From: a bacterium | Lineage (GTDB): Bacteria; Vulcanimicrobiota; Vulcanimicrobiia; Vulcanimicrobiales; SCRA01 | Length of the DNA stretch: 39,792 bases | Assembly (NCBI GenBank): GCA_004297985.1 | Contig: SCRA01000064.1 | Span: 1 to 39,792, forward strand | Reading direction: 5' to 3' | Shown here: positions 1 through 39,792 of the stretch, in pieces | Position numbering within the stretch: position 1 is the stretch's first letter | How the letters are laid out: each line of letters starts with the position of its first letter | Notes under the pieces: generated by a model | What the model saw: the letters and a program-made list of their open reading frames with translations, nothing else | The model's database searches: none | What the model was told of the DNA's origin: nothing | Translations under genes and position numbers: made by a program

Positions 1-435
1 GCAGTCCTTCCCGGTCACTTCGTCGGCGCCCACGCTGGTGAGGAAGAGCGCCTGTTTCTCCTTGGCGATCGGCTCGAGCGCGAGCGCGACGGCGCTGGAG
101 GCGACGCCGACGAAGAACTTCGCGCCCTCGTGGTCGATCGCATCGCTGACGCGCTGCACCGCCACGCCTGGGTTGGTCTGCGAGTCACGCGTGATGTACT
201 TCACCGGCTGCCCCATGACGCTGTTCTTGAACTCCTCGAGGGCCAGCTTGATCCCGCGATCGGTGTCGCGTCCGAAGACGGCGTAGGCGCCGGTGGAAGG
301 AAAGACGCCCAGCAACGTGATGCCTTCGCCCGCTGCGAGGGCCTTGTCGAGAGAGCTGAGGAATGCCGCACCCGTGAAGCCCGCCGTAAGGCCCAACGCC
401 TCGCGACGGGTGAAGCTCGCCTGGTGGTTGTTCAT
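1..435 (-). CDS. Branched-chain amino acid-type ABC transporter substrate-binding protein (partial)
   Basis: Only the first 145 codons are present; the C-terminus lies beyond base 1. The translation begins MNNHQASFTRREALGLTAGF, with a twin-arginine-like TRREAL motif and a hydrophobic stretch, so it is probably exported. The mature start (ITLLGVFPSTGAYAVFGRDT and following residues) matches Peripla_BP_6 (LivJ/LivK-like) receptors that bind branched-chain amino acids, amides or urea. A GGAGGG ribosome binding site sits at about 440-445. The gene follows livF on the same strand after 33 bases, completing a livHMGF-K order. The ligand cannot be read from the sequence; the nearby beta-ureidopropionase-like gene makes an amide or ureide substrate plausible, which is an inference. 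Confidence 0.88.
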   Translation of the reverse strand, partial: MNNHQASFTRREALGLTAGFTGAAFLSSLDKALAAGEGITLLGVFPSTGAYAVFGRDTDRGIKLALEEFKNSVMGQPVKYITRDSQTNPGVAVQRVSDAIDHEGAKFFVGVASSAVALALEPIAKEKQALFLTSVGADEVTGKDC

Positions 436-468
436 GAAACCCTCCCTTTGCGTCGTGATGAATCTGCG

Positions 469-1167
469 CTACGCCCCGACGCCGAGGTAGCGCGACTGCA
501 AGTCCTCGCGCTCGCGCAGCTCCTGGCAGGAGCCGGCGAAGACGAGGACGCCCTGATCGATGATGTATGCGTAGTCCGCCAGTTTGAAGGGGATCTCGAG
601 GTCCTGCTCCACGAGCAGGATGCTCAAGCCCTGGGTCTTCATCTCCGTGATCGAGTCGACGACCGCGTCGACGATCACGGGGGCGAGCCCTTGCGAGGGC
701 TCGTCCAGGAGCAGCAGCCGCGGCCCGGTGACCAGCGCTCGCGCGATCGCGAGCATCTGCTGCTCGCCCCCGCTCAGGTGGCGCCCGCGGCGGTCGCGCA
801 GCGGGGCCAGCGGCGGGAACATCTCCAGCATCTGCGCCGAGTTCCAAGGGCTTCCTTTGCGCTCGGCGATCGAGAGGTTTTCGCGCACCGAGAGGTGCGA
901 GAAGATGCGGCGCTCCTCGGGCACGTAGGCGACTCCCAGCGCGTTGATTCTGAAGGGAGGGAGGCCGTCGATCCGCTGCGTTCGGAAGGAGATCGTGCCG
1001 CGGCGCGGCTGCACCAATCCCATGATGCTCTTGAGCGTCGTACTCTTACCGGCGCCGTTACGTCCCAAGAGCGCCACGACTTTGCCGGCGGGCACTTCCA
1101 GTGAGAGCCCTTTGAGGATGTAGCTCTCACCGTAGTAGGTGTGAATGCCCTCCACGGCGAGGTTCAT
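469..1167 (-). CDS. livF: Branched-chain amino acid ABC transporter ATPase LivF
   Basis: This 232-residue cytoplasmic ATPase is one of the two nucleotide-binding subunits of a Liv-type importer. Visible motifs are Walker A GRNGAGKST (residues 35-43), signature LSGGEQ (131-136), Walker B LLLLDEP (151-157), and an ILLVEQD switch segment, where LivF proteins commonly have Gln instead of His. Length is normal for LivF. Its ATG overlaps the livG stop (ATGA), so translation is probably coupled. The assignment to LivF rather than LivG rests on the short C-terminus and gene order. The transported substrate is unknown. Confidence 0.93.
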   Translation of the reverse strand: MNLAVEGIHTYYGESYILKGLSLEVPAGKVVALLGRNGAGKSTTLKSIMGLVQPRRGTISFRTQRIDGLPPFRINALGVAYVPEERRIFSHLSVRENLSIAERKGSPWNSAQMLEMFPPLAPLRDRRGRHLSGGEQQMLAIARALVTGPRLLLLDEPSQGLAPVIVDAVVDSITEMKTQGLSILLVEQDLEIPFKLADYAYIIDQGVLVFAGSCQELREREDLQSRYLGVGA

Positions 1168-1901
1168 CCGCGCCTCCCGAGGTAGGCATCGCGGACGCCC
1201 TGATGACTGCGGATCTCCGCCGGCGTTCCGCGCGCGAGCACCGAGCCGAAGTGCATGACGGTGATCTCGTTGGAGAGCTCCATCGCGAGGTTCACGTTGT
1301 GCTCGATCAGTACGATCGTGTAGCGTGCCGCAAGCGCGCGAATGCGTGCCATTAAACGTTTCGCGTCCTCCGGCGAGAGGCCCTGGGACGGCTCGTCGAA
1401 GAGCAGCAGGACGGGATCCGTCGCCAGCGCGATCGCCAGCTCCAGCAGACGCTGGTCGCCGCCGGCGAGCTCGCGCGCAAGCTGTTCGGCACGCTCGTGC
1501 AGGCCGATCTCACGGAGCACCTCGCCGGCCCGCTGCGAGACGGCGCCGAGTGAGCTTGCCGGATGCCAGAGATCGAACGAGGCAGTGCTGCGTGACTGTG
1601 CCGCGATTCTCACGTTCTCGAAGACCGAGAGCTGTGGAAAGATGTTCGTGCGCTGGAAGGAGCGCCCGATCCCTAGACGCGAGCGGCGCGCGCTGTCGAG
1701 ACGCGTAATCGGTTGCCCTTTGAAGAAGATCTCGCCCTCTGTGGGCTGGAGGTCGCCGCTGAGCAGGTTGAAGAGCGTCGTCTTCCCGGCGCCGTTGGGG
1801 CCGATGATCGAGTGCAGCGTTCCCTCGTGCACCGCGAGATCGACGCTCTGTACCGCCGTGTGGGCGCCGAAGCGCTTAGAGAGGTTTCGAGTCTGCAGCA
1901 A
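1164..1901 (-). CDS. livG: Branched-chain amino acid ABC transporter ATPase LivG
   Basis: A 245-residue ATPase, partner of LivF. Walker A is GPNGAGKTT (residues 34-42), the signature is the slightly degenerate LAGGDQ (145-150), Walker B is LLLFDEP (165-171) and the switch histidine is in LIEHNV. The longer insert after Walker A and the FQRTNIFPQLSVFENV segment are typical of LivG. The start is TTG at 1901, supported by a GGAGG about 8 bases upstream. The gene begins inside livM (26-base overlap) and ends in an ATGA overlap with livF. Confidence 0.93.
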   Translation of the reverse strand: MLQTRNLSKRFGAHTAVQSVDLAVHEGTLHSIIGPNGAGKTTLFNLLSGDLQPTEGEIFFKGQPITRLDSARRSRLGIGRSFQRTNIFPQLSVFENVRIAAQSRSTASFDLWHPASSLGAVSQRAGEVLREIGLHERAEQLARELAGGDQRLLELAIALATDPVLLLFDEPSQGLSPEDAKRLMARIRALAARYTIVLIEHNVNLAMELSNEITVMHFGSVLARGTPAEIRSHQGVRDAYLGRRG

Positions 1902-2844
1902 CGTTGCCGCCTCCGAGGTGGCGTATGCGGCGCAGCGCCAGCGGGCCCAGCTCCCACAGCCCGCCGCGCAAGAAGAGGACGATGCAGCAGAAGATCACGC
2001 CCAGCACCAGCGGCCAGCGCGCCCAGACTTCACTGAGGAAGTTGGCCAGCAAGGTGTAGATCGCCGCGCCGAGGATTGGGCCGAATGGCGAGCCGACGCC
2101 GCCCAAGAGCCCCATGATCACGATGTTCGTCGACGTATTGAAGTCGATCGCTTCGAGCGGCACGAACTGGTAGAGCAGGGCGTAGAGCGCGCCGGCGAGT
2201 CCGGAGATCGCTCCCGAGAGAGCGAATGCCGCGATCTTGAAGTGGCGCACCTCGTAGCCGATCGCCTTTGCGCGCTGCTCGTTCTCGCGGATCGCGCGCA
2301 AGACGTGGCCGAACGGCGAGTCGATGATCCGCAGTACCACGTAGACGGCGAGCACGAAGACCACCGCCACGAGATAGTAGTAGGTCAGCGAGCTCGAGAG
2401 CGAGAAACCGAAGAGATCGGGGCGGATCAGGCCGCGCAGCCCGTTGTCGCCGCCGGTGATGCCCTTGAGCTGGAAGGCGGAGAAGTAGGCCATCTCGTTG
2501 AGGGCAAAGGTGAGCATCACGGCATAGACGCCGACGCCCTGGATCGAGAGCACCCCGACCACCAGCGCCGAGAGCGTTCCGGCCAAGATACCGATCGCCA
2601 GCAAGAGCACCAGCGGCACGTGCCAGTGCAGCAGGGCGAGCGCCGCGGCGTACGCGCCGATGCCGTTGAACGTCGCCTGGCCGAAGGAGAGGAAGCCCAT
2701 CTGTCCGAGCAGGAAGCTGAAGCCGAGCGCCAAGAGCCCGGAGATCAGCATCTGCGCCTCGAGGGTGGGGTAGCGGACGAGGAGCGGCGTCAGCGCGACG
2801 ATCAGCGCAAGTAGGGCGAGCGCTCCCAGTGAACGTGCCTTCAC
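1876..2844 (-). CDS. livM: Branched-chain amino acid ABC transporter permease LivM
   Basis: A 322-residue inner-membrane permease with about eight to ten hydrophobic segments. The LLGQMGFLSFGQATFNGIGA region and the IVIMGLLGGVGSPFGPILGA motif are characteristic of the LivM/BPD_transp_2 family and dock the ATPases. The start is GTG at 2844, within a GTGA overlap with the livH stop, so livH and livM are translationally coupled. The C-terminus overlaps the livG start by 26 bases. Confidence 0.92.
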   Translation of the reverse strand: MKARSLGALALLALIVALTPLLVRYPTLEAQMLISGLLALGFSFLLGQMGFLSFGQATFNGIGAYAAALALLHWHVPLVLLLAIGILAGTLSALVVGVLSIQGVGVYAVMLTFALNEMAYFSAFQLKGITGGDNGLRGLIRPDLFGFSLSSSLTYYYLVAVVFVLAVYVVLRIIDSPFGHVLRAIRENEQRAKAIGYEVRHFKIAAFALSGAISGLAGALYALLYQFVPLEAIDFNTSTNIVIMGLLGGVGSPFGPILGAAIYTLLANFLSEVWARWPLVLGVIFCCIVLFLRGGLWELGPLALRRIRHLGGGNVAADSKPL

Positions 2845-3701
2845 CGCGTCCCGAAGAGGCCCTGTGGGCGAACGAGCAGGATCGCGACCATGGCGGCGAA
2901 GATCGCGACTTCGGAGGCGGAGGGGTAGAAGATCGTCATCATCGCCTGCGTCAGACCGACGATCAAGCCGCCGACGACGGCGCCGGCGAAACTGCCCAGG
3001 CCGCCGATCACCACGACCACGAAGCTGATCGCCGTCAGCTCCTCACCCATCGCCGGCTGCCCTCCGCGTACGGGGAGGCTCAGCGCTCCGGCGACCGCCG
3101 CCAGCGCGACGCCGATCCCGAAGACCAGCGTGAAGAGCCGCTGGACGTTGAAGCCGATGCAGTCGACCATCGCCGGGTCTTCGATGCCCGCACGGATGAT
3201 GGCGCCGTACTTCGTGCGCTCGAGTGCCAGCCAGACGGCGGCGATGAGCAGAGCGGCGGCAAGCACCAGGAAGAGCCGGTAGTAGGGGAAGGTCACAAGG
3301 CCCAGCGAGAGGCCGCCGTCGAGTGCGCTCGGTACGTTGATGCTCGTGGGGTCGGCACCCCAGATGAGGATAATCGTCTCCTGCGCGATAAAGACGAGGC
3401 CGAGCGTGAAGAGGATCTGGTAGACGTGGCCGAAGCGCGCGAGGCGACGTATGAAGAGGGCATCGATCGCCAGGCCGATCGCTCCGACCGCAAGTGGAAC
3501 GATCACGATCGCCGCCCAGAAGCTGTTGGTGTGGGCGACGACCGAGTAGGCGACATAGGCCCCCAGCGCATAGAAGGCCCCATGCGCGAAGTTCGGAATG
3601 TCGAGCATCCCGAAGATCAGGGTCAATCCGGCGGCGACCAAGGCATAGATCATCCCGAGAACGACCCCGTTCAGAAGCTGGATCGCGATGAGCGACTCCA
3701 T
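2841..3701 (-). CDS. livH: Branched-chain amino acid ABC transporter permease LivH
   Basis: A 286-residue inner-membrane permease, partner of LivM. The N-terminus MESLIAIQLLNGVVLGMIYA and the motif LTLIFGMLDIPNFAHGAFYA are the LivH hallmark; VVVVIGGLGSFAGAVVGGLI is the ATPase-contact loop. The frame stays open 42 codons upstream, but the ATG at 3701 has CGGAGG just before it and gives the standard LivH N-terminus. It is the first gene of the minus-strand liv operon and diverges from the GntR regulator across 89 bases. Confidence 0.92.
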   Translation of the reverse strand: MESLIAIQLLNGVVLGMIYALVAAGLTLIFGMLDIPNFAHGAFYALGAYVAYSVVAHTNSFWAAIVIVPLAVGAIGLAIDALFIRRLARFGHVYQILFTLGLVFIAQETIILIWGADPTSINVPSALDGGLSLGLVTFPYYRLFLVLAAALLIAAVWLALERTKYGAIIRAGIEDPAMVDCIGFNVQRLFTLVFGIGVALAAVAGALSLPVRGGQPAMGEELTAISFVVVVIGGLGSFAGAVVGGLIVGLTQAMMTIFYPSASEVAIFAAMVAILLVRPQGLFGTR

Positions 3702-3767
3702 AGGCCTCCGGTCACGAGCGCAGGTGCTTCGGCTGGCGGCGGCTCTTCCACGGAGGAGCCCTATTAC

Positions 3768-3784
3768 CTGTCGACAATAGACAG
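3768..3784. promoter_or_regulatory. Candidate GntR/FCD operator in the liv-gntR divergent gap
   Basis: The only gap between livH and the GntR gene contains an 8-base palindrome TGTCGACA (3769-3776). A second inverted repeat, CTGTC-N7-GACAG, spans 3768-3784. FCD-type GntR regulators usually bind short palindromes of the TTGTnnACAA kind, so this is a reasonable operator controlling both directions. It lies immediately upstream of the gntR start and could mediate autoregulation. The site is inferred from position and symmetry only. Confidence 0.4.
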
Positions 3785-3790
3785 TTTCGG

Positions 3791-4468
3791 ATGCCCGTTT
3801 CGAAGCGGCCGCAGCGTAATGCGGCACAACTCGATCGTACTTCGACTGCGGGAAAGGTCGCCGACTATCTGCGCAGGCGGATTGCGACCGGGCGCCTGCA
3901 ACCAGGAGATCGCATTCCCGAGTTGGGCGTCAGTGCCGCCCTCTCCGTGAGCCGCAGCCCCGTACGCGAGGCGCTGATGCAGCTCGCGCAAGAGGGCTTG
4001 ATCACGATCGTTCCTTACAAGGGGGCGCTGGTCTCACCGCTCGAGCGTAAGCGCTTCGAGGATCTGCTCCACTTTCGCGTGGCGCTCGAGGAGTTCGCCG
4101 TCTCACAGGTGATCGATCTCGCCGCAGACGCGGAGATCGAGCGGCTGACGGCGTACATCCGCAAGATCCGCGCCTGCGCCGTCTCCGACGATCTCTCCGG
4201 CGCGATCGAGGCCGACCTCGCCTCGCACGAGTTCCTCGTCTCCCTGGCGCGCAACGAGCTGCTGACGCGCGCCTACGCGGAGATGGTCAACCAGCTTCGC
4301 CTCTACTTACGCCTGACGATCACGCATTACGAGCGCATGGAGGAACTCGCCGACGAGCACGCGGAGCTCCTGACGGCGCTGCGGAAGCGGCGTAAGGCAT
4401 TGGCTCGCAAGCTCATCCGCGTGCACATCGAGCACGGCTTCGATGCCGTCGTGCGTGAGCTCGAGTGA
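3791..4468 (+). CDS. GntR family transcriptional regulator with FCD domain
   Basis: A 225-residue cytoplasmic regulator. The winged helix-turn-helix occupies roughly residues 15-85, with GDRIPELGVSAALSVSRSPV and REALMQLAQEGLI as the recognition region. The C-terminal part (about 90-220), with FRVALEEFAVSQVI and the later ASHEFLVSLARN histidine, is an all-helical FCD ligand/metal-binding domain (FadR/VanR type). It is divergent from the liv operon and 28 bases upstream of an amidohydrolase, so it probably senses a substrate of that pathway. No strong ribosome binding site precedes the ATG, which sits just after the palindrome. Confidence 0.88.
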   Translation: MPVSKRPQRNAAQLDRTSTAGKVADYLRRRIATGRLQPGDRIPELGVSAALSVSRSPVREALMQLAQEGLITIVPYKGALVSPLERKRFEDLLHFRVALEEFAVSQVIDLAADAEIERLTAYIRKIRACAVSDDLSGAIEADLASHEFLVSLARNELLTRAYAEMVNQLRLYLRLTITHYERMEELADEHAELLTALRKRRKALARKLIRVHIEHGFDAVVRELE

Positions 4469-4496
4469 TCCCCTGCCGAGAGAAAGGAGTGCACCG

Positions 4497-5366
4497 TTGC
4501 CTCGCTTCGTACGCTGTGGGCTGATCCAGATGGCCGCCGTCGGCGATCCCGCCGGTTCGGTGACGCGCATCGTCGAGGAGAACACGCGCAAGAGCGTCGG
4601 CTTGGTCGAGGAGGCGGCGAGCCGGGGCGTGCAGATCCTCTGCCTGCAGGAAGTCTTCAATACACCGTACTTCTGCGCCGAGCAGGATGCCCGTTGGTAC
4701 GAGGCGGCGGAGCCCGTTCCTCACGGCCCCGCCACGCGGCTGATGCAGGACCTCGCGCGGCGTCACGAGATGGTCATCGTGCTTCCCCTGTACGAGCGCG
4801 AGCAAGCCGGCGTGCTCTACAACACCGCCGCCGTGATCGATGCCGACGGGAGCTATCTGGGCAAGTACCGGAAGAACCACATTCCTCAGCTGCACCCGGG
4901 CTTCTGGGAGAAGTTCTACTTCCGTCCGGGCAACTTGGGCTATCCTACCTTCCAGACGCGCTACGCACGCATCGGCGTCTACATCTGCTACGACCGCCAC
5001 TTTCCCGAGGGGGCGCGCGCGCTTGGCCTGAGCGGCGCGGAGATCGTCTTCAATCCTTCGGCAACGGTGGCCGGCCTCTCGGAGTATCTGTGGACGCTGG
5101 AGCAGCCGGCGCACGCCGTTGCCAACGGCTACTTTATCGGGGCGGTGAATCGCGTGGGTGTCGAGGCGCCGTGGAAGATCGGCGAGTTCTACGGACAGAG
5201 TTACCTATGCGATCCGCGCGGGCAGATGCTGACCGTCGGGCCGCGCGGCGCCGACGCCGTCGTCGTGGCCGACCTCGATCTCGACCAGATCGACGAGGTG
5301 CGGGCGACCTGGCAGTTCTTCCGCGACCGTCGTCCCGAAACGTACGCTGCGCTCGTGGATCCGTAA
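4497..5366 (+). CDS. Carbon-nitrogen hydrolase, beta-ureidopropionase-like
   Basis: A 289-residue nitrilase-superfamily amidase. The Glu-Lys-Cys triad is visible as E52 (LCLQEVF), K126 (KYRKNHIP) and C164 (YICYDRHFPEG). The FNPSATVAGLSEYLWTLEQP and AVNRVG segments resemble beta-ureidopropionase and N-carbamoyl hydrolases, which remove CO2 and ammonia from N-carbamoyl-beta-alanine or related compounds. The frame extends 18 codons upstream, but TTG at 4497 has AAAGGAG seven bases before it and gives the normal N-terminus. It follows the GntR regulator and diverges from the liv importer, suggesting uptake and hydrolysis of a ureide or amide. N-carbamoylputrescine amidase is the main alternative. 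Confidence 0.85.
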   Translation: MPRFVRCGLIQMAAVGDPAGSVTRIVEENTRKSVGLVEEAASRGVQILCLQEVFNTPYFCAEQDARWYEAAEPVPHGPATRLMQDLARRHEMVIVLPLYEREQAGVLYNTAAVIDADGSYLGKYRKNHIPQLHPGFWEKFYFRPGNLGYPTFQTRYARIGVYICYDRHFPEGARALGLSGAEIVFNPSATVAGLSEYLWTLEQPAHAVANGYFIGAVNRVGVEAPWKIGEFYGQSYLCDPRGQMLTVGPRGADAVVVADLDLDQIDEVRATWQFFRDRRPETYAALVDP

Positions 5367-5412
5367 TGGCGACGACGGAGACTTCGGCACGCCCTGCTCA
5401 ACTCCGGTCGTC

Positions 5413-5443
5413 GTGTGAAGGTTCGGAGAGCGTACCTTCACAC
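5413..5443. repeat. Perfect 10-base inverted repeat upstream of the CuA-cytochrome pair
   Basis: GTGTGAAGGT (5413-5422) and ACCTTCACAC (5434-5443) are exact reverse complements around an 11-base spacer. The repeat lies in the 156-base gap between the amidohydrolase stop and the CuA protein start. No T-run follows, so it is not a classic intrinsic terminator. It may be an operator, an RNA hairpin or a U-less terminator. Two weaker hairpins follow: CTCGA-ACGA-TCGAG at about 5472-5485 and CGCCC/GGGCG at 5490-5506, the latter just before the ribosome binding site. Confidence 0.55.
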
Positions 5444-5522
5444 CGTATTCGTGGGCGCTGAGTACGCTTGCCTCGAACGATCGAGCCGTCGCCCCTTCAG
5501 AGGGCGAGAGGAGAGTCCGAGG

Positions 5523-5876
5523 ATGCTCGCCAGACGCATACTGTTTCCGATCTTGTTGGTACTGGTGGTCGCTGCGGCATTTGCGGCGCGCGCCGTGGCC
5601 CACCCCACCATCGACGTCGTCGCCGCAAACTGGAAGTTCACACCGGCGAAGATCAGCGCGCCGCTGGGTGAGCCGACGACGCTCCGTCTGACCTCCTCGG
5701 GGGGCGTGCACGGCATCGCTTCCGAGGAGCTGGGCATCCCCAATACCACCATCATGCCGGGGAAGTTCACGGAAGTGACGTTCACGCCGAAGAAGGCCGG
5801 AGAGTACGTGGTCCACTGCTCGATCATGTGCGGGGCGGGACACGACAAGATGACCCTGACCATCGAGGTGCAGTGA
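5523..5876 (+). CDS. CuA-type cupredoxin (cytochrome oxidase subunit II-like domain)
   Basis: A 117-residue exported or membrane-anchored copper protein. Residues 5-25 form a hydrophobic signal or anchor and the rest is a cupredoxin domain. The binuclear CuA set is complete: H63 (GGVHGIAS) and the C99-x3-C103-x3-H107-x2-M110 motif in VHCSIMCGAGHDKM. There is no second transmembrane helix and no subunit I nearby, so it is probably a periplasmic electron carrier rather than an oxidase subunit. The ATG at 5523 is preceded by GAGGAGAG; an upstream 36-codon extension lacks family character. Its stop is one base before the next gene, a porin-like cytochrome, so the two are very likely co-translated. 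Confidence 0.85.
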   Translation: MLARRILFPILLVLVVAAAFAARAVAHPTIDVVAANWKFTPAKISAPLGEPTTLRLTSSGGVHGIASEELGIPNTTIMPGKFTEVTFTPKKAGEYVVHCSIMCGAGHDKMTLTIEVQ

Positions 5877-5877
5877 G

Positions 5878-7071
5878 ATGGCGCGCGCTCTCCCCGTGGT
5901 GGCCGTGAGTCTAGGCGTCGGACTGGCGCTGACCGGGCTCTATGCCAAGCCTTCGCAGGCCATGCCGCCCTTCGCGCAAGCTTACGGTGTCTCGTGCGAG
6001 ACCTGCCACACCATGGTGCCGGCGCTCAACGCCTACGGGCGCTACGTTCAACGCACCGCCTATTCCTTGCTCGACCCCACGGTGTTGAGGGATACGTTCC
6101 CCATCTGGATCGGCGAGCAGATCAACGGCGATAGCACAGGGGCCGGGGATCCCGTCAACCCCACGCACACGGGAACCTATGCCAACCTCGCGCTCCACGC
6201 GGTCGGATACATCGGTCACGATTGGACCTACCACTTCCAGCAATGGCTCTACCAGAACGATCAGTCGGGAGGTGGGCTCGACACGGGGTGGGTGACCTAC
6301 AACAACCTCTTCCATCGCGACGGCCACCTCTTCATCGGGAAGATCGAGGCGCCGGGGCCTTCGCCGTTCTCGCAGTGGTTCGATCTCTCGTCGTTCGCCA
6401 CGCCCGAGATCGCCGTCGGCGAACACGCGTGGCAGCTCGACGGCAATCGCTGGGGCACGAAGCTCGGTTACGTTCACAAACCGTTCGACGTCGAGGCGGG
6501 ATGGCTGGCGGGATCGAGCGATCTCGTCACCGGGAACGACTTCGACTCCAACCTCACCGAGAAGACGTTCCAGTGGAAGGCCGCATACGCACCCGGCGAC
6601 CGGCCGCTCGAAGCAGGGCTCTATGGCAGCGTCGGCACCTTCCCGCTGGCGGAGGCCGGGCAGTACGATCGCTACCATTCGCTGGCCGCCTACGCCCAAC
6701 GTGATCCGCAGCCTCATGCGGTGCCCGGCATCGTGGCCATCTACCAATCGACGTACGACGGTAACGCCGGATTGGATGCCAACGGGAACGCCCTGGGAGC
6801 GCTGAGCGGGCACGCCCTCACCGCTGAGCTCTACGAGCCGCTCTTCAACGGCAACGCTCTGATCGCGTTGCGTCACGAGACGGGCAGTGTGGGTGGTATC
6901 CTGACGAACGGAAACAACCTCGACTTCGCCTTCAACGTCCCGCACATGAAGTATCTCCACGGCTATGTCGAGACCGCGATGGGTGCGAAGTCGGCGGCAC
7001 CTCATGTGGGGCCGGAGTGGAAGTTCGAGCTGTGGTGGACCACGCCGATCTTCAGCGCGCAGCAGCACTGA
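5878..7071 (+). CDS. Monoheme porin-like outer-membrane cytochrome (Cyc2-like candidate)
   Basis: A 397-residue exported protein. Residues 1-28 are a signal peptide (cleavage near PSQA-MPP). A single heme c site, C40-x2-C43-H44 (SCETCH), follows and then TMVPALNAYGRYVQ. Heme attachment immediately followed by an LNAYGR-type motif, then about 330 residues rich in aromatic alternating segments, is the layout of Cyc2-type fused cytochrome-porins and related porin cytochromes. These place a heme inside an outer-membrane barrel. The C-terminus (WKFELWWTTPIF plus five residues) looks like a last beta-strand. It is encoded one base after the CuA protein. Iron oxidation is known for some Cyc2 proteins but is not shown here; the barrel is inferred from composition. 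Confidence 0.65.
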   Translation: MARALPVVAVSLGVGLALTGLYAKPSQAMPPFAQAYGVSCETCHTMVPALNAYGRYVQRTAYSLLDPTVLRDTFPIWIGEQINGDSTGAGDPVNPTHTGTYANLALHAVGYIGHDWTYHFQQWLYQNDQSGGGLDTGWVTYNNLFHRDGHLFIGKIEAPGPSPFSQWFDLSSFATPEIAVGEHAWQLDGNRWGTKLGYVHKPFDVEAGWLAGSSDLVTGNDFDSNLTEKTFQWKAAYAPGDRPLEAGLYGSVGTFPLAEAGQYDRYHSLAAYAQRDPQPHAVPGIVAIYQSTYDGNAGLDANGNALGALSGHALTAELYEPLFNGNALIALRHETGSVGGILTNGNNLDFAFNVPHMKYLHGYVETAMGAKSAAPHVGPEWKFELWWTTPIFSAQQH

Positions 7072-7128
7072 TCGACACTCCCCGAGCGTTCGTCGGCTTC
7101 ACCGCCGGCAAGGGAGCATGAACACAGG

Positions 7129-7158
7129 TTGACAAGATGAGGGTCCTCGTGTCATAGT
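7129..7158 (+). promoter_or_regulatory. Sigma70-like promoter and leader of the DEAD-box helicase
   Basis: A perfect -35 TTGACA (7129-7134) and a -10-like CATAGT (7153-7158) are 18 bases apart. They lie in the 167-base gap between the porin cytochrome and the helicase. Transcription would start near 7165 and leave a leader of about 75 bases before the start codon. Long leaders are common for cold-shock helicase genes. Nothing else was recognised in this gap. Confidence 0.5.
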
Positions 7159-7238
7159 AGGGCGTCCCCCCGCGCATTCTTACGTCTCGACGCTGTGTCG
7201 CCGGTTGAAGAAGGCGCACACGAGCGAGAGTACATCCC

Positions 7239-8435
7239 ATTACGACATTCTCAACACTCGGGCTGCACGCCGATTTGGTGCGCGGCCTCGATACCCTCAA
7301 CCTGTCGACCCCCACGGAGATCCAGCGGCGCGCCATTCCTGAAGCGCTCGCCGGAAGAGATCTGCTGGCCAGCGCCATGACGGGCAGCGGCAAGACGGCG
7401 GCCTTCGGGCTGCCGGTGCTCAACGCACTGCTGCGGCGGCCGCGTGGAGCGACGCGTGCGCTGATCATCGCGCCGACGCGGGAGCTTGCGGGGCAGATTC
7501 GCGATCATCTCGTTGCCTTCGCGGCGCACACGCCGCTGCGCGTCGCCGCCGTCTACGGCGGCGTCGGCATGGGCGGCCAGGAGCGCGCCTTCAAGAACGG
7601 CGTCGACGTTATCGTCGCCACGCCCGGGCGCCTGCTCGACCATCTCGGCCGTTCCTATGCCAAGCTCGATGCGGTGGAGCACCTCGTGCTCGACGAAGCG
7701 GACCGCATGTTCGACATGGGCTTCCTGCCCGCTATCCGGCGCATCGTCGCACGCGTGCCGAAGACCCGGCAGACGCTGTGTTTCTCCGCCACGATGCCCG
7801 CCGCGATCGCTCCGCTCATCAGCGAGATCCTCGTGAAGCCGGTACGCATCGAGCTAGCCGTGAAGGCCGTGCCCGCGAGCGGAATCACGCAGATCGTCTA
7901 TCCCGTCTCGCAGGAGAGGAAGACGGATCTGCTCGTGGAGCTGCTCAAGGACCAGCATATCTACCGCATCATCGCCTTCACGCGGACGAAGTCACGCGCC
8001 AACCGATTGGCCAAGCAGCTCGCGGCCAACGATATCGCCACCGAGCGCATCCACGGGGATCGTACGCAGGCACAGCGTTCGCGCGCCCTCTCTGGATTCA
8101 AGGAGGGGCGCTATCGGGTACTGGTGGCGACCGATATCGTGGCCCGTGGAATCGACGTCGCCGAGCTCGGCCACGTGCTGAACTTCGACGTGCCCGGGGC
8201 CCCGGAGGATTACGTGCACCGCGTCGGCCGTACTGCGCGCGCCGAGCGGACGGGTGATGCGATCACATTCGTCGCACCGGCCGAAGAGCAGAGCCTGCGC
8301 GATATCGAGCGCACCATCGGCAAGCGCCTGGAGCGACGCCGGGTCGTGGGCTTTACCGAGACTCGAGCAGTGCTCTCCGAACCGGCCCCAGCGCGTCCGG
8401 TGAGGCGCTGGGCGAAGGTTCGGACGAGCCGCTAG
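7239..8435 (+). CDS. DEAD-box ATP-dependent RNA helicase (RhlE-like), probable AUU start
   Basis: A cytoplasmic RNA helicase for ribosome assembly or RNA turnover. With an AUU start at 7239 it has 398 residues. Motifs are the Q motif (F4 and Q29 in MTTFSTLGL...TPTEIQ), motif I AMTGSGKT (46-53), Ia APTREL, Ib TPGR, II DEAD (152-155), III SAT (183-185), V ATDIVARGIDV and VI HRVGRT (327-332). The only ATG/GTG/TTG-type starts in this frame begin at 7275 (TTG) and would delete the conserved Phe of the Q motif. Upstream the frame closes at 7206 with no standard start. GCGAGAG sits eight bases before the AUU. The 3' end shares the four bases CTAG with the convergent carbonic anhydrase stop. Confidence 0.85.
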   Translation: MTTFSTLGLHADLVRGLDTLNLSTPTEIQRRAIPEALAGRDLLASAMTGSGKTAAFGLPVLNALLRRPRGATRALIIAPTRELAGQIRDHLVAFAAHTPLRVAAVYGGVGMGGQERAFKNGVDVIVATPGRLLDHLGRSYAKLDAVEHLVLDEADRMFDMGFLPAIRRIVARVPKTRQTLCFSATMPAAIAPLISEILVKPVRIELAVKAVPASGITQIVYPVSQERKTDLLVELLKDQHIYRIIAFTRTKSRANRLAKQLAANDIATERIHGDRTQAQRSRALSGFKEGRYRVLVATDIVARGIDVAELGHVLNFDVPGAPEDYVHRVGRTARAERTGDAITFVAPAEEQSLRDIERTIGKRLERRRVVGFTETRAVLSEPAPARPVRRWAKVRTSR

Positions 8436-9016
8436 AGCACGTTGACACGCCCCGTAAGCAGGTCGTAGAGGGCCCCCGCTAGGGAGAGTCCCTCCTGCGC
8501 TACGGCTTGCGAGATGATGGGTGAGCCGGCGGAGAGCTTGGCGAGCGTGAGGCGCACGTTCTCTGCGACCGTCTGCTCGACCCAATCGCCGCCGAGCGTT
8601 CGTGCACGTTCGGCCGCGGGTGCGACGGCGTGGACGAAGCGTTGCATCTCTCCGGGCAGGGTGACCCCACTGCGAACATACTCCACGGCCGCCGTCGCGG
8701 CGCCGCACGAGGAGTGCCCGAGTACCAGCAGCAGCGACGACTTCAAGACGGCGACGGCATACTCGATGGAAGCGATAGCGTCGGCGCTGGCGGTATTGCC
8801 GGCGAGTCGAATGACGAACAGACTACCCGGTTCCTGGTCGAAGATCATTTCAACGGGTACGCGCGAGTCGGCGCATCCCAAGACGACCGCGAAAGGCGAT
8901 TGCCCCGCGGCGTGCTCGGCGTGCTGCACCGCTTGCGAGAGCGCTCGCGATGTGCCGTTGATGAAACGTTGGTTGCCCTCGAGCAACGTGCGCAGCGTGT
9001 ATGGAGTATCTGTCAT
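8432..9016 (-). CDS. Beta-class carbonic anhydrase
   Basis: A 194-residue zinc enzyme interconverting CO2 and bicarbonate. The beta-class metal and active-site residues are present: C48-x-D50-x-R52 in GCADSRVP, and H101-x2-C104 in GHSSCGA. Length is normal for compact bacterial forms. The frame is open upstream, but the ATG at 9016 (MTDTPYTLRTLLEGNQRF) gives the family N-terminus and lies five bases after the stop of the frameshifted stress protein. It is the last gene of a minus-strand run FprA-Usp-carbonic anhydrase and converges on the helicase with stops overlapping in CTAG. Confidence 0.9.
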   Translation of the reverse strand: MTDTPYTLRTLLEGNQRFINGTSRALSQAVQHAEHAAGQSPFAVVLGCADSRVPVEMIFDQEPGSLFVIRLAGNTASADAIASIEYAVAVLKSSLLLVLGHSSCGAATAAVEYVRSGVTLPGEMQRFVHAVAPAAERARTLGGDWVEQTVAENVRLTLAKLSAGSPIISQAVAQEGLSLAGALYDLLTGRVNVL

Positions 9017-9021
9017 GCCGG

Positions 9022-9485
9022 CTATATTGGCGAGGAGGCCCGCGCTGAACCTCGTGTGACCAGCACCGGCACGCGGGAGGCGCGCAGCACGCCTTCCGCC
9101 TGCTGCCCAGGAAGGCGCGCGCAAGACCGGAGCGGCCATGCGTTCCCATCACGATGAGATCTGCGTGGAATGCCGCGGCGGCATCCAGGATAGCGGCCAC
9201 GGGCGCATCTTCCACGACACGCGTCTCCGCGGGAACGTCGTGCCCCTGCGCGATGCGTGCGCCGTCGGCCAGGATGCGCTGGGCCTCTGCTTCCCAACCC
9301 GCGATCAGCGGAGCGGGATCCGCTATGACGTACGGGGTCGCCGTCGCAGTCGTGATCGAAGAGACGTCGACCGCTGAGATCAGGACCAAGCGCCCGTGCT
9401 GTTCGCCTGCGATCGTACAGGCGATCTCCAATGCCGCCTGCGACTGCTCGGAACCGTCGAGTGGGACGAGCGCGGTCTTGAACAT
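9022..9485 (-). pseudogene. Universal stress protein (UspA family) with a single-base frameshift
   Basis: The ATG at 9485 opens MFKTALVPLDGSEQSQAALE and continues to the ATP-binding motif MGTHGRSGLARAFLGS (G-2x-G-9x-G-S/T type). At 9100-9102 the frame then leaves the family: it reads RRKACCAPP and runs on through the carbonic anhydrase start. One frame over, AEGVLRASRVPVLVTR, the usual UspA C-terminus, resumes at 9099. It stops at 9022, five bases before the carbonic anhydrase ATG. One base is missing relative to the family (LGS-x-AEGVL). This may be an assembly error, a real mutation or recoding. The neighbour spacing favours the restored frame as the ancestral product of about 154 residues. 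Confidence 0.8.
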
Positions 9486-9495
9486 CGCTCTGCCT

Positions 9496-10833
9496 TTAGC
9501 GCCGCTCGTCGCCGGGGAGGGCGAAGGCGGCCTCGAGCATCTCCTCGATGTGCACGAACTTCTCGCGTGGCTTGGCGCCTTGCGCGCGCGCGACTTCGGC
9601 GCGATCGATCTCCCGCCAGGCCTCGAAGTCGACGACGACCGCGTTTCGCTCGCGCAGCAGGCGATCGATCTCGGTACCACCGGGCTTGGGCGCACGCCCC
9701 GGCGTCTGGTCGAGCTCCGAGATGATGCGCTGTACGAGCCCTTGCGCATCGGTGCGGTTGGTTCCGACCACGCCGCGCGGTCCGTGCTTGCACCATCCCG
9801 CGGCGTAGACGCCGGGCTCGATGAGGCCCTCGTCGTTGGTCAGGATGCCGCGCGCCTCGTCGAACGGGACGCCCGGGAAGGGCGCGGTGCGATAGCCGAT
9901 CGCGGAGACGACCGTCTGCACGGGGAGCTCGAAGCGCTCCCCCGTTGGGACCGCGCGCCCCTGCTCTAGACGCGTGCGCTCGAGTACGAGCGCACGTACG
10001 CGCCCCTCGCCGAGCACCGCCACGGGTGCCGCGCAGAAGACGACGTGGAGGCGCATCGCGCGCTCGCCGCGCGGCCGCGACGCAAGCTCGCGCAAGATCT
10101 CGAGGTTGCGCTGTTTGACTTTGACTTCTTTCTCCGGCACGTGGGGGCCGACGTCGGCGGGGAGCTGATGCGGATCGACGACGACCTCGCAGCGCTCGAG
10201 ATCACCCAGCTCGCCGAGCTCCTTCGAGGTGAAGCTGGCCTCAACCGGCCCGCGCCGCCCGATGATGTAGAGATCGGTGAGGCTGGCCGCCGCAATGGCT
10301 TCGCCGGCGTGGTTGCAGATGTCGGAGGCGGCGAGCTCCGCCTGCGTCTTGGCGATCACGCGCACGACGTCGAGCGCCACGTTGCCGTTGCCGATGACCG
10401 CAAGCGCCGTACCGTCGAGCAACGGCGCGAGATCGGTATGCATCGGGTGGCCGTTGTACCAGCCGACGAACGCACCCGAGCCGTAGACGCCCCGCAGATC
10501 GTCACCGGGAATGCCGAGCGGGCGATCGACGGCGGCACCGATGCTCAGTACGACGACGTCGTAGGCCGCCTTGAGCTCGTCGTAGGCGAGATCGCGCCCG
10601 ATCTCCACGTTGCCCAAGAAGCGCGTGCCCGGGCGGCTGAGCGTGCGCTCGAACTGCCTGGTGACGTTCTTGGTGCTCTGGTGATCGGGCGCGATTCCAC
10701 CGCGTACCAGCCCATACGGTGTGGGAAGGCAGTCGATGACGTCGATGGCGACATCCGGGAGAAGTTTGGCGAGCGCCTCCGCGACGTAGAGTCCGGAGGG
10801 TCCGCTGCCGACGATGGCGATCTGCTGGCTCAA
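9496..10833 (-). CDS. fprA: Ferredoxin/flavodoxin-NADP+ reductase, FprA (adrenodoxin reductase) family
   Basis: A flavoprotein of about 445 residues that passes electrons between NADPH and ferredoxin. The FAD motif VGSGPSGLY is at the N-terminus. PTPYGLVRGGIAPDH is the FprA signature, VIGNGNVALDVVRV is the NADP-binding loop, and GWCKHGPRGVVGTNRTDA is the conserved C-terminal FAD segment. Start choice is uncertain. The frame begins with ATG at 10896, which would place 25 residues before the FAD motif. TTG at 10833 with upstream AAGAGAGAA gives a normal N-terminus and is used here. It heads the run to the stress protein and carbonic anhydrase. Confidence 0.88.
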   Translation of the reverse strand: MSQQIAIVGSGPSGLYVAEALAKLLPDVAIDVIDCLPTPYGLVRGGIAPDHQSTKNVTRQFERTLSRPGTRFLGNVEIGRDLAYDELKAAYDVVVLSIGAAVDRPLGIPGDDLRGVYGSGAFVGWYNGHPMHTDLAPLLDGTALAVIGNGNVALDVVRVIAKTQAELAASDICNHAGEAIAAASLTDLYIIGRRGPVEASFTSKELGELGDLERCEVVVDPHQLPADVGPHVPEKEVKVKQRNLEILRELASRPRGERAMRLHVVFCAAPVAVLGEGRVRALVLERTRLEQGRAVPTGERFELPVQTVVSAIGYRTAPFPGVPFDEARGILTNDEGLIEPGVYAAGWCKHGPRGVVGTNRTDAQGLVQRIISELDQTPGRAPKPGGTEIDRLLRERNAVVVDFEAWREIDRAEVARAQGAKPREKFVHIEEMLEAAFALPGDERR

Positions 10834-11033
10834 GAGGCGAGGTTCTCTCTTGGGGCTGGTGGTGGAGGGGGCGGCTAGGCCCCGCATGGTGGTCAAGATA
10901 CCGTGCGAGGGGTGGGCACACCCTTTCGATAGGTGGGGGCCCGTGGCGAAGCCGGTATAGACAAGCAGCGAAAGGAGTTTGCCGCCCGCTGCCGTCGCAT
11001 GGCGAGTGGGCGCTACGCCACGGGAGGCTCTGC

Positions 11034-11039
11034 TATACT
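11034..11039 (+). promoter_or_regulatory. Possible -10 box upstream of the MFS-acyltransferase gene
   Basis: TATACT lies 11 bases before the ATG at 11051 in the 154-base divergent gap after fprA. No clear -35 is seen at 17 bases. If used, the transcript would start within a few bases of the start codon, giving an almost leaderless mRNA; a GAGG sits directly against the ATG. No other element was recognised in this gap. Confidence 0.3.
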
Positions 11040-11050
11040 AGCATGCGAGG

Positions 11051-13435
11051 ATGTCCTCCGACAGTAGCCGCATCGGTGGGGCGCGCGGCCTGGCGTTGCT
11101 CAATGCCTACTGGGCGCCTCTGAGTTTCCAGGATGCCGCGCTGATGGCGATCGCCGTGCCGGCCGTGTTGGTGCGCCTCGCCCCCGGCCGCTACACCAGC
11201 GTGCTGGCGGCGCTGGCCAGTGCCGTTGCGCTCGTGGCGATGCTCGTTCCACCCGTGGCGGGCGCCGTCTCCGATCGCCTGCGGCGGACCGGCGGCATGC
11301 GCCGCACGCTCGTGTTGGCCGGTGCCTGCCTTGACGCACTGTGTCTGTTAGCCATGGCTGGGGTCCACACGGCGGCGGCGCTGAGCGTGCTGCTGCTGCT
11401 TGCGACGGCCGGCGAGTGTATCAGCATCGCGGCCTATCAAGCGATGATCCCCGAGATCGTGCCGCGGGGGGCCTGGGGCTCCGCCTCCGGCGTCCGCGGT
11501 GCCGCTACGCTTGCCGGTACGGTGGCAGGGCTGGCCGTTGCCGGCCTCACCGACCCTGCCACCACTTTCGCCACGGCGGCCGTGGTGGTGCTGGCGGGCG
11601 CGTCGACCGTGCTGGGCGTGCCGGAGGGAGCGTGGAGCGAGCCGGAGCACGCACACGTGGGCGATCGCCGGGACTTCGTCATCGTTTTCGCCAGCCGCTC
11701 GGCCATCATGTTCGGCATGACGCTCTTGATGACGTTCGTGCTCTATTTCTTTCGCGATGTCTTGAAAGTCGACAATCCCTCGGCGGGCACGGGTCTGGTG
11801 GCGGGGTGCGCGCTGGTGGGCGCGATCGCTTCGAGCGTGTGGCTGGGAGCCCTCTCCGATCGCGTGATCCGCAAGGGGCTGGTGGCCGCGGCTGGGGTGC
11901 CGATGGCGCTGGCGGCGTTCGGCTTTGCACTGGTGCCGCAACAGCACTGGATCCTGGCGTTCGCCTTAGCCTTCGGGCTGGGCTACGGCGGTTTCATCGC
12001 CGCCGATTGGGCGCTGGCGATCGACTCGGTGCCGAAGATGCGCGACGTGGCGCGCGATCTCGGCATCTGGGGCATCGCCTCGAGCCTCCCCGCCATCGTG
12101 GCGCCGGCTTTCGGCGGCTGGCTGCTGGCGCGCTACGGCGGAACGCTGGAGGGATACCGCGCGCTCTTCACCGCGGCGGCGGCCTCGTTCGCGCTGGGGT
12201 CGCTGATCGTGTTGGGCGTGGGTGCGCGACCGCTCTCACCGTGGTTGGGTGCGGCGTTGCGGCTGATCAGCGTGAGCGCTATGACGCCATACGTGCACAT
12301 GGCGTATCGTATCCGCGGCTGGGGCCGGCTTCCGTTTGCACGTGGGGCCACGCTGGCGATCGCCAATCATCAGCACGATCTCGACACGATGGCCGTGGTG
12401 CTGCGCCTGACGCTGGCTGGACCGTGGCGCCATCCGGTCTTTGCGGCGGCCTCGCGCCGTATGTTCGAGCCCGGCTTCATGGCCGTGCGCACGCCGTGGC
12501 TGGAGGCAATGCTGCGCCGCGTGGACTGCTCCGCGCTCTTTGGATTATTGGGCATGTTGCCGATTGAGAATCAGCTCTTCGCGCGGCCGCTGGCGAGTCT
12601 GGCGCTGTGCGTACGGCGGCGCCGCGGCAACATAGCGCTTGCCGACGTCTTCCGCGAAGGCGTGCTTGCGCGGCTTGGCTCTGGGGCGCGACGGCTGCGC
12701 GATCTCGAACGTCCAGAGCTCTTCCACACCGCGCGCGCGAACGCGACGCTCTCCGCCTTGCGGGAGCCGTACCGCAGCGAAGCCGTCGCACACATGCGCG
12801 CGCAGACCGAGGCGGATCTGGTGCGCATGGAGGACGTGCTGCGCCGCGGCGGGACGCTCTTTCTCACCCCCGAGGGGCGCCACAGCACCGATGGGCGCAT
12901 GAGCCGTCTGCGCGGCACACTGCGCAGGCTGGCGCCGCTTGCCGACGTTCGCCTGGTGGCGATCAGCTACGATCCCCTGCTCGGGCGCCGGCTATCGCTG
13001 CTCTACCGCGTGACCCTACCGGCCGACCGCAACGACCTGGAGGCCTCGCTCAAGGCGGCGCGGCCGGTGACCGTGAGCCAACTGCTGGCGGATTGGCTCG
13101 CTGAGCGTCGCGACGCCTTCGTTCCGGAGGATGCGGTGAACGCTGTCCAGGAGCGCCTGCACACGCTGCCCGCCATGGTGTTCGTCGATCCCGCCCTGCG
13201 AGCGCACCCCGCCCGCGTCACGCGCGCGGCGCTGGCGACGATGCTGCGCCTGGGGATCCTGCGCGGCGAACAGGGGCATCTGCAGCTCGCCGCGCGGCGC
13301 CATCCGAAGTTCCCCGACGTGGAGGATATCGTAGCCTTCCAGGCGCGCTTCTTCCGCGAGACACTCGAGGGTGCCGCGCGCCTGGGCTCCTACTCGACGG
13401 TGACTGCGGGAAGTGAGACGGTCACGTCGGCCTGA
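11051..13435 (+). CDS. MFS transporter fused to a PlsC-like acyltransferase
   Basis: A 794-residue two-domain membrane protein. Residues 1-400 form a 12-helix major facilitator domain, with VSDRLRR and LSDRVIRKG matching the loop 2-3 and 8-9 motifs. Residues about 410-640 contain lysophospholipid acyltransferase blocks: N439-H440-x4-D445 in ANHQHDLDT and P607-E608-G609 in TPEGRHST. The spacing between the two blocks (about 165 residues) is roughly twice that of PlsC, so an insertion is present. The last 150 residues are unassigned. The arrangement recalls the LplT-Aas system, which flips and re-acylates lysophospholipids. That function, and the transported lipid, are inferences. The 3' end overlaps the convergent lipoprotein gene by 46 bases. 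Confidence 0.82.
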   Translation: MSSDSSRIGGARGLALLNAYWAPLSFQDAALMAIAVPAVLVRLAPGRYTSVLAALASAVALVAMLVPPVAGAVSDRLRRTGGMRRTLVLAGACLDALCLLAMAGVHTAAALSVLLLLATAGECISIAAYQAMIPEIVPRGAWGSASGVRGAATLAGTVAGLAVAGLTDPATTFATAAVVVLAGASTVLGVPEGAWSEPEHAHVGDRRDFVIVFASRSAIMFGMTLLMTFVLYFFRDVLKVDNPSAGTGLVAGCALVGAIASSVWLGALSDRVIRKGLVAAAGVPMALAAFGFALVPQQHWILAFALAFGLGYGGFIAADWALAIDSVPKMRDVARDLGIWGIASSLPAIVAPAFGGWLLARYGGTLEGYRALFTAAAASFALGSLIVLGVGARPLSPWLGAALRLISVSAMTPYVHMAYRIRGWGRLPFARGATLAIANHQHDLDTMAVVLRLTLAGPWRHPVFAAASRRMFEPGFMAVRTPWLEAMLRRVDCSALFGLLGMLPIENQLFARPLASLALCVRRRRGNIALADVFREGVLARLGSGARRLRDLERPELFHTARANATLSALREPYRSEAVAHMRAQTEADLVRMEDVLRRGGTLFLTPEGRHSTDGRMSRLRGTLRRLAPLADVRLVAISYDPLLGRRLSLLYRVTLPADRNDLEASLKAARPVTVSQLLADWLAERRDAFVPEDAVNAVQERLHTLPAMVFVDPALRAHPARVTRAALATMLRLGILRGEQGHLQLAARRHPKFPDVEDIVAFQARFFRETLEGAARLGSYSTVTAGSETVTSA

Positions 13436-14469
13436 GTAGGGAGCGCGGGCGCTTGCAGCGTGTTCGCCGGTGGTCCCAGTTCCTGGTCGAGGTAATCGAA
13501 GCCGAAGCTCTGTGCCACGAGCTGATCGCCCGGGCAGAACGTCGGTGTACCGCTCGCCCCCAGATTGCCCGCGATGGTGTAGGTGCCGCTGGCGGCGGCC
13601 CGCACGGTAGCGAACGAAACCCCCGGCGCGCACGTGGCGCCGAGCGTGGGGGTTGTGGCATCGGCGATGTTGATCAACGCCTCGACGACGCCGGGTGGAA
13701 ACGTGACCGTCAGCGTAACGCCGCCGCTGCCGGTGGAGACGATGCCGGGGGGCGCGAGCGGCGGAAGAAGCGTCTGCGAGGAGAGCGTCGCCGACGCGCT
13801 CGAGCTCGTGCTCTGTCCGTTCTGCATGGATGCTACGGTGAGCGTGTAGGTGCCCGTCGGCGGCGGCGCGCCGAGCGCGATCAGGTAGAAGCCCTCGGAC
13901 CACCCCGATGGCACCTTGGGCCCTTGGCCGAAGGCGTTGGGAACCAGCGTCGCGCGCGGATAGGCGGGGGGGCCACCGTAGATCGGTACCGGCTGGGCGG
14001 GAAAGGCCGATTTCCCCAGCACGTCGCCGAACTGCGGCTGCATGGGATAGGCATTCTGCCCGGTCGTGGACGCCAGCGGTGGGCCGATGCCGAAGCCGTC
14101 GGCGGCGGCGAGGGCCGTGATCTGCCCCGCGTTGCCGATCGCGAAGGCGTTGGCGCTCGAGCCGAGCGCGATCGAGCTCTGACCTGCGCCGGGATCGCGC
14201 GAGTTGCCGGGGCCGGAGAAGCCGGAGGGGCCGGCTAGCAGCGCCTGGTTGATGGGGACGGCCGAGAAGCCGTTGGCGCCGCGGTACGTCTCCAGGACGT
14301 TCAATCCGGCACCGCCTCCCGCGAAGTCGACGGTGCCCACGGCGAGTTGCAGCGTGCCGTTCGACGGTGTGAAGGTGGTGGGCGGCGTCGTTCCGCTCTG
14401 CCCCGTGGTGCAGCCGTTCAGCGCCCAGAGCGCGGCCAGGGCGGCGACGCGCGGGAAGGCATCTCTCAT
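13390..14469 (-). CDS. Probable lipoprotein partner of the TonB-dependent receptor
   Basis: A 359-residue predicted lipoprotein. The N-terminus MRDAFPRVAALAALWALNGC has a signal peptide and a lipobox LNGC with C20 as lipid site. The mature protein is rich in Gly, Ser, Thr and Pro, and contains an Ig-like segment near GTYTLTVAS. No enzymatic motif was recognised. The ATG overlaps the stop of the TonB receptor gene (ATGA), so the two are co-translated. It may be a surface or periplasmic accessory of the receptor, analogous only in arrangement to SusD-type partners. It overlaps the convergent MFS gene by 46 bases at its 3' end. The frame also allows a start nine codons upstream, rejected because it would lie before the signal peptide. 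Confidence 0.75.
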   Translation of the reverse strand: MRDAFPRVAALAALWALNGCTTGQSGTTPPTTFTPSNGTLQLAVGTVDFAGGGAGLNVLETYRGANGFSAVPINQALLAGPSGFSGPGNSRDPGAGQSSIALGSSANAFAIGNAGQITALAAADGFGIGPPLASTTGQNAYPMQPQFGDVLGKSAFPAQPVPIYGGPPAYPRATLVPNAFGQGPKVPSGWSEGFYLIALGAPPPTGTYTLTVASMQNGQSTSSSASATLSSQTLLPPLAPPGIVSTGSGGVTLTVTFPPGVVEALINIADATTPTLGATCAPGVSFATVRAAASGTYTIAGNLGASGTPTFCPGDQLVAQSFGFDYLDQELGPPANTLQAPALPTQADVTVSLPAVTVE

Positions 14470-17400
14470 AGCTTCAACCTCGCGAACAGCGTCCACTGGC
14501 TGCTGGGCCCGCTGGGCAGCGTGAGGTAGGGCGACGGCGGATAGGAGGTGACGGCGCCGGGCAGGTAGGCGCTGGGGTTCGCTCCCGAGCCGGGACCGAA
14601 GGCGCCGAAGCCGTTATTGATATAGCCTGGGTTGACGTACGGGTAGTTTGCGACGTTCTGAAAGAGATTTTGCACGTGGAGGCCCAGCGTCAGTCGATTG
14701 GAGACGTCTTTGGAGATCACCAGGTTCGTGAAGAGGATGGCGTGCGTCAGCGCGCCGTTGAGCGCCTGCGTGCAGCCGCCCCCCGGCGAGCCCACGATGT
14801 TCGGCTGGGTGGCTGAGCCTGCGTCTTGCGGATCGGCGTAGTAGCAGAACGAGCCGCCGAAGTTTCCGTAGAGGTTGGTATTGGGCACGTACACGGGTTG
14901 ACCGTTGATCAGGACGGGGCTTGCGCTCCACGTGCCGACCGGATAGCCGTGGTTATAGACGAAGATCGGGTTCACGCGCCAGCCTTTGCGGCGGTACTCC
15001 AGGCTCAGCGTGGCGGTGAGTGGTGAGAGATACTGCGGGTGGACGACCGCTCCCGACGCTAAGAGAGCGGGGGCGACGGAGGGGCGGAAGCCTGTGCTGG
15101 AGAGGTAGTTGACGAATTGATTGATGTACGTAGCGTTGAACTGCGCCGAGAGACCGTGCGCCGCTTGGCGTGAGAGTGCGAGCTCGATGCCGGTGGTCTC
15201 GCCCTTGCCGTCATTGGTGACGCTCGTCGTGCCGGGGATGGGTGCCCCGGCCGGTGAGATCGTGACCTGCTGACTATTGACGATCACGCTGTAGTCGCGG
15301 CGGTGGTAGAGTGTGAGCTTGAGCGAGACATCGCGCGGCAGCTCACGTTCCAGCGAGAGGTCGTAGCTGTCGGACTGCTGAGCCTTGGGGAACGAATAGG
15401 GGTCGATGCCGTAGTTCTGCCACCACGCGTTGGCGAGCTCGTCGGCATAGTTCTTGCACGGCGCGCTGAAGTTGGCGGCCGTGCCGCCGCAGATCGGCAT
15501 GGTCGCAGGCAGGCTCTGGAACGCAGCCGGCGGGTCGTAGATGGTCTCGATCTGGAAGAGCGGCGCGAAGATCGTGGCATGGCCGTAGCCGCCGCGCAGC
15601 ACGGTGGCGCGCGTGTGGCCCAGCGTCAGCGAGGCGAAGAGCCGCGGCTGCAGCCCGTTCGACTCGTAGGTGCCGGCGCCGGTTGGGACGCGCTCCATGT
15701 CGTAGCGTAGGCCGGGCTGAATCATCAGCCGATCCGATGGCATCCAGGCGTCGTCGACGTAGAGGGACGTGCGGTAGAGCGGGTCCTTGATGATCTCATG
15801 GAGCGCCGGATAGCGCTGACCGGCGAACGGTCCAGGGGCGCCGCCCGCCAGCGGATCGGAGGGCAGGAAATCCGTGATGGTGGGACCCGCGAAGAAGAGC
15901 GAGGGCGAAGGCAGGTAGCCGTTGAGCGACGCGCGCGAGAAACGGTAGTCGAAGCCGAACGAGAGCTGGTGGCGCAGGCTCAGCGCCTGTTCGACGTCGG
16001 CGGCGAGGCCGGTGTTCTGCGTGGAGCGCGTGACGTAGAAGTCGCTGAATCCCAGCGTTGGAAAGCCGTAGCCGAAGAGCGGATCGTTGGGGTCGACGGC
16101 GGCGTCGACAACCCAGTTCTGCGTGCGATAGACACGCGCGTTGAGATAGCCGCGTCGGCCAAGCGGGCGGGAGAAGCCGATCTTCGAGAGCTCGTACTGC
16201 GAGATCTCATAGTCGCCCGTGCCTACCGTGGCGTCGACCGAGGGTTGCCCCGGGTAGAACGGCATCAATGCCTGCGCCTGCGCGGGCGTGAGCGGAGCGG
16301 CGCCGCCGAAGAAGAGCGGGGCGTTGGCGTAGACGCCGACGTACGGTGCGCTCGCCGAGGCATAGGGAAAGGTCGCCGCGTCGACACCGTAGTCGCCGTA
16401 GAGATGGTTCGCTCCCCAGTTGTTCCAGAGTTGCAGCGTGTTCTCGAGGTGCCGTCCGAATCGGTAGTCGATGTTGGCGAGCGTGTCGTTGGTGACCACG
16501 AACGCCACTTGGCCGATGCTGTCGGGATTCGCGGCGTGCGCCGGCCCCCAGGTGTTGCCGAACGGCGGGGCGCAGCAGCCGCCGAAGTCACGATCGTAGC
16601 GCCCGCTGACGAAGAACGAGAGGCGGTTGTCCGGCGTGCTGTCCCCGTATTCGAACTTCAGGCCGTGCTGGAAGGCGAAACCACCGTCGTCGATCTGGAG
16701 ATATCCGCTGGCGGGATAGGTTCCGGTCTTGGTGACGATGTTGACGGAGCCCGAACCGGATCCGCCTTTGCTGGCGCCGCCGGGTCCCGCCGTCACGTTG
16801 ACGGTGCGTGCACCGTTGATGATGAGGTTATTGATGAAGAGGTTGGAGAGCGGCTCGGCGGCATCGATGCCGTCGAGCTCGAAGCCTTGGTCGTTCTCGA
16901 GGCCCCCTCGAATGAGCGGGAAGGAGCCGAGCAGTCCGTTCCCGCTGCCGCCGACTCCGCTGACGCCGGGAAGCGCGTTGAGCAGTGCCGCCTCGTTTTC
17001 GCTGGCCGGAAGACCGGTGAGCTGCTCTTGCTGTGCAACGCCGAGAGAGTAGACGTCCGACGGCTGGTAAGGCTGGACGAGCGAAGACGGGGCGCGTGCC
17101 GTGACGCGTTCGATGACGCGCAGCGCCCGCGTGAGCGGGACGTTCACGATGAGCGCAGAGTCCTGCGTGATGACCAGGTTCGTCTCAGAGAAGGCTCGAT
17201 AGCCTTCGCGCGTCGCTGAGAGCGTGTAGACGTCCGGCTGGATCCCTTCGATGACGTAGAGGCCTTTGGCATCTGTGCCGGCGCGGTAGATGCCCGAAGA
17301 CGCCATCAGCGTGATCTCCACGCCTTGGATGGGGGCGTTGTCGGCTGCGTCGACGATGACGCCGCGCAGCGAGCCGACGGTGACGGCCGCGGCGGGAAGC

Positions 17401-17483
17401 GCAGCGATCATCAGCGCGGCGGCGAGGAACGCACCGAGGAGGCGCTGCGTGCCCCGAGGATCTGGCCAGGGCAAAGGTCCCAT
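14466..17483 (-). CDS. TonB-dependent outer-membrane receptor with carboxypeptidase-regulatory-like N-domain
   Basis: A 1005-residue outer-membrane receptor. Residues 1-34 are a signal peptide. Residues 38-120 form a CarboxypepD_reg-like beta-sandwich (GSLRGVIVDAADNAPIQGVE). A plug domain follows with LIRGGLENDQGFELDGIDAA and the motif GSGSGSVNIVTKTGTYPASG. The remaining 750 residues are an Oar-like beta-barrel. GAAGGGA-type glycine turns and the terminal segment SSQWTLFARLKL fit the barrel end. A GAAGGGA ribosome binding site precedes the ATG. The ligand is unknown. The downstream lipoprotein is translationally coupled. Oar-like receptors in other bacteria transport peptides, proteins or polysaccharides, which does not settle the substrate here. 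Confidence 0.9.
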   Translation of the reverse strand: MGPLPWPDPRGTQRLLGAFLAAALMIAALPAAAVTVGSLRGVIVDAADNAPIQGVEITLMASSGIYRAGTDAKGLYVIEGIQPDVYTLSATREGYRAFSETNLVITQDSALIVNVPLTRALRVIERVTARAPSSLVQPYQPSDVYSLGVAQQEQLTGLPASENEAALLNALPGVSGVGGSGNGLLGSFPLIRGGLENDQGFELDGIDAAEPLSNLFINNLIINGARTVNVTAGPGGASKGGSGSGSVNIVTKTGTYPASGYLQIDDGGFAFQHGLKFEYGDSTPDNRLSFFVSGRYDRDFGGCCAPPFGNTWGPAHAANPDSIGQVAFVVTNDTLANIDYRFGRHLENTLQLWNNWGANHLYGDYGVDAATFPYASASAPYVGVYANAPLFFGGAAPLTPAQAQALMPFYPGQPSVDATVGTGDYEISQYELSKIGFSRPLGRRGYLNARVYRTQNWVVDAAVDPNDPLFGYGFPTLGFSDFYVTRSTQNTGLAADVEQALSLRHQLSFGFDYRFSRASLNGYLPSPSLFFAGPTITDFLPSDPLAGGAPGPFAGQRYPALHEIIKDPLYRTSLYVDDAWMPSDRLMIQPGLRYDMERVPTGAGTYESNGLQPRLFASLTLGHTRATVLRGGYGHATIFAPLFQIETIYDPPAAFQSLPATMPICGGTAANFSAPCKNYADELANAWWQNYGIDPYSFPKAQQSDSYDLSLERELPRDVSLKLTLYHRRDYSVIVNSQQVTISPAGAPIPGTTSVTNDGKGETTGIELALSRQAAHGLSAQFNATYINQFVNYLSSTGFRPSVAPALLASGAVVHPQYLSPLTATLSLEYRRKGWRVNPIFVYNHGYPVGTWSASPVLINGQPVYVPNTNLYGNFGGSFCYYADPQDAGSATQPNIVGSPGGGCTQALNGALTHAILFTNLVISKDVSNRLTLGLHVQNLFQNVANYPYVNPGYINNGFGAFGPGSGANPSAYLPGAVTSYPPSPYLTLPSGPSSQWTLFARLKL

Positions 17484-17604
17484 AGCAATCCCTTCGTGGC
17501 GGATGGACGCCTGCAGAGAGACGACGGCAAAGGCCTCTTATCGTAGTCTTCCCACGTACGACCCCTCGCTCACACGGCGGCTCGCCCGAAAGTCTTGGCA
17601 GGTA

Positions 17605-17700
17605 ATCATGCGGGTTGCAACCCGCGTTGCTGAGTGCGGAGGCCACCGCCTGGCTCCGAGGCGCTTCTCTGGCGGTGCGGAGGGATGCTGTGGAACGGGG
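17605..17700 (+). promoter_or_regulatory. Structured leader before the tungstate/molybdate transporter
   Basis: The 232-base gap between the divergent TonB receptor and wtpA-like gene holds several GC-rich inverted repeats. GCGGGTTGCAACCCGC (17610-17625) is a perfect 16-base palindrome. CGGAG(G)CCA at 17637-17645 pairs with TGGCTCCG at 17651-17658. CACCGCC (17644-17650) pairs equally well with GGCGGTG (17671-17677). The last two stems share bases and exclude each other, as in attenuators and riboswitches. A molybdenum/tungsten-cofactor riboswitch is possible given the downstream gene, but I could not match its consensus. The sequence 17484-17600 carries the TonB-gene ribosome binding site and no clear promoter. 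Confidence 0.4.
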
Positions 17701-17715
17701 CTAAACTTCGTTGCC

Positions 17716-18702
17716 ATGCATCTGACGAGACAGGCTGCCATTGCCGCGTTGACGGCTGCGGGCGTGGGTGCCTCCCGGGCGTTGTTCATGCCCGGGGCGG
17801 CGCAGGCGGCGACGGGCGACCACCTCACCGTCTTCGCGGCGGGAACGTTGGCCGCGCCCCTGCGCGCTCTGGATGAGCGGTTTGAGCGCCTGTATCCCCA
17901 GACGATCGTCCAGCCGCAGTTCGGCGGCAGCGTCAAGATGGTGAAGCAAATCTCCGATTTGCACGAGATTGCCGACGTGGTCGCCGTGGCCGACTACCGG
18001 GTGATCCCGAAGTATCTCTTCGGGAGTGCCGGACGGCAGGCGTATGCGGATTGGTACGTCGGCTTCGCGAGCAATGCCGTCACGCTCATCTACACGCAGC
18101 GCAGCAAGTATGCCGACCGTATCACGCCGGAGAACTGGTACGATCTCTTAGCCCAGCCGGGCGTGGCGATAGGCCGCTCGAACCCCGATACCGATCCCTC
18201 CGGATACCAGTTCCTGCTGATGCTCGAGCTGGCGGCGCTCCACTACCGGCTCCCCGGTCTGAGCGATCGTATTCTCGCCAACGCGCCGCTGGCCAACGTC
18301 CGTGACACCGAGACGGAGTTGATTCCCGCTCTGCAGTCTGGACAGATCGACTACCTGGCGATCTACCGCTCGACGGCGCTGGAGCAAGGCTTCGAGTACC
18401 TGCGCCTGCCGCCGCAGATCGATCTCGGTAACGCCCGTTACGCCTCGCTCTACCGGCGGGCGTCGGTGACGACGAAGAACGGCACGCTTACCGGGGCGCC
18501 TATCGTCTACGCCGCCACCGTGCCGGCCAACGCGCTGCACGTCGCGAGCGCGCGCTCGTACCTCGCGCTGCTCCTAGGGCCGGAGGGCACGGAGGTGGTG
18601 AGGCGCGCCGGGCTCGAGCCGATCACGCCCGCCTTTGCCTGGGCGCCAGACCGTGTCCCCGTGGCGTTGCGCAGCCTGACCAGGCCATGGCCCGGCGTAT
18701 AG
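17716..18702 (+). CDS. Tungstate/molybdate-type ABC transporter substrate-binding protein
   Basis: A 328-residue exported binding protein. The N-terminus carries a signal peptide (cleavage near GAAQAATG). The mature start LTVFAAGTLAAPLRALDERF matches the ModA/WtpA family of tungstate and molybdate receptors. IGRSNPDTDPSGYQFLLMLE is the WtpA-like anion-binding segment. The ATG at 17716 follows a weak ribosome binding region; the frame is open upstream but without signal-peptide character. It overlaps the permease by 16 bases. Which oxyanion is bound cannot be told; WtpA-type proteins prefer tungstate. Confidence 0.85.
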   Translation: MHLTRQAAIAALTAAGVGASRALFMPGAAQAATGDHLTVFAAGTLAAPLRALDERFERLYPQTIVQPQFGGSVKMVKQISDLHEIADVVAVADYRVIPKYLFGSAGRQAYADWYVGFASNAVTLIYTQRSKYADRITPENWYDLLAQPGVAIGRSNPDTDPSGYQFLLMLELAALHYRLPGLSDRILANAPLANVRDTETELIPALQSGQIDYLAIYRSTALEQGFEYLRLPPQIDLGNARYASLYRRASVTTKNGTLTGAPIVYAATVPANALHVASARSYLALLLGPEGTEVVRRAGLEPITPAFAWAPDRVPVALRSLTRPWPGV

Positions 18703-19487
18703 GGAGCGCTCCACGCACCCTCACCATCGCCTTCTCGGCCATAGGAGGCGTGGCGCTGCTGTTCATCGTTCTCCCCCTCGTTCAGCTCTACGCGCTGCAG
18801 AGCCCCTCCGGTATCGTCCGTGCTGCAGGCGACGGGTCCGTGCGTGCCTCGATCGCGCTGAGCGTCGAGGCGGCTCTGGCGACGGCACTGCTCGCCGGAG
18901 CCGCCGGAGTCCCCTTGGGCTATCTTCTGGCGCGCCATCCCTTTCGTGGAAGAAGCTTGGTAGAGGGAATCGTCGACGTGCCGCTGGCCGTTCCGCATAC
19001 CGTCGTCGGCATTGCATTGCTGTTGGTCTTTGGGCGTACCGGAATCGTTGGTGCTCCGGTGGAGGCGTGGACGGGTCTGCGCTTTTGGGGCACGGCCGCG
19101 GGCGTGATCGTCGCCATGCTCTACGTAAGCATGCCGTATGCCGTCGATACGTCACGTCAGGCGTTCGCCGCGATCGATTCGGAGCTGGAGTCGGTCTCGC
19201 GGACGCTTGGCGCAGGACCGTGGCGCACCTTTGCGCGCGTCACGCTCCCGCTGTGCTGGCGCAGCATCGTTGCCGGGATGACGATGTCCGGCGCGCGCGC
19301 GCTGAGTGAGTTCGGCGCGATCGTGATCTTGGCATACTACCCGATGACCGCACCGGTCAAGATCTACGACCTCTTTCTCCAAGGCGGCTTGAACGACTCA
19401 GCGGCCGCCGCGGTGCTCTTTCTCAGCGTTGCACTCGTCATGTTTGTCGTGCTGAGGCTTCTAACCAACCGGCGCGAGGCGTTGTAG
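18687..19487 (+). CDS. Tungstate/molybdate-type ABC transporter permease
   Basis: A 266-residue inner-membrane permease with six hydrophobic segments. The ATPase-docking EAA loop is visible as SELESVSRTLGAGPWRTFARVTLP (conserved A-G-A pattern), and GARALSEFGAIVIL is typical of ModB/WtpB. The start at 18687 lies within the binding-protein gene. No ATPase (ModC/WtpC) follows: the next gene is an unrelated dioxygenase. The importer is therefore incomplete here and must borrow an ATPase encoded elsewhere, or the operon has lost it. Confidence 0.88.
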   Translation: MARRIGSAPRTLTIAFSAIGGVALLFIVLPLVQLYALQSPSGIVRAAGDGSVRASIALSVEAALATALLAGAAGVPLGYLLARHPFRGRSLVEGIVDVPLAVPHTVVGIALLLVFGRTGIVGAPVEAWTGLRFWGTAAGVIVAMLYVSMPYAVDTSRQAFAAIDSELESVSRTLGAGPWRTFARVTLPLCWRSIVAGMTMSGARALSEFGAIVILAYYPMTAPVKIYDLFLQGGLNDSAAAAVLFLSVALVMFVVLRLLTNRREAL

Positions 19488-19498
19488 GAGAGACACTC

Positions 19499-20269
19499 AT
19501 GCGCATGCCCGTCCTTTTTCTGGGACACGGCAACCCCATGAACGCGATCGAGCAGAACGCGTATAGTCAGGCATGGCAGCATATCGCCGCCGGGCTGCCG
19601 CGGCCACGGGTGATCCTCTCGGTCTCCGCGCACTGGTACGTTCCCGGAGCGCGCGTGACGGCGTCGCGCCGCCCGCAGACCATTCATGATTTCGGCGGCT
19701 TCCCGCGCGAGCTCTACCGCGTGGAGTATCCCGCGCTCGGTTCGCCGGAGCTCGCGGAGCGCGTGTGCGCGCTGCTGGCCCCTACGGCGGTGACGATGGA
19801 CGAGGGCTGGGGGCTCGACCACGGGACGTGGTCGCTCCTCGTGCACCTCTACCCGAGCGCCGACGTGCCGGTGGTTCAACTCGGCATCGACGAGACGCTG
19901 ACTCCGCAGCAGCACGGCGAGCTCGCGCAGCGTCTGCGCTCCCTGCGCGATGAAGGCGTCCTGATTCTGGGCTCGGGCAACGTGGTGCACAACCTCCATA
20001 CCTATTCATGGGGGCGTCATCCGCGCGAGCCGTACGACTGGGGCCTGCGTTTCGAGGCGCACGTACGCGAGATGATCGAGAGCGGCGATCGCAGCGTCGT
20101 GGAGTATGAGCGCTTGGGAGAGGACGCCGAGCTCTCGGTCCCCACACCCGAGCACTTTCTCCCATTGATCTACGTGCTCGCGCAGCGGGAGAACGGCGAG
20201 CCCGTCTCCTTCCCCGTTGAAGGCTTCGACGGCGGCTCCGTCTCCATGCTCGGCATGCGCATCGGCTAG
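19499..20269 (+). CDS. ygiD: 4,5-DOPA dioxygenase-like extradiol dioxygenase (YgiD family)
   Basis: A 256-residue LigB-superfamily enzyme. Family motifs are LFLGHGNPMNAI near the start (H10), SVSAHWYVPG, HDFGGFPRELY, GLDHGTWSLLVHLYP and GSGNVVHNL, which supply the metal-binding His/Asp residues. YgiD-type enzymes open catechol rings such as DOPA with a divalent metal; the physiological substrate is often unknown. AGGAG precedes the ATG at 19499, 11 bases after the permease stop. Its relation to the oxyanion transporter is only positional. Confidence 0.87.
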   Translation: MRMPVLFLGHGNPMNAIEQNAYSQAWQHIAAGLPRPRVILSVSAHWYVPGARVTASRRPQTIHDFGGFPRELYRVEYPALGSPELAERVCALLAPTAVTMDEGWGLDHGTWSLLVHLYPSADVPVVQLGIDETLTPQQHGELAQRLRSLRDEGVLILGSGNVVHNLHTYSWGRHPREPYDWGLRFEAHVREMIESGDRSVVEYERLGEDAELSVPTPEHFLPLIYVLAQRENGEPVSFPVEGFDGGSVSMLGMRIG

Positions 20270-20334
20270 CATACCGTCGCCTGACGACGCTACAATATAC
20301 CAGACGATTCGCGGTACGCCGTGAAGAAGTTGGG

Positions 20335-20354
20335 AAGTCTCACACGTGAGACTT
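20335..20354. repeat. 20-base palindrome upstream of norC
   Basis: AAGTCTCA and TGAGACTT are perfect 8-base arms around CACG. The site is in the 162-base gap between ygiD and norC, about 78 bases before norC. A TACAAT -10-like box lies upstream at 20291-20296 with no clear -35. The repeat could be the ygiD terminator without a T-run, a 5' leader hairpin or an operator for a nitrosative-stress regulator. It does not match the FNR (TTGAT-N4-ATCAA) consensus. A second weak hairpin, ATGGC-N8-GCCAT, is near 20387-20404. Confidence 0.5.
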
Positions 20355-20431
20355 AGGTAGCTGTTGTGGCTGTTTGCGCCGCATATCATGGCGAGCGTTA
20401 GCCATCAACACTGCCTCCAGCGGGGTAACCG

Positions 20432-21055
20432 ATGTACACCCGGGATCCGATCTTCTGGCGTGCCGGCGCAGCAAGTTCCTTGATCGTCATGGTGGCGATC
20501 TTGATCGCGTTGACGATCAACACCATCGGCGTCATCAGCGTCGGCGGCGCGAACGTTCCGCCATACACCGTCATCAATCAAGCCATCGGATATGTCGATG
20601 ACGACTCCCAACACGAGTACGTGCCGACGATCAGTGGAAGCGATCCGCTCTTCGGGCACGTGTACGACGAGCGGCAGGCCACGGCGCTGATCCACGAAGG
20701 CAAGCTCGTCATCCAGAGTCGTGCGTGTCTCGAGTGCCATAGCGTCTTCGGTACGGGTGCCTACTTCGCGCCAGACCTCACCAAGTCGTGGCTCGATCCC
20801 GTCTGGCGGCAGATGTGGGAGCCCATGACGCAGACGCACACGCGTGCGGACGCGATGGTGGCTTTCCTGATGCATCCCGACAAATACCCCACGTGGACGA
20901 GGGAGATGCCCAATCTCCACTTGACGCGCGACGAGGCCCAGGCCGTGGTGGCCTATCTGAAGTGGACCTCGTCGATCAACACCAACGGCTTCCCATTCGG
21001 CTTTCAAGCCGACCCCGACACCCCCAACGGCAAGCAGGCCGCCGTCAACCGGTAG
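20432..21055 (+). CDS. norC: Nitric oxide reductase subunit C (membrane-anchored cytochrome c)
   Basis: A 207-residue subunit that feeds electrons to NorB. Residues 10-32 form one N-terminal membrane anchor. The heme c site is C99-x2-C102-H103 (CLECHSVFGTGAYFAPDLT, a NorC hallmark), and M159 in REMPNLHLT is the likely axial ligand. GHVYDERQATALIHEGK is also typical. It is the first of eight closely packed plus-strand genes that continue through norB to hemG. NO reductase converts 2 NO to N2O at the outer face of the inner membrane. No denitrification genes other than norCB are present, so detoxification and respiration are both possible. Confidence 0.93.
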   Translation: MYTRDPIFWRAGAASSLIVMVAILIALTINTIGVISVGGANVPPYTVINQAIGYVDDDSQHEYVPTISGSDPLFGHVYDERQATALIHEGKLVIQSRACLECHSVFGTGAYFAPDLTKSWLDPVWRQMWEPMTQTHTRADAMVAFLMHPDKYPTWTREMPNLHLTRDEAQAVVAYLKWTSSINTNGFPFGFQADPDTPNGKQAAVNR

Positions 21056-21094
21056 CCGCGCCGTAGCACTCGTGCAATCTCAGGAGATGTCAGC

Positions 21095-22528
21095 GTGACA
21101 AGTGTGCGGAGTCTCTACTCGTCCCAGAAGCTTGCGTTGCGCTACTTCACCCTCTCGGTGGCGCTCTTCGGCGTGATGATCGTCTTCGGTCTCGTGGCGG
21201 CGACGCAGTACATCCACCCGAGCTTCCTCTTCCCGGCTCTGGCGTTCAACATGGTCAAGACCATGCACGTCGACGTGCTGATCCTCTGGCTGTTGACGGC
21301 ATTCTTCGGCTCGCTGTTCTGGCTCTTGCCTTCGGAGTTCAAGCGCGACCTCGTGGGCATGCGCGCCGCCAACGTCGTCTTCTGGCTGTTCTGCGCCACG
21401 ATCGCCGCGGTGGCGCTGACGTTCCTCTTCGTGCAGACCGGTCCGGGAACGGACAAGACGCTCTGGCTCATCAACCAAGGGCGCAAGTACGTCGAAGAGC
21501 CGCGCTGGGCGGCCGTCGTCGTGGCCATCGGCATCGCTGTCTTCGTCTACAACATCATCGGGACGGCCGTCGCCGCCAAGCGCGTCACCGGGATCACCGC
21601 GGTGATCATCCTCAACATGATCCCGCTCTTCGGACTGTACATGATCGCCTTTCCGGCCATGACCAACATGGCGCTCGATCAGTTCTGGTGGTGGTGGCTG
21701 GTGCACTTCTGGGTGGAGGCCACGTGGGAAGTCTTGATCGGCGCCATCGTGGCCCTGGTGCTGATGAGAGTCATGAACGCTTCGCGCAGCGTGGTGGAGA
21801 CCTGGCTCTACATCGAGGTCGCCTTGGTGCTGGCTACCGGCGTACTGGGCATCGGCCACCACTACTTTTGGATGGGCGCACCCAAGTACTGGCTGGGCAT
21901 CGGCGGGTTCTTCTCGGCGCTCGAGCCGCTGCCGCTCTTGGGTATGGTGATCCACGCCGTCTACGATGCCGGCGAGCACAAGATGAAGATGACCAACCAG
22001 CCCGCCTTCTACTGGACGATGCTCGAGGCATTCGGCAACTTCATCGGCGCCGGCGTCTGGGGCTTCATGATCACCCTGCCGCAGATCAACCTCTTCGCGC
22101 ACGGCACGCAGTGGACGGCCTCACATGGCCATCTCGCCTTCTGGGGCGCCTACGGCTGCGGCGTGATCTCGGTGATCTACCTGGCCGTTCAAGAGGCCGG
22201 AGGGCACGAGCAGATCGGCGGGCGGGCCTGGAAGTGGGCCTTCGGACTCCTCAACACCGGCATGTACGGCATGGGGGGCTCCCTCTTGATCGCCGGTATG
22301 GCGCAGGCATTCTACGAGCGAGCCATTGGAGGATCGACCTTCAACGCGTACGTGGCGGCGCAGCAGACGCCGTGGTTCCTCGAGGGCATCTGGATGCGCT
22401 GGGTGTTCGGCTTGATATTCACCGCCGGCTACGCCGTCCTCGCTGGCAACTTGATCGCCATCGCGCGGCGCAGCCGCGTGCCCGTCGCCGCCGGAACGCT
22501 GGCGGTCGAAGGCGCCGGGACTCGGTAG
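21095..22528 (+). CDS. norB: Nitric oxide reductase subunit B
   Basis: A 477-residue, about 12-helix heme-copper-superfamily subunit that reduces NO to N2O. Heme b ligands are H58 (MHVDVLILW) and H346 with H344 for heme b3 (SHGHLAFWG). FeB ligands are H204, H255 and H256 (HFWVEATWEV and GIGHHYFW), plus the NOR-specific E208; E277 in SALEPLPLL is also conserved. There is no fused quinol-oxidase domain, so this is a cNOR type working with NorC. The start is GTG at 21095 with AGGAG about nine bases upstream. Maturation genes norQ and norD are absent from the window. Confidence 0.95.
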   Translation: MTSVRSLYSSQKLALRYFTLSVALFGVMIVFGLVAATQYIHPSFLFPALAFNMVKTMHVDVLILWLLTAFFGSLFWLLPSEFKRDLVGMRAANVVFWLFCATIAAVALTFLFVQTGPGTDKTLWLINQGRKYVEEPRWAAVVVAIGIAVFVYNIIGTAVAAKRVTGITAVIILNMIPLFGLYMIAFPAMTNMALDQFWWWWLVHFWVEATWEVLIGAIVALVLMRVMNASRSVVETWLYIEVALVLATGVLGIGHHYFWMGAPKYWLGIGGFFSALEPLPLLGMVIHAVYDAGEHKMKMTNQPAFYWTMLEAFGNFIGAGVWGFMITLPQINLFAHGTQWTASHGHLAFWGAYGCGVISVIYLAVQEAGGHEQIGGRAWKWAFGLLNTGMYGMGGSLLIAGMAQAFYERAIGGSTFNAYVAAQQTPWFLEGIWMRWVFGLIFTAGYAVLAGNLIAIARRSRVPVAAGTLAVEGAGTR

Positions 22529-22537
22529 GGGCGAAGC

Positions 22538-22837
22538 ATGACCCCCATGGGATTCGTCGCCGATGCGATAGGACTGGGGTTGTTCGCTCTTCTCGGGGGG
22601 GCGTACGGGCTGCTCTACGCCGTCTCCGAGCTGCGCGCCGATTGCCGCTTCGCCCGCCTCGCGCTGGCGAGCTATGCCGCGCAGAGTGCCATCCTGCTCT
22701 CGGTCCTAGCGTTCTCGGCGCTAGGACCCATCTGGAAGGTGTTCTTGCTCGTCAGCGGTATCGCGTACTACTTTATCCCACGCGTGACGCTTCGCTACTT
22801 GAAGAACCTGCACGCATCCGGAGAGATACATTCATGA
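22538..22837 (+). CDS. Small membrane protein in the nor-heme operon
   Basis: A 99-residue protein with an estimated two to three hydrophobic segments (about 8-30, 43-60 and 65-80) and a basic C-terminal tail. I do not recognise the family. It starts nine bases after norB and overlaps the next gene by ATGA, so it belongs to the operon. Possible roles are a NorF-like accessory, a cytochrome or heme insertion helper, or a quinol-related subunit; nothing in the sequence decides. Confidence 0.7.
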   Translation: MTPMGFVADAIGLGLFALLGGAYGLLYAVSELRADCRFARLALASYAAQSAILLSVLAFSALGPIWKVFLLVSGIAYYFIPRVTLRYLKNLHASGEIHS

Positions 22838-23220
22838 TCGCCAACGGGATCAACGTCATCCTCGGCATCTCGCTCGTCTACGTGGCCGTCCTGGACACGC
22901 CGCTCTTCGCGGGGCCGTCCTGGCGTGGGATCGCCGCGCTGGCGGCGCTCTGCTTCGTTGCTTTCGCGTTCACCGCGAGGCGTAGCGACTACGCGCCCTG
23001 GCACGCCATCCTGACGAGCTGGCTGGGTGCTCTCCTGGTCGCGGCCGTGGGGCTCTCGTTCATACCTGCGTGGCCCGTGGCGGCGTCGACTTGGATCTGC
23101 TTCTGGGCGGGCCTGCTGACGGCATTTCTCGCGCTGTGGGCGGCGCTCTACCGTCGTTCGGCGGCGCGCTACCGCGAGCAGCTCGCCGGCAATGGAGCCG
23201 CAGCGACGGAGTCGACGTAG
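22834..23220 (+). CDS. Four-helix membrane protein in the nor-heme operon
   Basis: A 128-residue protein with about four hydrophobic segments. It has a tryptophan-rich SDYAPWHAILTSWLGALLVA segment and a matching second W-x-CFWAGLLTAFLALWAA segment, suggesting a duplicated two-helix unit loosely like SPW-repeat proteins. The ATG overlaps the preceding stop (ATGA) and the stop shares one base with the GTG of hemE (TAGTG). The function is unknown. Its position between norB and hemE suggests a part in assembling the NO reductase or handling its heme, which is inference. Confidence 0.72.
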   Translation: MIANGINVILGISLVYVAVLDTPLFAGPSWRGIAALAALCFVAFAFTARRSDYAPWHAILTSWLGALLVAAVGLSFIPAWPVAASTWICFWAGLLTAFLALWAALYRRSAARYREQLAGNGAAATEST

Positions 23221-24296
23221 TGACACGTTCCGCGCAGTCGCAGCGGCCCGAAGCATCGCTTCCCCCCGCAGCCGAGCATCCATTCCTCCTCGCGTGCCGG
23301 CGCGAGGAGTCGCCGTTTACGCCCGTCTGGCTGATGCGCCAGGCCGGGCGTTATCTTCCCGAGTACCGCCGTGTGCGCGAGCGTCTCTCCTTTCTCGAGT
23401 TGTGCGGCCGCTCCGATCTGGCGGCCGAGGTCACGGTGACGGCGGCGGAGCGTTTAGGCGTCGACGCGGCGATCATCTTCGCCGACATTCTGCTTCCGCT
23501 GGTACCGATGGGCGTCGGGCTGCGCTACGAGAAGGGCGACGGACCGCGCATCGAGCAGCCGATTCGCATGGCCGCCGACGTCGATCGGCTGACGCCCGTG
23601 AGCGTCGAGGAGTCCCTTGCATTCGTAGCCGAGACGGTTCGCCTCTCGCGGGCTGGATTGAATGGGAAGGTTCCGCTGATCGGCTTCGCGGGGGCGCCGT
23701 TCACGGTGGCCTCGTATCTGATCGAGGGCGGATCCTCGCGCATGCACGTGACCACGAAAGTCTTGATGCAGCGCGATGCGCTGACCTGGCAGCGTCTGAT
23801 GGAGCGGATCGTCGACGTAACAGCCGACTACCTCAACATGCAGATCGCGGCGGGGGTCGACGCGGTCCAGCTCTTCGACAGTTGGGTAGGATGCCTCTCG
23901 CCGCGAGACTACCAGCGTCACGTCCTGCCGTACACGAAGCGGCTGATCTCGGCACTGCGCCCCGGGGTTCCGGTGATCCACTTCGGGACGATGACGGGGA
24001 GCCTGCTCGAATTGATGCGGGACGCCGGCGGAGATGTCGTCGGTCTGGATTGGCGCGTGGAGATCGACGAGGCGTGGCAACGCCTCGGGCCGGAAGTTGG
24101 CGTCCAGGGCAACCTCGATCCCGCGCTGCTCTTCGCCGACGCGGCGGAGATCCGCAGAGCCGTCCGCGAGATGTTGGCGCGCGCCGGCAGCCGTCCCGGC
24201 TACATCGCTAATCTTGGCCACGGCGTCTTACCGGAGACGCCCGTCGACAACGTGCTGGCTTTCGTCGATGCGGTGCATGAGTACGGCCGCCGGTGA
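23220..24296 (+). CDS. hemE: Uroporphyrinogen decarboxylase
   Basis: A 358-residue enzyme that decarboxylates four acetate arms of uroporphyrinogen III to give coproporphyrinogen III. FTPVWLMRQAGRYLPEYR is the N-terminal signature, with the invariant Arg and Asp-binding loop. GFAGAPFTVASYLIEGG, DAVQLFDSWVG and GNLDPALLFA are further family motifs. The start is GTG at 23220, overlapping the previous stop by one base; the frame is open upstream but reads through the neighbour. Length is normal. Confidence 0.95.
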   Translation: MTRSAQSQRPEASLPPAAEHPFLLACRREESPFTPVWLMRQAGRYLPEYRRVRERLSFLELCGRSDLAAEVTVTAAERLGVDAAIIFADILLPLVPMGVGLRYEKGDGPRIEQPIRMAADVDRLTPVSVEESLAFVAETVRLSRAGLNGKVPLIGFAGAPFTVASYLIEGGSSRMHVTTKVLMQRDALTWQRLMERIVDVTADYLNMQIAAGVDAVQLFDSWVGCLSPRDYQRHVLPYTKRLISALRPGVPVIHFGTMTGSLLELMRDAGGDVVGLDWRVEIDEAWQRLGPEVGVQGNLDPALLFADAAEIRRAVREMLARAGSRPGYIANLGHGVLPETPVDNVLAFVDAVHEYGRR

Positions 24297-24306
24297 GGAC
24301 CGTCCC

Positions 24307-25284
24307 ATGACGCACGCCACGCCGTTCGATGCCGTCGTCTTGATCGGCTTCGGCGGGCCGACGAGCCCAGAGGAGATTCGCCCCTTCCTGGATCGCGTGC
24401 TCGAAGGACGCCCCGTGCCCCGCGCGCGCTACGAGGACGTCGTCCGCCACTACGAGCGTATCGGTGGGCGCTCGCCGTTCAACGAGCTCACCCAGCGGCA
24501 GGCCGATGCGCTTGCCGGCGTCCTGCGCATCGAAGGCGTCGAGATTCCCGTACGGGTAGGGCTGCGCCACGCCGCGCCGTTCATCGAAGAGACGCTGCGC
24601 GATCTCGCCGCAGAAGGCGCGCGCCATCTCCTTGGCATCGTTTTGGCTGCGCACGAGAGTGAGGCCAGTTGGGAGCGCTACGTCGAGAGCGCGGAGGAGG
24701 CCAGACGGCGCATCGGTGCCGGCGCCCCCACGATGACCTACGCGCACCCGTCGTTCGATCACCCGCTGCTGGTGCGTGCGCATGCCCAGCGCGTGCGCGA
24801 GGCGCACGAGCGCATGCGGCGCGACACCTTCGCGGGTATGACCCTCATCTTCACGGCGCACAGCATCCCGCAGGCGATGGCCGATCGCGGGCCGTACGTT
24901 CGCGAGCTGGTGGGCACCGCTGCCCTGGTGGCTGAGGCGGTAGGCGCGCCGGACTGGCATCTGGCTTACCAAAGCCGCAGCGGCTCGCCCAGCGAGCGGT
25001 GGCTGGAGCCGGACGTCTGCCAAGTCTTGAGGCGTTTGCCGTCCGGCTCGGGGAGGCGCGAGGCCGTCGTCGCGCCGATCGGCTTCGTCTGCGATCATGT
25101 CGAGGTGCTCTACGATCTCGACGTCGAAGCGGCAGAGGTCGCCGCGACAGCGGGCGTACGCATGGAGCGCGCCCGCGCGCTCAACGACCACCCCGACTTC
25201 GTGGCGGTCTTAGCAGAACTCGTCACCGGCCGGCCGAAGGACGCCGGCGGTGCACACGATTCCATGGAGAGCCTATCTCGATGA
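24307..25284 (+). CDS. hemH: Ferrochelatase (coproporphyrin or protoporphyrin)
   Basis: A 325-residue cytoplasmic enzyme inserting Fe2+ into a porphyrin. The N-terminus VVLIGFGGPTSPEEIRPFL and the metal-binding H185 in IFTAHSIP are characteristic. AYQSRSGSPSERWLEPDV and PIGFVCDHVEVLYDLD, with the conserved Glu, also fit. It starts 10 bases after hemE and overlaps the radical SAM gene by ATGA. Whether it acts on coproporphyrin III or protoporphyrin IX is not certain. The absence of HemF, HemN or ChdC nearby and the AhbD-like neighbour make the coproporphyrin route plausible. Confidence 0.92.
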   Translation: MTHATPFDAVVLIGFGGPTSPEEIRPFLDRVLEGRPVPRARYEDVVRHYERIGGRSPFNELTQRQADALAGVLRIEGVEIPVRVGLRHAAPFIEETLRDLAAEGARHLLGIVLAAHESEASWERYVESAEEARRRIGAGAPTMTYAHPSFDHPLLVRAHAQRVREAHERMRRDTFAGMTLIFTAHSIPQAMADRGPYVRELVGTAALVAEAVGAPDWHLAYQSRSGSPSERWLEPDVCQVLRRLPSGSGRREAVVAPIGFVCDHVEVLYDLDVEAAEVAATAGVRMERARALNDHPDFVAVLAELVTGRPKDAGGAHDSMESLSR

Positions 25285-26444
25285 CTACCACGGCGGGCGC
25301 CGCCCCGCGAGAGATCCCCGAAGTCCGCCACCCTCGTCACGACGTAGGCGAGCGACCGTTCATCATCATCTGGGAGGTCACGCGCGCCTGCGACTTGGCG
25401 TGCCGCCACTGCCGCGCCGACGCGATTCCCCACCGCAACCCGCTGGAGCTCACGACGCCCGAGGCACGCGCGCTGATCGACGAGATCGCGGAATTCGGAA
25501 AGCCCTCGCCGATCTTCGTGCTGACCGGCGGCGATCCCATGAAGCGCAACGACATCGCGAAGCTGGTGGAGTACGGCACGTCGAAGGGCGTGCACATGGC
25601 GCTCTCGCCGTCGGCAACGCCGCTGGTCACCAGGGAACGCCTCGCGGAGCTCCACGACCTCGGCCTCAAGGCGCTCTCGCTCAGCATCGACGGCTCGACG
25701 CCCGAGATCCACGACCACTTCCGCGGCTTCTCCGGCGTCTTCGACCGCACGATCAAGCTGTGGGAGATCGCGCGCGAGATCGGTCTGCGGGTGCAGATCA
25801 ATACCACCGTGACGCGCCATAACGTCGAAGATCTGGCGGCGGTCGCGCAGCACCTGCGCAGCCATAGCGCGGCGCTGTGGAGCGTCTTCTTCCTGGTGCC
25901 AGTCGGGCGCGGGAGCGTGCTCGAGCCGATCACCGCGCAGGAGTCCGAGGACGTGATGAACTTCCTCTACGACGTGGGAACGATCTTGCCGGTGAAGACG
26001 ACGGAGGGACACCACTTCAAGCGCATCGTGCTCCAGCGCGGCGAGCTGGCCCGTCGCAAGGGGGCGTTGGCGTTGCCGGAGGCGGGACCGCTCTATCATC
26101 GTTTGCGCGCCGGGCTGGGAGAGTGGACGCCGGGGCCGCGCGAGCGGCGCAGCCCGATGGATGTCAACGCCGGCCGTGGCTTCGTCTTCATCTCGCACAA
26201 GGGCGAGATCTGTCCCAGCGGCTTCATGCCGATGAGCGCCGGCAACGTGCGCACCGATTCGCTGCGCACGGTCTACCGCGAAAGCGATCTCTTCGTCGGC
26301 CTGCGCGATCCCTCGCGCTTGAAGGGGCGTTGCGGACGCTGCGAGTTCGCCGCCGTCTGCGGCGGGTCACGCTCTCGTGCCTACGCGGTCACCGGTGACC
26401 CCTACGCGGAAGATCCGCTCTGTGCCTACGAGCCGCCGCAATGA
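25281..26444 (+). CDS. Radical SAM/SPASM enzyme of the AhbD/NirJ/TIGR04053-like group, in the heme operon
   Basis: A 387-residue iron-sulfur enzyme. The radical SAM cluster motif is C37-x3-C41-x2-C44 (RACDLACRHC), followed by a GGDP motif. The C-terminal SPASM-like region has GEICPSG, CGRCEFAAVC and a final Cys in DPLCAYEPP. GGSRSRAYAVTGD closely resembles the AhbD ending GGCRARAYA, but with Ser for one Cys. AhbD removes two carboxylates from iron-coproporphyrin III to make heme. The gene overlaps hemH and hemG by ATGA on both sides, supporting a role in late heme synthesis. TIGR04053 family members of unknown role are the main alternative. Confidence 0.82.
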   Translation: MTTTAGAAPREIPEVRHPRHDVGERPFIIIWEVTRACDLACRHCRADAIPHRNPLELTTPEARALIDEIAEFGKPSPIFVLTGGDPMKRNDIAKLVEYGTSKGVHMALSPSATPLVTRERLAELHDLGLKALSLSIDGSTPEIHDHFRGFSGVFDRTIKLWEIAREIGLRVQINTTVTRHNVEDLAAVAQHLRSHSAALWSVFFLVPVGRGSVLEPITAQESEDVMNFLYDVGTILPVKTTEGHHFKRIVLQRGELARRKGALALPEAGPLYHRLRAGLGEWTPGPRERRSPMDVNAGRGFVFISHKGEICPSGFMPMSAGNVRTDSLRTVYRESDLFVGLRDPSRLKGRCGRCEFAAVCGGSRSRAYAVTGDPYAEDPLCAYEPPQ

Positions 26445-27883
26445 GCGCGCGCAGCGTCCAACGGGTAGCGGTCATCGGCGGCGGCATCAGCGGCCTGGCG
26501 GCGGCCTACCGGCTGCGCGAGCTGGCCGTTGAACAGAGTCTCCCCGTAGAAGTGACGGTGCTCGAGCGCGCGCCGCGTGCCGGCGGCTGCGTGGAAACCT
26601 TACAACGTGACGGCTTCACGATGGAGACGGGCGCCGAGACGCTGCTGGCCGATAAGCCGGCGATCGTGAGCGTGCTGCGGCGGTTGGGTCTGGAGCACGA
26701 GCTCGCTCCCACGCGCCCGGAGTTCAAGGGTTCGCGCGTTCTGCGCAACGGTCGCCTGGTCCCGCTTCCGCCCGGCGTCATGCTGTTCGCTCCCAGCAGG
26801 CCTGCCGCGCTGGTGACCAGCGGCCTCTTCAGCCTGCGGGGCCTGGCGCGGATGGCGATGGAGCCCTTCGTGCCGGTGCGCCGTTCCTCGGAGGACGAGA
26901 GCCTAGCCTCGTTCGTGACCCGGCGCCTGGGGCGCGAGGTCCTCGAGCGCCTCGCGCAGCCGCTGATCGGCGGCATCTACTCCGCCGACCCGCAGCGGCT
27001 CAGCATGCAGGCTGCGCTGCCGCGCTTCGTGGAGCTCGAGCAGCGGTACGGAAGCCTCGTACGTGCGTTGACGAGCTCTGACCAAGCCCACCGTTCCGCG
27101 ACCCTGACGAGCGTGCGCGGCGGGCTCGGCACGATCGTCGATCGTTTCGTGCACGAGCTCTCCGGACGCGTGATCTTGAATCAAGGCGTGCTGGCGCTGC
27201 AGCGCCATTGCGATTCCAGTGGGACGCGCAGTTGGGTGCTGTCGCTGGCCGACGGCTCGACGCTCACGGCCGACGCGGTGATTTGCGCAACGCCGCTGCA
27301 CGAGGGGGCGCGCCTGTTGCGTACGGTGCAGCCGCACCTCTCCGAGCTGCTCGGTTCGATCGCCTACAACTCGATCGCCACCATCAATCTGGCCTTCGAC
27401 GAAGCCGCTGCGCGGCGGCTGCCGCGCAGCTACGGCCTGGTGGTGCCCTTCGTGGAGGGGCGGCGCATCACCGCGCTGACGATCGTCAGCCAGAAGTATG
27501 CCGACCGGGCGCCCCAGGGCAGCGTCTTGCTGCGCGTCTTCATCGGGGGCGCGCTGCAGGCGAATCTGCTCGATTTCGACGACCAGACGCTGGTGCGCGC
27601 CGCGCGCGACGAGATTCGCGATCTGTTGGGCATCTCGGCCAACCCGCTGCTGACCACGGTCCGGCGCTGGCCGCATCGCTTGCCGGAGTACGCCCTCGGC
27701 CACCGCGAGCGCATCGCCCAGATCGAGCGCGAAGCGAGCGCTCTGCCGTGCTTCGCGCTGGCGGGAGCGGCGCTCCAGGGCGTCGGCGTTCCCGATTGCG
27801 TCCAGAGCGGTGAGCGTGCCGCGGACTCCATGCTCGCGGCGCTCTTCCCCGCCGGCTCGGACGTGCACGTCAAAGCTTCGTAG
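26441..27883 (+). CDS. hemY: Protoporphyrinogen/coproporphyrinogen oxidase (HemY/CgoX type)
   Basis: A 480-residue FAD-dependent oxidase. VAVIGGGISGLAAAYRL binds FAD, and GGCVETLQRDGFTMETGAET and LIGGIYSADPQRLSMQAA are HemY/HemG family signatures. The C-terminal GHRERIAQIE plus FALAGAALQGVGVPDCVQSG closes the FAD site. HemY proteins oxidise protoporphyrinogen IX, or coproporphyrinogen III in the coproporphyrin-dependent route. The ATG overlaps the radical SAM stop (ATGA). It ends the eight-gene nor-heme run and overlaps the convergent GNAT gene by 14 bases. Confidence 0.92.
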   Translation: MSARSVQRVAVIGGGISGLAAAYRLRELAVEQSLPVEVTVLERAPRAGGCVETLQRDGFTMETGAETLLADKPAIVSVLRRLGLEHELAPTRPEFKGSRVLRNGRLVPLPPGVMLFAPSRPAALVTSGLFSLRGLARMAMEPFVPVRRSSEDESLASFVTRRLGREVLERLAQPLIGGIYSADPQRLSMQAALPRFVELEQRYGSLVRALTSSDQAHRSATLTSVRGGLGTIVDRFVHELSGRVILNQGVLALQRHCDSSGTRSWVLSLADGSTLTADAVICATPLHEGARLLRTVQPHLSELLGSIAYNSIATINLAFDEAAARRLPRSYGLVVPFVEGRRITALTIVSQKYADRAPQGSVLLRVFIGGALQANLLDFDDQTLVRAARDEIRDLLGISANPLLTTVRRWPHRLPEYALGHRERIAQIEREASALPCFALAGAALQGVGVPDCVQSGERAADSMLAALFPAGSDVHVKAS

Positions 27884-28370
27884 GCGTGTTGTACTCGCGG
27901 TCGAGGATGCCATACGCGCACAAGTCTTCGTAGCGCCCGTCGTGCTCGTGGCGGGCACTCTCACGCATGATCCCTTCCAGGACGAAGCCATGCGCCTCGT
28001 AGAGGCGGCGGGCGCGGGCATTGGAGGCGTGGACTTCGAGGTAGACGCGGTGCGCGCCGCGCTCGTCGAACGCGTGGCGCAGCGCCCACTCCAGCGCGAA
28101 GGAGCCGATGCCTATCCCTTGTTGGGCCGCCGCGATACGCCGCACCTCGAAGATCCACGCGTCCTCCTGATCGATGAGGAGGAGCATGCCCACGCGGGTC
28201 TCGCGCTCGTCGACGACGACGAGGTTGCCGACGTTGGGGCGCTCCAGGGAACCCAGCACCTGCTCTTCGCTGGGTTCGTTGAGAGACGCCGCCACGTGCT
28301 CGAGCCGATGGAGCGCGATCACGAAGGGTGCGTCGGCAGCGGTCATGGGGCGCATGCGATAGGCAGACAT
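27870..28370 (-). CDS. GNAT family N-acetyltransferase
   Basis: A 166-residue acetyl-CoA-dependent enzyme. MRPMTAADAPFVIALHRLEH is the usual N-terminal strand-helix. RIAAAQQGIGIGSFALEWAL provides the Q/R-x-x-G-x-G/A acetyl-CoA loop, and LEVHASNARARRLYEAHGF is the motif B region. The frame extends upstream, but the ATG at 28370 gives a normal length. The substrate is unknown; RimI-like and SpeG-like roles are equally possible. It converges on hemY with a 14-base overlap and diverges from the PAS gene. Confidence 0.88.
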   Translation of the reverse strand: MSAYRMRPMTAADAPFVIALHRLEHVAASLNEPSEEQVLGSLERPNVGNLVVVDERETRVGMLLLIDQEDAWIFEVRRIAAAQQGIGIGSFALEWALRHAFDERGAHRVYLEVHASNARARRLYEAHGFVLEGIMRESARHEHDGRYEDLCAYGILDREYNTPTKL

Positions 28371-28467
28371 GACCGCTTGCTTCGCGAGCGGCAGGGGGAC
28401 TCCTGAAGGGTTGTAGCGGAAAGCAATCGAGCGCCCGTAGCGAATGATACCCGGCGGAGGTAGCCTC

Positions 28468-28902
28468 ATGCCCGAGAGCGATGTCCAGCTCTTCGAAACG
28501 ATCGTGCGGAACATGGCCGACGCGGTGATCTACTCCGACGAGCGCGGCGTGATCCGCCTCTGGAACCGCGGTGCCGAGCGCATCTTCGGCTTCACGGCCG
28601 CCGAGGCGATCGGCCAGACGCTCGACATCATCATCCCTGAACGCTTGCGCGCCCGCCACTGGGAGGGCTATCGCAGCGTCATGGAGAGCGGCGAGAGCCG
28701 CTACGGTGCCGGCCAGCTCCTCGCCGTCCCCGGCATCCGCAAAGATGGCGAGCGCATCTCGCTCGAGTTCTCCATCCTGCCGATGAAAGACGAGCAGGGG
28801 CACATGCACGGCATGGCGGCGATCATGCGCGACGTAACCACGCGCTTCGAGGAGATGCGGGCGTTGCGCCGGCAGTTGGCCGCCTCCTCCAGTATCGGCT
28901 AG
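28468..28902 (+). CDS. Single PAS-domain sensor protein
   Basis: A 144-residue cytoplasmic protein composed of one PAS domain. NMADAVIYSDERGVIRLWNR and GAERIFGFTAAEAIGQ are the PAS core, with IRKDGERISLEFSILPMKDE and MRDVTTRFEEMRAL as the PAC and linker helix. The chosen ATG has GGAGG seven bases upstream; a start eight codons earlier is possible. There is no kinase, cyclase or DNA-binding domain, so any output must go through a partner. No residue pattern settles whether it binds heme, flavin or a small molecule. Confidence 0.85.
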   Translation: MPESDVQLFETIVRNMADAVIYSDERGVIRLWNRGAERIFGFTAAEAIGQTLDIIIPERLRARHWEGYRSVMESGESRYGAGQLLAVPGIRKDGERISLEFSILPMKDEQGHMHGMAAIMRDVTTRFEEMRALRRQLAASSSIG

Positions 28903-28906
28903 CAAT

Positions 28907-28974
28907 TCCCAGCGTTCTCCCAGCGGTATCCATGCGTGCTCCCAGGGAGGTGCGCTACGCTGAAGCTGGGAGGG
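28907..28974. repeat. Cluster of TCCCAG(C) repeats upstream of a small gene
   Basis: TCCCAGCG occurs at 28907-28914 and again at 28918-28925, an 11-base period equal to one helical turn. CTCCCAGGGAG (28939-28949) is a palindrome containing the same core, and GCTGGGAGG (about 28965-28973) is its reverse complement. The last copy includes the ribosome binding site of the following small gene. This looks like an operator array, but no known regulator consensus was matched. Confidence 0.4.
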
Positions 28975-28981
28975 ACGGGCG

Positions 28982-29116
28982 ATGACCGAGGCAGCTCCGC
29001 TGCTCGCCGCCGCAGGCGTCGTGGCGGCAGTCTGGTTCTTCTCGCTCGCGGGTGCGGCGGCGCGCCGAGAAGGCGCGGTACGGCGGACCGTAGCCGGGCC
29101 CTGGTGGCGTCACTGA
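28982..29116 (+). CDS. Small single-pass membrane protein
   Basis: A 44-residue gene with a strong ribosome binding site (GGGAGGG at 28968-28974, spacing seven). The peptide starts MTEAAPLLAAAGVVAAVWFF, giving one membrane helix (about residues 5-25). A basic tail rich in Arg follows, ending in PWWRH. No family is recognised. It follows the TCCCAG repeat cluster and precedes a convergent exported-protein gene by 33 bases. The good ribosome binding site and the clean helix support it as real, but small ORFs can arise by chance. Confidence 0.5.
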   Translation: MTEAAPLLAAAGVVAAVWFFSLAGAAARREGAVRRTVAGPWWRH

Positions 29117-29149
29117 GTTGGGTCATCGCCCGTCGTCGGGGATACCGCT

Positions 29150-29500
29150 CTACGGACCGTACTCCAGCAGCTTCTGGAGCATGGCGGCCTGCGACTCACT
29201 CGAATCGTAGGCTTGCTTCGCGGCATCTTTCGTCTTCTGGCTCTTGCCGCACCGCATCTCGAACGCTGCAAGGTCCGAGGCGGCTTTGCTATGCGCGGCC
29301 ATCACCGTCATCGCGTCATGATCGACGTCACCGCTCATCTTCTGATCGGCGGCCATCATGTTGCCTTGTTCGACGATAGCGTGCAGCGCGTTCGCGCTGC
29401 AGTCGGATGCGGCCGGCGCCTGCGCGGTCTGCGCCTGCGCGAGCCCAGCCATGCCCATTGCGAGTGCAAGGGCGAGGGGTGGTACTATGCGTATGGTCAT
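29150..29500 (-). CDS. Small exported protein of unknown function
   Basis: A 116-residue predicted periplasmic protein. Residues 1-23 are a signal peptide (MTIRIVPPLALALAMGMAGL, cleavage after AQA). The mature part has two cysteines that could form a disulfide, one in DCSANALHA and one in EMRCGKSQ. It also has a Met/Asp/His-rich stretch (KMSGDVDHDAMTVMAAHSK) and is mostly helical. A metal-binding role could be imagined from that stretch, but no family is recognised. GGAGG precedes the ATG. It is downstream of, and separated by 119 bases from, the enolase-superfamily gene on the same strand. Confidence 0.75.
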   Translation of the reverse strand: MTIRIVPPLALALAMGMAGLAQAQTAQAPAASDCSANALHAIVEQGNMMAADQKMSGDVDHDAMTVMAAHSKAASDLAAFEMRCGKSQKTKDAAKQAYDSSESQAAMLQKLLEYGP

Positions 29501-29619
29501 CGTCAACCTCCATGCCCTCTCCAACGTTGTCACGCGTTCGACGGATGACCGCGCAATATCACGTGCGTAGTGCCGCCGTGCTGACGTGCGAGACGGCGGT
29601 CGGCAGATCCGACAGACGC

Positions 29620-30741
29620 CTACGACGCGATGACCGGCGCCGCCTGATGCGTGCGATAGCGCTCGATGACGCGGGGATCGGGATCGTGCCCAAGGCCCGG
29701 ACCTTGCGGCACGGAGATGAGTCCGTCGACGGCGTCCGTCGCTTGCCCGTATGGGCTCGCCTCGAGGTCCATGTAGAGGCGTTCGAAGACCGTCTCGCTC
29801 GGAAGGGTCGCCGTGATGTGCAGCGTGGCCAGGAAGCCCGGGCCGAAGTACGCGCAATGCGGCACGACGGCGACATTGTGAGCCTCGGCGAGCGCCAGTA
29901 CCTTGCGGGTCTCGCTCACGCCTCCCACCTTCGTCACGCTCGGCTGTGCGATGTCGACGGCTCCGGCGTCGAACATGCGCTTGAACTCGCCCACCCATGA
30001 CGCGTTCTCTCCGGCGGCGATCTTCATCGGTGCCTGTGCGCGAAGGTCCGCGAGTGCGGCGAAGTCCTCGGGTGGAAAGAGCGGCTCCTCGAGCCACTCG
30101 AGGTCATACTGGGCGAGATGCTCGGACATCGTTCGCGCCTGCGCAGGTGTCCACGGGCAGTTCGTATCCAGCATGAGCGCCACGTCTGCGCCGGCGGCTT
30201 CGCGCCCCGACCTCACGTTCGGCTCGGCGATCTCGTGCAGTTTGATGGCGCGATAGCCGCGGTCGAGGGCATCAGCGACATTGCGCGCCACCAGGTGCGG
30301 ATCGCCGTAGCGCAGGAGGCTCGCGTATGCGGGTACGTGCGTGCGCCCCGCTCCACCCAACAGACGATAGAGCGGCAGACCGGCCTGTTTGCCGGCGATG
30401 TCCCAGAGCGCGATGTCGATGGCCGAGAGCCCGTACGGAACCAGCCCGCTTCGCCCGAAGAGGTGAAGGCTATGCTGGAGCGCGGCCATCAGCTCGCCGA
30501 TCTGGTCGGCCCCGCGACCGATGCACAGCGGGGCGATCATCGTATCGATGGTCGCCTTGAGAGCGTGACAGGCATTGTGGCCGAAAGGCTCGCCCCACCC
30601 GCTGATGCCGGCGTCGGTATCGACGCGGACGAGCAGCATCTGAAGCGACGTCCACGCGCTTCCGCCGACGAACGCGGTGGGCGGACCACCGTTCGTATAC
30701 GGGATGCTGAGGACGGTCGTCTCGATGCTCGTGATCTTCAT
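29620..30741 (-). CDS. Mandelate racemase/enolase-superfamily enzyme coupled to senB
   Basis: A 373-residue TIM-barrel enzyme that abstracts a proton next to a carboxylate. Metal ligands are D192 (LDTNCP), E218/E219 (LEEPLFP) and E245 (AAGENAS). The acid/base set looks like the mandelate racemase subgroup: K167-x-H169 (AIKLHE) on one side and the D263/H295 dyad (VDIAQP, VPHCAYFG) on the other. The substrate is probably a hydroxy or sugar acid, or an amino acid derivative. Its ATG overlaps the senB stop (ATGA), so the two are translationally coupled. The link to selenium metabolism is unproved; a role in sugar-acid catabolism is the alternative. Confidence 0.85.
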   Translation of the reverse strand: MKITSIETTVLSIPYTNGGPPTAFVGGSAWTSLQMLLVRVDTDAGISGWGEPFGHNACHALKATIDTMIAPLCIGRGADQIGELMAALQHSLHLFGRSGLVPYGLSAIDIALWDIAGKQAGLPLYRLLGGAGRTHVPAYASLLRYGDPHLVARNVADALDRGYRAIKLHEIAEPNVRSGREAAGADVALMLDTNCPWTPAQARTMSEHLAQYDLEWLEEPLFPPEDFAALADLRAQAPMKIAAGENASWVGEFKRMFDAGAVDIAQPSVTKVGGVSETRKVLALAEAHNVAVVPHCAYFGPGFLATLHITATLPSETVFERLYMDLEASPYGQATDAVDGLISVPQGPGLGHDPDPRVIERYRTHQAAPVIAS

Positions 30742-31706
30742 GTGGGAGCTTTTTGGTGTACCTCGGCGATGAGCCTCTGCCAGGCCTTGCGTTCCTGCGT
30801 GGGGCGCACCAGCGGCGCGAGGCGCCGGCACCAACGCCGCAGGCCGGCGTAGAACGCGCGGTCGCGCTCGGCGCGCTCGAGCAACTCCGCCAGGCCGCGC
30901 GTGTCGCCCGTAGGATAGAGACCCGGATAATCCGCCCCCAAGACGCCGCGCGTTCCCCCGATGTTGGAGCCCAGGATCGGCACGCCCGCCGCCAACGCCT
31001 CCGAGACGACGTTTGCGCCCCCCTCGCTGCGGGAGCTGACCACCAGCAGGCGGCATCCCGCCAAGAGGCGTTGCGCACGCGCATGGCTCACTTCACCCAA
31101 CCATTGATACCGGGGGTTGCGCGCCATCTCTCGGTGCGCGCGTTCCTCATAGCGCGGCTCGAGTGCGCGGCCGGCTTGCAGCACCTTGATGCGAGAGTCT
31201 TCCGGCATCAGCCGTGCCGCCATCGCGGCGCGAAAGGGATCCTTGACGGCCCGCAGATTGCCTAGGACCACCACGCGAAAGTCGCCGCTCGTGCTGAGCC
31301 GCGCCGCGCGCGGATGTGCGGTGGCCGACTGGATGATCGCGCGCGCCTTGCTGCGCAGGTGCGCGGGGAGCTCACGGATGCCTTCAGGCTGGAGGAGCAC
31401 CAGCCGCGTTGCCAGCTCGAGCGATCGGCGGGCCGCGGCGCTGCGCCCGATATCGTGATAGAGATCGGTTCCCGTGAGCGCGACGATGAGTGGACGCTCG
31501 GGATAGAGGCGGTGGAAGCGCGAGGCGGACGCGGCGCTGCGCCGTGCATGCAGGGCGATCAGCGCATCGCAGGGGCGTCCGTCGTACCGCTCCTGCAGGC
31601 GCACGCGGTGACCGAGCGAGCGCAGCAGGCGTGCCCAGCGTCGTGCCGTGACGGCGTTTCCGTTGACCGCTCCGGGGCGCGCCGGGGAGATGATGTCGAC
31701 GGTCAC
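30738..31706 (-). CDS. senB: Selenosugar synthase SenB (TIGR04348-type glycosyltransferase)
   Basis: A 322-residue GT-B glycosyltransferase. The N-terminus IISPARPGAVNGNAVTARRW, then LIALHARRSAASASRF, and IVALTGTDLYHDI are characteristic of SenB. SenB couples selenophosphate to a UDP-sugar to form a selenosugar, the selenium donor for selenoneine. The C-terminal donor site has the E-x7-E motif in SEGGANVVSEALAAGVP. The GTG at 31706 is chosen because it gives the family N-terminus; TTG at 31742 is an alternative. It diverges from senA across 57 bases. SenC, the selenophosphate synthetase partner, is not in the window. Confidence 0.86.
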   Translation of the reverse strand: MTVDIISPARPGAVNGNAVTARRWARLLRSLGHRVRLQERYDGRPCDALIALHARRSAASASRFHRLYPERPLIVALTGTDLYHDIGRSAAARRSLELATRLVLLQPEGIRELPAHLRSKARAIIQSATAHPRAARLSTSGDFRVVVLGNLRAVKDPFRAAMAARLMPEDSRIKVLQAGRALEPRYEERAHREMARNPRYQWLGEVSHARAQRLLAGCRLLVVSSRSEGGANVVSEALAAGVPILGSNIGGTRGVLGADYPGLYPTGDTRGLAELLERAERDRAFYAGLRRWCRRLAPLVRPTQERKAWQRLIAEVHQKAPT

Positions 31707-31740
31707 CGGGAGGGTGGCCTTGGTTTGGCGTGAATCATGC

Positions 31741-31759
31741 AAGACATAGGAGAAGTCTT
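31741..31759 (+). promoter_or_regulatory. Hairpin exposing the senA ribosome binding site
   Basis: In the divergent senB-senA gap, AAGAC (31741-31745) and GTCTT (31755-31759) are exact inverted repeats. The nine-base loop between them contains TAGGAGAA, the ribosome binding site of senA. Such a small hairpin could tune translation, but a five-base stem is weak. No clear -35/-10 pair was seen in this gap. Confidence 0.35.
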
Positions 31760-31763
31760 ACGT

Positions 31764-33074
31764 ATGCCGCAAGCGGTTGAATCTCCCGCCGTCGCCGTCG
31801 AGGCCCTCACCGATGCTCGCCTGCGCACGAACGCTCTGATCGAGGACTTGGCGGACGAGCTGTTGCGCGTGCCGCTCGTGGAGAACGTGAACCCGCTGCT
31901 GTGGGAGATCGGCCACATCGCGTGGTTCCAGGAATACTGGCTCCTGCGCCGGCTCCATGGGAAGGAGCCGCTCGATACGCGGACGGACAGTCTCTACGAT
32001 TCGGCGGCGGTGGCTCATGACACGCGCTGGACGCTGCCATTGCCCGATCGCTCTGGGACGCGGGCCTACATGGAGGAGACGCTCGCACGGGTTGTCGCCA
32101 TGCTGGAGCGCAGCCCGCACGCTCAGGGAACGCGATACTTCCGGATGCTGGCGACCTTCCACGAAGACATGCACGCCGAAGCGCTGCTCTACACGCGGCA
32201 GTTTCTCGGCTATCCCGCACCGCCGTTCGTCACGGCTGCGGCTGAAGAAGCGCCTGCGGGTGCGCTGGAAGAGAGCGACGCCGCCATCCCCGGCGGCCAC
32301 TTGATGCTAGGAGCGAACGCGGAAGACGGCTTCGCGTTCGACAACGAGAAGTGGGCGCACGCGGTATTCGTCGCGCCGTTTCGGATCGCGCGGACTCCCG
32401 TGACGAATGCGGCCTATGCGCGCTTTGTCTCCGAAGGCGGATACGCGCGCCGGGAGTTGTGGAGCGCGCAGGGATGGGCGTGGCGCTCCGAGCGTGGCGC
32501 GGAGCACCCCGCATACTGGCGGCGCGGCGAAGACGGAGGCTGGGAGCAGCGGCGCTTCGACCGTTGGATCGCGCTGCGCGGCGACGAGCCGGTGGTGCAC
32601 GTCTGTTGGCACGAGGCGCAGGCTTACTGCCGTTGGGCGGGGCGCCGCCTGCCCACGGAGGCGGAGTGGGAGTACGCCGCGTCGATGACTTCCGACGGAG
32701 AGAAGCTGCGCTACCCGTGGGGCAACGATGCCCCGACGCTGCTGCATGCCAACCTCGATCAAGCACGGGGCAACGTCGCCCCGGTGTGGGCGTACGGCGC
32801 GGGCGACAGCCCCTGGCGCTGCCGGCAGATGGCCGGCAACGTCTGGGAGTGGACGGCGGACCCGTTCGAGCCCTACGCGGGCTTCGTGGCGGACCCCTAC
32901 AAGGAGTACTCGCAGCCGTGGTTCGGCACGCACAAAGTGCTGCGCGGCGGCGCCTGGAGCACACGCGCGCGGCTCATTCGCAACACGTGGCGGAACTTCT
33001 ACATGCCGCACCGCACGGACGTCGCCGCCGGTTTTCGTACCTGCGCGCTCACCCCGGGCGAACGCGATAGATGA
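31764..33074 (+). CDS. senA: Selenoneine synthase SenA (EgtB-like)
   Basis: A 436-residue non-heme iron enzyme. The DinB-like N-terminal half has H51 (WEIGHIAWFQEYWLLR) and the H133-x3-H137-x-E139 motif (FHEDMHAEA), the iron site of EgtB-type sulfoxide synthases. The C-terminal half is a formylglycine-generating-enzyme-like domain (RIARTPVTNAAYARFV, PTEAEWEYA, MAGNVWEWT, LRGGAWSTRA). SenA joins a selenosugar to trimethylhistidine to build selenoneine. The assignment over EgtB rests mainly on the adjacent senB. The ATG at 31764 with AGGAG nine bases upstream is chosen over 31737. It overlaps the convergent lipoprotein gene by 26 bases. Confidence 0.82.
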   Translation: MPQAVESPAVAVEALTDARLRTNALIEDLADELLRVPLVENVNPLLWEIGHIAWFQEYWLLRRLHGKEPLDTRTDSLYDSAAVAHDTRWTLPLPDRSGTRAYMEETLARVVAMLERSPHAQGTRYFRMLATFHEDMHAEALLYTRQFLGYPAPPFVTAAAEEAPAGALEESDAAIPGGHLMLGANAEDGFAFDNEKWAHAVFVAPFRIARTPVTNAAYARFVSEGGYARRELWSAQGWAWRSERGAEHPAYWRRGEDGGWEQRRFDRWIALRGDEPVVHVCWHEAQAYCRWAGRRLPTEAEWEYAASMTSDGEKLRYPWGNDAPTLLHANLDQARGNVAPVWAYGAGDSPWRCRQMAGNVWEWTADPFEPYAGFVADPYKEYSQPWFGTHKVLRGGAWSTRARLIRNTWRNFYMPHRTDVAAGFRTCALTPGERDR

Positions 33075-34287
33075 CCCCGTTGTGGTCGTCGGCGACGAAG
33101 AGGCTGCCCTTCGCTCCGACGGCGATGCCGGTTGGGCGGCCGAGATAGCTCGTGTTCACGCTGCCGCCGAAGCCCGAGAGGAACGGCTGCCACTGCGCGC
33201 TGGGATTGCTCCAGTCCACCGGCGTACGCGGCGTGTCGCCGTTCATCGGCACGAAGGCCACGCCTGGCGATGTGGCGGGGCAGCAGTGCCACGAACCGTG
33301 TGAGGCTACGAAGAGCCCGCCGCGATACTGCGCTGGGAAGGCGTAGGCACCCGTGGGGTTCGAGGGATAGAAGGCGGCGCCGATGTGCGTGGCGTAGGCG
33401 GGGAACTCCACGCGTGGAACGGCTACGCTTGCGCAGTTCGAGCTGCTCACGTACGCGACGCGATTCTCCTCGCATTCTGGCCAGCCGTAGTCTACCGGCG
33501 ACCCGGATTGCAGCGTCACCGCGTCCACGGACTCGTACGGGTGGCCGTAGGGGAGGTTATCCTGCCCGGCTCCGCCCGCCCAGAGCACGCCGCTGCTTGG
33601 GTTCACGGCGAGTGCGATGGGGTTGCGGATGCGCCTGGCGATCGTGTGCATGCCCGTGCCGGCAAGACCCATCGCTTGAATGGTAGCGCGCGTCGGATCG
33701 ACCTCCGTACACGCGTTGCACGAGGAGCCGACGCCGACATACACGGTGGTAGCGCCGACGGCGAGCGAGCTGGTGACGTGGACGTCGCCGTCGGAGTTCG
33801 CCGGGATGCCGCCCGTGCGAATCGCCGCGATCGGCTGTGCGCTCGCGTCCGGCTCCGTTTGATCGCCGCTGTGGTAGGCGGTGCGATAGACGTGGTACTC
33901 GGTGGCGACGTAGATCGTGCTCCCGTCGGGTGAGATCGCGACGCCGTTCGCGGGGCCTTCTCCCGAAGGCAAGGTGATGAAGACGTGCGGCGTGCCGGCG
34001 GCACCGGCGCCCTCGGCGTTTGGAACGAGGTAGACCTGTGCGCTCGTGGTGCCGACGAGGAGATCGCCGTTGGGGAGCGCGGCGAGCTCGCGCGCCGACG
34101 GGACGTTGGCAATGGTGCTGGAGACGAATCCCGTGGGGAGTATGAACGCGGGGTTGGTGGTTGGCGCCGAGCTTCCCGGTGATGTGGAAGCCGCCGGCGC
34201 CGCCGCAGAGGACGGTGCTCCACCGCCGCCGCACGCGGCGAGGCTGGTAGCGAGCGCGAGGCCGACAACCGACACGAATGCACGCAT
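33049..34287 (-). CDS. Lipoprotein sorbosone/glucose dehydrogenase-like beta-propeller
   Basis: A 412-residue exported protein. SLAAC with C19 is a lipobox, followed by a low-complexity Ala/Ser/Pro linker (about 20-45). The rest is a six-bladed NHL/PQQ-type propeller: LAALPNGDLLVG, NGVAISPDGSTIYVA, RRIRNPIALAVNPSSGVLWA, DYGWPECEENR and GRPTGIAVGAKGSLFVADDH are glucose/sorbosone dehydrogenase blades. Such enzymes oxidise sugars with PQQ, but the quinone-binding residues were not verified. AGGAAAGG precedes the ATG. It is 14 bases downstream of the disulfide oxidoreductase gene and converges with senA, with 26 bases of overlap. Confidence 0.83.
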   Translation of the reverse strand: MRAFVSVVGLALATSLAACGGGGAPSSAAAPAASTSPGSSAPTTNPAFILPTGFVSSTIANVPSARELAALPNGDLLVGTTSAQVYLVPNAEGAGAAGTPHVFITLPSGEGPANGVAISPDGSTIYVATEYHVYRTAYHSGDQTEPDASAQPIAAIRTGGIPANSDGDVHVTSSLAVGATTVYVGVGSSCNACTEVDPTRATIQAMGLAGTGMHTIARRIRNPIALAVNPSSGVLWAGGAGQDNLPYGHPYESVDAVTLQSGSPVDYGWPECEENRVAYVSSSNCASVAVPRVEFPAYATHIGAAFYPSNPTGAYAFPAQYRGGLFVASHGSWHCCPATSPGVAFVPMNGDTPRTPVDWSNPSAQWQPFLSGFGGSVNTSYLGRPTGIAVGAKGSLFVADDHNGVIYRVRPG

Positions 34288-34301
34288 GCGCCGCGCCTTT
34301 C

Positions 34302-35654
34302 CTAGGTGTCGAGGAGCAGGCGCGCCAGACTGGGCAGCGCCTCACCGTACGTGGGGTGAATATGAACGGAGCGCTCGAGGACGCGCCACGTGGAGTGGGC
34401 CTCCATGTGCGCGAGGACCACGTGAACCACCTCGGCGGCCTCGTATCCAACGAGTGTCGCTCCGAGGATGCGATCGGTCTTGGCTTCGACGACGAGGCGA
34501 TAGAAGCCCAGGTCGTGACCCCACTCGATGGCCCGTGCGACGTGAGATACGGGAAGATCGACCGATCGCGCATCCAAGCCGCTGCGCTTGGCATCCTCGA
34601 TCGTCATGCCCACGCGGCCGACTTGCGGCTCCGTGTACACGGCGTAGCCCAGGACGCGGTCGTCACGCCTGCGGTCACCGCCGGAGAGAATGGCTTTGAG
34701 CCGGCGATAGTCCTCCCAGGAGACGTGCGTGAACGCCGGCTGTCCGGCGACGTCCGCGATCGCGTAGACGCCTTGTGCGCTGGTTCGAAACCGTTCGTCG
34801 ATCGCCACCATCCCGCGCGCATCGAGCGTGACGCCGGCGGCCTTCGCATTGAGCGCCGCAGTGTTAGGGCTCCGTCCTACGGCGACGAGGAGCGCTTCGC
34901 CGCACAGCTCGCTATGATCATCGAGCGCGAGCGTGAAGAGGCCGCCGTCGTAGGCGACGTGCGTGACGTCGCGACCCAGGTGGAGTTGAACGCCATCGCG
35001 CGCGAGCGACGTCTGAAGCACCGCGGAAACGTCGGCCTCCTCGCGGGCGAGAACGCGGGCGTTGTGGTCGATGATGTGGACGGTGCTTCCCAGGCGCGCC
35101 AGGCCCTGCCCGAGCTCGAGGCCTACGTAGCCGCCGCCGAGCACGAGCGTGCGGCGCGGCAGCTCTTCCAGCTCGAAGAAGTTCTCGTTGGTGAGGAACG
35201 GCGTCCCGGCAAGTCCGGGGATCGGCGGAACGGCGGCGCTCGTTCCGGTGTTGATCACGACGGTCGCGCCTTGTACGGCGGCGCCGTCCGCGGAGATCGT
35301 GCGCTCGCCGGTAAATTCGGCGCCGGCCCGCACGACGTTGACGCCCGCACGCGTCAAACGCTTCTCGACGCCGTTGGTGAACGAGTCGCGCACGGAGCGT
35401 ACGCGAGCCATCACGGCGGGAAAGTCCACGCGGATCTCGGCGTGGATGCCCAGCGGTGCCGCGGCACGCGCGCGTCCGGCAACGTGCGCGGCGCCAAGAA
35501 ACGCCTTCGAGGGCGTGCATCCGTAGTTGACGCAGGAGCCGCCCAGGCGCCCGCGTTCGAAGAGCGTCACCCGCTTTCCATCGCGTGAGAGGTCGACCGC
35601 GAGCGGCACTCCGCCCTGTCCACTTCCCAGGATGACGGCATCGGCTTGATCCAT
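34302..35654 (-). CDS. FAD-dependent pyridine nucleotide-disulfide oxidoreductase (mercuric reductase/lipoamide dehydrogenase-like)
   Basis: A 450-residue flavoenzyme. The FAD motif AVILGSGQGGVPLA is followed by the redox disulfide C41-x4-C46 (GGSCVNYGCTPSK). VLGGGYVGLELGQGLARLG binds NAD(P)H, and VHIHPTYGE is the C-terminal catalytic His-Glu region. There is no N-terminal heavy-metal domain and no C-terminal Cys pair, so a true MerA role is unlikely. Its substrate might be a low-molecular-weight disulfide or selenenyl compound, given the selenium genes nearby, but this is speculation. The ATG at 35654 has GAGG eight bases before it; a GTG three codons upstream is possible. Confidence 0.85.
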   Translation of the reverse strand: MDQADAVILGSGQGGVPLAVDLSRDGKRVTLFERGRLGGSCVNYGCTPSKAFLGAAHVAGRARAAAPLGIHAEIRVDFPAVMARVRSVRDSFTNGVEKRLTRAGVNVVRAGAEFTGERTISADGAAVQGATVVINTGTSAAVPPIPGLAGTPFLTNENFFELEELPRRTLVLGGGYVGLELGQGLARLGSTVHIIDHNARVLAREEADVSAVLQTSLARDGVQLHLGRDVTHVAYDGGLFTLALDDHSELCGEALLVAVGRSPNTAALNAKAAGVTLDARGMVAIDERFRTSAQGVYAIADVAGQPAFTHVSWEDYRRLKAILSGGDRRRDDRVLGYAVYTEPQVGRVGMTIEDAKRSGLDARSVDLPVSHVARAIEWGHDLGFYRLVVEAKTDRILGATLVGYEAAEVVHVVLAHMEAHSTWRVLERSVHIHPTYGEALPSLARLLLDT

Positions 35655-35694
35655 GAGGTACACCTCGTCCGCTCGATAGGCGCTACGGCCTTGG

Positions 35695-36864
35695 TTACTC
35701 CGTCGATAGGGATCCGAAGAGATCGCGCAGCTTCGCTTTCGTCTCGAAACCGATGCCGGGTACCTCGGGCGGCGCGACGCGCCCGCCTTGCGGTGTCACG
35801 CCATCGGAGAGGCCGCCGAACGGCGCGAAAGAGAACGGATTGACCTCGCAGCCGCCCAAACCCAGTGCGCTGACGACGTGGAGAGAGAAGAGGTGGCCGC
35901 CATGCGGCCAGAAGGCGGAGCGCGGCCAGCCACCGCCTTTCAGCGTCTCGATGATCTGCAGGTATCCGGGGAGCCCGTAGGTATGCACGGGGTCGAAGAG
36001 CAGGATGTCTTTGGCGGGTCGCAGGCCGCCGTAGCGGTCGAGCAGCTTGGCTTCGGCGGCAGAGAAGAGCGCTTCGCCCGCGGCGATAGCACCGTGGTAG
36101 GCGATCACGGTGGCCGCATGGGTTTCGAAGTCGAGCGGGTCGCAGATGTCTTCGAACCACCACAGGTGGTGGGGGCGCAGCGCCGCCGCCGCCGCGAGGC
36201 ACTGCTCCGCATTGAAAGAGTTCATAGCATCGACGGCGAGGTGGTTGGGGGCGGCGAGCAGCGCCTGTACGGCCTCGATGCGCTTGAGATCTCGTTCGAG
36301 CGGCGCACCGCCGATCTTGATCTTGACGTGCGTGTAGCCTTGCGCGAGCATGGCGCGCACTTCATCGGAGAGTTGCGACAGGTCGTCGGTGGGGTAGGAG
36401 TAGCCGCCGCCCGCGTAAGCGGGGACCGTTGGGTGAGGTGCGCTCCCATCGCCTACGAGATCGGCGATGAGGCGGTAGAGCGGGACACCGGCGATCTTGG
36501 CGGCCGCGTCCCAGACGGCCATGTCGAGCGTGCCCACGGCGACGCATCGCTCCCCATGGCCGCCGGGCTTCTCTCCTTTCATCATGGTCTTCCAGGCGCG
36601 GAACGGGTCGAGGTTGGTGCCGGCGCCGTTGGCGAGATCCGCGTCGGCGGCGGCGAGGAGCCGCGGCGCGAAGCGCTCGCGGATGAGGCCTCCTTGCGCG
36701 AAACGGCCGATGGAGGCGAAGCCGTAACCGACCACGGGCTTGCCGTCGCGAACGGTGTCGGTGGTGAGCGCAACGATGCTGGTGGTGAGGCCGCCGGAGG
36801 GTAACGCGGGATCGTTGTAGCGGGAGATCGGTACCGAGCGCTCCCGGACGTCGACGATGCGCAT
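35695..36864 (-). CDS. D(-)-tartrate dehydratase-like enolase-superfamily enzyme
   Basis: A 389-residue protein, the same length as characterised D-tartrate dehydratase. Metal and acid/base residues are K181-x-K183 (KIKIGG), D212-x-N214 (VDAMNS), E238 (FEDICDP), E264 (AAGEALFS), D291 (LFDPVHTYG) and H321-x2-H324 (WPHGGHLFSLH). VREGRPVVGYGF-like DGKPVVGYGFASIGRFAQGG and the PHGGH motif are the closest matches to TarD. TarD converts D-tartrate to oxaloacetate. It is 40 bases upstream of the disulfide oxidoreductase on the same strand. The frame extends 24 codons upstream, but the ATG at 36864 gives the family start. Confidence 0.83.
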   Translation of the reverse strand: MRIVDVRERSVPISRYNDPALPSGGLTTSIVALTTDTVRDGKPVVGYGFASIGRFAQGGLIRERFAPRLLAAADADLANGAGTNLDPFRAWKTMMKGEKPGGHGERCVAVGTLDMAVWDAAAKIAGVPLYRLIADLVGDGSAPHPTVPAYAGGGYSYPTDDLSQLSDEVRAMLAQGYTHVKIKIGGAPLERDLKRIEAVQALLAAPNHLAVDAMNSFNAEQCLAAAAALRPHHLWWFEDICDPLDFETHAATVIAYHGAIAAGEALFSAAEAKLLDRYGGLRPAKDILLFDPVHTYGLPGYLQIIETLKGGGWPRSAFWPHGGHLFSLHVVSALGLGGCEVNPFSFAPFGGLSDGVTPQGGRVAPPEVPGIGFETKAKLRDLFGSLSTE

Positions 36865-36944
36865 GACGCGGGCCTTCGACGGGTGGATGTGGCGGCCTGG
36901 CGCGATGGCGACGCCCCGCGGGGAGCAAAAAAGCACGCCCCTGA

Positions 36945-36973
36945 TTGCTCGGGCCGGATCGCGATGCTATAAT
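36945..36973 (+). promoter_or_regulatory. Sigma70-like promoter for the amidohydrolase gene
   Basis: TTGCTC (36945-36950) and a perfect TATAAT (36968-36973) are 17 bases apart. Transcription would begin near 36980, leaving a leader of about 49 bases before the ATG at 37029. This is the best promoter match in the window. A GAGCA...TGCTC inverted repeat (about 36923-36950) overlaps the -35 and could be an operator. Confidence 0.6.
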
Positions 36974-37028
36974 ACGGCAACCGAATATGAACTATATCAT
37001 CCGAGTAACGGACGAGAAAGCGCCGTGT

Positions 37029-38222
37029 ATGAACGTGCTGTTTCGCGACGCGCTGCTGTGGGATGGGGTCGGCTCCGAAGCGCGTCCCCACATGGACGTA
37101 CTTGTCGAGAACGGCAAGATCGCTGCCGTCCGGGCGACGGGGGGCGCCTCGCGTCCGGGCGAGACGCAGGTTGTGGATCTTCAGGGCGCATGCCTCTTGC
37201 CGGGCCTGATCGACATGCACGTGCACTTGATCTGGAGCGGATCGGCGGATCCCGTCTCCGTCGTGGACGCGGAAGGCGAGCAGCTCACGACGGTGCGCGC
37301 GGTGGCCAACGCCCAGACGCAACTGCGCAGCGGCGTCACGACGGTGCGGGATGTGGGCAGCAACTGGGACATCGCCATCGCCGTCTCCCGTGCGATCTCC
37401 CGCGGGCACATCGCTGGGCCGCGTGTCGTGGCTTCCGGGCGCACGATCATCATGACGGGCGGGCACGATCCCTTTTGGGGCATCCCCTGCGATGGACCCG
37501 ATGCCGTCTTGCGGGGCGTGCGGACTCAGATCTACGGCGGGGCCGGGGTGATCAAAGTCGCGGCGACGGGAGGTGTCTACGGCCGCCCGGAGGGTGAGGA
37601 GATCGGGCAGAGCGAGTTGAGCTACGAGGAGTTGGCCGTCGCCGCCGGTGAGGCGCATCGCTTCGGGCTCCGAGTTGCCGCTCACGCGCTCGGCACACGG
37701 GGCATCGCGGATGCCGTCCATGCGGGTGTCGACACGATCGAGCACGGAATCTTTCTCTCCGAGGAGATCGTGGCGGAGATGAAGCGGAAAGGCACGGCCT
37801 TGACGCCCACGCTCCTCATCTATCGCACGATCGCCGAAGGGAGCCGCGCCGGGATCCCCGCCTACGCCGTGGAGAAGGCGAAGAAGGCGGTCAAGGCCCA
37901 TCGTGAGAGCTTCGAGATGGCCATGGAAGCGGGCATTCCCATCGTGGCCGGAACCGATGCGGGCTCGTGCAACGCGCCCCACCCGTCGTTGATCGCGGAG
38001 TTGCGCGCGCTCCACGAATATGGAATGCCGCGCGATGTCGCGCTTCGTGCCGCCACGAGCACGGCGGCGGCGGCCCTTGGAAAAGCCGCTGAGTTCGGGA
38101 CGATCGAGCCCGGAAAATCCGCGGACGTGCTGGTCGTGGACGGCAATCCCCTGGAGCGGCTCGACGATCTCGAGCGGGTGCGCTGCGTGATGTGCGCCGG
38201 ACGGTTCTTCGTCGGGCCCTGA
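37029..38222 (+). CDS. Metal-dependent amidohydrolase (prolidase/imidazolonepropionase-like)
   Basis: A 397-residue amidohydrolase-superfamily enzyme. Metal-binding motifs are H64-x-H66 (IDMHVHL), the Lys in GVIKVAATGG, the His residues of AAHALG and IEHGIF, and the Asp of GTDAGS. LPGLIDMHVH and EPGKSADVLVVDGNPLE are family signatures. Xaa-Pro or N-acyl amino acid hydrolysis is known for close groups; the substrate here is unknown. The ATG at 37029 follows GAGAAAG; the frame is open 28 codons upstream but those lie within or before the promoter leader. It diverges from the tartrate dehydratase-like gene and converges on the selenoprotein gene with a 27-base gap. Confidence 0.87.
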   Translation: MNVLFRDALLWDGVGSEARPHMDVLVENGKIAAVRATGGASRPGETQVVDLQGACLLPGLIDMHVHLIWSGSADPVSVVDAEGEQLTTVRAVANAQTQLRSGVTTVRDVGSNWDIAIAVSRAISRGHIAGPRVVASGRTIIMTGGHDPFWGIPCDGPDAVLRGVRTQIYGGAGVIKVAATGGVYGRPEGEEIGQSELSYEELAVAAGEAHRFGLRVAAHALGTRGIADAVHAGVDTIEHGIFLSEEIVAEMKRKGTALTPTLLIYRTIAEGSRAGIPAYAVEKAKKAVKAHRESFEMAMEAGIPIVAGTDAGSCNAPHPSLIAELRALHEYGMPRDVALRAATSTAAAALGKAAEFGTIEPGKSADVLVVDGNPLERLDDLERVRCVMCAGRFFVGP

Positions 38223-38249
38223 TGGCCAGGAGTAGACGCGGCTGAGGGC

Positions 38250-39023
38250 CTAAGCGGGCAATGTTCGCTGCTCGGGATCGAAGGTTGCCTTGACGGGCTC
38301 CTCTGCTTGCCGCAAGAGGTCCATCGCGCTCGCCACGACGGCGCGGTGGACCTCACGCGCGCCGGCCGGGCCCATAGGGGCGTCTGCGTACGGAGTGATG
38401 AGCGCTCGCGGTACGTCCACGAGCGAGGAACGCATCGTACCGATGATGACGGTTGGGATGCCGGCTGACTCCAAGGCTCTGGCGACCAAACTGGCCGTAT
38501 AGTGGCACATGTTTCAGATCGGTACGAGCAGCGCGGCATCCGGCTTGTCAACCGAAACCTGCTTGACGATCTGCGGAATCGTCGCTTCGATGAAGGTTGG
38601 CCAGTCCAGGAGAAAGCCGCTCCAGCTCACGATGCGCGGTGAGAGTTGCACGCCGCACGCCGTGATCGCTTCCCGTGGGAGCACGCTTTCGAGGTCGCTT
38701 CGCGCCGCCGCCTGATTGAAGTGTTCGTGCGCGAAGTCGATGGCGTCGTTGCGCACCCACGTATCGAGGATACGATGCGTCGCGTCTCCGATGATCGATG
38801 ACGCGCTGAACGGGGCATGGACGTGGACGTCATACGCCCCCGAGGTGGTGAGCACGCTGACCGAACGGGGATCCACGGGCTTCGCGAACGGGACCTGCTG
38901 CAAAGGCAGGGGCATCGGCATCGTGGGCATCACTGCGCGAAAATCGGGGGGATCCTTGCTGAGCGCTTCGAGGGCTTCGGGCAGCCATGCCGCCCAACGC
39001 TTCCGATATGGATTGGCCTTCAT
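38250..39023 (-). CDS. Probable selenoprotein, GrdB/PrdB (glycine/betaine/proline reductase B) family, in-frame UGA as Sec
   Basis: The reading frame runs from ATG 39023 to UGA at 38514-38516 and continues in the same frame for 87 more codons to a stop at 38250. Read through, it gives 257 residues with the segment AALLVPI-U-NMCHYTASLVARA. U170 and C173 thus form a UxxC redox motif. This is the position where D-proline reductase and glycine reductase B proteins carry Sec (or Cys in CxxC homologues), followed by the family sequence ESAGIPTVIIGTMR. The N-terminal part VSVLTTSGAYDVHVHAPFSA also fits the family. A hairpin just after the UGA is a candidate SECIS. The reductase substrate is unknown. 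A nonsense mutation is the alternative. Confidence 0.82.
38483..38516 (-). promoter_or_regulatory. Candidate bacterial SECIS hairpin after the Sec UGA
   Basis: On the minus strand, CGGCCA and TGGTCG (38483-38497 overall) form a six-base stem with one G-U pair and a three-base GTT loop. The loop begins 22 bases after the UGA codon (38514-38516). A weaker lower stem could form with CTATA and flanking bases. Bacterial SECIS elements are hairpins a short distance after the UGA with a G in the apical loop. Sequence and distance fit, but it was not folded by program. Confidence 0.5.
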
Positions 39024-39098
39024 GTTCCCGTCGTCCAATCTCCGTACGTCTGCCGGGTTGGTGGAAATTGTGGGTAAACCGTGCAGCAGGCTACTGAA

Positions 39099-39485
39099 AT
39101 GTACCGGATCATCGTCCTCGTTGCGCGCATCCTGCTCGGCCTGATCTTCGCGGTTCTCGGCATGAACGGCTTCGTGCTGTTCACGCCGAATCCGCCCTCG
39201 ATTCCACCAACGGCGGGAGCGTTCTTCGGCGCCATGGCGACGTCGCACTTCTCCTATTTCGTCTTCGGCGTTCAAGTGCTCTCGGGAATCTTGCTGCTCG
39301 TGAACCGCTACGTTCCGCTTGCCCTGGTGGCGCTGGCGGGGGTGATCGCCAATATTCTAGCCTTTCACATCGCCATGTGGCCGGCGACGCTCGTGCCCAT
39401 GCCGATCGTTGTGACCGCGCTCTGGTTCATCGTCGCGTGGCCCCTACGCGCGCATTTCGCGCCGCTGTTTGCCGCCAAGCCGTAA
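39099..39485 (+). CDS. DoxX-like integral membrane protein
   Basis: A 128-residue protein with four hydrophobic segments. RIIVLVARILLGLIFAVLGM plus NGFV is a DoxX/DoxX-like first helix, and FGVQVLSGILLLVNRYVPLA is the second. The function is unknown; DoxX proteins are linked to respiratory quinone oxidation or thiosulfate oxidation in some organisms and to redox stress in others. ATG at 39099 after AGCAGG is preferred; GTG at 39081 adds six residues. It diverges from the selenoprotein gene and is 13 bases before the VOC gene. Confidence 0.78.
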   Translation: MYRIIVLVARILLGLIFAVLGMNGFVLFTPNPPSIPPTAGAFFGAMATSHFSYFVFGVQVLSGILLLVNRYVPLALVALAGVIANILAFHIAMWPATLVPMPIVVTALWFIVAWPLRAHFAPLFAAKP

Positions 39486-39498
39486 GGAGTGAGGTTTC

Positions 39499-39792
39499 AT
39501 GCAGAAGATCGTTCCATTCTTGTGGTTTGATGACAAAGCCGAGGAGGCCGCTAACTTCTACGTCTCGGTCTTCAAGAACTCGAGGATCGAGAACATCAGC
39601 CGCTATGGCGAGGCGGGGCCGGGGCCGAGCGGCTCCGTGATGGTCGTGGAGTTCCAGCTCGAAGGGCAGGACTTCATGGCGCTCAACGGCGGGGAACCGG
39701 CCACCCCTTCGCAGGCCATCGCGTTATTCGTGAACTGCGAGACGCAGGCCGACGTCGATGCATTGTGGGACAAGCTCTCCGAAGGCGGCCAG
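39499..39792 (+). CDS. VOC-family protein (PhnB/glyoxalase-like), truncated by the window end
   Basis: The first 98 codons are present and the gene continues past base 39792. [20 protein letters not shown] and [20 protein letters not shown] are typical of the PhnB-like or 3-demethylubiquinone-methyltransferase-like group of the vicinal-oxygen-chelate superfamily. [20 protein letters not shown] is the second strand pair of the fold. AAGGAG precedes the ATG by about nine bases. It is probably co-transcribed with the DoxX-like gene. Confidence 0.85.

Follow-up and report, generated by a model that had tools for sequence, protein, structure and literature searches.

A TIGR04053-family radical SAM gene in a nor-hem operon: a predicted AhbD-like coproheme decarboxylase that accompanies ChdC

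A radical SAM gene of family TIGR04053, lying between hemH and hemY in a Vulcanimicrobiales genome, probably encodes an AhbD-like coproheme decarboxylase with a single auxiliary cluster that works beside ChdC, and its operon with nitric oxide reductase genes suggests heme supply during low-oxygen nitrogen-oxide respiration; this reaction, its substrate and the circumstances in which the enzyme is used are predictions. Novelty is modest, because reviews already describe a coproporphyrin route that ends with AhbD in some organisms, or an ahbD gene that lies with hemY/hemH/hemQ (PMC7242693, PMC10548856). The hybrid idea is thus already in print; what is new is the operon and the mixing of pathways among relatives. 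According to a 2024 paper, Bacillaceae must possess an oxygen-independent partner of ChdC whose identity is unknown (PMC10965808), and TIGR04053 offers a concrete candidate for such a partner in bacteria more widely. If the assignment is correct, a family known only by its accession gains a function.

Gene order and operon context

The window, the whole 39,792-nucleotide stretch of contig SCRA01000064.1 analyzed here, encodes the radical SAM protein as a 387-residue open reading frame with its ATG at 25281 and its stop codon at 26442-26444 (Table 1). The earlier note had placed this gene between hemH and hemY, and both the reading frame and the family-model matches of its neighbors confirm the placement. 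The note had also described the order hemE-hemH-rSAM-hemY as having ATGA overlaps; these are present at both ends of the radical SAM gene (hemH end 25284, hemY start 26441), but hemE and hemH are separated by a 10-base gap (hemE end 24296, hemH start 24307). Upstream of hemE, on the same strand (20432-22528), lie norB and the gene for a norC-like protein, which scores 28.1 against NorB_cytochrome_c-like, slightly below the cut-off of 29. The open frame between norB and hemE (22522..23220) has no Pfam match over cut-off. The nor-hem arrangement is not a chance one, since G030, of the same genus, keeps the order norC-norB-hemE-hemH-TIGR04053-hemY and G029, also of this genus, keeps it up to the end of its contig. 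No match to an FNR-type box, with up to 2 mismatches allowed, stands out just upstream of norC, and at that stringency the whole window holds 8 matches against 4.0 expected. Genes for WtpA- and WtpB-like tungstate/molybdate transporter proteins are found at 17290-19484, upstream of the operon.

By their structural matches, HemH and HemY appear closest to coproporphyrin-type enzymes. The best PDB match of HemH is 28wn, named coproporphyrin III ferrochelatase (157 bits, vs about 94 bits or less for mitochondrial ferrochelatases), and that of HemY is 3i6d (283 bits; next 2ivd, 198), which we take to be of B. subtilis origin. HemY is described as oxygen-dependent (PMC10965808), so that without an alternative acceptor for HemY the pathway of this operon cannot run entirely without oxygen. 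The operon may therefore function in microoxic cells and not in anoxic ones, or HemY may have such an acceptor.

Table 1. Features of the nor-hem operon and cluster-related residues of the radical SAM protein (window coordinates)
Feature	Position	Strand	Evidence or conservation
norC-like cytochrome c subunit	20432..21055	+	PF00034 31.8 bits (cut-off 21.3)
norB, cNOR-type nitric oxide reductase subunit	21095..22528	+	closest PDB entry 3o0r, subunit B (294 bits)
open frame between norB and hemE, probably small membrane protein, start uncertain	22522..23220	+	no Pfam match over cut-off
hemE, uroporphyrinogen decarboxylase, start codon uncertain	23220..24296	+	TIGR01464 409 bits (cut-off 303)
hemH, ferrochelatase	24307..25284	+	TIGR00109 169 bits (cut-off 125)
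TIGR04053-family radical SAM, predicted oxygen-independent coproheme decarboxylase	25281..26444	+	TIGR04053 510.3 bits; TIGR04545 308.3; tree
radical SAM cluster motif CX3CX2C (C37, C41, C44)	25389..25412	+	102/102 aligned members
E242 at AuxI Cys position of full AhbD	26004..26006	+	E 95/102, A 7/102
S313 at AuxI Cys position of full AhbD	26217..26219	+	S 101/102
auxiliary (AuxII) motif CX2CX5CX20C (C351, C354, C360, C381)	26331..26423	+	102/102 aligned members
S363 at AuxI Cys position of full AhbD; the Ser of the earlier note	26367..26369	+	S 101/102, N 1/102
hemY, coproporphyrinogen/protoporphyrinogen oxidase	26441..27883	+	TIGR00562 291 bits (cut-off 98)

Family assignment and phylogeny

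The radical SAM protein is a member of the NCBIfam family TIGR04053, with 510.3 bits over residues 20-385 against a cut-off of 395. The next best model is AhbD (TIGR04545; 308.3 bits, under its cut-off of 500), with NirJ2 (189 bits), AhbC (173 bits) and NirJ (TIGR04051; 166 bits, vs a cut-off of 515, which places the protein outside NirJ) scoring lower. Its best-scoring families are tetrapyrrole enzymes, TIGR04347 excepted. Members occur in at least seven groups (Actinomycetota, Chloroflexota, Acidobacteriota, Bacillota, Deinococcota, Planctomycetota and haloarchaea), and no paper naming TIGR04053 was found in the literature searched. One member is encoded on NZ_CP029056.1 (2894 bases), which is labelled a Campylobacter jejuni plasmid and is possibly a stray contig.

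Phylogenetic analysis covered 58 rows: 42 of TIGR04053, one AhbD-type protein (L157), NirJ2, AhbC and NirJ, with no HemN row. All 42 TIGR04053 rows form one clade (100/99), whose sister is the AhbD-type L157 (97/89); NirJ2 branches next, with AhbC and NirJ outside. L157 itself scores 479.5 bits against the AhbD cut-off of 500 and is 37% identical to the window protein. Within the family, the window gene clusters with actinobacterial rows and a Bacillota-labelled MAG, with weak support, and the larger starred set around it also includes Chloroflexota and rows from elsewhere in its own phylum. The copies of its order-mates form a separate clade apart from it, which suggests transfer.

In keeping with an AhbD-like enzyme, the top Foldseek match to the structure model (pLDDT 92) is PqqE, a SPASM enzyme (PMC10452713). 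A different reading would be a SPASM-domain maturase of peptides (RiPPs): the nearest solved folds of the model include peptide maturases, and CGCGG rSAM-modified RiPP genes are annotated near TIGR04053 in two haloarchaeal loci (L064 5953-6252; L068 2842-3153). A maturase is nonetheless exceedingly improbable, given that the top-scoring families, TIGR04347 aside, are tetrapyrrole enzymes and that the neighbors, in the best 80 of 575 loci, are heme and nitrogen-oxide genes; at the window operon itself, no gene for a small peptide was noticed.

Cluster motifs and the serine

The AhbD-like character of the protein extends to its cluster-binding residues. It carries CX3CX2C and the C-terminal CX2CX5CX20-38C, the latter common to all AhbDs in a published comparison of 39 sequences (PMC10452713), and it shows the Glu/Ser variant of the AuxI site (E242, S313, S363), where the AhbD-type L157 has Cys at all three positions. 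The same source reports eight SPASM cysteines in the AhbDs of methanogens and sulfate reducers; the non-methanogenic archaeal AhbDs, in all but one of those compared, are without four of the SPASM cysteines, and Glu and Ser are conserved in place of three of them (PMC10452713). The earlier note had remarked that one SPASM Cys is replaced by Ser. That residue, S363, is real; Cys is replaced at two further positions as well, and the replacement is family-wide among the 102 aligned members. Since Glu/Ser is published for AhbDs of non-methanogenic archaea, it represents a known variant, for which one auxiliary cluster is expected. In M. barkeri AhbD, loss of AuxI almost abolishes the second decarboxylation (PMC10452713), so the single-cluster enzymes must manage this step without it.

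The protein shares with AhbD/heme b synthase (TIGR04545; Methanosarcina barkeri, Desulfovibrio vulgaris) the radical SAM and AuxII motifs and a SPASM-type C-terminus. However, it falls below the cut-off of that model and is without the three AuxI cysteines, and its gene sits with hemE, hemH and hemY rather than with ahbABC, in a genome with no AhbC-like match. The non-methanogen archaeal AhbDs, with the same Glu/Ser at three of the four AuxI positions, probably belong to the same family; these serve the siroheme route, whereas the window gene adjoins genes of the coproporphyrin route.

Heme genes in the rest of the genome

The earlier note proposed that an AhbD-type enzyme could finish heme from coproheme, and held that a genome without ChdC, HemN and HemF would support this. 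All three are indeed absent from the window, as the PF06778 matches of the genome (3.19 Mb, 96.4% complete) are on contigs C17 and C34, its HemN-like match is on C10 and HemF has none. Genome-wide, the absence of hemF and hemN also holds: HemF has no match anywhere, and no protein reaches the HemN model (TIGR00538, cut-off 325), the only match being that on C10 at 134.6 bits. This candidate was rejected as HemN, being HemW by TIGR00539 (278 bits). ChdC, in contrast, is present: the genome-wide search recovers it on C17 with 274 bits against the NF008913/PRK12276 cut-off of 253, and its alignment to coproheme decarboxylases of known structure extends across the NWY stretch, whose Tyr is presumably catalytic. 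By the refuting condition of the note itself, this result speaks against a replacement of ChdC. AhbC-like proteins have no match at E <= 1e-60, so the siroheme route is not indicated. With HemE, HemY, HemH and ChdC present and HemF and HemN absent, the genome is, on gene content, one with a full predicted coproporphyrin route ending in ChdC, plus the radical SAM enzyme. It thereby has the gene set of the standard coproporphyrin pathway (CgoX, CpfC, ChdC), from which it differs in having a second, radical last-step enzyme in the operon while chdC lies elsewhere.

A strict hybrid, in which the radical SAM enzyme is the sole coproheme decarboxylase of this genome and has replaced ChdC, would accommodate the window content, the missing HemF and the HemW identity of the HemN-like match, and the corresponding gene pattern does exist in three relatives (G145, G147 and G148, discussed below). 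It fails here because the C17 ChdC exceeds its curated cut-off, and is highly improbable. Contig C34 further encodes a 222-residue HemQ-type protein (L011 5036-5704; 182 bits vs the actinobacterial HemQ cut-off of 235) and a third ChdC-like copy (L011 12212-13074) that is split over two frames, either a pseudogene or an assembly error. What survives of the earlier proposal is the activity itself: a coproheme decarboxylase remains the best reading of the protein, from its clade, its Glu/Ser residues and the Haloferax volcanii work described below, while replacement of ChdC in this genome does not stand.

Proposed route

In the route that we propose, HemE would yield coproporphyrinogen III, HemY would oxidize it to coproporphyrin III, and HemH would convert this to coproheme by inserting iron. 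With SAM and a reduced [4Fe-4S] cluster, the radical SAM enzyme would then remove a beta-hydrogen from each of two propionates, in line with the hydrogen abstraction at the propionate beta position reported for AhbD (PMC11306076); CO2 would be released, leaving the vinyl groups of heme b, and the auxiliary cluster would take the electron away. ChdC, encoded elsewhere, would perform the same step with peroxide, and the radical enzyme would be active when ChdC is short of oxidant. Because the operon is shared with NO reductase, the radical enzyme may provide heme in low-oxygen nitrogen-oxide respiration.

Co-occurrence across the phylum

Across the phylum, TIGR04053 accompanies genes for making coproheme. 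Seven families were searched in 149 genomes, 48 of which carry TIGR04053 over cut-off; shortened or sub-cut-off matches in G014, G029, G068 and G090 were scored as absent. All AhbC matches fall below the curated cut-off of 650 and are called AhbC-like by score and tree, three scored examples being somewhat nearer the NirJ1 model. AhbC is found in 28 of the 48 carriers and HemH in 17 (both in 1, neither in 4), so that a coproheme source, AhbC or HemH, is present in 44/48 genomes with TIGR04053 vs 33/101 others. The four carriers with neither are G066, G079, G110 and G146 (completeness 90, 84, 84 and 72). The carriers are distributed over AhbC+ChdC (23/48), HemH+HemY+ChdC (11/48), ChdC alone (3/48), AhbC alone (3/48), HemH+HemY without ChdC, HemF or HemN (3/48; G145, G147, G148), HemH+HemY+HemF (2/48; G059, G088) and, with one genome each, AhbC+HemH+HemY+ChdC, AhbC+HemY+ChdC and HemY alone. 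Within the order of the window genome (99 genomes), AhbC is present in 27/35 with TIGR04053 vs 1/64 without. A tandem of TIGR04053 with an AhbC-like radical SAM gene, on one strand, recurs in many HemH-less members of the order (L056, L060, L063 and others).

ChdC occurs in 39/48 TIGR04053 genomes vs 60/101 others (p = 0.009, Fisher, kinship ignored), and within the order TIGR04053 does not track ChdC (30/35 vs 52/64; p = 0.78, Fisher, kinship ignored). ChdC and HemF never occur together in the 149 genomes, and the HemF carriers G059 and G088 are without ChdC. Another 49 genomes without TIGR04053 (e.g. G032-G043) have ChdC with HemH, HemY and AhbC undetected; an unrecognized ferrochelatase, uptake or assembly gaps are candidate explanations for their coproheme source.

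The strict hybrid route is plausible in G145, G147 and G148, as these fragmented genomes (completeness 96, 95 and 85) have HemH, HemY and TIGR04053, with no ChdC, HemF or over-cut-off HemN detected in the phylum profile searches. In G145 and G148, about 1.6 kb separates TIGR04053 from hemH; G146 (completeness 72) is additionally without HemH. The HemN check in this genus covered the best HemN-model match per genome, which is HemW in G147 and G148, and in G145 and G146 a HemN-superfamily protein below all cut-offs, so that the latter two may have HemN-like activity.

A broader proposal, which we consider as likely to be right as wrong, is that TIGR04053 is the oxygen-independent coproheme decarboxylase reported as missing from the bacterial coproporphyrin route, an exchangeable end module fed by HemY/HemH or by AhbC and linked to the respiration of nitrate, nitrite and NO, that replaced ChdC in the genus of G145-G148.

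Genomic neighborhoods of relatives

Neighborhood analysis used the best 80 of 575 relatives, taken from genome contigs with up to 9 kb of flank and less at contig ends. Streptomyces is over-represented in this set, and L077 is the same locus as L044; clustering of neighboring frames was noisy in high-GC loci, and named queries (phmmer) were used instead. In these best 80 of 575 loci, HemY is the most frequent heme neighbor (20/80 by phmmer, 22/80 by profile search; 14/80 within 500 bases), with HemH (5/80), HemE (4/80) and HemA (4/80) less common and ChdC never found (0/80). Nitrogen-oxide neighbors comprise NarG (16/80), NarI (15/80), NirK-like (10/80) and NorB (6/80), while NirS is absent from all 80. 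Either kind of gene is near TIGR04053 in 41/80 loci, and in 31 of the 48 loci that have 5 kb or more of sequence on each flank; for a 4-Mb genome, we estimate a chance of about 0.5% that one given gene lies no more than 9 kb from a randomly chosen site. PF06778 was found in 42 of 50 carriers sampled from the same best 80 of 575 loci. Multiple copies also occur (L047, L048, L049 and L062 set): G135 has three (C7, C36, C131), those on C7 and C36 adjoining hemY, and G056 has one flanking each side of a hemE-hemH-hemY cluster. In G059 (C44, L169) and G088 (C28, L168), TIGR04053 adjoins a second hemY or lies close to it, separately from the main hemF-hemH-hemY cluster.

Haloferax volcanii and the substrate

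Genetic evidence comes from H. volcanii, whose single ahbD, HVO_2144, is close to nirK and norB and to the gene of a blue copper protein (PMC5746218). Its deletion blocks anaerobic growth, and protoheme rescues DMSO-respiring growth (PMC5746218); denitrifying growth is only partly restored, with DMSO added, and pitA (ChdC) is required in air (PMC5746218, PMC8305020). TIGR04053 was detected at E <= 1e-90 in three control genomes, namely H. volcanii, Thermus composti and M. acetivorans. In two of the three the match exceeds the family cut-off, and the AhbD cut-off was exceeded in only 1 of 14 controls. Members from Haloferax larsenii (502 bits) and Thermus thermophilus (482 bits) indicate that the two over-cut-off controls are most likely H. 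volcanii and Thermus. From these counts and the gene order, HVO_2144 is most likely a TIGR04053 member, and H. volcanii appears to use it for anaerobic heme synthesis.

This bears on whether the enzyme could instead replace HemN, decarboxylating coproporphyrinogen III or metal-free coproporphyrin without oxygen ahead of HemY and HemH. The closeness of hemY in 14 of the best 80 of 575 loci and the second hemY of the HemF genomes G059 and G088 would suit such a step, and the pathway of G145, G147 and G148 could be completed by it just as well. However, 27/28 AhbC-bearing carriers are without HemH and 26/28 without HemY, which makes coproheme the likely substrate in those genomes; AhbD is the sister group of the family in the tree, which included no HemN row, and the H. 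volcanii phenotype fits coproheme (PMC5746218). We regard the HemN role as unlikely and retain coproheme as the predicted substrate.

Nitrogen-oxide loci and the Thermus NirJ

Beyond the phylum, haloarchaeal plasmids carry TIGR04053 near norB-like, nirK and halocyanin genes, and a Thermus plasmid carries it beside nirS; the Deinococcus ficus member has neither such neighborhood. The NirJ of Thermus nirSJM, described as making heme d (PMC7694296, PMC5748679), is a TIGR04053 protein (L065 7336-10595; 482 bits), and its naming as a heme d1 enzyme may be mistaken. Because a family member bears this name, a NirJ-type role in heme d1 synthesis has to be weighed for the window protein as well. We find it very unlikely: AhbD is nearer than NirJ by score (308 vs 166 bits) and by tree, NirS is beside none of the 80 contig loci (best 80 of 575), in one haloarchaeal locus the gene is near nirK, which is copper-based, and in relatives the gene adjoins coproheme genes. 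The Thermus and window proteins thus share an NCBIfam family, but the former is encoded beside NirS and the window operon is without it. If the decarboxylase assignment is correct, a new name may be called for in the case of the Thermus NirJ, and the synthesis of heme in denitrification becomes testable in culturable species.

Follow-up and report, generated by a model that had tools for sequence, protein, structure and literature searches.

The locus studied here raises the question of whether a senB-senA pair with no senC beside it can be a selenoneine biosynthesis locus. The reactions leading to selenoneine have been established for Variovorax paradoxus (PMC10702425, PMC9814287), whose sen cluster encodes SenA, SenB and SenC (PMC10891094, PMC10702425). 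The window, that is, the whole stretch of 39,792 nucleotides analyzed, is an entire contig (G000:C54) of a 3.19-Mb draft genome (96% complete, 90 contigs) of Ca. Eremiobacterota. The original prediction, made from the window, was of a divergent senB/senA pair for selenoneine biosynthesis, in which either a housekeeping SelD serves instead of SenC or the product is a different chalcogen histidine.

The senB-senA pair and its neighbors

The pair has the following features.

30738..31706, minus strand: senB, predicted Se-glycosyltransferase (selenosugar synthase) of GT-B type, GTG start; assigned by TIGR04348, PDB relatives and catalytic residues
31707..31763, no strand: 57-bp spacer between the divergent starts
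31764..33074, plus strand: senA, predicted non-heme iron selenoneine synthase with DinB_2 and FGE-sulfatase domains, ATG start; assigned by NF041186, Pfam, PDB relatives and trees

The longest open reading frames begin further upstream (senB 30738-31742 on the minus strand from TTG 31742; senA 31737-33074 on the plus strand from ATG 31737) and overlap by a few bases. These starts were dropped in favor of GTG 31706 and ATG 31764 on the basis of an AGGAG sequence 11 nt upstream of the latter and of a relative, L046, in which the senA alignment begins only at residue 10. With these starts the gap is exactly 57 bp, and the predicted head-to-head arrangement was borne out. No sigma-70-type promoter was found by a consensus scan of this spacer. 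The predicted lack of a nearby senC also held: no selD/senC-like gene was detected among the neighboring genes scanned, and genome-wide selD matches lay on other contigs only.

On the other side of senB, an enolase-superfamily dehydratase gene (29620-30741, minus strand) overlaps the senB stop by ATGA, which suggests translational coupling. This gene was retained in the congener G030, was found close downstream of senB in G029, and was missing from another congener, G031; because of this last absence, an operon role with senB was rejected.

Identity of the two enzymes

The senB product scored 389 bits against the TIGR04348 equivalog model (cut-off 300), matched Pfam Glycos_transf_1 and had the SenB structures 8jjq, 8fbx and 8k5u as PDB relatives (E about 1e-56 for 8jjq and 8fbx). 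It is 42% identical to V. paradoxus SenB, whose mutated residues served as reference (PMC10891094). In this alignment the window protein retains N20, T23, H58, R61, T83, T85, D86, Q131, R155, K158, E231 and E239, among them the catalytic K158, the complete donor triad (N20/T23/E231) and the complete SeP pocket (N20/H58/R61/T83/T85/R155). One further position, H235 in V. paradoxus numbering, is Asn. Accordingly, where beta-proteobacterial SenBs are reported to have the motif EGGAHV, the window protein and its relatives have EGGANV. Across 16 SenBs of many different phyla the consensus was EGGAN, so the EGGAHV motif is not universal; and since H235 mutants retain partial activity (PMC10891094), it was not counted as family-defining. 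The assignment as a SenB-type glycosyltransferase was therefore upheld by the equivalog score and the catalytic residues, and clustering with unrelated GT4 enzymes was not what we found.

The senA product, with Pfam domains DinB_2 and FGE-sulfatase, scored 515 bits against the NF041186 equivalog model (cut-off 420). Its H-x3-H-x-E motif is HEDMHAE, with an additional conserved His in WEIGH; the iron-ligand His residues and the HxxxHxE pattern are thus retained, in agreement with the predicted EgtB-like enzyme of SenA type. PDB relatives included OvsA, SenA and EgtB.

Since the protein is homologous to EgtB (337 bits against TIGR03440) and the genome contains egtD, it could be argued that it is an ordinary ergothioneine EgtB whose neighbor is an unrelated GT4 protein, adjacent by chance. 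We consider this very improbable. The EgtB score is below the cut-off of 360, and the ergothioneine sulfoxide synthase EgtB (PDB 4x8b), although of the same domain family and with the same three-His iron site, is 38% identical to the window protein. The residues at the gamma-Glu-Cys pocket positions of EgtB, W415-D416, differ as well: they are Phe-Tyr in both the window protein and OvsA, and Phe-Phe in V. paradoxus SenA. Two trees, of 69 and 42 proteins, placed EgtB apart from SenA and OvsA with support of 99* and 100/100, respectively, and put the window protein inside the SenA/OvsA group, so the predicted SenA did not cluster with EgtB. As for the neighbor, other GT4 proteins of the same genome reached at most 51 bits against the SenB model, which argues against an unrelated glycosyltransferase.

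The distinction between SenA and OvsA, the selenoxide synthase of the ovoselenol pathway (PDB 8ux5), was finer. OvsA selenates histidine and acts on C5 of histidine. A SenA-like enzyme acting in this way on the SenB selenosugar would give an ovoselenol-type product, that is, a different chalcogen histidine. OvsA, about 42% identical to the window protein, was its top PDB match by score, and phmmer gave 331 bits against OvsA and 284 against V. paradoxus SenA (about 46% identical, with catalytic residues and gene adjacency alike), a difference mainly due to the lack, in V. paradoxus SenA, of a roughly 50-residue loop that the window protein keeps. Moreover, OvsA itself exceeds the NF041186 cut-off (434 vs 420 bits), so this cut-off alone cannot prove selenoneine, and caution is needed because the NCBIfam SenA model by itself does not part SenA from the ovoselenol enzyme. 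The OvsA branch had no settled position relative to SenA, and topology alone does not separate the two.

However, three other lines of evidence favor SenA over OvsA, which makes the histidine-directed reading unlikely. The TIGR04373 signature (cut-off 71) gave 97 for the window protein and 94 for V. paradoxus SenA, compared with 57 for OvsA. At 21 of 21 positions that are conserved at 90% or more in 62 SenB-adjacent SenAs and differ in OvsA, the window protein has the SenA residue. Finally, every one of the 27 SenB-positive genomes in the phylum has egtD, and this gene adjoined senA/senB in L162, L227, L194, L218 and L219; in L162 (Bacterium HR08), the nearest relative outside the phylum, senA, senB and egtD run in the same direction. 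These three lines share common ancestry and are not fully independent. The suggestion that the pair makes another chalcogen histidine is accordingly disfavored.

Partner genes and the predicted pathway

One stand-alone selD was found in the genome, on contig C7 (381-387 bits, cut-off 125), with an in-frame UGA for Sec in the motif SSCAG-U-ASK. Two weaker selD matches proved to be thiamine-phosphate kinase ThiL and PurM, and a hidden second SelD was dismissed. An Rfam search around selD found nothing. On contig C72, selA (553 bits) lies beside selB (304 bits), so reading the UGA as Sec is plausible. The same contig carries egtD (TIGR03438, 315 bits, cut-off 291), a source of hercynine. The lone selD thus agrees with the suggestion that a housekeeping SelD serves instead of SenC, and a genome devoid of selenophosphate synthetase, which would have counted against the pathway, was not what we observed. 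Whereas V. paradoxus has a clustered SenC, the genome of the window has an unlinked, Sec-containing housekeeping SelD.

The reactions and the product of the pair are predicted here by homology. SelD from contig C7, itself a selenoprotein, would convert selenide to selenophosphate, and SenB would form a 1-selenosugar from this and a UDP-sugar. EgtD from contig C72 would trimethylate histidine to hercynine. SenA, with its iron on three His residues, would then link C2 of hercynine to the selenosugar, yielding a selenoxide that would collapse and be reduced to selenoneine. One stand-alone SelD would supply both Sec-tRNA synthesis and selenoneine, so that no dedicated SenC would be needed. Taken together, the equivalog matches, residues, phylogeny and partner genes indicate with high confidence that the pair encodes two dedicated selenoneine biosynthesis enzymes served by this SelD, as the original prediction had proposed. 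We infer that the pathway is complete but dispersed in this genome. It is an ordinary dispersed selenoneine pathway and a further member of a known family.

Several other genes in this genome may be related to the use of selenium or betaines. A PhnDCE-like ABC transporter (L014:6593-9750) lies directly upstream of the Sec-containing selD (about 9747-10796); its binding protein scored 234 bits against TIGR04553, 'putative selenate ABC transporter' (cut-off 250), and the transporter and selD are a possible selenium uptake operon. At L013:9602-14069, egtD converges with genes for an OsmF/ProV/ProW-like ABC transporter, which could take up a betaine, for example ergothioneine, hercynine or selenoneine. 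A second EgtB/OvoA-like protein is encoded on contig C30 (L070:7193-8446; OvoA-N 198, SenA 176 and EgtB 166 bits). In several relatives, genes with similar scores adjoin egtD; the cell may therefore produce ergothioneine as well as selenoneine, both perhaps from one hercynine pool. The presence of this separate EgtB-like gene also argues against the window protein being the ordinary EgtB.

Distribution and dispersal of sen genes

SenB was detected in 27 of 149 genomes of the phylum. SenA above the cut-off (plus one fragment) was detected in 24 genomes, all 24 with SenB, and in none of the 122 SenB-less genomes, although these counts, like all co-occurrence counts in the phylum, ignore relatedness. 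In the three SenB genomes in which SenA was not detected, the short contig carrying SenB stops at the place where senA is expected. Such perfect co-occurrence is difficult to reconcile with chance adjacency of an EgtB and a GT4 protein.

The location of selD varied. It lies directly beside senA in five senB-senA loci (L047-L050 and L052), and nine others have it at a distance of one gene, for a total of 14; in 13 of these 14 genomes it is the sole selD match, and it nearly always contains UGA. Therefore, a housekeeping Sec-SelD fills the SenC role in this phylum, and in the genus of the window it is unlinked from senB-senA. G084 has senA together with selD, and its senB lies on a different contig. 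Co-occurrence of selD and SenB was not significant (p = 0.07) because selD is common, and it was not used as evidence.

Given that selD is unlinked in this genus and linked in many relatives, one might suppose that the pair is a decaying remnant which lost its selD linkage and belongs to an inactive pathway. There is little to recommend this view: both open reading frames are intact with catalytic residues retained, selD is intact with its UGA, and the window proteins are 73-92% identical in two congeners. The congener G030 (98% complete) is also instructive. Its senB (locus L045) lies between the same neighbors as in the window, and the resident senA is gone. The sole SenA of G030 is on another contig (L204:5977-7302) and belongs to a clade without adjacent senB; the gene beside it resembles, by eye, an IS605-type OrfB transposase. 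It looks as if the resident senA was replaced by an acquired one. This apparent replacement speaks for SenB requiring SenA as a partner, and the retention of senB alongside a SenA from a different clade is suggestive of selection maintaining the function rather than of decay.

A further gene accompanies the sen genes in relatives. Many Eremiobacterota have, between or beside senA/selD, a permease that matches Pfam ArsP_1 (120 bits); it was present in 20 of 27 SenB-positive genomes compared with 3 of 122 SenB-negative genomes. In 12 of 23 genomes it contains one in-frame TGA. In the nine TGA-form permeases that were read, the TGA is at the first Cys of GMM-C-TCC and homology runs past it. Locations of the two forms were as follows.

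L047:11103-12125, TGA-form permease
L048:4628-5650, TGA-form permease
L049:11201-12259, TGA-form permease
L050:11295-12350, TGA-form permease
L052:11272-12291, TGA-form permease
L053:8846-9874, TGA-form permease
L056:882-1928, TGA-form permease
L060:10164-11198, TGA-form permease
L068:10510-11547, TGA-form permease
L057, L059, L061 and L065, Cys-form permease

A hairpin starts about 15 nt after the permease UGA; the alignment gave no covariation support for it. For the related SO_0444 family of Cu/Zn efflux proteins, a recent review includes a UxC selenoprotein (PMC13188914); the ArsP_1 permeases score far below the SO_0444 model (35 vs 300 bits). From its sequence, this permease is a candidate Sec-containing protein tied to selenoneine synthesis. 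A genome search found no ArsP_1 permease in the genome of the window. We tentatively propose, at somewhat less than even confidence, that one Sec-SelD feeds both selenium uses, that many sen loci add a Sec permease (GMM-U-TCC) handling a selenium compound, and that the genus of the window keeps senB-senA without the permease.

Outside the phylum, one scan of public genomes yielded 80 SenA loci, spread over many phyla, which were compared with flanks of up to 6 kb on each side. senB was adjacent in 63, mostly in divergent orientation. A selD-like gene was nearby in 22 of these 63 loci and none was seen in the other 41, in some of which the flanks are cut by contig ends. When 37 genomes of loci with no nearby selD were searched whole, 31 had a selD-family gene elsewhere; in 21 it was a stand-alone selD, and in 10 the sole form was a long fusion with an open frame of at least 600 residues. 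A separate SenA clade spanning many phyla (100* support; L192, L200, L201, L205, L207, L214, L216, L225, L230, L232, L234 and L235) mostly has no adjacent senB, and in 12 of 14 such genomes senB is elsewhere. No conserved partner genes were found around this clade, apart from a second EgtB-like paralog in a few loci. Thus, with no selD nearby in 41 of 63 loci and senB elsewhere in 12 of 14 genomes, dispersal of the pathway is common.

The long fusion was the only selD-family gene in the sen-positive genomes G167, G169, G171, G176-G178, G188, G190, G194 and G196. NCBIfam TIGR04369 sets such fusions apart as 'not SelD'; they may be the only source of selenophosphate in these genomes.

Our analysis extends a complete, dispersed selenoneine pathway, as predicted from gene content, to Ca. 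Eremiobacterota. With a selD-family gene located elsewhere in 31 of the 37 genomes, a senB-senA pair that lacks a neighboring senC should not be taken for a sign of an incomplete pathway, as a lone housekeeping SelD is usually present elsewhere in the genome. If the Sec-containing permease is real, it would give a first indication of dedicated selenium transport associated with the synthesis of a selenometabolite.

Follow-up and report, generated by a model that had tools for sequence, protein, structure and literature searches.

On the minus strand of a 39,792-nucleotide stretch of contig SCRA01000064.1 (the window), from a bacterium of the phylum Vulcanimicrobiota, lies a gene that almost certainly encodes a genuine selenoprotein, with UGA codon 170 read as selenocysteine (Sec). 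As judged from its sequence, the product belongs to the GrdB/PrdB superfamily but is neither a true PrdB nor a GrdB. The coordinates of this gene and of the other features discussed are given in Table 1.

Table 1. Features of the window
Feature	Position	Strand	Remarks
Selenoprotein gene, GrdB/PrdB-like, 257 aa	38250..39023	minus	ATG at 39023, TAG at 38250
In-frame UGA, probable selenocysteine residue 170, U-N-M-C-H motif	38514..38516	minus	column kept as U or C
Putative SECIS apical hairpin, CGGCC-AGUUU-GGUCG	38483..38497	minus	16-30 nt past the UGA, G at loop position 2
Convergent amidohydrolase adjoining the selenoprotein gene	36945..38222	plus	sole neighbor common to all three congeners compared
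SenB, selenosugar synthase	30738-31742	minus	389 bits, NCBIfam cut-off 300
SenA, selenoneine synthase	31737-33074	plus	515 bits, NCBIfam cut-off 420

Reading frame and conservation of the UGA codon

The frame contains a single internal TGA, at codon 170 in the context LVPI-U-NMCHYTASL, and the resolving Cys is residue 173. The first-pass annotation had described homology on both sides of this codon, and similarity to PrdB under TIGR04483, covering residues 43-240, indeed spans the TGA. It had also expected gene callers to split the gene. The mechanical list of open reading frames does so, giving an 86-residue ORF (38250-38510) and a separate upstream ORF that stops at the TGA; ordinary annotation would thus cut the selenoprotein gene in two. 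Relatives in other genomes align through the TGA along their full length and keep the start ATG, with N termini such as MKANPYRKRW, MQGNPYRTRW, and MIRNEYRERW.

The family was found in 21 of 101 genomes, including the host, by protein search and in 22 of the 149 genomes of the phylum by profile search. At identities down to about 25%, every match that covers the motif has TGA in this column, with the exception of two Cys forms (G094:C37:49261-49845, which reads FCPACH, and G130:C77:62832-63467, in which no stop occurs). These two forms come from one genus in which selA is still present, and genome G094 also retains a Sec form. The host genome itself encodes three paralogues, each with the UGA: the window gene, a copy on contig C57 (G000:C57:26422-27165; 45% identity to the window gene), and a copy on contig C21 (G000:C21:5388-6008; 30% identity). 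When 29 proteins are aligned, the UGA column has Sec in 26 rows, among them the annotated PrdB proteins of Peptoclostridium acidaminophilum and Ligilactobacillus salivarius (both AGUGTCHR), and Cys in 3, among them the alphaproteobacterial homologues from Haematobacter and Roseomonas. The earlier description of a GrdB/PrdB-like protein with a redox UxxC motif holds.

Between congeners, dN/dS is 0.12 to 0.14 before the UGA and 0.13 to 0.19 after it; because the same kind of purifying selection acts on both parts, the segment after the UGA must be translated. An AlphaFold model built with 24 relatives continues through the UGA as a single, confidently predicted fold (mean pLDDT 92.3, pTM 0.91). 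Alternatively, the TGA could be a base error introduced by sequencing or assembly, or a true stop in a gene on its way to becoming a pseudogene, with the downstream part left untranslated. The presence of just one in-frame stop, in an assembly that resembles a metagenome, would be compatible with this, and a few relatives do carry gene remnants, apparently decaying copies, that have lost the middle of the gene together with the Sec site (G077:C9:2821-3241 and G082:C228:1013-1465). We regard such an error or pseudogene as extremely improbable: the conserved column, shared with about 20 other genomes and with the two further host paralogues, and the purifying selection downstream already refute it, and the Sec machinery of the host is complete.

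It is just as hard to credit that the UGA is decoded as another residue, such as Trp, or that the locus yields two separate polypeptides. An internal ATG two codons past the UGA would open the 86-residue downstream ORF, but this start is not conserved: Leu, Val, or Ile takes the place of the Met in several relatives (LCH, VCH, or ICH). The residue aligned with the UGA is Cys or Sec and never Trp, and TGA is a normal stop here, because SenA, SenB, ferrochelatase, and other recognizable genes of the window end in it.

Selenocysteine machinery and a putative SECIS hairpin

The host genome (3.19 Mb, 96% complete) encodes all four components of the Sec machinery. These are a tRNA-Sec (selC; 71.7 bits, above the gathering score, anticodon tca), selA (552.6 bits), selB (303.6 bits over the whole frame), and selD (G000:C7:42767-43690; 380.6 bits). 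Contig C72 carries selA and selB side by side, with the tRNA-Sec gene about 8 kb from selB. The selD gene, on contig C7, is itself a selenoprotein gene, with its own in-frame UGA in SSCAGUASKVG. The first-pass annotation had named the absence of selB and selC, together with either read coverage showing an error at the TGA or an unconserved column, as evidence that would count against Sec; instead, the host has the machinery, and many separately assembled genomes keep the column.

Across the phylum, selA scores above the cut-off in 121 of 149 genomes. It is present in all 22 genomes with the family, and the family occurs in none of the 28 genomes without selA (hypergeometric P = 0.007, computed ignoring relatedness). 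Genus g18, with at least eight genomes, appears to lack selA. With selA this widespread, the phylum is a good place for studying selenium use and the exchange of Sec and Cys.

A SECIS element likely follows the UGA, as suggested by the sequence pattern of the coding region itself. In the window clade, nearly all members share ACGGCC-(A/G)GU(C/U)U-GGUCG, which would form a 5-bp stem, extended to 7 to 10 bp in several relatives. Codons +6 to +10 after the UGA (ACG GCC RGT YTG GTC) rank first among 148 five-codon windows for excess synonymous codon identity; the top-ranking window of the PrdB-like clade is codons +5 to +9, first among 142. When the stretch +1 to +11, chosen a priori, was put to a cruder synonymous test, the outcome was borderline (p = 0.06 and 0.08). 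At minimum energy, the 54 nt of the window itself adopt a fold other than the hairpin, and the hairpin energy beats a synonymous-codon null at p < 0.05 in only 5 of 24 sequences. Covariation is uninformative because the core stem pairs hardly vary, and the synonymous freezing is a more telling test of the hairpin than either covariation or per-sequence folding energy. Taken together, the machinery, the conserved column, the dN/dS values, the frozen codons, and the AlphaFold model rule out a sequencing error, a pseudogene, and a true stop. In the decoding step that we propose, SelB with Sec-tRNA(Sec) would decode codon 170, helped by the hairpin lying about 16 nt downstream within the coding sequence.

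Relationship to PrdB, GrdB, and environmental selenoproteins

TIGR04483 (PrdB) is the best-matching family for the window protein, with similarity on both sides of the TGA (E = 1.6e-14, 54 bits) that does not reach the cut-off of 300. A Pfam search returned no family at E ≤ 1, PF07355 (GRDB) included, and similarity to a GrdB profile is weak and lies around the Sec (E about 0.09). The protein thus escapes recognition by Pfam, which gives no match, and by NCBIfam, where it falls short of the cut-off. GrdB (PF07355) shares the UxxC motif; it is a protein of about 430 residues that needs GrdA and GrdC. A search of the host genome for GrdA, run without a positive control, found none. Neither the single protein nor the alignment found a meaningful match in PDB sequence searches, and a fold search of the PDB with the model gave no match at E ≤ 0.001.

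Could the window gene nevertheless encode a genuine PrdB that partners PrdA in a D-proline reductase? Besides the best family match, the two proteins have Sec in the same column, in a UxxC motif followed by His (UGTCH in annotated PrdB), and positions D110, P116, T191, and P205-R206 of the PrdB family are kept in the window protein. Identity, however, is only about 26%, and PrdB lacks the N-terminal segment of about 40 residues (YRxxWAxWLPxAL) that is peculiar to the window clade. The tree separates annotated PrdB from the window gene, whose clade comprises 15 rows and has 100/99 support; on the PrdB side lies the C21 paralogue, which resembles PrdB far more closely (TIGR04483 score 182 bits). 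The deep branches are weakly supported. No PrdA was found in the 96% complete host genome by a search that did match the positive control plasmid, and the genome has no prd operon. The absence of PrdA, the low profile score (54 bits, cut-off 300), and the separate clade all argue that the window protein is not a D-proline reductase, and we give the PrdA-dependent reading very little credence.

Stand-alone PrdB-like selenoproteins have been recorded repeatedly in environmental data. In the Sargasso Sea, 42 PrdB-type selenoprotein genes with UxxC were among the most abundant selenoprotein genes (PMC1088965, 2005), and the Global Ocean Sampling data held 235 PrdB selenoprotein genes with UxxC, again among the most abundant, and 110 Cys homologues (PMC2398784, 2008). 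In a 2026 review, the D-proline reductase family appears under TIGR04483, with the motif UxxC (PMC13188914). Like the window gene, the ocean proteins named proline reductase PrdB are, by their published description, environmental and PrdB-like, with Sec in UxxC and with Cys homologues; the ocean set comes mainly from marine plankton. Further homologues with Cys in place of Sec and without an adjoining reductase operon are listed by NCBI as glycine/sarcosine/betaine reductase selenoprotein B family proteins (Haematobacter WP_035710215.1 and Roseomonas WP_207415257.1). These have NCPxCH where the window family has xUxxCH; they differ in having a longer C terminus, Cys instead of Sec, and a different phylum of origin. 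In the literature collection searched, no paper joins Eremiobacterota with selenocysteine.

Of the first-pass proposal of a new selenoprotein, the selenoprotein part holds but the word new says too much, the environmental PrdB family having already been described in the 2005 and 2008 studies. The window gene is a newly recognized member of this known environmental family and may represent a subfamily of its own. It adds a well-conserved Sec clade to the stand-alone PrdB-like selenoproteins, which recur in environmental data.

Proposed function and genomic neighborhood

Sec170-Asn-Met-Cys173-His would form the reactive center of the 257-residue protein. By analogy with PrdB, the selenolate may attack the substrate and Cys173 may resolve the resulting selenenyl-sulfide, after which a cellular thiol system would re-reduce the protein; all of this would proceed without the pyruvoyl subunit PrdA. 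The most likely role of the protein is that of a stand-alone selenol- or thiol-dependent reductase of a small molecule, in our estimate an even bet, and the substrate step is conjecture. More tentatively, and with the balance slightly against it, the window-type clade may be a selenoprotein subfamily not yet described, whose selenol-dependent reductase activity would be new and would need no PrdA. It would be used, along with two paralogues, by members of a mostly selenium-using phylum, at least one of which also has selenoneine genes.

Comparison of the neighborhood across relatives and paralogues revealed no conserved functional or operon partner. The convergent amidohydrolase is probably not functionally linked to the selenoprotein gene. 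In genus g13, a PF01883 protein and an unknown 420-residue protein lie immediately upstream of the family gene; the C21 paralogue is flanked by genes for glutamyl-tRNA synthetase, GlmU, and a GGDEF protein, and the C57 paralogue by an aminotransferase gene.

The window also contains the selenoneine genes that the first-pass annotation had reported, both scoring above their NCBIfam cut-offs (Table 1). SenA and SenB are divergently arranged, and the true start of SenB is probably further in, because the start as shown overlaps SenA by a few bases. We considered a link between the selenoprotein gene and selenoneine biosynthesis and dropped it: SenA and SenB lie about 5 kb away, with other genes in between. 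Between SenA and the selenoprotein gene is a gene for an FAD-dependent disulfide oxidoreductase resembling mercuric reductase or dihydrolipoyl dehydrogenase (34302-35663, minus strand), which is conceivable as an electron donor.

Elsewhere in the window, genes of the uroporphyrinogen decarboxylase, ferrochelatase, radical SAM, and flavin amine oxidase types (23070-27883, plus strand) probably form a heme synthesis cluster, and a COX1-like oxidase gene (21095-22528) adjoins it.
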